A stretch of 64,000 bases of DNA from Antedon mediterranea (taxonomy: Eukaryota > Echinodermata > Crinoidea > Comatulida > Antedonidae). Of this stretch, positions 1 through 64,000 are shown one piece after another. Each line of letters begins with the position of its first letter. The stretch's first letter is position 1. Location: the NCBI RefSeq assembly GCF_964355755.1, contig NC_092680.1, positions 17,151,001-17,215,000 of the forward strand, given 5' to 3'. Below the pieces are notes generated by a model. It was not told where the DNA came from. It worked only from the letters and a program-made list of their open reading frames with translations, and searched no databases. Position numbers and translations under genes: made by a program.

Positions 1-973
1 CTGCTTTCTATGGAACTTTTGGACCTCAAGAAACATTTGGGAAAGTTTCCGGTTTTTAGAAAGTCCAGTATTGGGAGAACCAACTGTACATAGGCCAAGT
101 TTTTTTGGTAAGACCTAAGAAAAATTATAGATTGATCAGAAACAAGCAAACAATTGTAGAAAACACAATACGATACTATGAAAATTCAATCAAATTATGG
201 ATTAATTTATATAAATGGAGGCACTGAATACCAAGAAACCTTTGAAAAAACATGATAATTATGGTCAAATAAATAATTCACACAATAAAAGACTAAATTT
301 GTGGATCTCCTTCGCAACCATTACAACGCAGAATACCTGAATGTTTCACGATAAACCATCAGACTACCAAGTTTTATATTTACTACTGAAATTATCCATC
401 AAGACCATTAAAATTAATTAAATTAATTAAAATTCATTATAGCAAATTGAGAACTAATGAAAGCAGGTCCAAGGTTTACAAACATTGTTATTTTGTTGAG
501 GCAGTTGAACATTCTGAGTCATTGGGTAAATAATCATACTTGAATCCTGCAGATTTGTCAAACAAACAAATTCATTTTCATTCATTTTGAATAAATCAAT
601 CAAAACAAACATTTAATGATTGACTTCTTATATTTGTTTGTTTATGGCTAGACACTGTTGGCGCTCATCAAACGAGTATCAAATATCCTCTTATTAATTT
701 CAACTTTGTTAGTCTTTTTAATTGATAATTACGTTCATAATAACTCAACACTATTTATATAGTTACGAATTGTTTTCAATTTAAATCTTGAGCAAATAAT
801 TTTAATTGACATTAAAAATCTGTAGCTGCAGAACGTATTCTATTTCGCTTTCTAATTTCTATTAGGTTATTGGTGGAAGCTAACTGTAATGCTTGGTTTC
901 TACAAGAGACGCAATACAACAACGTAATGTAACGATGAACTGTTCCTTGTCATGGTCAACTCGCTTACGTTTT

Positions 974-1173
974 GTCTAGTTCCTTGCGTTGCGTCCTAGT
1001 GGGAACCAAGCTTTAGGGGTGCTGTCTAGGTCCTTGCGTTGGGTCCTAGCGGGAACCAAGCTTTAGGGGTGCTGTCTAGATCCTTGCGTTGCGTCCTAGC
1101 TGGAACCAAGCTTTAGGGGTGCTGTCTAGATCCTTACGTTGCATCCTAGTGAGAACCAAGCATTAGGGGTGCT
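974..1173. repeat. Tandem repeat, four 50-bp units
   Basis: The units start at 974, 1024, 1074 and 1124 (GTCTAG...TTAGGGGTGCT) and differ by a few substitutions, the last being the most diverged. Each contains TCCTAGTGGGAACCAAGC, a word also found in inverted or degenerate form at 885-905, 23250-23290 and 42177-42200, so the array seems to be an expanded terminal piece of a dispersed DNA element. Confidence 0.85.
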
Positions 1174-2241
1174 GGTAAACATCCTTACAGGGGCTTAATT
1201 ACAACTAAATTCTAACAATTAAATTGTTATATAATTTCAATACCAAGTTTAATTACAAAAAGTAAGGTACACGTTTTGGTATTAAATGATAAAATAATAC
1301 AGCTAATTACGGATGCTTAATTACCTCCTCATTGTATTAGATAAATAATTTTGCTCCAATTGTATAATTACTGTATATTAGTTTTGCTTCCCAATATCTA
1401 TTGAATATCCTATGAAAACTAAAACTTGTTTAACAAAGACCACACCTAATATCACTTGTAGGCATCCTCTATTTTAAGACACTTTCAAGTTTCATACCAT
1501 TTTCAAACCCTCTGCAGACAAGTTTTGTACATTGTACACCTATTATGGTTCTAATAATAGTATAGAGGACAGCAGACAATGCAAACATTCTAAGCAAGTA
1601 AATGTTATCAAAATAAAATTAATATGTATTACAAATTAACGCCTAACCAAGTTGTTGAAATGAAATTCCCCAAATAGGAAAATCTAAGCAGGGGTTAGCT
1701 TTCAACAAAAGATGTTGGAATAATTGGAAAATGATCATCTTTTCATACTTAAGTCTATGTGGGTGGCAATAAAAATGGACAAACAATCCTTAAGTATGAA
1801 ATGAGTAATACTTCTGTTTATACCTTTCCTCAATCAATTCATTTTCAATGTGCTAATTGATCAAGTTTATTAACACAGTCAAAATGTAATAGAGATCTTT
1901 TTTGTTTTTCTGTTTTACTTCCTTGGGCCTTTTTCTGCTTTGAAAACTAGTTGAGATTGAATAAGTTACCACATTTTCTTGTGAAATAATGACATTTAGA
2001 AATAGGCTTAACTACTAAATGGCATTCTTAATATATAAGTTAAATTACTGAATAAAATATCTTTTATTTAGCCTGACATTTTCTTACCATTGTCTGACAT
2101 TTGAAAGATTAATTGTTCCTATTTTATTTTCTGGTGCGCAAGATCTTAGTTTCATAAGCTTGAGACTATGACAAGTAATTCTAAAGTTAAACTTAGCATT
2201 TCCTTAATGGCATTAGAGATCAGTTGATTGTGTGCAGGTGG
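1174..2241. other. Gene-free AT-rich stretch
   Basis: No exon, RNA gene or clear repeat boundary was seen. A short inverted match (TTTCATACTTAAG at 1740-1752 against CTTAAGTATGAAA at 1789-1801) brackets about 36 bp and could be a small hairpin. The preceding stretch 1-970 is likewise gene-free; its first 65 bp (GGAAAGTTTCCGG, AGAAAGT) resemble 16.86-17.05 kb, which looks like a pogo-type repeat end. Confidence 0.5.
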
Positions 2242-2249
2242 TATCCAAG

Positions 2250-3492
2250 CAGTGGCGTATCCAGTAGGGGGCCGGGGGGCCCGGGCCCCCCTGATTTCGT
2301 TTCCGTCGGCGCATCATCGCAGCCGTGGGCAAACAAAGGTGCCGGGGAAAAAAATTAACTATTTATTCTGATAATAATTGAACTGTAAACATAATTCTTT
2401 TGAGTGTTTGTTTATTTACATATCATATACTCATTGATCCCTTCAGATCAACTATTTTTTATTTTCATTACATCTAACGAAACACGTAAAAAATGTGTAG
2501 CACGTACATACGGCCGTACGCGGTAGATTGTTTTCTCAAAAGTCTTTGACCTTACCCTAAAACCTTATTTTTGCATGCAGTTGAGCCTCTCATGACCTGG
2601 GATTTGTATGTCTTCCTACGCTAAGAGATTATATAGTTCCACATGCCATGTGCTTTTTTGTCTAAGATATATTTATTATAAGTGCCAAAAACCCGGTTTT
2701 TTTTCTCGATATGAGGCCTTTATTATTCAAAATTTTTAGAAAAAGCACATATACCATAAAAAATATCCATGTATTTCATTTTTGGAACAGAATATTCCGT
2801 GAGGCTCAACTACAAAACCACCATTTTGTGATATGATGTCATCGTAAGCCAATTAAAGCTGAGCTTTCTCGCGATTGGCATTGCTTACGGTTGAATGATT
2901 TAGGATTCTAGCTGATTTGATTGGTGGATGCGAATCACCCGCAGCGGAATGTTTTCTCTCGCGCGTGTAACATGAATCTCTCTAATCGATACTACACAAA
3001 GTTAGAGCAATGAATTTGTCCGAATTCCGTTAAGTAAACAACTTTATATATTTTATAAGCATTTAATAACATGTTTTATTGATATTTCCAATGGTGATAT
3101 ATAAAATAAATTACTAAAAAACGTAATTATATGTAATTATTTTAACTAAAAATGGCGTAGTTAATAGAATTTTTGACTGAGGCCGCAAATTGTTTTACTT
3201 CTTTCGTGGCTAAAAACGATCATTTTCGGCGATGTTTTAGACCCTATATTTCGAAAACTACAAATCAGATTTTCCTAATTCTTTCTTTATTGTAATATGA
3301 ATACAACATACTAACAGATAATGTTGGTTTGGTTTTAATTTTGCATCGTTATCCCATATAAGACAATATGACTATGTAATCCTAGAACATATATTGATCA
3401 GAGACGTCGTGTATGTACAGACTGACACCAATTTTGTCGGCAAATTGGCAATTCCCGGCCCCCCCAACTTCAAAATCCTGGATACGCCACTG
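2250..3492. mobile_element. Non-autonomous hAT-type DNA transposon, 1243 bp
   Basis: The ends are CAGTGGCGTATCCAG and its inverse CTGGATACGCCACTG. Immediately outside is a perfect 8-bp target duplication, TATCCAAG, at 2242-2249 and 3493-3500. Terminal CAGTGGCG plus an 8-bp duplication is the hAT superfamily signature. Next to the termini are G- or C-runs (GGGGGGCCCGGGCCCCCC on the left, CCCGGCCCCCCC on the right). The interior has no long ORF, so it is non-autonomous. The perfect duplication suggests a fairly recent insertion. Confidence 0.88.
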
Positions 3493-3699
3493 TATCCAAG
3501 AGGTATTAAAGTTCGGTCCAAGCTATAGTACTTGGTAGAAACCACAACATTTTATAAGAAACTGTACAAAAAACATGATTTCAAGACAATTTGACTAAAT
3601 AGTATATAATATTTTTTCCAATCCAATGTTTGGATAGGTAGGCCTATAACATATTTTATACCTACTGTACATGGTCAAAATAAATAGACATTAGACACG

Positions 3700-3866
3700 T
3701 TTTTGGTTAAAATTAACCATTTCTTTTGCCTTTTTTTAATAAGTGAAATCATTATTTTTGTTGATTTTTTTTCTACAGAAGTGAATAACTTTATTAAAAC
3801 TGCCAAATGGCCTATTCAAAGTCTGATTTTATTAATCTTTATTTTGTGGGAACAATACATCTTTAA
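3700..3866 (-). mobile_element. MITE family B copy, truncated
   Basis: The copy ends in GGGAACAATACATCTTTAA, the inverse of the family terminus TTAAAGATGTATTGTCCCC. It has the family interior (AAGTGAAATCATTATTT, GAAGTGAATAACTTTATTAAAACTGC). The opposite terminus is missing. Confidence 0.65.
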
Positions 3867-3959
3867 TAAATATGAGTAAATATGGCAAACTACAATTTCA
3901 TTAACCACAGTCATACAATCAGTAGAGATTCAAGGCTTTCTTCTGCTGGTGGACAACAA

Positions 3960-4490
3960 GTCTTCTCTTAGTTTAAAGGCCAGATGCGGGGCAAAACATT
4001 TCTATTGATCATACATTCCAATAATTATCGATCTATAGTTTCCCCTATGTTTCATAATTTTTGGGATTTCATTTGTTGTTACACGAGCTTGTTGAAAATA
4101 AGCACTTTTCTAGATCAAATTACACAGTAAAATTTATATTCTTTTGTACACAAATTGACTAAATATAGGTTATATAATTTTACATTTCTGGTATTTTTAT
4201 TCAACTTCAGATTTTTGTTTTCATGCTATAGCAAAAATTATCCACCGTATATCCATCTTTTTTCACCTTCTAGGGAGTCACCAGACATGTTATTACATGG
4301 TTAAACTACCTAACTCCTGAAAAAAAGTCTTCCTGGTTTTTATAGCAGAATTTTGCCAAATTTTGTATTTGACTATATTAAAGGAAATTCATGTTTTTCG
4401 TCTTGATTTCTGTTACAAATATTTGATTTAAGTACAATTAACCAGATATTATATATAAAATTCATGCCTGTACCCAAGCTTTAACTTCCT
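3960..4490 (+). repeat. Dispersed repeat copy, inverse of 23.4-24.96 kb
   Basis: The stretch matches, in inverse orientation, the DNA at 23420-23530 plus 24490-24960. Shared landmarks are ACATTCCAATAATTATCGAT, the CATAATTTTTGGGATTTCAT block, and the CTTCCTGGTTTTTAT segment. This copy lacks the roughly 0.95 kb that carries the LINE-like ORF in the other copy. Confidence 0.7.
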
Positions 4491-7400
4491 TAGTCCCGGT
4501 CATTAGCAATGTTTGGGACCTTAGGAGGAGAAGTGGGGTTGGATTTCGGGAACACATAATGTAGTAAGCAACTAGGGATATTGATTTCAAAACTATTGTT
4601 GGAAGGGCATTTTCTTACACTGCATTGCATCTATAGTGAAAACCACACTTCAGGCCTTGATGTGCTTTTAAATGTATAAAGCGCAAAAATAAATATCAAT
4701 CTATTATTATCTTGGGTGTAAATATTAAATACAAAGAGAATTTAATTTTCAAATATAATATAAACTTTGAATTATCAATGTTCAATGTCTGTATTTGGAG
4801 TAACCGTCTTCCTTGGTACTGTATAATAACTTGTTTTTAGGGATTGTATGTCGATTATTGTTACAATCCATCAATAAATGCAGTTTCTCAGTAGCTATTT
4901 GTTGTGATAGGTATTTTATTTGGGGTTAACAAGCAGCTTGTTTCCCCACAAACTTTTCAGTAGTCAGTTCCTGATGATTGATTCTGAAGAATTGTTTATT
5001 TTCACACATTTTATAGCTTGTACCTCTTCAAAATTCCTTCCAAATTTGTCACCTGAGATTATTATCCCAGCCTGTTAAAGAGACTACATAATTCAAGTTC
5101 TTTCTTTTGTGTCATTAATTATTGACACCTGATTTCAATCAAATTCACACCTTAGATGAGGTAGATTAAATAGTAATCAACATATCTAGATGGAATGAAA
5201 TACCTTTACTTACTAAAAGATCAAAATAAGATTAAAATAATAATTATTATCAAGATGATGACCAAATATGGAACAAATTTAAATAGTCTTGATGGATTTT
5301 GAATAGAGTAAAGGTTTATTATATTCTAAATAATCTAAAAAGAAAAAAAATGGATAAGTGCATTCCACATTATCATACACGTTAGACCCGCCAAAATGTG
5401 CAGTCCTTAATGAGGGTTGACTGCAGTGAAACAATATTTCTCTTCGTTTATTCACAGGAAAGGGTGCTTTAATAGGGATTTACCTGAATAGGGGTGTCCC
5501 AAAGCATGGGTTCACTTATTTCTTTAATTTTAAATGATGGAACATATGAGACAAAACATATCGCTATGAGGCAATACATTCAAATTTTTTCTAGTTCTGT
5601 TCTCTATATCTCCTTATTTTTAAATCTGATTTCTCTTTGTGCTTTAAACTGGATGAGGTTTCAAATTATCCAATTTAATCTTTACTTTTAGAGCTAATAT
5701 GAAGAAAAAAAAAATGGGAAGAAATTATAAATTTCTTACTAAACCTACTGTATTATGCAATAAACAATATTTTTGTGTTATTTTGGGAAACAGCTAGTAC
5801 AGTAGTAGACATTTCAAAAGCCTACCTACCGCGTGGGCAAAATATGCGCACTTTCAAATCCCCAAAAAGCCATTGTTAACTAACCCCTTGAACATCTCAG
5901 GTCAACATAATAACTCCCTTGAGGCATAAATCACCTGTATGCAATGGGATATACCATATTTAATGTTTTAAACATACCACAAAGCTGTCAATTATAATGT
6001 TTACCAGCTGGTAATGTGGAGGCTTACAAGTTGTAAGGTGTTGAAATTACACTCACCAATTATGTCATCAAATTGATGAAGGCTGGCATTTTTAAAAGGT
6101 CATAGGGCATCATGTGGCTTAAGAAAAAAAGGTAGGAAGTTCACTGAGAAAACATTCACAGATTTCTTAAAACATTTGTTTCTGATGACATTCCTCCTTA
6201 AAACCTGTGCTTAAACACCAATCGAAGTATAACCCATGTTCAAAGAAATTACCAGTAAATGATGGGTCTCCACAAAGGCCAAAGTGATAAAAACTGGATA
6301 AATATTAAATTTATTTGCAATTAGTGTAGAGACCACAAGACATACTATAAAACTGTTTGTGACATGCACAACAAAAAGTTTTAACCATGCAGGCAAAAAA
6401 GCTAGTAGTAGGAAACTTTAGAATTGGGATGTTGTCTGTGATGTTAAACCTCACAGTCACCTCATTACTAGTAATAATAGTTTCATTCTTTGGTATTAGG
6501 TCTCGCATAAAAGAACATAAAAACATTGTCAAATCACCTAACAAAACCCAAACTAAATTTTCTATATTTTAAATCCCTTTGAAAACAGATAATCATCAAG
6601 GTCGTTTGATAATCACTAATGATGGTTACAACTATTTCAAATTATAAACAGAAATAAAGGATATCAAATTAACAGCTATAACCAATGTACAAGTTTTGCT
6701 CTAATTTCTCTAGGCTATACAAATACTTGATTAGCCAATCAGAAGATAAGGTTAAATGTGGAATTGACCCTACTGAGCTTAACGCTTCCTACTCGTTTTG
6801 ATGTTGAGAGAACGATTAGAACATTTCTCCTCTGGTTACAGAAGTCTAAGTCAAACACAATTTCCTTGATTCATGCGTGTTTAATGTATTAATTTCTTCA
6901 AACTATTTATCAGTTATAAATCCTAAGTTAACTTTTCAAACATAATTTAATACGTAATTTATATGGTTTCGGATTAAACAAGGTGTTTGATTGTCAAGCT
7001 GTACGTGGCACGGTTTAAGCATAGGGGACAACAACTTGATACCTGATCTGGGGTGCTATTGGCAATAAGCCACGACAATTATGTTCCTACATGTCAGAGC
7101 GACTAACTGAAAGTACAGAGACACACACTATAGGGTGCTTTCGATTTGCGGAAAGCGACGACCGACGACCTCACTAGGTCAGGTCAATCAATGTGGCGTC
7201 GGTCGTCGTCTGGACCTAGAAACCATCAAAACTGTGTTGAAGTCGGGAGCAAGGAAACACATCCCAATATACCTGTATGCCCCCAATGAATTAACATAAT
7301 TTGATCGCCGATTTGTCCCTAATTATACTATCTAAATATTAAATACAATATTTAAATGTAGAACTCATGTACTGTATACTCCCTGTTATGTTACCATGAA

Positions 7401-7700
7401 TTTGGTAAATTCATTTTGGATGCAAAGAAAAGATTCCCTGCTCTTCCTCTTTCCTATATGACAAAGACAAAGATATCCTGGCAAACTTGTGGGTGTTTAA
7501 TGGTATGATTTGTTCTTTGTATACCAGCTTCCATAAGAACAAAATGTCCTGCAATTTTTTTATTTCAAAATTATTATTATTTGCCAATATTGAAGAGATC
7601 TAACACTATATTTTTATAAAAATATCAGTTTCTCCTTGTTGTTTTTATTTGTATTATGATGAAACAGCTATAGGACAAGGAAGAACAAACGTATATTCAG
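4491..7700. other. Gene-free stretch with degraded repeats
   Basis: About 3.2 kb without a supported exon. Around 5385-5505 there is a relic of the AATAGGGGTGTCCC family, also at 26.0, 35.6 and 36.8 kb. At 7135-7225 a CG-richer segment has short inverted matches (GACGACCGACGACC against GGTCGTCGTC). Small ORFs near 5494 and 6211-6572 overlap on both strands, are AT-biased, and look random. Confidence 0.5.
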
Positions 7701-7863
7701 CTATCTACTCTATCAAACTATAGTTTGACAAAAAAAGTGTGATGTGCCTAAATATGGCAGTGATATGCCCAAATATGGTAGTGATATGACATCATCATGT
7801 CCATATTATGAGCATATCACATTTTTTTGTCACATAAAGTTTGATAGTGTAGACAGCGCTTTA
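7701..7863. mobile_element. MITE family A copy 1
   Basis: The family-A core is AAAGCTCTGTCTACACTATC at the ends, then TTTGACAAAAAAGTGTGATG, blocks of AAATATGGTAGTGATATG, and the inverse end CACATAAAGTTTGATAGTG TAGACAG. Here the left end is slightly decayed (CTATCTACTCTATCAAAC) and the TATGG block is doubled. Confidence 0.85.
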
Positions 7864-10800
7864 AAGTCTTGCACGATTATGCCACTATTGGGGGAAAGCC
7901 TTGCAATACGGAAACTCCCAAATTATAAACAAAACATTCAATTTGCCAAGGGTATGTTTCAGCTTGAACAAATTCCGAGGTTTATAGCCATTTTTTCCCT
8001 ATAATGATTGATTTCTTGGCACAATCCCAAATTTCTTGAACTATATTGACATTAGAAGAAAAAAAAGTTGTTGATCTAGAATGATATAATTCTTATTATC
8101 ATTAGGAAATTAAATTTCAATAAGAAAAATGCTTAATTACATTATTTAAAGTTTACAAACCCAAGTGCAGAACTGCCTAATTTCCAATTGCCGATCAAAT
8201 CATCATGCTAAGATGTGATCTGGTGGACATGAATTGTTGTAAAGGAAAAACATAGTACAAAAGGATAGGGTATCATCCCCAGTGTGTACAGTACTATCCT
8301 GATAGGTCCTCTGTAGCTGTACATACAGAAAGGGCCAATTGAACCTTGAGCAATGTTGGTTAATGTAACTATGTCATTTCCCAAAATCAATTAGACAGAC
8401 AACAGCAAGTACAGATTGAAATGGACAAATCCAGAATCCCAAACAGATAAAAATGTTGTGGCAGGGTGGCCCAGGTTAATAAAAATGAATACAGTACTTA
8501 CTGTATATACGAATGAACAAATTAAAAAAAAGTCACAAAACATGGAACCAAGATCAAGAAAAACTAAACAATTTAGTAAAGGAAAAGCATGCACACACAT
8601 GGAAGGAAAGGGATCATTCCGTGTGCAGTGGTATCTGTAACTGTTATGTGCATAAAGCTGGCCGGGTGGATCTAGAAGTTCTTCGGGTTCTATAGAAAAA
8701 GGAATGTGCTTTCCACATGAAAGGATGTGCTTTCCAAATGAACACAAAAACAAGATGTTTGTCTTTTTAAATGCAATAGCCATGTACCTGAGGCTGACTT
8801 CATATAAAACATCAAATTCTATCTCAAAGTTATACAATTTAAGGGGGTCGGTTCTGGACCCCATGGACGTACCATGGACTGACCTACAATATATGTATAC
8901 CTTTCATATAATTCAATAAAGAATTGAACAGTTGCCAAGAATGAATTACACAAATGTTTGATTGGAAATCAATTTCTTGTTCATCAATCTATAACTCTAT
9001 ATAATAACTCTAACAAATGGTATATTATTTTAATTCATAATTAATAGTTTTATCATGTTGAATAAACTTGAATACAGTTTACATCATGGTTTCATTCACA
9101 TCACGTATTCAACTGTGAAAATGTAAATAGAGGATAACCTTGGCCTTGTCCTTAGTGTGATTTTTAGCATGATGTAATAGTACATTATAATGGTCACTGA
9201 ATGTGTTTAAATAAGCTAATGTAATAAATATTAATAACACTAGACAAGGACTAATAAACTAGAATACAAAAAAAAAAAACATATTTTGTCATACAGTAGC
9301 TATAAGTGCTGTTTAACAATACTTTAAAAGGAAAATTAGAATTGAACATACCTTTCACCTGATAGTCTAGTGGTCTAATGGTCACTATTGGAATATTCTG
9401 CCTATATTATCAATCAGCCATATTTTGGGGAATATATCCATATTTTTTGTTTTGGTTCGTGTTCTGTTCAAGTGAACCTTTTCTCTGAAAATAAAAAATC
9501 CAAAAATATAGTACAAACAAAATTTAATATTAATATTAAATTTTGTTTAATATTAATGGTTTATTCAATTCATTTTTGTTATCTATAAATAACTAAATCT
9601 AAATTAAACCCAATTACAATAATAGCAATAATATACAGTACAAAGATCTGCCTGTCTATACTTTGTAGATAATTTTACTACAAAATTCATATGCATAACA
9701 GATATTTGGTTTTAGAATTGCTAATTGGAAATGCTAATATATATTTATTATATGAATTTAAAGTGATATCAAAGTTGACTGTCAGTAGTTTGATTGATGT
9801 TTGGATCTGTAATTGCAAATGCCAGACTGAGTTGGACGTCGATTAGTTCATGTCGATTACAGGTTCATTGTGTAAATTAAAACAAATAAAAATTATAATC
9901 TTAAAATAGAATAGGTAAAATTCTACCAAATATTAAAGCTTGAAAAATGAAATCTTTTGTGTAGACATTTTTTTTCAAATAATTCCAATATTTCCAATGT
10001 TGCTTTTTCACCTTAGACTTGATTAAAATGATTTTCAGAATTTACTAATGCGACAGAACAGAAAAAAAAACCTCAAAATACATGTATGCAAAAACTATTT
10101 TTTAATAAATTAATTCAGTAAAATTTATACACACAAACACCAGTGTACCGTACTGTTTGTGATTGGGCACATATCCAACACGAAAGTGTAATGACTCATA
10201 ACAAAATTTCTTTCAAAATTAATAATTCTACATTAATAATGTTACTTCTGTATATCTAGATATTTGATATTTGAATGTATAACCTTTACTTTCATATTAT
10301 TTTTTTTTAATCTGAAGATACTCGTTTTAAAAGAAATGTCATCAACCTGAATACTTTATATTTATTATTTTCAGTATAATTTTTTAGTTTTCGTACTGTT
10401 TCTTTAGGCAGTTATATTCAAGAGATTCATTAGGAAACAGTTACTATGAGGTAGCTTATAGTTTAATACGGCAAAAAAATGGGTATTTGGAAACTCGGAC
10501 TGAGCATGCGCACACACCAAAGAACGTCTGGGAAAAGAGAGTCTATGAAAACATTTGCTGATATTTAGTATTGAAATGCATGTAGCGTTAATAATCATGA
10601 GATGAGTGGCAACTTTTGTAAGAAATATTTCTTGTTTATTATATAACTAACCAATTTTACTTTGAACTAAAATGAACATCAAGTTCAATAAACTAAAAAT
10701 ATGTGACTTTTCTTAGGGTTTAATTTGTATTTATTGATTTCTTGTCTTTTTAAATGATGTTTTATGATGATGGTCTTGTGCTTTTCTTTGAATTTTATAT

Positions 10801-10954
10801 GGCTTGTAAATTGCTGAAATAAAATTTATTATTATTAATTCAACTTTATTCACAATTAGGCTCAGCTCAACATAAACTATGAAATGATAAACAGAAAATA
10901 GATATATATTTATTATATATTTATTACATATATAAATCCAAAGGAAAATTACTG
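7864..10954. other. Gene-free stretch, AT-rich
   Basis: About 3.1 kb without recognisable genes. The longest ORF (8391-8864, minus, 157 codons) contains a duplicated TGTGCTTTCC segment and has a hydrophobic random-looking product. A 34-bp perfect palindrome lies at 9515-9548 and an A-run of 12 near 9270. Confidence 0.5.
9515..9548. repeat. Perfect 34-bp palindrome
   Basis: AAACAAAATTTAATATT is followed directly by its exact inverse complement, with no spacer. It is AT-rich, so chance or replication slippage in low-complexity DNA is possible. Confidence 0.8.
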
Positions 10955-11216
10955 ACAAAAATGACAATGCTGTGGGTATCAGTGGCTGGAGCTCAATGGT
11001 GGAGATACAAAAAAAAAAGCGAAAAGCTAAATCAAAAAAATGAAGGAAAACAGCCAGAAAAGTTAGCAGAGGGATTGTAGGGCAACAATGGCCCTTCATC
11101 AGTGCAAGGGATATTATTTAAATAAATAAAATAAGCAAAAAGCTAAATCAAAACGAAAAAAAAAAGCCATAACAATTTGCAGAGTTTTCGGGCAACACTA
11201 TTCCTTCATCAGTGCA
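10955..11216 (-). mobile_element. Penelope-like relic: two tandem units with hammerhead-type cores
   Basis: Two direct units about 110 bp apart share AAGCTAAATCAAAA, GCAGAG, GGGCAACA and CCTTCATCAGTGCA. On the minus strand each reads CUGAUGA, a loop-closed segment, then the second core box. Cores are 11186-11212 (CUGAUGA ... GCCC GAAA) and 11076-11102 (CUGAUGA, GGGC/GCCC stem, box decayed to TACA). Tandem terminal repeats with hammerhead motifs are characteristic of Penelope-like retroelements (established knowledge). Confidence 0.6.
11178..11216 (-). ncRNA. Hammerhead-ribozyme-like motif, best preserved tandem copy
   Basis: Minus strand: UGCA (11216-11213), CUGAUGA (11212-11206), stem-loop II (partly decayed, GG/CC), GAAA (11189-11186), ACUC, then UGCA (11181-11178). 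The two UGCA words can pair as stem I, placing cleavage after the C of CUC. Stem III would be minimal, so activity would probably need a dimer, as reported for short-stem-III hammerheads. Activity is not shown by sequence. Confidence 0.5.
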
Positions 11217-11380
11217 TACAGCATACATTATATTATAATTTAGAGGTATACAAAATAATGAAATGATGTAGATGAAGGTAAGAGAAGATGGATGTTTTCA
11301 CTAGCAATAGGCCTAGGTACCAACACATTTTCACCTACTATAAATCCATGATGCAATGGTGGATCCAGGATTTTGAAAAA

Positions 11381-11507
11381 GGGGAGACGGGGCCTAAAAA
11401 GGGGGAAACAGGGCCTAAAAAGGGGGAGACGGGGCCTAAAAAAGGAGAGACGGGGCCTAAAAAAAGGGGGAAACGGGGCCTAAAAAAGGGGAGACGGGGC
11501 CTAAAAA
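11381..11507. repeat. Tandem repeat, six G-rich units of about 20-22 bp
   Basis: Units are GGGGAGACGGGGCCTAAAAA with small changes in A-run length and G/A positions. They directly follow GGTGGATCCAGGATTTTG, which resembles a hAT-type terminus, so this is probably an expanded transposon end. The array is open on the plus strand as GETGPKK repeats, but that is a by-product of the repeat. Confidence 0.85.
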
Positions 11508-12941
11508 TGGTAAAGCGTCAAACTAAATCTAATGTCTTATCTTCTTCAATTTCCTATATTGCTTTCTATTCTTTTTGATACTAAGATCAGATAACATCAT
11601 CATCATGAATCAGCCTGAACTATTTGGCATATTTGCCAACTAGAAGGAAGAGATAATTAAAAACACACTGCTAATAATTCCTTACTAAATTTCAACTAAC
11701 TATAATTGGATTGCTTAACTTTAATTTGAAGATTGATCTGTTGAGATTTCCAAAACCAACTTTAGTAATCTAATCTTAGTCTACAGATGCTAATAAATGG
11801 TATTACAAAATGAAATTTCAAAATAGATTTGCAGTTCTCATCTGTTTGTCTCTAAACAATATTGTATATGTCGCCTAATAAAGTAGGTAAATTTATTTAA
11901 AGTGATTTATATCAATATCTATTTATACTATATTCTAAACCTCTCCAATCGGTGCATACCCTGAACGATTTAAGTAGAAACTATAGAGGGCAACACATTT
12001 TCTCCCTCTCTTAATTATGAATAAACAATGTGTATGATATGATAATGTATGCATGGGTACAATTGCGCTATAAGTTACAACCATTCTGTCCAACCGAAAG
12101 ATGCAAAATTATATTACGTTTATTTTATTCCACGGCTACACAAAATCTAGGAAAGGCTTGTTTTTTTGGGTTTTTTTTATGTTTAATTAATTGATGGCAA
12201 CTAATAAATAATTATTGAAGAAGTTTTTTTCAAGTTTCATAACAAATTCTAAGTGTTACCTTGGTACCGTAGTTGATAAAGAAATTTTTTGCATTTGAAA
12301 TTGGATTTCAATTTTTCAAATATATATAGGCCTAATGCTCATGTTTTAATTCATACCACAGCCTCCTAACTATAAAGGCTATGTTGTTTTTATTTTTGAA
12401 ATTATATGGGTCAGGTGTAAAGGTGGGGACATGATCTTAATGTAATCACGGTCATATGTTATTTGACAGGTTCATTGTATCTTGATGCTTCTTTAGTAGC
12501 TATCGTTCACACTATGATTTATGACTTGTTGTTAACTCAAGTGTGTTGTCTATAAATATTGAGACATATACTGTAGAATAAAACATAACATTGTTCTGTG
12601 AAAAGGAATTGAAAGACCTCCATGATGGGCGACATTATGGCAAATGAAAGTCAGTCTAGAAAAAACAAAATACAAATCACATTGATATCAGATACATGGT
12701 CTTTTTAGGTTTATTAATGTGTTGATGAATTACCTGCATTTTCTTTAACTGGGAGAAATGACTTCAAGTGATCATTTAAATAGCATGCTCACTCTCCCAG
12801 GATAACGATTTTAAACATCTGATTGTGTATTAAAATGCAATTGGTAGCTATAACAAAATACTGGAAATCATATACAGTATCTATATATTACTGTAATGTA
12901 AAACCTGTCTGCTTTATATTCTCATTGTCCAATTACTTACA

Positions 12942-13080
12942 CTGATGATCAAGGGCTAGTGTTGCCCGAAATTGCACATTTTTCTGGCTGTTTTAGGTTT
13001 AGCTTTTCTTATTTTGTACCTCCATTCAGATCCAGCCAATGATGATACCCACAGCATTGTCATTTTTTTTTTGTAATTTG
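12942..13080 (+). mobile_element. Penelope-like relic with hammerhead core, plus orientation
   Basis: The core at 12942-12971 reads CTGATGA, TCAA, GGGC, a seven-base loop, GCCC, GAAA, with a perfect 4-bp stem II. Downstream TTTTCTGGCTGTTTTAGG, TTTAGCTTTT and CCCACAGCATTGTCA match, inverted, the repeat body at 10960-11070, so it is another copy of the same family. The stem-I partner words are lost. Confidence 0.6.
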
Positions 13081-14837
13081 GGTATATATATACCGTATCC
13101 ATATAATGCAATAGAACGATTTATTAGAACCATTAAATAGAATATTTACCATGCAGTACAACTAATATGAATGTCACAACAAATAAAAAAATTGTGTTTA
13201 ATCAATATAATAAACATCTACTTCTTTGCAGCAAAACATATTGACAAATAAATTTCTATGTTACGAAAACAATTCAATATAGATTGCAACTTTTGAAAAA
13301 ATTTTCAAGAAATTTGATACTGGGATTTCTTTTTTCCTTTGTAATTTTTCGATAATAAGATTTAAGATAACATCAAAATCCAAAATCACCTGGTCATTTC
13401 GAGGGTGTCCAAATTGGGCCGTCGGCCAAACTACGGATGCCACTACACCTGCAATAATATGATTTTGACCTTTAAACTTTACCTTGGGAGAGTGCAATGC
13501 TGAGTCAAATATTTGATGCAAATTGGTATTATTTTTACATTCATACTGGGTGAGGAACAAAATATTTACAGGTGTGATAACATTCAAATCAAAGTGTGTA
13601 ACTTGTCAAATTTGACATGAGACATTCCATTATGATAAAGGGGTTTCATTTAGTTCCAAAATTGAACAGGCTTCATTTTGAAATGTATTTCTTTATATTA
13701 TTTTTTAAAGATTATTTAAGATTAAGTTATAAAGCCTAGTGGACTTACTTTGTTGGTAAGCATGACATTTCGATAAACTCTACAGCTGTAAATTGATTAC
13801 CAATGCCAATTAAAAATTGTTTTTGCCCAAATTATAGGCCTATATTACTTGTGAACATCATCTATTAATTAATAATAATCACACACAAAAAAATAGAAAA
13901 AGTTTATTTTTGAAACTGTTGCTACTGCCAATTGTGATTTTAATAAAATTAAATTAAACAATTGGTTGTCTTTATTATATTTAATGAGTTAGGTTTATGT
14001 GTGTGATGGTACAGATTTCATCTTGTTGATCTTTTGTGAAGGAGAGATCGCGTCGCTGCTTTCATTCACAGGCGATGCTGCTATTAAATTTCACAGATTT
14101 GTTTTCCGTACGCGAGAAGATTTGGTTTTTATAGGCATGTAGTTTGTGCACATATGATCCTTCTCTTGTATATTGTCTAGTCTAGCTATACAGTAACAAA
14201 ACTTGTTTCACTGTACATATGTATCGCATACAGTATTTTGATATCAAATTTAAATGTGGTGGCATTTATACTCCTTACACTTTTTGCCAATGAATAATAG
14301 ACACCATAGCCATTTAACAATATCCTGTGTGTCACATTGTTTGATGTTCTGTATGAGTAATGTATCTGTTGTATATTATGAAGCAATTTGTTTAGGTTGC
14401 ATAAAAGCGGTGCCCTTTTAATACTCTGCCTACTTTTTTGCTAATGATTGAATATAAATACCCAAGCTAGTTACTGTATCCTGTCTGCGGTATATTACTA
14501 AGATGCTCGAGTAGAGCGTGAATGGTTCCATTGGGCCTTTATCATGGTCATTCATTTGCACCTTCCTTGATTTAATTTTAACACATTTGGGGATCTTATA
14601 CAAAAGTTGGAAAGTTGTTGAAAACAGTTGACATTTTATCAAACTCAAGGGTTTTTTCCACCAACAGGGATGATAATTTAAATCAACAATATAAATAATG
14701 AACAAAAAAATAATATAGTAAAAAAATCTGAGAAAAAAGGGTTTATAAATACAAATTAGCAATACAGATATCTATATTTATAGAAGTGGCGGGATTAACT
14801 GATTGGCAATTTAAATTATTTGAATATCAACTATCTA
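13081..14837. other. Gene-free stretch
   Basis: No exon was recognised. Short ORFs on the minus strand at 13261-13587, 14186-14386 and 14430-14762 encode AT-biased, hydrophobic products without a family motif. Confidence 0.5.
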
Positions 14838-14986
14838 AAGCTCTGTCTGTACTATCAAATTTTATGTGACAACAAAATATATGGACATGATGATGTCATA
14901 TCACTACCCTACTTGGGCATATCATCACCATATTTGGGCAAATTACACTTTTTTGTCAAACTAGTTTGATAGTATAGACAGAGCTT
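14838..14986. mobile_element. MITE family A copy 2
   Basis: Both ends are present: AAGCTCTGTCTGTACTATC and its counterpart GATAGTATAGACAGAGCTT. The interior carries ATGGACATGATGATGTCATA and the doubled CATATCA.CACCATATTTGGG block. Confidence 0.9.
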
Positions 14987-17260
14987 AACGCTAATATATG
15001 GTAGAGTAAGTTTAAAATTATAAATTTTAGGCGATCTTATCAAATGTCAAGTGCCTATAGCCTGCCATGTTTCAATATTCAATATTAAACTTATTCAATA
15101 GGCAATATCCCCAGCTCTCACTCTCCCTCACAAAAACAAACAAACATTCTTCTGGCTCCACTTTCTTGTTACTTTTTAAAGTATTTAAAAATATTAATAC
15201 CACCACAAAAAAAAAAACACATCAATACAATAAATCCATGCGTTTATTATTTATTAAAATGAATGCATTTCTTTAAATATTAAATGAAATTAACGTTTAA
15301 ATTATGTCAAATAGAATACATTAAATATTTATATTTCTATTGGTTTTTGTTTCTTTTAAGTTTCATAAATTAGAAAATGTTAAAGTAATAAATTATTCAA
15401 TCTTACTTTAAATATTTATTCATCAAGTTTCTAAATTATTTATATTTAATCAATAAACCTATAATTATTTTGAAAAGTACAATAACATCTTCCAATTACA
15501 AATGTTCCAATTTATGATAATAAATATTTGTCAAATCACGATTAATATTTCGTCTCAACACTTTGGGAGACTTCGTCAGAATGACCATCCCATCTTCTTT
15601 TCCGAGGTATCAATCCTCTATGACGTACGTCCATGACTCTTTCCCAGTCGTAGATTTCTTGAGTACACAACTTGGTTTTGACAAATTAATATTTATTATC
15701 TGGATTTAAAACAAACCTGATGAATCTAATCTCCGATGTTCCAATTTATGTTTATTGATATTTAATATTGTCTTATAATTCGTAAATAATTCTAGTGTTT
15801 GACCTACTAAATTAAAAAGCACTAATACCCATATTTTTGTTTAAAAAATATTGTGGTGTCTAAGCCTCACCTACACGAATTTATATTCATACTACCGCAG
15901 GATCTTGTATTATAGGCAAAAAGTTCAGTTGGTGGTGAATCTTACAGCTGGGTAGGCAGGCCAGGGTTTTTTTTTCCTCAAAATTCAAAGTTGACACTAA
16001 TGTAGGCCTACTGTTGTACAGTATATATTTTTGCAAAAAAATATGATTGTCCAAGAACACATTTGATGTGCAAGTAAATCTATCAGTGGCCATAACAATT
16101 ATAAATACAACATACTAAACATTTGTAGGTTTTGGAAAGTTCCATATAATTAATATGTAAACGTTGTTATGCAATATGCCATTTCCAAAACCCTGCGTTA
16201 TGAAGCTTGGCACATTACGCATTACAGTATCAGTAGTATATAAATGTAAAGCTCACAAGCTATACAAACAGGTGGGGAAATTTGCTATAGGGTTTATGAG
16301 ATTTGGTAAGAGAAATCAATGATATTAGATATTATTTGAATATGCATCATCATAAATTAAAATTTATTTACCTGTTTTCTTTTATGAGTGGATTCACTGG
16401 AAATGCAAGTTTCTCTATTTTTTCAGAAAACATTTTAAGAAATAACCAACACTAATAACAGATTTTGTACCACTCAACAAATTAATTTGTTAACAGTTTA
16501 TCAAGATTTATTTTTTTTAACCTATTTTTGGAAATAACAAAGAAAATCAGAATTACTAAAAATTGTGTTACTGTATTTGAATGCACCAAATAAAATATTG
16601 TTTTATTACCTTGTAGTGTTATATTTATGTCCAGTGTAATGACAAAATCTTGCTTTAGCTCGTATTTTTATGTTTTTGTAACAAATGTGCACATTAATAA
16701 GAAGCACTTTGTAGATTTTATTGGAATAGCGATGCAAAAACACATTTAAGTGTTCATAGCTGATTTGTATGCAAGCTATCACTCATCGTAATGTGTTTAT
16801 ACACTTTTATTCATTCCATAAACTTAAATAATGTTTAGCTTATATTTGCTAAAAAATGATGTAAAACATCCCTATACAGTCAACGCTCTCAATACCGGAT
16901 ACCCTTTGGGCTTGGCTACTATGTTTTCAGAAATTCTATTATTATTTTTAATGAAAATAAAGAATTTGGGAATTTTGGATCTTAAAAAAGTGTGGGTGTG
17001 GGAAAGTTTCCCCAGTTTATAGAAAGTTTGGTAGGTATAAGCCGGCTGTATTAAGCTAGTGACAAACCTTTATTATTCTATCAATTAATAACCAATGCCA
17101 TTTGTGGTGGTGGGAAACCTTCTAATTGCGCAAATGTGCTTTGACACAATATTGTTAACAACGCTATATAAATTTAACAACATTATAACACTATATGTAT
17201 TTACACTGTGTTATAATGCAACTTTTTAATGAACATGAATTTTTAGACTAATTTCTTTGA
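14987..17260. other. Gene-free stretch with a Penelope-type core
   Basis: Contains the hammerhead-like motif at 15548-15579 and, around 16860-17050, a pogo-type terminus-like stretch (CAGTCAACGCTCTCAATACC, GGAAAGTTTCCCC). No exon was recognised. Confidence 0.5.
15548..15579 (-). ncRNA. Hammerhead-core-like motif, second family
   Basis: On the minus strand: CUGACGA, A, GUCUC, a 10-nt loop, GAGAC, GAAA. It matches the CUGANGA / stem II / GAAA hammerhead core with a perfect 5-bp stem II. I could not find convincing stem I and stem III partners in the flanks, so the ribozyme is either decayed or needs another unit. Confidence 0.4.
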
Positions 17261-17671
17261 ATGTCAAAGATATGTTCTGCAATTTGCAGTCATCTTTACA
17301 TGTTACAAAATGAGGTTGCAAAGAGGTTAATAAAGATACCCATGCTTATTCAAATTCCTATAGGCCCTATAAGGTCTGTTATTCGAACAATTGGTATTTA
17401 TTTGGACATGGTGCAGAAAAGGATGGGTTCAGCTTCGCCCTGCAGTTGGCCGGCAATGGCTGAAATGATGAAAGATGAAAGTATTTTTAATCGATGTTCA
17501 TCAACAACAAAAGTCAACCAGCTCCAACAAAATTTCCTTAAACCTGCATCCTGCATCCACAAGGCTTTAAGATCAGAAGCCACATACCAAAGTATTGAAC
17601 AAAAACACAGGCGTACCATACCACAATTAACATCGCAACTAATCTACATCGTGACGAACGTAATCTTATAA
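17261..17671 (+). other. Unassigned ORF of 136 codons, open on both strands
   Basis: The plus-strand product is mixed polar with no motif I recognise. The minus strand is also open for 73 codons (17398-17619) with a hydrophobic product. The segment is richer in G+C than its flanks, which could mean an old coding fragment, but neither frame shows splice sites that would link it to other exons. Low confidence as a gene. Confidence 0.2.
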
Positions 17672-20217
17672 ATCACTACAAAAACCCAGTTTCCTGCATA
17701 TAATCCATTTATTAGCATATATTTTTGTTTTTCATGTTACGCCAGATGTTCAGTTATATACAGTTGTAAATCAAAATAAACAGAGAACATTCCATTTATA
17801 TTATGAGGACCTATTAATTCACTTGTTAACATTGCTGTGCATGTTTTGAAAAACCCGCATTAATGTCAGTAGTTATAATGTTACTTTGTGTGTTAATTTT
17901 AAACGATTTTCAAAATAAATTCAAATCAAAATCAAGTACTGAAGTATAGACCTCATGATAAACAAATTGTTCAAAGACGTTTTGTTACGAAATGTTTGTA
18001 AATCAACAAAAGAAGCAAGGAAATTTACTCGGAATATTTAGCAGGATAAAGTACAGTATGTGGTGCATAAAAAAATCCCATTTCAAACAACAGTAGAACA
18101 TACAGTTGACAATAGGGAGGTTTCGCAACCTTACGAATACGATAACGAAAACGGCGGATACGTCACACATTTGTGAAACTTTTGAGCTGATCCCTATTTC
18201 ATATTCGTAAAGCGTATTCGTGTTGACGAATATCACTAGTCATATTCGTAACTACAAAACAAGTATAGTTTTTGATCTATTTTGCACATTTGCATTTTAA
18301 ATCAGGAATGATTCATGATTATAATATATTATATATTTATTGAAAGTAATTCACTAAAGTAATGTACTAAAATGCCAGGTCAATGCTAGGCCTAGGCAGC
18401 CAAGCACCAAGCAACATGTACCTGCGCTTCGCTCAAATTTACCGCAGTCATATTTTAAACTGTTCCAGAAAAAATGTTATTGAGTAATATAGATTTGATC
18501 AGGGTAGATTTTGTAGGCTCTCTGGTTTCAAGGACACTCCCCTTTATTACAGCAGTGAGGATTTGACCATTTTAAAATCTGCATTTCTATTTTTACCTAC
18601 TCATTATGTTCAAGCTCAATAATATATTAAAAATAAATGTGCCCATTTTCTGTTTGTCGTAGCTATATTCTCTATGAAGGTAGATCAAAAGGTTTTTACT
18701 TATTAAACTGTTTATATACTGTATAGGACTATATTAATCTTAAAAGTTAATATCAATTAAAAGTTAACCTTGACAGCTTTATTATGAATCAAATTAATTA
18801 AAATAAACTGCAGTGTAAACATTATTTGCTTTCCAAATTTAGTAACGTAATGATTTTTCAAATTCTCCTACTTGGATCTTGGCACGACATCTTGGTAATT
18901 GATACGTAGATGATACAAGCGAACAATACATCTTAAAAGGTTTGCACTCGGTTCTTCTAGAACTCACGCACCATGATTGCTTCTTTATTAACACCCCCTT
19001 GATACTGCGTACGCCGCTACGACTTCCGACAATGCAACCATATCGATCGGAAACAGGTATTTAGTGAAGTGCGAAAATATACACCTTCACTTTCTATGGA
19101 TAATTTTATGTAATGATTTTTATTGATTTTGATGAATTACCAACTGACTTTTGCGTGAACTTTAAGACAGACCTTGACACTAAAGCGACTGATTAACGCA
19201 TTTAATGTTTTTGGTCTTGAGAAGAGGATGAAATTGGTTTGTAATTTACTAAAGTCAATTATTGAATGTCAATCATGATTATATCCATTGAAGAATAGAT
19301 TATATTTAAGAAAATGTGTTTATCTTGGACAATTTTAGATTTTAAAATAATATTTTGACATTTCAGAACAACAAAATAACTTGAAATAACCAAAACAAAA
19401 ATTATTCATGAATTAAAAATATATACTGTATGTGTCAGTTATTCTTCAAAATGTTCCATTATTTAAAATGTGTTTACTTCAACCTATAAAGAAATGAGAA
19501 GGCACTTGGAAAAATGGAATGAAAGAGTGTAGGCTACAAAAGTTGCCAAACTTATTTTTGCCATTAGTCAATGGCTTTATAAGGTCATGATAGCAGGATG
19601 AATTTGATTTTTTAGTATGGTGTTCTTTTAACATCCACTATACTAGAAACATTTCCAAAAGTATCCACCACATCAATAACAGTCACAAGAGAAACAGTAC
19701 AAAATTGAAACGTCCTACACATTTAAACATAACTCACTTTGATTTCCCATTAGGTTAAAATGTCATCTAATAAATCTATTAAAAACGATGTATCGAAGGC
19801 CAGCTAACCAAACTACAAGTTACACAACATTACTTCTATGTTCCATTTCAATTGCCAATTATTGTCTTTATTTGGTAATTACTAAACTTCCTTTCCACGT
19901 GTATACGGTCGAGTTGAGTATGCTAGTTTCGGTTTGTCTCAATTTTATTAATAATCATCGAATCAATCAAGTAATCCGACCTTACATAAAAGGCGAAATG
20001 TAGCATATTGGGTTCGCGTTTGTAAACTTTCATAATATGCATGGGCCTACTGGTTGGCAAGCGTCTAAAGGAAGAGTTCTAGAGTAGTTTATTTATTTAT
20101 TTTTATTTCTTTATTCTGACATAAAATCATAGGATAAAAACACAACAAAGTACCGAGACAGCAAACTTATTTCCATTGTGATCCTTTTCAATTTATTTTT
20201 TCATACTACCAAAAAAC
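17672..20217. other. Gene-free stretch; MITE-like terminus near 18.12 kb
   Basis: Around 18112-18255 there is an AGGGAGGTTTCGCAACCTTA end followed by short TATTCGTAA words in both orientations, suggesting a decayed DNA element. The 18.9-19.06 kb part is richer in CG words but shows no exon. Confidence 0.4.
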
Positions 20218-20286
20218 AGTGGCATAATGCATGTGACAAAGGCCCCTGGGTTTAACCAGTCAGCGCTCAAGTCATTACGCCACTGC
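20218..20286. mobile_element. Tiny hAT-like relic
   Basis: CAGTGGCATAATGCATG at the left and CATTACGCCACTG at the right are inverted, 69 bp apart end to end. The CAGTGGC ends match the hAT-type element at 2250. No clear target duplication. Confidence 0.5.
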
Positions 20287-21237
20287 TAAAATTGTTCTGT
20301 TTCTGCTGACAAAAATATACTGTAAATTACTCCCAATCATGGATTTAACATTGACAATAGATACTCTATTTTGCAGTTGCCCTTTGTGCCAGCTTGAAAA
20401 GATGCCATAAATTGTCTGTTGCTGATAGCAAGGGGAGGAGGTGGTAAAGATTCGTTTCTTTTGTGACGACTTTTATTAATTCAGATCCAAAATAGGTGAC
20501 ACTAAAAATGATGGTAGGCCTATACTTAAAGAAGTTTTTATTGCGAGGAGTGAGAAATAAAACATGGTTAAATTATATAAGTACACACGTTCATTTAAAT
20601 AGATCTGTACTACAGTAAGTTTTAAACAAACTTACAATTCATAGAATTTATTATTCTATACCAATGAAAATTTATAAAATTTGTTTGCTTGTAATTTATT
20701 GAATGCTTTTCATAAATTGTGAATGAATCTATTGGTCCATTAGTTTGTGAATCAATCGTAACTTTAAATAGAAATGTTGTGAATTTTGTATCTATTAAGT
20801 GATTTATTATTCTTATTGCAGCAAGATAATGAGTATTCTCTGACAGTGATTGATGGAATTCAAAGTAGGAATCCATAATACTTTGATTTAACTGAGGACA
20901 TTTGTAATTAGAAACATGACAGAAGACCACTAACATTTTTATTACAACAAATTAAACTTTTATTCTTAGTGTTCTTTAATTAGTTTAATTTGAAGGTAAA
21001 TGAGAATGATGCTATGGGTACTTAACCGGGTAGCTAACTCCAGCTGCTTAGGAAAACAAATGGTCAGGGTAAATTTCACATAGGCACTACTATTCTGTAG
21101 AAAGATACTATAAATAATAATAACGGATAGAAAACATAATAAAATTTGTTTAGAATAAAGTAATATCATGTAGCATCATATCTAAATACATATAACCCCT
21201 ATTACCCAATAAAAAGTCTCCTAAGTTTGCTGTAGTG

Positions 21238-21307
21238 TAGTTTGTACATTTTCTCTTGTTAGTTTCACAGCCACCTGTGAAACTAACAAGAGGCAATGTA
21301 CAAACTA
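21238..21307. repeat. Near-perfect 33-bp inverted repeat with 4-nt loop
   Basis: The left arm 21238-21270 and right arm 21275-21307 pair with two mismatches; the loop is CCAC. As RNA it would form a long hairpin. Flanks are not paired and it does not belong to any repeat family seen elsewhere in the window. Confidence 0.85.
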
Positions 21308-21613
21308 AACCACTGTCTATTTTAAACAGACAATACAGTATAAACATTTGTGTATAATATTAAATGATATGTTCCAAATAATTCTATGTTTGATTTTACA
21401 CATTGTTTATTTAGCATTGAACCATAAATGACAAGATCTTGTGGAAACTCACTTGGCATGGTATCTAAAGTGGTTAATGTTACAGTTGTACTGTATGTAC
21501 TTTATTTTGACAAAATTGAGATGACATACATTATAGATGGCAGCAGACAACGAATTAAACCATAGCACTAGTAAAAAAGTGAATGAACACCATAAGTATT
21601 AGTTTTTTTTTTA

Positions 21614-21817
21614 CTATAATTAATGAAGCTGATCCATCCAGCAATTGCTGGTCATTAGGGACCCTCAGAGGTTCACAAGACAAACATATACACAAGATGC
21701 TCTACATAAAAAAAGTCTTATTGTCCTTAGAAAAAATCCTGACATGTGACGGGACTTCAACCCAGGACCCTTCGAGTGGCCAACCATCATAACCACCAAG
21801 CCACAACTCCACTAGTT
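21614..21817 (-). mobile_element. tRNA-derived SINE copy 1
   Basis: On the minus strand the head reads GTGGAGTTGTGGCTTGGTGG (A-box-like) and CCTGGGTTGAAGTCCC (B-box-like), then a body including CTCTGAGGGTCCCTAATGA and an A-rich end. It shares its body with 22870-23127. Confidence 0.8.
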
Positions 21818-21894
21818 GGCTTGGTCTGTGATATAGTATCACAGACCATGGGTATAAACCCATTGGCATTCTTGATCGAACGCTCTCAACCCGG

Positions 21895-21958
21895 TAAAAT
21901 CCGCCAGGGGGGTATTCTGCCCCCCTTCCCCCCACCTGTTACGCCACTGCGTACATTA
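21895..21958. mobile_element. hAT-like terminal fragment
   Basis: GGGGGGTATTCTGCCCCCCT followed by TTACGCCACTGCG resembles the C-rich right end of the hAT-type element at 2250-3492. Only one end is present. Confidence 0.45.
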
Positions 21959-22005
21959 CAGCATAGGTATACTCTAGAAATAATCTACTATAATAATTAT
22001 AAAAG

Positions 22006-22048
22006 CGTCATCATGTCCATATATGGTCACATAAAGTTTGATAGTGTC
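22006..22048. mobile_element. MITE family A copy 3, fragment
   Basis: Retains GTCATCATGTCCATATATGG and CACATAAAGTTTGATAGTGT only. Confidence 0.75.
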
Positions 22049-22510
22049 GGAAATTAAGGTTTACAGAAAACAACAGGATATTTTAAGTGGCAAGAATATC
22101 AATCCTGTAATTTTTCTTATAAAATAGATGTTATTAGAATCAGATGTGTTCGATAATACATAAATTAATCAAATCACAACTTGACCAAGGGCATTTGCTT
22201 GTGGTCACTCTATCTTATAACATTACCACTTTCCTCCGTTGAACACTGAACAAAAGGCTTAGTGACCATATAATCCAATTGGTCAACCAAGAGTGGACAT
22301 GCCATTGGCGACGCACCAAATGCTCCGTGATATTCTGCATTTCAAAACAGGAAATGTACTGTCCTTGAGGAAAACCACGTAAATCGGTATTATTATGTAG
22401 TTAACGTGGTTGACCGAGGAAATAAAACTTGGCTCAATTCCAATTTTGTTGTTGACAATCAAAAAATCCAATTTGTCAATGAATACTAAAACAAAAGATA
22501 AATTAAACAT

Positions 22511-22598
22511 CCTCAGGTATAATCCCATCCTCAGGTATAATCCCATCCTTACTGTAGGTATAAGCCCATCCTCGGGTATAAGCCCATCCTCGAAAATA
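22511..22598. repeat. Short tandem repeat, about 18-bp unit
   Basis: Four to five units of CCTCAGGTATAATCCCAT / CCTCGGGTATAAGCCCAT, one lengthened by a few bases. Non-coding. Confidence 0.8.
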
Positions 22599-22869
22599 AG
22601 CAATTTTATACAACTGACCAGTTACAATATATATAGTATAAGTAAACAATATATACAACTATGTACTGTTATTTGTTTAAAAGCACTCTGGTATTTTTGT
22701 TGTTTATTCCAATAAAAAATAGGTTAAGTTCACACTTGGGATTTTAAAATTAGCGTAGATGGCTAAAAAACAAACGGTGTACTAACACCATTTACACTGA
22801 CAATGAGCATTTGCTTTTATCGTGTAACTTATAAAATGTTATGTTCGAATGTAATAATATTACAACAAT

Positions 22870-23127
22870 TATACATTATTATTTTTTTATATTTTTTTTA
22901 ACCATATTTAATGAGGGTGATCCATCTAGCTATTGCTGATCATTAGGGACCCTCAGAGGTTCACAAGACAAACATATACACAAGATGCTCTACATAAACA
23001 AAGTCTTATTACAAGTCTTTGGGAGTGGAGTTGTAATTTGGTCCTTAGAAAAAATCCGACGGGACTTAACCCAGGACCCTTGGAGTGGTAGCCAAGCATC
23101 ATAACCACCAAGCCACAACTCCACTCC
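22870..23127 (-). mobile_element. tRNA-derived SINE copy 2, near complete
   Basis: Minus-strand order is a tRNA-like head (GTGGAGTTGTGGCTTGGTGG, then CCTGGGTTAAGTCCCG), body, and an A-rich tail at about 22870-22900. Order and RNA polymerase III box-like words fit a tRNA-derived SINE. Confidence 0.82.
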
Positions 23128-23823
23128 ATTATTGTCATATAAATGTAAACAAAAACTTTGGAAGTGGAGTAACATTTATTCAACCAAAAAAAATGATGAA
23201 TCCAGTGAATATCAAAGTCCTATAATATAAAATCTACATTCAGTAAAGCTTAATTCCCACTTGGATAAAACGCAACGACGTAGGTGCAACGCAAGTGAGT
23301 AAACGAAGCGCAAGCAGCAGTTGTAATAAACAAGACAGAATTTACAAAACAATATAATACATCATATTATTCATTCACAAACTTTAAAAATGTCAATTTT
23401 TTCCCACATTTTTCACATTAATTAAAGCTCAGGTACAGGCATGAATTTTAAATATAATATTTGGTTAATTGTACATAAATCAAATATTTGTAACAGAAAT
23501 CGAGACGAAAAAACATGAATTTCCCTTGATAATTGATAAATTTATTGAACGAACGCTTTTGTATCAGCGGCACACGTTTATAAGACGGTGCGTTCATTTA
23601 CAAGGCAATGTAAAAACAAAAAGAAAAGTATCAAAAAATAACATTTAAGTCTTAACTAAGAAGCGAATTATACAAGTAAAATGAAATTAGTAAAAACAAG
23701 GTAATCTTACATATCGAACAATACTTAACCTATATGCTGGAGTTAATGTTATTATCTATTTATTATCAGTATTATTAATATTTTCAAGTTTTAAGCGAAT
23801 ATATTATCATTATTATTACTAAA

Positions 23824-23856
23824 AAAATATATATATATATATATATATATATAATT
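23824..23856. repeat. (AT)n microsatellite
   Basis: About 15 AT dinucleotides in the 3' part of the LINE-like fragment. Confidence 0.9.
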
Positions 23857-24057
23857 GCTAATTGATTTATTATACTGTTATTATTAAAATAAATGCAACT
23901 TTTATATGATTATTTGTTCTTATTATATTTAATATTAATAGTTATTTGTAATTTAATTAAATGTGATACAATTTTTATTATACTATTTAGTCTTATTTTT
24001 AGTACTGTATTATTTATTTATTTTATTTAGATTTAGGTTACATTATATAATTTTAAA

Positions 24058-24058
24058 G

Positions 24059-24101
<43 letters not shown>

Positions 24102-24108
24102 TATATAT
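24058..24108. repeat. Poly(A) tract followed by (AT)n
   Basis: A run of about 40 A residues then ATATATATATA. Its orientation (A on the plus strand) is opposite to what a minus-strand retrotransposon tail would give, so it may be a separate insertion or slippage tract. Confidence 0.9.
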
Positions 24109-24960
24109 AAAAATATAATATATTATTGAATTAGATAAATGGTAAAATAATGTTAGTAGATAATATGGTGGGCGGTAAATATTTATATATTATATATTAA
24201 GTGTAGTCTTTCTATGTCTCCATGCAGCAGTTAAGTATTGTTTACAGTGATAGTCTACAATTTCACCGATTCTCTCAAATGGAAATTCTAAATAAAGGTC
24301 ATCAAGTAAAATATGATGTTGGTATTCGATTGTACCACTTCTAAAATTCTCCCAGAATGTATCATAACCACAATACAATAAATCCATTTTTAGTAAGTTA
24401 AAATGTGTTTCTCTTACATTTTTAAGGTTTGAACATTCAAGTAGAAAATGGTCTGTAGTTTCAATTAATATGGTCAAATACAAAATTTGGCAAAATTCTT
24501 CCATAAAAACCAGGAAGACTTTTTTTCAGTAGTTAGGTAGTTAACCTAATGTAATAACATGTCGGGTGACTCCCTAGATTGTGAAAAAAGATGGTGGATA
24601 TACGGTGGATAATTTTTGCTATAGCATAAAAATAAAAATTTGAAGTTGAATAAAAATATCAGAAATGTAATATTCAAGTTATATTACCTATATTTAGTCA
24701 TCTGATAAAATTTTTTACCACACCATTTATTTTTCATAGCTTTTTAAAATGCCTCGCTATTTACAAAATTTGTGTACAAAAGAATAGAGATTTTACTGTG
24801 TAATTTGAACTATCCCCCCACTGATAAGAAAGTGCTTATTTCCAACAAGCTCGTGTAACACAAATAAAATCCCAAAAATTATGAAACATAGGGGAAACTA
24901 TAGATCGATAATTATTGGAATGTATGATCAATAGAAATTTTTTGCCCGCACTTGGCCTTT

Positions 24961-27900
24961 AATACCTTTATTTGTTTACAGTTTTTCGTCTATTCTATTT
25001 CGAGTCATCAATACTTGTTAGCCTAATTGTTGAATATTTGTTTTTCAATGCCAGGAGTCAAAAAATATAGGTTAAATTAGTTTGTGAAATAACAATACAG
25101 TAAGATTCTTATAGACACAAACTTCACTGTTTATATTTAATATAGTAAATTATTCATTAAAAATAGAAAGACTACAACAGAAGATAGGATTAAGTTGTTA
25201 AAATACGTTAAGCTGGGCTTTGTATTGGCTTTCCCTATGGAGAGCTATAAAAGTAATCCTATGGGAATGAGTCAGATCAGAAAGTGGGAAAAGATGTTAA
25301 TGTTGGTCTGCTCAACTCAACTTTAGCAACGTAAAAAATAATCTCCGACCACACGCGATGAATGAGCACATAAGCACATTTGTGTACATACGGTAAAATC
25401 ATAAAATTGTATGAACAATATATCATCTATGCTATTTTATTTGCAGTCACACATTACAAACATTCATAATAATACATGTTTTATATTTATCAGTAGGTAT
25501 TAGGTTTATTTACATTGTTCATAGTGTTTGAAAAAGTAGAATGTTATTTACAATTCAATCATAGAAACCGAAAACACTGTAGTGTCTTTGTATTGTTTAA
25601 ATTTATTTGCAGTCACATACAAACATTCATAATAAATATTATGTTTTATATTTATCAGTAGGTAAGGTTATTTACATTGTTCATGGTGTTTGAAAAAAAT
25701 ATAAATGTTATTTACAATTTACTATTCATTTTATTATTTCAATTTACAATATTTCAATATATCCAGTTTATATTATTCCAAATTATCAATATTATGTAGC
25801 GGTTATCTGTAGTTTTTCTTTTAGCATAAATCAATCATTGGTGACTAATAAAGTTATATATATTTCTAGAGAATAGAGACCAGGATGGAAAATTATTTAA
25901 ATAATGTATAGGATAGAATTCTAAAATCATATTTCTAATTAAACATGATTTAATATCCAATATAATCCAGTAAACTACCTTGATTTTGATACAGTGGAAC
26001 CTTTCCTTTGGGACCATTATTCCTCACAACCTCTATTAAGGGGACACTTTCATCAAATGAGGAGCAATGCTATAGTAGCATCTCACTGTTTAACAGAACA
26101 TGATCTGATTCAAAATACAGTAAAACCTCTATTAAGGGACATCTTCTTCCTTAAATAGGATGTCTCCTGAGTAGGGATGTCTGAAATGTGAGGTTCTATT
26201 CTATTGTACTTTAAATTCATAAATAAAGATCTGTCTACACTATCAAACTTTATGTGCTGTGTTTATATATATGGACACAATGACATCATATCACTATCAT
26301 ATTTGAGCATATCACACTTTTTTTTTCAAACTTGTGTACACAGAGAAGCGTACATTATTTAAATTTAATATTCAGATAGTTTAGCAAGATAGAGCACTGA
26401 CAATTACTGTTGAATTATTGTTTTATCAGGTTTAGATATATAGGCCTGAATCAAAGCTAGTTTATCGGAGCAGAGTCGATTATTTACACTTTCAAGAATA
26501 GTATATAGCCTACTGTTTTTCTAATGGTACAGTTACCTTTAAAATAAAAATATATATAATTACAAATTAATAAAAAAAATCAATTCCAAAAGTAAAGACC
26601 AGATCTAGGTTATAATATTTGACTTCAAAACAGTATTTGGTCATTTAGCCTATATTAGTGCTAAGATCATTTAAAAGATCATTTTATATTCTAGCCATCG
26701 GCAACTGGTCATAAACAATATAATGCAATTAATCACTATAAAACAACATTCTCATAGTAACTCAAAATGTCAAAACCAAAATTCATATTATTTTTATAGC
26801 ATAAAATAAATGTAGAATAATAAATGTAAAGCGGCACTAATTGGAACTGTGCTCTCAGTTTTCCACCATAATTACATTCTTCAACCATGTACATGTATAA
26901 ATATTTTCATGCATTAATAATGCTAACAATCACTAACCAATAAATTTGATTGTCAGGTTATTCTTAACTTACAACTGGGTAGGGAAATTTGTTTGAACCA
27001 TTTAAAAGTACACTATTATGTGAAAAGATCAGAGCTATATTTGTGTCTCCATTTCGCCTAAATATTTTCACGTCTGATTTGATACTAAACTTCAAAGGGT
27101 TAAGTTTGTATTGATAAACTTGCAGTTCTTAATAACTTCTTGAACGTATTAAGTCTGTCATCCTCTTTCTGTGTATATTATAACTTCCACTTTGGGATAA
27201 TAAAACGTGAATTCAAGGGATAGTATTAAAAAATTGGTTGCATTTAAACTTTTAAGTTTAACTTTTAAACTTAAGAGCTGTCTCTCATTTGTCATTTGTT
27301 GTCTATGGGTCTATACTTCAAGTCCAAGTTTATTTATTCAGGCATGAAAATAATACAGTACAGACATGCAAGGTATTTACTAAAGTTGTGCAAGGAAAAC
27401 AGCTTAAAATCTAGTTCTCAAAAAAGGTATATGTTAATTTGATGAGTAAATATTTTAAAAATGTTTAGAATAAATCAACCATTAGACATAGCCTACACTT
27501 TTGTTAAATATTAAAAATAAAGTAGTAGTATTTATAAAACCAGTAGAAAGTTTTAGGAAACCATAAATACTGTATAGGTTGGGTAAAGATTAATTTTAAT
27601 TTGATTAGATGCAGATAGTTCAGTAGATAAAATTGAATATCAAAACTGCTAATAAAAAGTGTCTTTAATAACAATATCATTTAATAATGATATCAATCAA
27701 TCAATTTAATTGGAATTACACCTTTACATTGGTGTCACACACAAAAAGTGATGCATCCAAAATAATGTAATATATGTTGAAATATACAACTAATTAATAT
27801 TAATATGAATAGTACTATTAACCAAAAGTAAATTTTATTATATACAGTACAGTATTCTAGAAAATAACACTCAATCCACATAGAAAAGAAAAAGTTATAC

Positions 27901-28199
27901 GCACAACTCATCTTAGAAAAAAAGATAACATAATAATCTAACTAATTTTAACTACTTTAAGGAAATATACTAACCCCAGGGGTAGGTGAGACAGATACCA
28001 TGGCAACATAAAAGATATCTTCCATTACTTGAGACTGCAACAATATTATACCTTGGGGAAGTAGGGGGAGAAATGTGGCAACATAAATGAATAAATGTCT
28101 TTTCTTTCAGACATTTTAAAGATACATCATTTTAATACGTAATACTTAAGTATTATGCAATGTCTCAAGCATAACAATAGACACTAAAGAATAAATAGA
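24961..28199. other. Gene-free stretch with repeat relics
   Basis: Contains a local duplication (TCATAATAA..ATGTTTTATATTTATCAGTA at about 25460-25530 and 25620-25700), a relic of the CTCTATTAAGGGGACA family at 25990-26215, and a LINE-tail-like segment at 27320-27440 (CCAAGTTTATTTATTCAGGC). No exon seen. Confidence 0.5.
26226..26347. mobile_element. MITE family A copy 4, decayed
   Basis: The left end GATCTGTCTACACTATCAAA is clear; the right end is reduced to CTTGTGTACACAGAG. Confidence 0.8.
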
Positions 28200-28345
28200 G
28201 AAAGCCAACTTATGTCTCTGCAGCTCATCCCGTGGGATCTTGACAGAGACTGCTGTACTCCTCTTCATCTGGGGACACATCAGTCTTTATCACCCAGGGA
28301 GATCTCTGACAGAGGGCTCCACTACGACCAGATGGTCTCAATTAT
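28200..28345 (-). other. Orphan exon-like segment
   Basis: A G+C-rich island in AT-rich DNA. On the minus strand it reads SGRSGALCQRSPWVIK then TDVSPDEEEYSSLCQDPTG and a stop (TGA at about 28226-28228), which looks like a C-terminal exon with an acidic tail; a possible acceptor (ATTGAG) is near 28341. The plus strand has a competing 57-codon ORF from 28212. No family was recognised and no upstream exon was found. Confidence 0.25.
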
Positions 28346-29623
28346 TACACAAAATGTGATGATGATTGGATTGAAAAGTAAATAAAGGGGGTTGGGGATA
28401 GGAGGATTACATCCTTTTCCATCACCATCTAGGGAACTTTAAATTGTCTGGGATGATAATGACTATTGTACAACAAGATAAATCAAGGAGGCAGTTGGAT
28501 TACTCAGATGATCGTTTCCGATTGTAATGTAAAATTTTAGCAATTTATTCATAAAATGATTACTTTGTGTACCATAAAAATGATAAATTATTTCCTAAGT
28601 TTTCTAATGAGTTTCATAGAGATTATTTCCAGTCTATTTCACAATGAGAATCTCATCAGTTACAACAATACCCTAATTACTGCAACTGCTGCCTACAATA
28701 TTGCATCATATAAATCATATCAAACATTGTCCAAATTCGCATTCCATTATAAAGTTATTATTACATTAATATAGTATGGTATCATATTTCCAAATTTGTT
28801 GTTATTTTTTTATTCTTCAAAATATTACGAAGATAACAACCTGCCTCCATTAATAAATTGGCTTAAAAATCCATATTAATTATATGAGGCAAGGTAGTAC
28901 CAATGAATTGGATGTCAGAAAAATCATATATCTTCGACAGGATTTGAACCAGAGACCATTTTTATAAATTTCTTATAAGTGTTACAGACCGTATTATAGA
29001 ATTACATAAATAAACTTGTATAGCAAAAATATACAACCAGCAATAATCAGATAAAAAAATTGTAAAAAATGTTTAGGTAAGCACGGTTTCTACAAATAAA
29101 TAAAAAGGATCATGAATGTAATGAGGAATATTGATTGTATTTTATTTAGATGTTCAGATTAAAACTGCAGGCAAATTACTCTCGATCTTACAGCCTATTA
29201 ATACGGTCATAAAAGAAATACAGATAAATTAAATTATAAAAATGTTTTAATCCGATGACATTGCAATGTAAATCTATGTCAAATAGCGCTCTTTAAAATA
29301 AATTGTTTTTGTTAAAATATTATGATTTATAAAACATTGAATTATTAATTTTATTATTTAATTTTAAAAAGAAAATGCATTCCTTCAGGGTTAACAATCA
29401 TGCAATTTCAAAACAATATTTATAATTATTTTAGCAACTTTACACACGCTATTAGTCGTGCATAAATAAGAAGCGAACTATGGCCTATATCTTATTTTGA
29501 ATGACCTCATTTTATAGAACTAGGTCTATATGTATGATACATTGATTCTGCTATCACTCACTGATTTTTTCTTTATTTTAGTTTTCTTTTAAATGTGCAC
29601 ATACACTATATAACAATGTTTAC

Positions 29624-30608
29624 GTTGGCATCAAATGAGGCCTGGCATCACAAAAGCAGCGCGGATTTGCAACCCGAACTTTTGAGATATTTAGCCTTGA
29701 AGTTCAGAATGTGAATTTAATTTGCCCAACCTACCCATTTTAAAATGTCAACAAAAAACGATAGTATAAACACTTATCTTTAACATATCAAACTCTTGTT
29801 CATAAAAAAATATCACAAGTATGTGTATTTTGCAATTATTTAAGTCGTTTCCATTGAAAATCATTAGGAATTGGTATTTTTGTTCACTCAAAAATCAACT
29901 TTCTTTACGGCGCTTTTGTAAACAAACCACTAACCCGAATCACGTCATGTTTGGTACCTATCTGTTCGAAAATATATTAGCTAACATAATTTTTAACAAC
30001 CTAAGGGATTTTTTAAAATCTAGCCAATGGAAATTGGTTTATTAAGGTGTTAGGTTGCTGAATTTTCTAAGAAGAATTTATGAATCCTTGACTGTGATTG
30101 GCTATAGAGATAAATTACGCTCTCTGATTGGCTGACACTTTTGTTTACGATAAGCAGCATGGCTTCTATCGTAGTTTCTCGAATGAACGTTTCAACATTT
30201 TGTGAATATTTAGGAAGTTAATCGTTATTTTTATCCATATATTTTTTTTAAATAAAAAAAAATATAATATTATTTACCACACAGTGATATTATTTTTGAC
30301 TAGTTTGCCGTTATATTGAGAAGAAAATAGCGAGTTTTGACAGAGAGTCTTGTCACGTTGATCGGCAGGCTAGGCTAGGCCTAGCTAAACGGCGTCGCTA
30401 CTTCATTGTTGATTTTCTCAAAATGAAGATTTTCTGAGCTAGAAAGTGACTCGTATGTTTTTATTAATAACTCTTCATATAATAAACCAATTTTAATAAA
30501 CAACGGCTCATTTTAAATCTTATTAAATATAGATTAATAAGAATATATAAAAATCGAAAAAAATATTATTTCAGACACATGCCGATTTTGTGATGCCATG
30601 CCTCAAAT
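29624..30608. mobile_element. Candidate 1-kb DNA element with short terminal inverted repeats
   Basis: TGAGGCCTGGCATCACAAAA at the left pairs with TTTTGTGATGCCATGCCTCA at the right with one mismatch. The interior is AT-rich with some CG-rich words (GGCTAGGCTAGGCCTAGC) and no ORF longer than 75 codons. A target duplication could not be fixed because both flanks are A/T-rich. Confidence 0.6.
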
Positions 30609-30671
30609 ATAAAAACTCAATTCTAATTATTGATAAACCATCTAATTTTGAATTTTTTTAAATTTCAATTT

Positions 30672-30850
30672 AAAGATAATGTTCCCTAAAAACATGAAAA
30701 ATGAAGATTAAAAAAAAAACTTTGAATAGGCCATTTCGCAGTTTTAATCAAGTATCACTTCCATAGAAAAAAACATTTTTAAATAATGCTTTCATTTTTT
30801 TTTAAAGACAAAATAAACAGTTAAATTCAACCAAAAACCCATTGATTGCG
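30672..30850 (+). mobile_element. MITE family B copy, partial
   Basis: Starts AAGATAATGTTCCCTAAAAA and continues with CAGTTTTAATCAAGTATCAC and ACAAAATAAACAGTTAAATT, as in the fuller copies at 35779 and 60660. Confidence 0.65.
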
Positions 30851-32739
30851 ATTTCTCTTTTTGTTTTTCTATTACTTTTTTAGTATTGTTTTATGTTACA
30901 AAAATAAAGATATTACTACTAAGTTCCATCTTTACATGTTGTCTTAATAGTTGTTTATGTTATGTATAAACTGAAAAGAAAAAAAAAGAATAAAGAATAA
31001 AATTGGGTCAAAATTGGATCACTCAAAAGAAAAAAAAAAGGTTTTATCGTCACAATTAACGATTTTTTGATTTCTACACTTTGAACAAACAACTTTTAAC
31101 CGTCAAAATTTTGTTAGCAATTATACTGTATCTGTTGCCAAATTAAAAGTCAACAATTCAATTCACTTATTATACTACCCGTTATGCTACATCATAATGT
31201 AATTTTAAATGATACCTTCGTTTTAATTTGAAGAAAATAAATGTTACTTTGAATTGAGTTGAATAAAACCGAAGGTGAATCACTCGGGATTAAAGGTTTA
31301 AACAGGCCAAGTTCAATTAAATTGAGGCTCTCTATCTACATTATATTCGTTTTTTTTAGAATTTAGGAATTAAATTGTCTGTATCTGACGCATAAATGAT
31401 ATCCCGATCAACCTTGAATGACCTTAGATTCAGAGAAACATTCTGAAGAAAAGTCAATAAACTGGAAAAAGATTTACTTAAATCAGATAAATTAGGCCTA
31501 TACAATTGTTAACGATTCTTTTAAATGGAAATTATCAAGAAAACATTTCTAAGAATATAAAGAAATAACATACCTGAAACTTTATGTTTGGAAGTAATGT
31601 TATAATAATCAAACATTTTGACTGTGCCAATTTGTAAAACAAATATTGTACGTATTTTACAGTAACAAGTATTTAAATTAATTTGAAAAGAATCATAGTA
31701 GTACACAATTATTAAAGATTATCTTTTAAATGAAAATATCATGAAAAAAACAAAACATACTTGATTATAAAACTATATAATAATAATAAGAGATTCAATA
31801 ATATTTACAGAAAAAAAAGATTTCTAAATTAATATTAATTCATTACACTTACAGTTAATATTTACCGCCTGTTATTTTTGGGCTACCCTGGAAAAAAATG
31901 TTTTTATTTTTTAGATTTTTCATATAGATATAGATAAACAATAAGGCACAAAATGAACTAAGCAACTGAAACAACAATATAACAACATAATTCCCATGCA
32001 TATAGAATATTATAGATAAACATTTTAAAATGAGATCCCTCTGGGGTTTCCCTTAGGAAGACCCTCTGAATCAGCCATAAAAACTCAGCTCCAACCTCAA
32101 ATAACCCTGGTAAATTACCAGGAACACTAAATCGTTATAAAAAATTAGTTCAAATTGATCATGTAAAGTGTGAACACCTGTTAATTTATATTGGTGACAC
32201 AAACTTAGTTATGAGCAGTGGCAGGTGGGTTGAAAGTTGGTAGTAAGCCTATTTAACAAATGCTGACTCAACTCTCACAATGGTCAACAATTCAATTTAG
32301 TTTTTAGAGCTGTGTAGATATAAAATTTGGTTACATCTTCTACATTCACATTTGGTTACAACAAATACAATTTAACAATTGAGTATAATGTACATAGATT
32401 CTCAAAAAAATTTGTACTTAAAATTGTAAATAATTATTGTAGACATTTTTATTCTCGTAGTTGATATTTCCCTTTTTTTTCCTTTGATGTATTGAAATGT
32501 TAAACTTCAATTTGTTTACGAATTGCAATAACAAAACAACATTGATTGGTTTCAATATTAGAATAAAATTAATTGTTCAGACTATTGTGTTTTGAACACA
32601 ACATAACAATTTTTCATAAAAGCGTCTTCATTTCAGATTTTTTATATAGTCTACAGAATTTTATAAAAATAAATTTAGTTGAACAAAACAATTGTTGAAA
32701 AATAAAGATGAAACTATCAAACTTTTATTGAACCATTTT

Positions 32740-32850
32740 TTAAAAATAAAGTTATTCACATTTAGGAAACAAAAAATGGTTTTGCTTATAAGAAAGACAA
32801 AATAAACAGTTAAATTTAACCAAAATCCCATTGACTTCCAGACAATGGGG
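32740..32850 (+). mobile_element. MITE family B fragment
   Basis: Retains the interior GACAAAATAAACAGTTAAAT and CCATTGACTTCCAGACAATG. Ends are absent. Confidence 0.55.
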
Positions 32851-33727
32851 TTCTGGTTGACTAATTTGACATACAAGTTTAAATAAAAGTTTTTATTAAT
32901 AGGCTCAATTTTTTTTAAACTAAAGGTTAGTAATGTTGTTACAACATCAATTGCCCTTATGTAGTCTTCACCAACTTTCAATTTGTTCTGACTGGATTAA
33001 CAGACAACATAACCACAATGACAGAACGCTTAAGTTTGTAAACAGTTGTATCTTATGTGGCCGAGTAATGATTACTCGATGCTGATATTGACAATAACCA
33101 ACTGCATTCACGATTCTATTAAACTTAGCATGTGTTTTAGTTTTTAACTTAATTCAGGATAGCTGACAGGTACACAAGTGCAGGCTTATAGAAAGTATTT
33201 GTTGTTTAGTTTGAACCTGCCTGAGAGCGCTTTTTAAAGACATAGGGAAAAGCTAAAAATAATACCAAAGGGCCTTTCACACCTGCTCCGATCTGGCTCC
33301 GTATAAGTTTTGCATCAGGTTGTACATCAGACATTCGTTTCCATATGTGCATATCAAGCAAAAAGATTGGCGCATAGCCGTGTGGAGCATTGTAAAATTT
33401 GAGATGCGACGTTTTTATTTACCATAGAAATATGTAAAGATTAGGCCCACATTGATGTACCGTACATTTCTACTGAGGTCTCACACAGTTACATTATAAT
33501 GTGACAAACTAGTGTGAATGAGTGGTAACTAGGTAGAAGATCATCTATTTAACAACTTGTGTTGTATTTAAATTTGGTATAGAACTACAGAAACTCCTTA
33601 ATATTGTTGAACTTTGTCTAATCTAAGATTATTTAGTTAATAAATAAATAAAAACAGTCAATTAATGTTGTTAAAAAAGTTTGTTCACAAACAGTGCCAG
33701 GTGGGTGGGAGTAGATACTTTGAGACT

Positions 33728-33817
33728 TAAATCTGTGTCTACACTATCAAACTAGTGATATGACATCATCATGTCCATATATAGGCACATCACATTTTTT
33801 TAGTCACAGCTTTTTAG
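33728..33817. mobile_element. MITE family A copy 5, internally deleted
   Basis: TGTGTCTACACTATCAAACT, then ATATGACATCATCATGTCCA and CACATCACATTTTTTTAGTC. The right terminal repeat is lost. Confidence 0.8.
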
Positions 33818-34838
33818 TTTTCTCTACATTCAAAAGTAGAACTCCAAATAAGTGTGTTTCTTTCCAAATTATAGAGGGCAGCAGAGGGATTTTACAACGC
33901 ATCTAAGACCAATTTCAATAATTTAATTAATTTATTAATTAATTAATTTAATTTATTATTTTGTGTTACTTAATGCTGTATGGTGTACTACTATATTTAC
34001 TATATACAAACAAAAGAAAATCAATTCAAACAAAACATCGCATAAAGGCCTATATAAAATTTGCATAAACACAATTAAGATTTTTGCTGTGAGTCCAATG
34101 AAATTTCAAAATCAAATATGAAACAAAGAAATATGTAAATGTTACAAAAACAAGAGATTAAATTACCTTCAATAATCAAGAAATGACTTGTGATAATCAA
34201 CCCATGTAATATGATCTTCATGACTAAAACAAATGAATAAGAAAGTATGAGTGAATAATTGACTACTGATATATTTTCTAATGAAACACACATCTCATCA
34301 AACGACATCTGTTATTATATATTAACAATAGATAAATAAACTATACCACTACAATAAGAACAAATGAATAATCAATTTACTATCAATATATTATCTTTAA
34401 TGAAACATACTGTAACCTACATCTGTTCACTTCTGATGAATTTGACTCACCCTGTTTCTATTAGTAATAAGAGGGAGGGAACGCACTTGTTACAACTTGT
34501 AACATACAGTATTTTGATCCATCGATTTATTCAATGTTTTTATACACACATTCGCAACCCTTTTGAAATCTCAGGAGAAGTATTGTCATTGCATAGTTGA
34601 GGGCAATATTTGATTATTATTATTAGTGCAACTTTTAAAATGAATATAAAACGTCACGCACCGATATTTCCAAAGAGGTGCACTGTGATTGGTAAATTAA
34701 ATACCTGGTTACACATTTTTGCAGATGTGAAAAGGGTTTTATTTTAGTTCCCAATTGTAATATTTATTGAAATAAATGTGTAAACAATTACTTGTCTACT
34801 TTGTTGTCTTTTGTTTTACTGTTTTTAATTATAATTGA

Positions 34839-35100
34839 ATGTCCATTGTAAAAGATGCTGGCTGGGATGTCCCATCGAAAGTGATTGAGTCTCTGGGTTT
34901 AGCATGTGTGATGTATGTATGTTATATATATATATATATATATTTTATCTGTATTTTATTGTTAACCGTTTTTGATGTTGTATTGTTTTATGTTTCAAAC
35001 CTGTTGGTGGCGGTATTTATCGCTGTTGGTTTTGACTGAATAAAATAAAAATAAAATAAAAATAAAATAAAAATAAAATAAAAATAAAATAAAATAATAA
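34839..35100 (+). repeat. Retroelement 3'-end-like stretch with (TA)n and (AAAAT)n tail
   Basis: A segment ending TTGGTTTTGACTGAATAAAA runs into about 60 bp of AAAATAAAAT repeats, like the tail of a non-LTR element. A similar GGTTTTAAAAATAAAATAAA end occurs at 52540-52575 (GGTGGATTTGTTTCTGCTG). A (TA)n run lies at 34923-34943. Confidence 0.5.
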
Positions 35101-35778
35101 AGAAAAAAAAAACCTTTGATATTCATGTACTATTGTATAATTTCCTTTTAGAAATAATCATAAACTTTATAACACTAACCTTATTGGCAGAATTAGAACA
35201 GTAATGTAGAATAACTACAAAACATTAAATTGATGATATGTATGAATCTCAAAGGTAAAATTAATAGTAATCTTTAAGATGGGCATCATGATATCTTGTC
35301 TCCATTCACACTCCCAATGGAGGATATATCTATCTAGTGTACCTGCTTTGGGAATAACTTTACTATTACTTGCGTCTTTGTGACAACCCTCAGCCAATTA
35401 GTTTAATGTCCTAAATATAATACTTGACCAAAGTAATTAGCTTGCAATATTGGTATTAGTTGTTTGTCTATAATAACAGGCGATTAATTATTCAACAAAT
35501 TATAAATGTAAATGCTTTAAATTCTTATTTTTCACAATTTAAGTATAACTTAAACTGAAAAGACAAAAAAGAAGAACAGAATTTTTTCTGTAGATGTCAT
35601 TTTCGACTACATTAAGAGTACCTATTAAGGGGATAGTTCTGGCACCTCTAATCAGGGGACACTTTATTGGATTCTGAAGTGTCTCTTTAGAGGGATTACT
35701 GTAATGTATAGAGTAGGCCTCTGATGAATGATATTAATATTATAATGTAGGTGTGGTTATTATATCAATTCATTCCAC
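35101..35778. other. Gene-free stretch with an exon-like segment and a repeat relic
   Basis: On the minus strand, 35397 down to about 35280 is open and reads CHKDASNSKVIPKAGTLDRY followed by an HWECEW segment, which looks protein-like, but flanking splice signals are weak. At 35600-35705 there is a TATTAAGGGGATA / CAGGGGACACTTT relic of the family also seen at 5.4, 26.0 and 36.8 kb. Confidence 0.3.
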
Positions 35779-36127
35779 TTAAAGATGTCTTGTCCCCCAA
35801 AAACATGAAAAATAATTAAATAAGAATTTAATAGGTTATTTTGTAGTTTTAATAAAGTTAATCACTTGAGTAGAAAAAAAAAATCGGGAAAAAATAATGT
35901 TTTCACTTATAAAATGACAAAATAAATGGTTAAATACAACCAAAAATCCATTTGCTGGCAGTCAATTTTACTATTTTTGCTTTAAATTACAGTTTTTTTA
36001 GATAAATAATTTTTTTTTTCGATCCTATTTTTTGTCAAAATGGTATAATATTATGTGACATTAAAATGGTATATTCAACAAAAAAATTTGAAAAAAAATA
36101 TTTTTTTTATTATAAATACATCTTTAA
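35779..36127 (+). mobile_element. MITE family B copy, full length
   Basis: About 350 bp from TTAAAGATGTCTTGTCCCCC to ATACATCTTTAA. The interior is T/A-run rich, with TTTTAATAAAGTTAATCACT and GACAAAATAAATGGTTAAAT. Flanks give no unambiguous target duplication. Confidence 0.75.
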
Positions 36128-37561
36128 TAAGCTTTATAGTTTTCTTTCAACAATTTGTATTTAATTTCTTATGATTGTTATACTTATAATCTTTCTATAC
36201 AGTATATCTATGATTCCAGGTTTAAAATAGAAACTGAACAGGAAAACAAAAATGATTGTTCTACAAAAGTTCAAACATCTGTAAATTATATACAGCAAGT
36301 ATTGTGCTTGGCAAATGTTCTAATTTAAACAATACCTTTATATAATTGTCCGCTTGAACCCATTTTGTGACAAATTGTTAAATAATGATGATTTAGTATT
36401 TTTACTCATATTTGAAACTACTTTCACAGGTTCAGGAATACACTAAATTATACAAAATGACTGGAGAAACTATAAAAGATCATTTATTACCAGTAACTCT
36501 GCTTTAATCACATAAAAATAATTGATCAAATATCACAATTTAAAACAAAGTATTAAATGTCTATACAATTCCACCTGGGAATTTATCTTAAATTTATATT
36601 AGTGTTATCAAAATGCACTTTATTTAGGCTAAATGCAATTAGGATTTTTTTATTAATGGCAACAGGGGGAACGTTCAGGAGGCCATTGAGGTAAGTGGGA
36701 TTGAAATTACTGAAAAATATTATACATAGAGGCTGTGTGCATTGAGTGCATAAGGCGTATTACTACTATTAGAACCCCTCTAGGGAGATTTCCCTGGGAC
36801 ACCATTATTCAAGCGATACCCATATTAAGGGAGTACTTTCCCACATGGAATGCCAATGAGAGAAAATAGTGTTCTAACACTATGGCCTACTATTCAGGAG
36901 ACACCTTTACTAAAGGGATACATGTTTAGGTCCTGAAGGTGTCCCCTTATATACAGTACTAAAGAAATAGTCACAACGCTAATAGTTATACCTATAAAGG
37001 CTTAAAAATTAATTTTGTCATCATTTTTGCTTATTTTTAAACTAGAACTTTTGCCTTTGAAAATGTAATCCAGACAAACAAAAGGATAAGTTGAAATAAA
37101 ATAACATTTTAAATCAAATGTTTTGGTCCAAATTAGCTGATAAGGTGGTTCTTTTGATGCCCGAAAGAGTGTTAAATAATTTGTCACATCCAGAGTTATT
37201 ATGCAATAATTCAAACATATTTTAAAAGATTTGTTTATGAGGGGAAGTCAGTAGAGCATTATTTTGTGCATTTACATGAATTTCAATATCTCATTCTTTC
37301 CTTTGAAGTAATCACAACCAATTCTACTACCTTAAAATAACCTTTAGGACAAATTGAATCAATGTTGCTCCAGAAAACATGAACTGTGACTTAATTTCAA
37401 GAGGATATCAACCAACAGAAATACAGCAAAACATCTTGCTTGTATTAATTAGCAGTAATGAATTCAAACTGTAACATGGCTCAGAAAGATTTGTCAAACA
37501 CACAAGATAGTTTATTTGTGATGAAAAACAAAGTTAGTACACACAGTTGGATTTTGCAATT
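36128..37561. other. Gene-free stretch
   Basis: AT-rich with one repeat relic at about 36768-36955 (AGAACCCCTCTAGGGAG to AAGGTGTCCCCTTATA). No exon seen. Confidence 0.5.
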
Positions 37562-37702
37562 AAAGCTCTGTCTACACTATCAAACTAGTTTGACAAAAAA
37601 GTGTGACATGCCTAAATATGGAAGTGATATGCTCAAATATGGTAGTCATATGACATCATCACATTTTTTTGTCACATAACGTTTGATAGTGTAGGCAAGG
37701 CT
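37562..37702. mobile_element. MITE family A copy 6
   Basis: AAAGCTCTGTCTACACTATC at the left, AACGTTTGATAGTGTAGGC at the right, with two ATGG.AGT.ATATG blocks between them. Confidence 0.9.
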
Positions 37703-40290
37703 TCAGGAATCTCAAGAAATAGAAATGTTTTTCTTAGAACAATGCTCTTTTATATCTAGTATCCATTCATCATTGTTTATGAGAAACAATGCTCTTCTAT
37801 AGCTAGTTTATATATCCCACCCACTCAGAACCCTGCTATTGTTTTAGTAGCTTTCACACTAGTCCCATTCAATTTCTCTTACTTTCTGCATTCTAACTTC
37901 TGAGGACTATCGCTATATTAAACGAAACATTGAAAATCTTTTCAGAACTATGGGATACCACAAACAAGAATGTCAAGTTGAAAATGCTGAGAGAATCTAG
38001 ACAGAAAAAGAGTTCAAGAGAGCAAACGATATAGTTACTGGTTTTGTTTTTAAACCCATCCCAACACTATGCCAATACCCAAACATGTTACCCATTTCAA
38101 GAATCATTTCAACTATGACCAAAGAAAGTTTTTACATTCGTACGAGACGAAATCTAGCACCCACCTTATATCACTGACTTAAGATATATCGGAAACTACC
38201 TCTCTATTGATCAAGATACACCAAGCACAAATTAAATCATCCAGAACCTAAATATTTTAAAAGCAACACATTACTAGAGAGGCCGAAAAAAAATGGAAAG
38301 AAAGTAATTTTTTAAATCATCATTTCATTTTGTAAATGGGTGTTTATTCGAGCAAGATAATTGGTAAACTATAACAATTCCATTAGGCTTGACTACGATA
38401 TTTACATTATTGTTCCATTAACAATTCTAATTATTTTATTGAAATGTCCTTGCATAGAAAACTACAAATTAACAATGATAACAAATTTATGTTATTATTA
38501 CTAATTAACTTTGTCACCAACTTAATGATTATCAAGTAATTCTCTTTTTGCTTTCCCCCAAAGAATACTGTTTAATTTTGTATAAATGATTTTAGGAGAC
38601 ACTTTCTTGGGGGTTAGGTTGTATAATTGATCTCTTGGGGGGTTAATAAGAGTTGTGTATGTTTAGGGTTTTAGGTAATAATTTGAAATGTATTTCATGG
38701 ATCATTAATATGTCATAACTCTGGTTCCATGCAAATTTTATTGTCTAGACGGGATTAATAGTCATGTTAATACTTTATTATATGTAAATTTCGTGTGAAG
38801 GATGAAATAGTTTATCTGTATCTAGTCAAATTAATCCTTTCGATTTCAGAACAATACAATGGATAGGGCTAGAGCGTGCCAAGACCAATTCATACTTGAT
38901 TAAATATCGTACTGCAGGTCATAAATGCGGTCTGTTTACACCGAGGACGATCAAAGTAATCAAAACTTTGAGAAACTCAAATGTTCGCCATGCAAAACTT
39001 CGAGCAATATAATACACATCACATTATAACATTATGTAATAATATTATTTGATCAAGTTAGATCAATTCAAGATTTACACCTTCAGAAAATACTCTAATC
39101 AGAAAAAAAAACAATCTAGGTCTACAAGTCTGCCATCATTGGGCTATATTATTATTATTAGGCCTAGTACTAATATTTATAATTAGTAGGAAGCCCTTGC
39201 CTCCGTAACTGCTGGTGGTCCGGCGAAGGATACTAATATCGGGTCTGGGTGGTATGCTTACCCAACCTGCCTGAGCTAAGAGAGGTTTGGCTACTTACCA
39301 TCGACAAAAAAGAGGTCTGCACTCAGAGGCTAGTAAGTAGGCTCTAGGCCTAGGCCTAGACCTATCTAGCTACAGGGGTCTAAATAAGTTTCTCTGTCTT
39401 GAGATGTTCTTGAGTCTTATGTAGATTAAAATGTTATATTGAATATAATTACATTTATTTTATCTACTATCCTAGCTTCAACAAATTGGCTGAACCACAT
39501 CGGCCAGGCCTACTTACGGGACATCCCTACTTTACCACCGCGCCTAAGCCAAGTACTTTATAGTCTGCAACATGCTGCACACTCAGCTCTCACGCACTAC
39601 TGATCATCCAATCACCAACCGTTTATGAATATGCATTAACAAGTTCGGACCAATCAAAAATAGTTTTGTATTTTTTGTCTTTTCCGCGCAATAAAATACG
39701 TACCGTATCTACTTTTGAATTTAATATACAAATCAGTGTGGTCATCAGCGTAAAGTAACTGAATAGTTTCTAATCTATCATGTTTTATTCAAATAAATAA
39801 TTTTAGTTGAAATAAATATAATACAGAGGCGTGTGTGAAAAGTATTTGAAAAAAACAATTTTGAAAATACAGCTGCTACATCCCCAGAAATCGCACTTAT
39901 TAATCAAATATGAAATATTATAAGTCTCCAATACTAGCCCACGATGGTTGAGGCAGAGTTAAGACAGTTTTGAAAAATAGAGCTGCTAGATGTCCAGGGA
40001 AATTGAACTTGTACTTTGAAATATGGTAGTGGTACTGGTAGAAAACGTACGTCACTGATGTAAAGCTAATAACTAAACAAAAAAAGTTGCAGGCTGAGAA
40101 AATTCATATTTTTGACAGGACTCTGTATGGAATAATCTGCCTTGGATGCCATTGCATGCCAAGTTGCCAATTCAAGTGTTCAGGTTTGACTTATTATAGC
40201 AACAAATAACACACGACACAGTAAGTATCATCATGTAATTGGCATTTAGCAATATTACAAGTTTGAAATTGTTCATCTGGTTTGAAGATG
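37703..40290. other. Gene-free stretch with possible decayed coding fragment and CG-rich island
   Basis: At 37940-38260 a plus-strand frame reads protein-like sequence broken by several stops, perhaps an old retroelement or pseudogene piece. At 39180-39340 a G+C-rich segment has GTAAGTAG on both strands and no recognisable protein. 39340-39370 is a GGCCTAG-rich patch. Confidence 0.35.
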
Positions 40291-40513
40291 TTATTTTAAA
40301 ATTCTATTTTGACAAACCAAAATTAGTTACTGACCTGACTGACAATTTTAGTGCTCATTTCACGAGCACTTTCTTTAGAGTGACAACTATATTGATGGTT
40401 AGCAATAATAATTAGCTTAACAATATAGTCGTCACTATGCTCGGGAAATAAGCACTAAAAACATCAGTCAGGTCAGTAACTAATCTTGGTTTGTTAAAAT
40501 AGAATTTTAAAAT
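40291..40513. repeat. Long hairpin (foldback element), about 100-bp arms
   Basis: The left arm runs TTATTTTAAAATTCTATTTT ... GTTACTGACCTGACTG ... CAACTATATTG; the right arm is its inverse (CAATATAGTCGTCAC ... CAGTCAGGTCAGTAAC ... AAAATAGAATTTTAAAAT) with scattered mismatches. The spacer is about 25 bp. This is a MITE of the foldback type or a source of double-stranded RNA. Confidence 0.85.
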
Positions 40514-41236
40514 ATCACAAGTTGTAACAAATTACTGATGAGTTGCCTAAAATATGCACTGTAATAACATTTATCTGTAATAAGTCAAATAAAAAAAAAC
40601 ACATTTTAATTAAACAACAAATAATAGAAATGCATAAAAGAAATACTTTTATTCCAAATATCACGAACTTTATCTTAGCAAAATATTACATCTTCAAATG
40701 ACTTTGAGTAGACACCTGTGTTTGTTATGTTTTCTTAGGCTTATGTGGTATTTTTTTGTAGTGTACAGAATACACATTTAATTACTAAGGTAAACTTGAT
40801 TAATTTTCAATTAAAATGTATATAAATAACATTAATATATTTCAATAATAACATTAACTATAGCAATAACACTAATAGCAATAACAATAATAATTATAAT
40901 AAAGATTTTTAGAGCGCACTTTGCCACCGATGGTGCTTAAGGCTCTTATATAAATAAGCAATATAAAATGAATGATTGTCTATCTGAAAAAAAAATCAAT
41001 TTAAAAATCAGTTTGAAATGGTAAGCTTTGTGATCATGAATTATATAGAATAATAAAGTATCAATTTTTCTTCACACACAAATTATTGTTTAATTAAATT
41101 AAATGTGATATAAAAATGTCTGTGTTAAATACTTCACATGAACACATGATATTCACAATAAACCAATTTTATTATAACTGATATTCATATACAACTCCAT
41201 TCAATAAATTATATAAATTGGTGGTTTACAGGGTTT

Positions 41237-41595
41237 TTTATTATTTGTGTTGATGTCTTCTGCAGGGTCATGCGTTTATAGTGTGCAGGCTCAAGCTGCT
41301 TTACTGTCTATTTCAGTTGTAGCAACCTTACCAATTTTGGCTTCACTTGCTTCAGTTTCATTTTGCAGCTTCATAAATCTATTGAAGATGTAAGAGCAAC
41401 CCAAGTCTTTGCTATACATGCTACAACTTCATTTGTGCACTTTTACAATCATAATCTATTGCCTAAAGTCATAGCAACCTTCCAAATTGTTGCTGTTCTT
41501 GTGACACAACTTAATTTCAGCTTCATTCAAGTTGTAGCCAACGTTGGTCTTGTAATTTAAATCCTCTTCTCTATCCTATCTTTCAATGAATGTTC
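41237..41595 (-). terminator. SLC30A5 3'UTR with candidate poly(A) signal
   Basis: Minus-strand DNA after the TGA of SLC30A5 has no continuation of the coding frame. An AATAAA lies at 41242-41237 on the minus strand, about 350 nt past the stop. The stretch also has a loosely repeated AGTTGTAGC/TTCAGCTTCA pattern. The plus-strand 65-codon ORF at 41363-41560 is read as chance. Confidence 0.35.
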
Positions 41596-55098
<13,503 letters not shown>

Positions 55099-55235
55099 GA
55101 TAGTTTTTCAAATGAAACAACAAAGTGATGTAGGCCCACTACACACAACAAATGACAATAATAATGTCCTTATTATCTCATTTTGACTAAATCAACTTCT
55201 TCAATATCAAATCTTGAACTTGCATCTTTTACGGC
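55099..55235 (-). other. SLC30A5: SLC30A5 5'UTR part of exon and upstream splice acceptor
   Basis: On the minus strand a long pyrimidine tract (TTTTTTCTCTTTATTTTTTTAG) ends at 55236, an excellent 3' splice site. The 137 nt between it and the ATG have no in-frame upstream start, so the first coding exon is preceded by an intron and at least one non-coding exon. A plausible donor (GGCG then GTGAGG) lies at 56925-56926, giving an intron of about 1.7 kb that holds the 55.5-56.6 kb repeats. The acceptor is convincing; the donor is a guess. Confidence 0.6.
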
Positions 55236-55555
55236 CTAAAAAAATAAAGAGAAAAAACAACCCTGCTCTAAGGTGTAACACATATTTCTGTTTCGAACTA
55301 GTCTAGGCCTAGGCTAGATCTATTATTTTTATTTATTATATGTGGGTATAGGATATTATAATAATATTAGGCCTATACTTCCTGGCAGAATTCCGAAGAC
55401 CTGGTGGTATTCACAATAAAGTGAGTTAACAAATTTAGAGTCGAAATGCAAGACGGAACTAGCGCAACTAGCCTAGGCTTCATATTACACTGTAGCGACT
55501 ACCGGTCGCTTATTGGTGGCAATATGTAGCCTACAGACAGCTGCTGCTAGGGGGA

Positions 55556-56582
55556 ACAGACGATTGGTACCACGGACGATCAGGCCAAAGCCGATTGTCT
55601 TATGTGTTGGGCCCGATCGTCTTACCAGTTGGTCCGGATAGTCCAGTATTTTCAGAACCATATTGGGCCCGATCGTCTTACCAGTTGGTCCCGATCGTCT
55701 AAGCGTTTGGCCCGATAGTCTTTTGTGTTATATAAAATAATGTGCCACATTTCATTCCTAGTGTTTAGTGTCAACATGCTTTTCTTGCGTAAATTAAGAT
55801 TTTAATTAAAAAGGTAAATTAGATTTTTCTGATTTTATCATAATTTTCTCCTAATTAACACTACTGGTTTTAAGAATTTCTTACCAAATACTCTCGATTT
55901 ATGAATAAATTAATTGATTTTGATTGTTATTATTGTGTTGTATGTAGACCTATTAATTTTTGCTCTATACAGTGTGATATATAATGCACTTCTCAATTAT
56001 ATGACCCACTATTACAAATAATTACTGACGCAGGGTTGCGTCAAACAACCTAGAAGGTATGTCACATCAATGAACAATAGTGTGTCATTGTCCGTCACTT
56101 TACCACTCAAATATCATAAACAACATGGTCACAGTTCGTAAAAATGGGTGCATCATGGTCACCTAAAAGGTAAGTCACATTTTTGACGCACAGGTGTGTC
56201 CTGGTATTTATAAGTATAAACTATAATGTATGACGCAAATCTGCCAAATGACGCACCTCTCCCGGGGGTCGTATAGTGGGTCATACAATTGACAAGTGCA
56301 TAACTTGACTTCTCTCTCGCGACAAAATTAATACTAATAGCACATGCGTGAAACCGGATTCAGTAATACATATTTTCATGTATTTAACTTTTAAAATCCA
56401 ATAATTAATTTTCCGAGAATGTTTTGCCCCAAAACATTCTCTGGGGCTGATCGTGTTATTCATACATTATTGGGTCCGATCATGGAGTATTACTCCATGG
56501 TCCGATCGTCTGTGGAGTGTGGTCCCAATCGTTTTTCACGAACCCGATCGTCTCAAGATTTGGGCCCGATCGTCTTGAAGTG
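55556..56582. mobile_element. Unclassified element with GATCGTC subterminal arrays
   Basis: GGGCCCGATCGTCTTACCAG-type words recur at 55556-55735 and, in the same orientation, at 56447-56582; variants include GGTCCCGATCGTC and GGCCCGATAGTC. About nine copies in total flank a roughly 0.7-kb AT-rich centre that contains a nested family-C MITE. Arrays of a short word near both ends are typical of transposase-binding sites of DNA transposons, but no clean terminal inverted repeat was found. It lies in the proposed SLC30A5 5'UTR intron. Confidence 0.5.
55985..56300. mobile_element. MITE family C copy 2, nested
   Basis: TGCACTTCTCAATTATATGACC at the left pairs with GGGTCATACAATTGACAAGTGCA at the right (few mismatches). 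It contains several TGACGCA words in both orientations. Confidence 0.75.
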
Positions 56583-56584
56583 AC

Positions 56585-56765
56585 TGATAACCCTGCTAGG
56601 CCCTTGGCCTCTACTTTAGCCTAGCTGCTAGGCCTAGGCCTAGGTAGACAAGGTAGACAAGGTAGCCTTGGCCTAGCTGGTCTAGGCCTAGCTAGCTAGG
56701 CCAGGCTAGCTAGGTAGGCCTAGGCCTAGCCTCTAGCTAGTTAGGGTTAGGCCCTCAACGACCTC
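56585..56765. repeat. CTAG/GGCCTAG low-complexity patch
   Basis: About 180 bp built from CTAGGCCTAG, TAGCTAGGC and GACAAGGTA words, locally palindromic. Similar patches occur at 39.35, 51.6 and 57.4-57.6 kb. Confidence 0.7.
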
Positions 56766-56926
56766 AGCTCAGGGATGAACCGGTTTAATTAGAAATTACG
56801 ATTACTATAACTTAACCCTACACACACTTAATGTCTGAAATATAAATTACCTTCTGTTATCTATAGATGTTATAGATTATTCAATAAATAATATATAAAA
56901 ACTGAATCGTATCGACGTGTCCTCAC

Positions 56927-57000
56927 CGCCGTCGTCGTTTTTCGTTTTCATCGATGGGACACCTTTTTCCATGCACTTTGTAAACGTATTATGCGTCATC
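56927..57000 (-). promoter_or_regulatory. Candidate first non-coding exon and promoter side of SLC30A5
   Basis: The minus strand reads ACGACGACGGCG followed by GTGAGG, a consensus-like 5' splice site ending at 56927. The exon would start near 57.0 kb, beside two TGCGTCATCA words (56992-57001 and 57011-57020) that resemble ATF/CREB-type half sites. The CpG density is locally raised in an AT-rich setting. The transcription start itself is not determined by sequence. Confidence 0.35.
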
Positions 57001-57309
57001 ATATGAACAATGCGTCATCAAAGTTTTATGTCATTAATGAAATTGGGTTTTACATGTTTTCTTGGAAAGGTACTACCAATTCTACTGCTTTACTTTCATT
57101 TCATTTTTGAATGTTTAATTCTTGTGTGAGATGGGTGATGGAATTGTCCTGCCAAAATTCATGTTCCACGCGTCGCCAACACACACAGCACATGCACACG
57201 TCACAAACCATCGGGAAAAAGTACAGAAAATGATTAACAGAGAGAGGGCGCTCCAAAAATTAAATAACAAAAAGTAACTAAAATACCGGTCAACCTCAGA
57301 TCAAAATCA
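57001..57309. promoter_or_regulatory. Putative bidirectional promoter between SLC30A5 and KGD4
   Basis: This is the gap between the proposed SLC30A5 first exon (minus) and the KGD4 ATG (plus). It contains a TGCGTCATCA word at 57011-57020, CpG-containing words and a short upstream ORF of about 15 codons starting at 57230 on the KGD4 side. No TATA box at a credible distance is obvious, which is usual for housekeeping promoters. Assignment rests on head-to-head gene order and is inference. Confidence 0.4.
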
Positions 57310-58242
57310 ATGAATATAATGTCTTCTACTGGAAGAATGATCACTGTAAGTTTCTAATTTTTATGTTTTACAGTATAAGTATAAGTACAGAATAATGATT
57401 CTGGATTAAAAGGCCCATATAGATAGTTAGTAGGGCCACCTCCTATAGCTAGAGGTAGCCTCTTATTAATTAGCTTTATTTAGACAGACGAGTACTAGTA
57501 GTGGGCTATAGGTCTATATAAGACCTGGCCTAGTAGGCCTAGATTATAGTAGCCCTAGTAGTAGTAAGTATGTTAGCATGGACCTCTACTTTCTACTAGC
57601 CTAGCTAGCTAGACCAGCAAACAGGAGACCAACCCTCTCTGCAGAATACCATGCGAAGAAAGTTATATTAATTAATTGAATAATTATTAGTATATTACTT
57701 ATCTTTTCAGAAACTCAAACCGCACATACCCATGATAAAATTCAGGTCTGGCAAGAATCTTATTAGTAAGTACACTGTGAAATGCTACAAAGGATTAAAC
57801 ATCAAGGTCATTGATTCTATATCACAAAAGTTAATAACTTGTTATTGCTATTCTCATTGTAGGTGCTCAAAAACCAGTTGCAGTTGCCTCAAATTTAACA
57901 ACAAATAAACCGAGTACAGCAAGCAGTAAGCCAAGGGGGCCAGTTATAGACCTTAGTCAACTACCATTTAAATTTAGGAGAGCGGAAATTGATGTTAATG
58001 AAATGGAATATATAATGGTAAGCAGCCTATGTAAATGGTCCTCAATACCCCTCTTAACATTTTTGTAGATAGTTTTCAGAAAGTTTGATTTTGAGACAAT
58101 TTTCAGTTTTCAAGTTTGTGAAAGTTGCAGTAAATTTATTAATTACTGTTTTATGGCTTAATTGTGATGAATAATAATATTGGCTGTTAAATCATCCTCG
58201 TATTATTTTTATTTTTTCCAGAGAGGTGGACCAGATTTATGA
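57310..58242 (+). CDS. KGD4: KGD4 / MRPS36, 2-oxoglutarate dehydrogenase adaptor subunit, 4 exons
   Basis: KGD4 (long called mitochondrial ribosomal protein S36) tethers the E3 subunit to the E1-E2 core of the mitochondrial 2-oxoglutarate dehydrogenase complex (family knowledge). Exons are 57310-57345, 57711-57765, 57863-58017 and 58222-58242; donors are GTAAGT, GTAAGT and GTAAGC, and phases agree, giving 88 residues against about 103 in human. Two family blocks are visible: KLKPHIPMIKFRSGK near the N-terminus (human VKPHTPLIRF) and LPFKFRR...NEMEYIMRGGPD at the C-terminus (human LPQKYRR...EEMEFIQRGGPE). The middle is low-complexity, rich in Thr, Ser, Lys and Pro, and shorter than in human. 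A second in-frame Met at codon 4 could also start translation. It lies head to head with SLC30A5. Confidence 0.93.
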
Positions 58243-58556
58243 GAACGTGCTTCTTTTTGCAATTATATATAGCAGTTGAAAGTTGTCACCCCTGTAAATT
58301 ATTCATATTATAGTGCATTTTAATTGGCGGTTGAAAAGATTGTTTGAATGCATTGTATTTGTTTTTGTTGTGACATCATAAAAAGGTGTTTACAGCAAGA
58401 ATGAGAGAATTTTTAAATGCTAGTAAAATATTTTATAATTAAGTACAGTACAGTAATTATTTTATGTTATTCCGAAATATGTTATCTTTTCTGACCCTTT
58501 ACCTTAATCGAATTATATAAATGTCATTTTCTTAAATTATATATGAATATATAATG

Positions 58557-58761
58557 AATAAAAATTAATAATTTTATACTTTATATTTATATATTATATT
58601 GCTGAATTTTATTTAAACAAAAACTATATTGTTATTCTGAATACTGTACTTTATTATTAGTATATTTAATTTGTTAAAATATTATGTTTTGTTCAAAACG
58701 GAAGAAAGATTGTATTGTAAATAATTTTACAATTAGAAAATATAAATTGTTTGAAAATAAA
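58557..58761 (+). terminator. Candidate KGD4 polyadenylation signals
   Basis: Two AATAAA hexamers lie downstream of the KGD4 stop, at 58557-58562 and 58756-58761, giving 3'UTRs of roughly 0.3 or 0.5 kb. In AT-rich DNA the hexamer occurs by chance, so these are candidates only. Confidence 0.35.
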
Positions 58762-59141
58762 CTTCTGAAGTTTAGAGTAACCAAAACATTAGAAAGATAC
58801 TGTGTGATGTAAATAGGTAAGAGTATAAGGAGTGTCTGTGTGAACTTTTAATTTGATAGAATTAATGGTGTCACTTATTATCTGCTGCTGCTCTGCAGAT
58901 GTTGTTGTACTACAGAAGTTCATCAACATTATATATACCAGTAAACACAAATCAACTCAATGTTACTTCTAACAATAAGATATTAAACCAATAAAAGCTT
59001 TATAATGCAATAATTAGTTTTGTTTCTGTCTGCTTGTAGACTGTACTTAATGGTTGTTTTCATAGGTATTAAGTAAACAAGAACAATAATCTAAATACCT
59101 ATTGTGGTACTGATGTTGCTAACATTATTATTTATTATTAT

Positions 59142-59252
59142 TATCAAACTTTGTGATAATATGCCTATATGGACATGATGTCATATCACTACTATATTTG
59201 GGCACATCACATTTTTTTTGTCAAACTAGTTTGATAGTGTAGACAGAGCTTT
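59142..59252. mobile_element. MITE family A copy 9, left end truncated
   Basis: TATCAAACTTTGTGATAATAT then the complete right end ACTAGTTTGATAGTGTAGAC. It lies between KGD4 and RGP1. Confidence 0.85.
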
Positions 59253-60340
59253 ACTCAGAGGTTAATTTCTGTGACTTTACTAAACTTTCTAGAAAAAACG
59301 TTATAGTTTTACATGGCAGGTGAAATAGTAAAACCAAAATAATTGTATAAACAGTAGTCAATACAAAAAAGCAATTATGTTATGTTTCTTTAGATCTCCA
59401 GGCCTAGAAAATATATATTAGTATACTGTACGAATATATTTAAACTATAATAATGAAATCTAATAAAGATCAAAGCACTAATTTTAATATTATTTTATTA
59501 TAAAATATCATAGTAAGTTATAATCTACTACTCATTGTCAAATACTCTTCAAGAAGTACAGTACACTCAATAAAGAATAATAAAATACTATTAATATAAA
59601 AGTAAATAGCGGGAACAAACCGATTATTACTAAAGCCTGTTTTCCATTAGCGAAAAATCTAACATTCAAGAGTCCCGATTTCTTTCTTTCTTTTTTCATG
59701 TGGTATTTTTACATTTGTTCTCAAACTGAGGAAACTCCTATTAGGCCCTCCACGGACCCACGGCAGCCAGCAGTGCAGCGCCTACCAGATCAGCACACCG
59801 GGAGACGATCCACTACTCTTTGCGAATAGTGTACCAAGTTCTTTAACGTATTATTATGTGCAATAGTCAATGCTTTTGATTCGCATGAATAAATGTGTCT
59901 CATGTAAAACGCTTTGGATAAGTTTGTAATAAACATAGATGGAATTGACTGTCGTAGTATACAGCATTCATGTTATTTCATCTCAAAGGCTAAGTATAAA
60001 CATTAAATGGCAAGTAATTATAACTTTTTCAGTATATACAATTTACATATGATAAAAATAATTTAAAATTAATTAACTTAAGTACTAATGAAAACTGGTG
60101 CTACAGTAAATTCACACTTGCTTCGTATCACGGAATGGAAGTTAAACGTCGCCGTTTTGTTAAATAATGGAAAATTATATAAAGAAATGAAGGGGGTTAC
60201 GTGGGATTATAGTCGGATTGCATATGACCAATCATTGTGTCCGTACTTTGCCTAAGTTAGGGGTGGGATTATATTTCAACATGGGATTATTATACTTGTG
60301 TCATATATAATAGTTAATACTAACAATTCATTAACAGAGT
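59253..60340. other. Intergenic DNA between KGD4 and RGP1 ends
   Basis: Tail-to-tail gap. At 59740-59850 a G+C-rich segment (CCTACCAGATCAGCACACCG then ACTCTTTGCGAATAGTGTAC and TTCTTTAACGT) looks like a dispersed-repeat fragment rather than an exon. The 3' end of RGP1 transcripts should lie somewhere below 60341. Confidence 0.45.
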
Positions 60341-63300
60341 TCATACAGACATTGTAGTCACAGCTCTTAGTAATGATACACTCGTAGCATGCAGTGGGTT
60401 CGTCGGCATAATTTTTATCGGTAGATTCCAAACCATAGTCTCGACGCCGATATTCTGCGGACCTTGCCACGTAGCACTCTCAGATTGATCAGCGGGAATC
60501 ACCTGTTCTGGCAGTGGTTCTTTTGAAGTAACAAATTCAAATCGAAGCCGCCATTTCAAGCATACTATATAATAGAAAAAACGCATTCTTATCAATATTC
60601 AATTGACAAGGATAAAGATGTAATTGTAATGTAATTGTAATGTAATTGTAATGTAATTGTAGATGTAATTGTCCCCCAAAAACATAAAAAAAGAATACTA
60701 AATAAATCAGACTTAATCAGACGTTATTTTGTAGTTTTAATAAAGTTAATCACTTCCGTAAAAAAAACATTTTTTTTCCCTTTATAATGACAAAATAAAT
60801 TGTTAAATTCAACCAGCCAATTTGATTATTGTTTGCTTTAAATTACAGTTTTTTCGGGCAAATAAATGTTTTTTTGATCCAATTTTGGGTCAACATGAAT
60901 AACTATTATGTAACATTAAAATGGCATATTCAACAAAAATGTTATATATAAGAAATAATTTATTCAGGGGACAATACATCTTTAACTATTTTGTTTTTTG
61001 TTTTTAGTTTCATGGTTGCATTTTTCATGGATTTTACAAGTGCCTTGAGCACTTTGTGGATATGTGCGCTCTATAAATCTTATTATTATTATTAATTGCC
61101 AAACCTATAGTGTCAATACGGTGAAAACATAACAATTTATTGTCGCATTATAGTAATTTTAATGGTAACTGCTTGTTTTTATATTGAAGCTACATAAATG
61201 GGAAAACAGGACAAAACAATTATTGTGAAAATTAAAAAATCAAAACATCTAAATCCACTAAGGGTCTCAAAGTTATTGAGAATCATGACAAATATATTGA
61301 GCCTTACCAATATCAGTGATAAAACTTGGTGTAATATGTAGTGGTATGGGCAGAATCATGTGTGATTTACTGACATGAATGCTAAACTCCTGGTGTTTGC
61401 TGTAGGAGCTGATACAAACACCCTGGTTAGGCCTTCGTCTACACTCTTCTGTGATTAGTTCCTCACTCTGCAGTGTCACAGAATACTGATAAATATAAAA
61501 CAAGAAATGGAATATCAAAGTAACATTTAGTAAATAAAATTAACAGTAAATATGATTAAAGTAAGAGGGGCATTCCAAAAAAGCGAAGATTGTATAAGGC
61601 AGCCCAGAATAAAACATATTGTTTATAATACCAGTAAAGACAGATTGCTAATGAATAAAATTAAATGTATTATGTCTCATTTGCACTGGATTTAGTCAAA
61701 TCTCTCAGGTTTCACACTTAAACTTATTGTCTTGGTTAGTTTTAACTGAGGGTTAATATATAATTAATTTAATTGAGGGTAATTTAACTTTCGAACAATA
61801 ACTGTTTCTAATTGAATTTAACTTAGTGAGGCTCTGTCTACACCATCATCATGTGCTGTGCCAATATATGGACATGATGATGTCAGTATCACTACCATAT
61901 TTAAGCATATCACTACCATATTTGGAAACATTATACATTTTTTTGTCAAACTAGTTAGTGTAGACAGAGCTTAAGACTAACTATGTGGTAACAGGTAAAG
62001 ATTTCCAAGATACAGTTGCAAAAACGTTATATTCAACTTTTTCTAGTCATACTAGATGTTAGGTTTGGAGGCTTTTAGTAGACTTATAAACTGCACCCAT
62101 TTGGGATAGCATTCTGTTTTTAATCGATGTTTTTATCAGTCACTTTATTGTTTGGTAAATTACCTGAATACAAGGCACAAGACAATTACTGAAGTCAAAA
62201 GTTGCTATGATATCCTCACCAAGTTTGTAGGCAGATTTGAAGATACAAAAACGAGCAACTGTACCACATGAATTTGTTATATTGTAAGTATCTATAAAAA
62301 AGATCACAATCGGTATAATAAACAATGCATTATTCCTAATTAAATAATAATTATACTATACATTTAATTAAATCTCGTTATTAAATCAATGTTGACTTTG
62401 TCAAATGGATCTGCTTTTACCCAAGGACCAAAATATAATCATATACATAAAAATGAATAGCCTGTACACCTAGTAAAGTGTGCTGATTGTAGTTATTAAT
62501 TTCTGTTTTGGATTGATGTACAAATATCTGCTAGAACATTGAAAGAAGCTATTGTTGCTAATTCAATTTGTGCTATTTTCTCATAAAACAGTGATAGTGA
62601 TTAAACCACACAACAATATACAATATGTCAATTTTATTTGGATTCATTTTAAGTTAATAATATTATTAATTTGTGTATGCCTTTTATGTTGTGTATTTCA
62701 CATATTTGTTTGGTTAAAGTGGTGCTTGTGTTTGAAGTGGTGCTCGTGGTCTAGGATTTCGCAGACACCGGCATCCCTCGTCGATCGCTAGAACACAAAT
62801 CTTCCATGTTCGGGTTTGTTTGTTTAGTGGAATTAAATAGGTTTGCTGATTCAGAAAACTGAACTGGTACATGAACATTAAAATGCTTGTACTATTACAG
62901 ACTTGGTATATATTTAGTAAGTACAGTACTGTAATACAGTAGTGCCCCCTACACACGTAATACACTTTAGAAGTCAGGCTGTTAACATAACCCCTAAATA
63001 ATCAACCTCACTCTTAATTATATTTGAACATAACCCTCTAAATACTCTTAATATTACACTGCATTAACAACCTAAAGATGTGTGTGGTATTAGTGTGTGT
63101 TGGTGTTCAATAGGACTGGATATAACAGCAAGTTCATATACACAATCTATTAAAATAAGCAGTAATTAACAATTCATTTCATAGAGCAATCATTAAAAGC
63201 TTACTTGCACTTTTTCTGGAAGTAATTGTGGTCAAAACCTGTACAGCTTGATCAAGAAGTGAATTTGGTTTACGTTCCCCCTCCAAGAACGGGTTATCAG

Positions 63301-63345
63301 TATCATAATCATCGTCAGGATCCATAAAGAAAGTATCTCCAAGAC
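60341..63345 (-). CDS. RGP1: RGP1, last four exons (partial, continues past right edge)
   Basis: RGP1 pairs with RIC1 to form the guanine-nucleotide exchange factor for RAB6 at the Golgi (family knowledge). Exons in transcript order are 63205-63345, 62164-62291, 61308-61485 and 60341-60564 (TGA at 60341-60343). Donors and acceptors are GT-AG and phases agree, giving about 223 C-terminal residues of a protein that is about 390 residues in human. Diagnostic blocks: GLGDTFFMDPDDDYD then NPFLEGERK; TYNITNSCGTVARFCIFKS and YKLGEDIIATFDF (human [27 protein letters not shown]); YSVTLQSEE and LPIPLHITPSF; CLKWRLRFEFVTSKEP; and NLPIKIMPTNP near the end. The acidic DPDDDYD run is less conserved. The N-terminal half must lie beyond 64000, because 63346-64000 shows only repeats. 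Confidence 0.93.
60618..60668. repeat. Short tandem repeat, 11-bp unit
   Basis: GTAATTGTAAT repeated about four times, abutting the left end of the family-B MITE in the last RGP1 intron. Confidence 0.8.
60660..60985 (+). mobile_element. MITE family B copy, near full length, in RGP1 intron
   Basis: Starts AGATGTAATTGTCCCCCAAA and ends AGGGGACAATACATCTTTAA, giving inverted termini. It sits between RGP1 exons 60341-60564 and 61308-61485. Confidence 0.8.
61829..61973. mobile_element. MITE family A copy 10, in RGP1 intron
   Basis: AGGCTCTGTCTACACCATCA at the left, GTTAGTGTAGACAGAGCTTA at the right, with the doubled CACTACCATATTT block. Confidence 0.9.
62292..63204. other. RGP1 intron
   Basis: No further exon. 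ORFs at 62552-62791 (plus) and 62714-62965 (minus) are chance. No repeat with clear boundaries was seen. Confidence 0.5.
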
Positions 63346-63436
63346 CTATCGTGTGAAAATAAAATTTGTGACACGGTTGATACATAGAGTACATTAAAGC
63401 TAAATTTATACTGGTGATGTCATGTGTTAAAGTGAT

Positions 63437-63511
63437 GGCTGAAATTATACAGTAACAGGTGGTTGAAATTATACAGTAACAGGTGGCTGAAATTATACAG
63501 TAACAGGTGGA
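63437..63511. repeat. Tandem repeat, three units of about 24 bp
   Basis: GGCTGAAATTATACAGTAAC AGGT repeated three times with one or two changes, in an RGP1 intron. Confidence 0.9.
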
Positions 63512-63552
63512 TGAAAGGCCTCTTCTTTGTTTCCTGTAACAAAAGTTTAATC

Positions 63553-63937
63553 TTTAAAATAAAATTTAATGACAAAAAAGTTTTGGAACCATCATGGAAA
63601 CATTCTCAAGACCAAATTTAGATTTGCACTTTAAAATAATTGACTCGACAGTCAATTGTTTCAAAGTATTCTCTAAGTGCAAATCTAAATTTGATTGTTT
63701 AATTAATGAAATGTTATGGATAAAAGAGTTGAAACTGTCACTTAACAAACAAAATGACTCACAAAGTCAAATTATTTAACAATTAACAAGAGGAGGAGCT
63801 TATCTTTTTAGGCTTTTTTATAGTATTTCCTGTCACCCTTTGGTACTTTGTTAATTGTACTCATTTGTTCTTGAGAATGGTTCCATGATGATTCCGAAAC
63901 GTCGACCTTTTTTGTCACTAAATTTTATTTTAAAGTT
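63553..63937. mobile_element. Foldback element with nested hairpin
   Basis: The outer arms (TTTAAAATAAAATTTAATGAC ... ACCATCATGGAAACATTCTC on the left, its inverse on the right) are about 60 bp. Inside, AATTTAGATTTGCACTT and AAGTGCAAATCTAAATT form a second hairpin at about 63613-63692. The right arm contains CATGATGATTCCGAAACGTC, a word pattern common in Penelope-type repeats. Confidence 0.65.
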
Positions 63938-64000
63938 GTATAGTAAACGTCCCTTAATTCGTAAAAGTTTAATCAGTACAAAAAATTAATTAATTGTTAA

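What the first reader, a model, noticed from the sequence alone, without database searches (positions are those of the whole stretch)
11076..11216. Tandem hammerhead-ribozyme-type motifs in a Penelope-like relic
Two minus-strand units 110 bp apart each carry CUGAUGA, a stem-loop II region and the GAAA-box position, flanked by GCA/UGC words able to form stem I (UGCA/UGCA in the 11178-11216 copy). The geometry gives cleavage after CUC. The link of hammerheads to Penelope-like elements is established; the copies here and their tandem layout are read directly. Stem III is tiny, so a dimeric ribozyme is inferred.
Basis: partly seen in the sequence, partly recalled or inferred. Interest (0 to 1): 0.7.

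Follow-up and report, generated by a model that had tools for sequence, protein, structure and literature searches.

The report
Dead Penelope retrotransposon hammerhead ribozyme relics
Two decayed copies, plus a third nearby, of a short end-piece of a Penelope-like jumping gene whose intact relatives elsewhere in this genome carry a stripped-down self-cutting RNA (hammerhead ribozyme) of a kind already known.

Summary
The minus-strand units at 11221-11124 and 11111-10928 are copies of a ~165-bp repeat; a third, missed, lies at about 12935-13080 (+). The family (1,596 near-matches to its 36-nt ribozyme word, 0 for the reversed control) is the pseudo-LTR of a Penelope-like element (RT + GIY-YIG), with a ribozyme on both sides of the ORF in L054 and L055. 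Family form: stem I GCA/UGC; CUGAUGA; one extra A; stem II GGGC/GCCC; GAAA; palindromic AGCU; cleavage expected after CUC. This fits what is reported of minimal, dimer-cleaving Penelope hammerheads. No window copy is intact: copy 1 lost half of stem II, copy 2 GAAA, copy 3 the cleavage segment. Rfam misses even intact family copies; a model trained on two other families finds window copy 1 (E 0.001-0.003) and, with filters off, 18 of 20 family loci given, most at background-like scores. In 51 sampled insertions 5' ends peak at -10 to -1 of the core (18), not at the cleavage site (3), so inserted RNAs were mostly uncut. Cleavage itself is untested.

The parts
11124..11221 (-). Copy 1: pLTR unit truncated at its 3' end. 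Core CTGATGA 11212-11206, extra A 11205, stem II 5' GGAA 11204-11201, loop 11200-11194, GCCC 11193-11190, GAAA 11189-11186, expected cleavage after C 11182, stem I UGCA 11216-11213 with UGCA 11181-11178
   Evidence: Sequence; 85% identity to the family unit, E 1e-23; 18.4 bits with a model trained on other families only
10928..11111 (-). Copy 2: near-complete pLTR unit ending CCTTTGGATTTATATATG. CTGATGA 11102-11096, stem II GGGC/GCCC intact, GAAA position reads TACA (11079-11076), insertion before CTC|TGC
   Evidence: Sequence; 87-89% identity to the family unit, E 4e-61 and 5e-66; no hit with model R1 at E<=10
12935..13080 (+). Copy 3 (more diverged, opposite strand): CTGATGA 12942-12948 followed by a 3-nt insertion, stem II GGGC/GCCC intact, GAAA 12968-12971, then GCTC of the cleavage segment lost. 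The BLAST match starts at 12903
   Evidence: Sequence; about 74% identity, E 1e-28; 42 genome matches from 40 scored candidates; no hit with model R1 at E<=10
38933..38977 (+). Relic of a different Penelope-type hammerhead family (family B, CTGAGGA-C-GATC...GATC-GAAACGTC)
   Evidence: 23.3 bits, E 5e-5 with model R1, which includes family B sequences; 77.6% identity over 49 nt to L052
37892..37939 (+). Further hammerhead-like relic of Penelope type (CTGAGGAC...GAAACATTGA)
   Evidence: 16.9 bits with model R1
63863..63911 (+). Further hammerhead-like relic (CTTGAGAATGG...CCGAAACGTCGA)
   Evidence: 18.2 bits with model R1; sequence

Best explanation
The sites are decayed solo copies of the pseudo-LTR (pLTR) of a Penelope-like retrotransposon family. 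The pLTR carries a minimal type I hammerhead ribozyme in which stem III is only the self-complementary AGCU, so a complete active site needs two copies: the core of one unit acts on the cleavage site (after CUC) of another, as reported for dimeric Penelope hammerheads. Shown here: the family, its RT/GIY-YIG coding part, ribozymes on both sides of the ORF in two loci, direct tandem units in four, insertion at AT-rich DNA with target duplications, the hammerhead layout of the family and its damage in all three window copies. Inferred: (a) cleavage itself; (b) that it acts mainly on tandem read-through transcripts holding two or more pLTRs; (c) that solo copies come from RNAs that start just upstream of the ribozyme and are reverse-transcribed from an internal site at the (TA)n end of the pLTR, so that the single ribozyme is copied uncut.
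For: Dispersed family of ~165 bp with 1,596 ribozyme words at <=3 mismatches against 0 reversed controls. The upstream ORF carries RVT_1 (E 3e-9 in L027, 1e-9 in L055) and GIY-YIG (E 1e-4 in both). Ribozymes flank the ORF in L054 (3,470 nt apart) and L055 (3,163 nt), and tandem units lie 171, 214, 275 and 313 nt apart in L056, L053, L051, L052. In L056 a unit ending TTTGGAT joins directly to TTCCTTCACTTG of the next. Hammerhead layout: families A, B and C pair in stem I with different letters (D shares A's inner three pairs), and A differs from B, C and D in stem II. One family A lineage (L063, L074, L084, the same insertion) has GGAC/GTCC, a change on both sides of one stem II pair. Model R1, built from B and C only, finds window copy 1 at 18.4 bits and the ribozyme in 18 of 20 family A loci given with filters off. 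The single-strand fold of the family A form gives stems I and II. Target duplications of >=9 nt in 16 of 43 insertions, against at most 8 in 200 re-pairings. 5' ends: 18 of 51 at -10 to -1, 3 of 51 at +26 to +36 around the cleavage site at +31.
Against: No Rfam hammerhead model matched intact family A copies in L025, L052, L054 and L055, nor families B and C, at E<=10, nor the window. RF00163 found nothing in the genome, though only 73 of 33,051 candidates were scored and no control genome rang. With default filters R1 hit the family A ribozyme in none of the 29 loci given. With filters off the commonest family A score (13.4 bits) is no better than the best background in the window (13.5 bits); two of 20 loci had no hit; window copies 2 and 3 had none. 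Within the B/C alignment, pairing and covariation do not exceed shuffles. Between-family changes rest on four families; A and D share stem I letters, B, C and D share stem II letters, and swapping strands still leaves 3 of 4 stem II pairs for A with the others. The ribozyme is no better conserved than the rest of the unit (0.970 against 0.971), and stem II is the least conserved part of it (0.929), its changes mostly uncompensated. The family fold is not better than shuffles (z -0.7). The lizard Penelope ribozyme was dispensable for insertion in vitro (PMC11167929). No cleavage was measured.
Confidence: 0.85

Rival explanations
1. The repeat is a metazoan retrozyme: an independent non-autonomous element whose ribozyme excises and circularises a monomer RNA that is then copied back.
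For: Small non-coding units with a type I ribozyme, solo or short tandem, with target duplications. A retrozyme-like family (D) with a canonical ribozyme does live in this genome.
Against: The same unit is the pLTR of an RT/GIY-YIG element. Stem III is a bare palindrome. Insertion 5' ends do not sit at the cleavage site (3 of 51 within +26 to +36), where linear processed monomers would begin.
Confidence: 0.08
2. No ribozyme: the CTGATGA...GAAA block is part of the pLTR for another reason (promoter or initiator, protein-binding or RT-initiation site) and the hammerhead resemblance is incidental.
For: 5' ends cluster just upstream of the block, as a transcription start there would give. No excess conservation of the block over the rest of the unit. 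Rfam silent.
Against: Two further families in the genome (B, C) carry CUGANGA-N-stem II-GAAA-palindrome-UC with other stem letters. A model from those finds family A and window copy 1, if weakly. Penelope-like elements are reported to carry minimal hammerheads (PMC6155905 and PMC7761336, passages).
Confidence: 0.06
3. The 110-nt tandem in the window is not a Penelope tandem but one solo copy that landed inside another (compatible with the best explanation).
For: Copy 1 stops about 70 nt short of the unit end and is followed by AT-rich non-unit sequence before copy 2. The family inserts into AT-rich DNA. Close-tandem spacings read elsewhere are 171-313 nt in four loci.
Against: Same strand and close spacing fit partial tandems, and the remainder of copy 1 is not seen beyond copy 2 (by eye).
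Confidence: 0.5
4. Chance motif matches in AT-rich sequence.
For: Each window copy fails a strict hammerhead test.
Against: Genome-wide family with E 1e-23 to 5e-66 for the copies; 0 occurrences of the shared word in 200 Markov copies.
Confidence: 0.01

Closest known systems
Minimal type I hammerhead ribozymes of Penelope-like elements (Cervera & De la Pena 2014; Lunse, Weinberg & Breaker 2017, cleaving as dimers)
   Same: Type I order, CUGANGA/GAAA core, almost no stem III, copies in pLTRs and in tandem, thousands of dispersed copies in animal genomes (as described in passages of PMC7761336, PMC6155905 and PMC7229834)
   Different: Palindrome AGCU here (family A), where families B and C in the same genome have ACGU; one extra nucleotide between A9 and stem II in A, B and C. 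Whether published consensus drawings show that extra nucleotide could not be checked: both original papers are not held and are known here only by title and citing passages
Poseidon PAc element of Anolis carolinensis (PMC11167929; passages and part 2 of the main section seen)
   Same: pLTR-ORF-pLTR tandem, hammerhead near the ORF start, AT-rich target, internal start of reverse transcription, insertion mainly from uncleaved RNA
   Different: In PAc the ribozyme overlaps the start codon; here the unit ends before the presumed ORF start. PAc starts copying 111-118 nt inside the ORF; the copies read here mostly end at the (TA)n stretch of the pLTR, with an ORF-entering tail seen in L052
Metazoan non-LTR retrozymes (PMC7229834)
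   Same: Type I ribozyme in small repeats, solo and tandem
   Different: Those have mostly canonical ribozymes and no ORF; in this genome family D (L054:266-316), not family A, fits that description
Plus-strand hammerhead of chrysanthemum chlorotic mottle viroid
   Same: Extra residue between A9 and position 10.1 (PMC3705267, passage)
   Different: A viroid ribozyme; there A10 lowers trans-cleavage moderately, C and G strongly, U raises it 3-4-fold. Families A, B and C here have A, C and U at that place

Membership tests
Minimal Penelope-type hammerhead (family A as a whole) | CUGANGA core and GAAA | tested here: met
   Near-invariant in the BLAST-chosen loci (24 loci, two of them the window itself); in 28 copies CTGATGA 1.00 and GAA 0.96 (the 28 of 50 were chosen for reaching the 5' end of the unit, which favours matches at its start)
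Minimal Penelope-type hammerhead (family A as a whole) | Stem II closed by loop II | tested here: met
   GGGC/GCCC in A; GATC/GATC in B, in two of three C copies and in one of two D copies; predicted in the single-strand fold. In single copies it is the least conserved part (0.929)
Minimal Penelope-type hammerhead (family A as a whole) | Stem I pairing | tested here: met
   GCA/UGC in A, CUC/GAG in B (L052), AUUC/GAAU in C (L098), CUGCA/UGCAG in D; lost in L095, L096 and L097, so no C copy has both stems whole
Minimal Penelope-type hammerhead (family A as a whole) | Stem III reduced to a self-complementary stretch | tested here: met
   AGCU in A, ACGU in B and C
Minimal Penelope-type hammerhead (family A as a whole) | Cleaves RNA, as a dimer | not testable with these tools
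   Needs a bench assay
Canonical hammerhead core | No extra residue between A9 and stem II | tested here: not met
   One extra nucleotide in A, B and C, none in D; a natural precedent is known
Minimal Penelope-type hammerhead (each window copy) | All core elements intact | tested here: not met
   Copy 1 stem II and palindrome, copy 2 GAAA, copy 3 insertion and cleavage segment (sequences printed)
Rfam hammerhead families | Match at or above the gathering score | tested here: not met
   Window none; intact family A copies none at E<=10; family D 33.0 bits to RF02275 against gathering 52
Penelope-like retroelement | Reverse transcriptase followed by GIY-YIG endonuclease | tested here: met
   RVT_1 and GIY-YIG in L027 (GIY-YIG 22.5 bits, just under its 22.6 cut-off) and L055 (22.9, above it)
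Penelope-like retroelement | pLTRs / tandem organisation | tested here: met
   L054, L055, L056
Penelope-like retroelement | AT-rich targets, target duplication, frequent 5' truncation | tested here: met
   (some of the duplications lie in TA repeats and are weak evidence singly)
Metazoan retrozyme (family A) | Canonical ribozyme with closed stem III, no ORF partner | tested here: not met
   Bare palindrome, ORF partner present

The most novel reading that the evidence does not exclude
The ribozyme is a copy-number gate. Because it is complete only when two pLTRs sit on one RNA (or two RNAs pair), single-pLTR RNAs escape cutting and spread as SINE-like 170-190-nt inserts that keep the ribozyme, while read-through transcripts of tandem loci are cut into units. 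This would explain why insertions begin just upstream of the ribozyme and not at its cleavage site, why solo ribozyme copies far outnumber copies extending upstream, and why stem III is kept short.
Probability: 0.25. Interest if true: 0.6.

Novelty: new member of a known kind. Interest (0 to 1): 0.33.

Why it matters
What Penelope-like elements do with their minimal hammerheads is described as 'still a mystery' (PMC7761336, passage). This genome offers over a thousand copies of one family in which insertion ends can be compared with the cleavage site. The sample here argues that most inserted RNAs were not cut by the ribozyme, a genomic observation that agrees with the in vitro result on the lizard element (PMC11167929). 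It also shows a minimal Penelope hammerhead and a canonical retrozyme-like hammerhead side by side in one genome, and that Rfam's models did not see the minimal kind.

Tried and rejected
Rfam scans of the window and RF00163 on the genome: nothing; the genome answer is weak since no control rang and few candidates were scored. A sequence search of solved structures with the L027 ORF gave nothing at E<=0.01.

Looking for ...CGAAACGTC motifs: 7 listed rows (two overlapping), 1 control match. These gave the decayed families B and C; some rows are simple-repeat or chance matches.

Strict-scan hit at window 15579 (-): 40 Markov copies gave no such hit, so it is unlikely by simple chance. Ten matches genome-wide from nine candidates. 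Copies L104-L106 have, read by eye, an open frame through the motif and in two of them a GTGAGT after it, so I think it is a coding exon that resembles a hammerhead; not settled.

Covariation test within B/C: no excess over shuffles. Conservation of the ribozyme against the rest of the unit: no excess, stem II lowest. Stem II changes in single copies: one compensated lineage, otherwise mostly broken pairs or G-U. Single-strand folding energies: not significant for family A.

First 5'-end sample of 36 loci was enlarged to 60, of which 9 were dropped as duplicates of the same insertion. The 60 are isolated hits among the first 100 listed on one contig, chosen by eye; clustered hits (48-bp arrays, close pairs) and one hit known to be in a tandem were left out. 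Ten of the 60 had first been fetched for an exact ribozyme word. At least two of the six ends beyond -60 (L071, L072) run off the fetched stretch, so their true ends are unknown.

In one search one row (A_L014_check) was a wrong interval without the ribozyme and was ignored. Structure prediction was not used, as it would not bear on the question.

Full report
What was checked. The minus strand at 11221-11061 was read directly. Two units 110 nt apart each hold GCA-CTGATGA-AGG and CTC-TGC. The first (11216-11178) has GAAA but a broken stem II (GGAA against GCCC) and AACU in place of the family's palindrome. The second (11107-11066) has an intact stem II (GGGC/GCCC), but its GAAA reads TACA and a short insertion follows. 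A third copy, not in the finding, is on the plus strand at about 12935-13080, with a 3-nt insertion after CTGATGA and the GCTC of the cleavage segment gone. The shared word GCACTGATGAAGG is absent from 200 Markov copies of the window.

What it belongs to. Searching the window's own genome (G000, 354 Mb, window at C11:17151001-17215000) with copy 3 and with copies 1-2 gave 42 and 44 matches, both limited to the best 40 scored candidates. The 24 loci cut out, two of them the window itself, align as one ~165-bp unit: TTGCA CTGATGA A GGGC TAGTGTT GCCC GAAAGCTC|TGC ... CAGTAATTTGCCTTTGGAT(TA)n. Its 36-nt ribozyme word occurs 796 + 800 times at up to 3 mismatches, with 0 for the reversed control. 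A 3' word of the unit occurs 3,972 times, inflated by local 48-bp arrays. A word about 30-67 nt upstream of the core occurs 198 times, a lower bound because at least one sub-lineage differs there (L054).

The autonomous partner. Some copies extend upstream into an ORF. Pfam finds RVT_1 (E 2.9e-9) and GIY-YIG (E 1.5e-4, 22.5 bits against a 22.6 cut-off) in L027, and RVT_1 (1.1e-9) and GIY-YIG (22.9 bits, above the cut-off) in L055. RT followed by GIY-YIG is the Penelope-like arrangement. The unit lies on both sides of the ORF in L054 (ribozyme words at 1029 and 4499, the second with one mismatch) and L055 (793 and 3956); upstream of the first L054 unit lies the 3' end of another ORF copy, a Penelope tandem. 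Other copies read had a ribozyme only 3' of the ORF (L025-L030, L057). Closer tandem units occur at spacings of 171 (L056), 214 (L053), 275 (L051) and 313 nt (L052). In L056 TTTGGAT is joined directly to TTCCTTCACTTG of the next unit. In L052 the first unit runs on into the presumed start of the ORF before the second unit begins, like the 'tail' of Penelope elements described in PMC11167929.

The ribozyme. In the family form the order is stem I, CUGAUGA, one extra A, stem II of 4 bp, GAA, AGCU, C17, stem I. AGCU is self-complementary, so stem III can form fully only between two units. Two more decayed families in the genome have the same layout with other letters: B (stem I CUC/GAG in L052, extra C, stem II GAUC/GAUC, ACGU) and C (stem I AUUC/GAAU in L098, stem II GAUC/GAUC in L096 and L097, extra U, ACGU; no single C copy keeps both stems). 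A fourth, D, is a canonical type I hammerhead with a closed stem III and no extra nucleotide (L054:266-316; Rfam RF02275 at 33.0 bits, E 5.7e-5, below its gathering score of 52). Swapping strands between families: in stem I the 5' strand of A forms 0 of 3 pairs with the 3' strands of B or C, and theirs 1 of 3 with A's; but A and D are interchangeable (3 of 3), and B and C nearly so (2 or 3 of 3). In stem II A against the others gives 3 of 4 one way and 2 of 4 the other, while B, C and D are interchangeable. So the independent changes are few. Within the B/C alignment pairing does not exceed shuffles: those copies are decayed. Within family A, one lineage (L063, L074, L084, duplicates of one insertion) has GGAC/GTCC, a two-sided change, while several copies have stem II changes that break a pair (L062, L068, L071/L072, L073, L086; read by eye).

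Covariance models. Rfam finds nothing in the window, and no hammerhead model matches the family A copies in L025, L052, L054 and L055, or families B and C, at E<=10. The likely reason (recalled, not tested) is that Rfam's hammerhead models expect a stem III. Model R1, built only from seven B/C sequences, gives window copy 1 at 18.4 bits (E 0.0029 over 30 sources with default filters, 0.0011 over the window without filters), second-best in the window after a B relic at 38933-38977. With default filters it hit the family A ribozyme in none of the 29 loci given. With filters off it hits the ribozyme in 18 of 20 A loci given (10.7-18.6 bits; L060 and L091 missed), and in each of the 18 the ribozyme is the best hit. 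The commonest score, 13.4 bits, is level with the best window background of 13.5 bits. Copies 2 and 3 are not hit at E<=10. So the cross-family test supports copy 1 and, modestly, the family.

How it inserts, and what that says about the ribozyme. From isolated 3' words on one contig, 60 loci were read (stretches), 51 after removing duplicates. Their 5' ends relative to the C of CTGATGA: 6 beyond -60; 4 at -60 to -31; 5 at -30 to -11; 18 at -10 to -1; 5 at 0 to +6; 2 at +7 to +25; 3 at +26 to +36 (cleavage at +31); 8 further in. The peak is just upstream of the core, at about -8 and -5; there is none at the cleavage site, where the density is about that of the next 24 nt. Target duplications of at least 9 nt were found in 16 of 43 testable insertions, against at most 8 in 200 re-pairings of flanks; several lie in TA repeats, others in non-repetitive flanks (L110, L062, L092, L085). 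Insertion is into AT-rich DNA. I read this as RNAs that begin just 5' of the ribozyme, are copied from the (TA)n end of the pLTR and were not cut by it. The sequence TCACTT at the peak resembles an initiator (recalled), which would make it a transcription start; not tested. This agrees with PMC11167929, where ribozyme mutants of the lizard element did not affect insertion and uncleaved RNA was the dominant template; that paper also found the ribozyme cut only when the protein was added.

Conservation. In the 28 of 50 copies that reach the 5' end of the unit, the 37 ribozyme positions average 0.970 identity to the reference and the rest of the unit 0.971; stem II is lowest at 0.929. Single copies therefore show no selection, as expected of dead-on-arrival inserts; only the comparison between families speaks for selection.

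The window tandem. Copy 1 ends about 70 nt short of the unit end and is followed by AT-rich non-unit sequence, then copy 2. It may be a shortened tandem or a nested insertion. No significant ORF remnant of the element was found in the window: tblastn of two L055 ORF pieces gave one row at E 0.24, while the control locus L026 gave E 5e-159.

What is known. Reviews and papers (passages seen: PMC7761336, PMC6155905, PMC7229834) state that Penelope-like elements carry minimal type I hammerheads lacking most of stem III, in tandem in their pLTRs, that thousands lie dispersed in animal genomes, and that their role is unknown. The title of Lunse et al. 2017, seen in reference lists, says they cleave as dimers; that paper and Cervera & De la Pena 2014 are not held. 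An extra residue after A9 is known in a viroid hammerhead (PMC3705267, passage; found by one search). I found no held paper comparing Penelope insertion 5' ends with the ribozyme cleavage site: searches listed 22, 2 and 4 papers, of which I looked at passages of PMC7229834, PMC11014351, PMC7761336 and PMC6155905 and at passages plus part 2 of the main section of PMC11167929 only. That is not proof of absence.

Verdict. An ordinary, correctly recognised member of a known kind, dead in the window. The part worth keeping is the reading of insertion ends, which makes the role of these ribozymes testable.

Noticed in passing
L054:266-316 (and L021, L056, L007, L099-L102): A retrozyme-like repeat with a canonical type I hammerhead (stem I CUGCA/UGCAG, closed stem III), ending in TTGGATATATA much like the Penelope unit; 60 matches from 40 scored of 326 candidates, in tandem 303 nt (L099) and 275 nt (L102) apart. 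It may be mobilised by the Penelope element.
   Followed up: partly
window 38933-38977, 37892-37939, 63863-63911 (+): Three further hammerhead-like relics of Penelope type in the same 64 kb, above background with model R1.
   Followed up: partly
window 15579-15535 (-): Sequence meeting a strict minimal-hammerhead test in a low-copy repeat (ten matches genome-wide); relatives keep an open frame through it, so probably a coding exon.
   Followed up: partly
G000 C1:2192315-2192784, C1:16946840-16947115 and other places: Exact 48-bp steps between 3' words of the unit: part of the pLTR has expanded into minisatellite arrays (48-bp repeat also visible in L038).
   Followed up: no
window 11376-11507: 21-bp G-rich tandem array (AAAAAGGGGGAGACGGGGCCT), about 6 copies, upstream (minus-strand sense) of the relics.
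   Followed up: no
window 42996-43442 (-): ORF that looks like part of a zinc transporter (cation diffusion facilitator) gene, by eye only.
   Followed up: no
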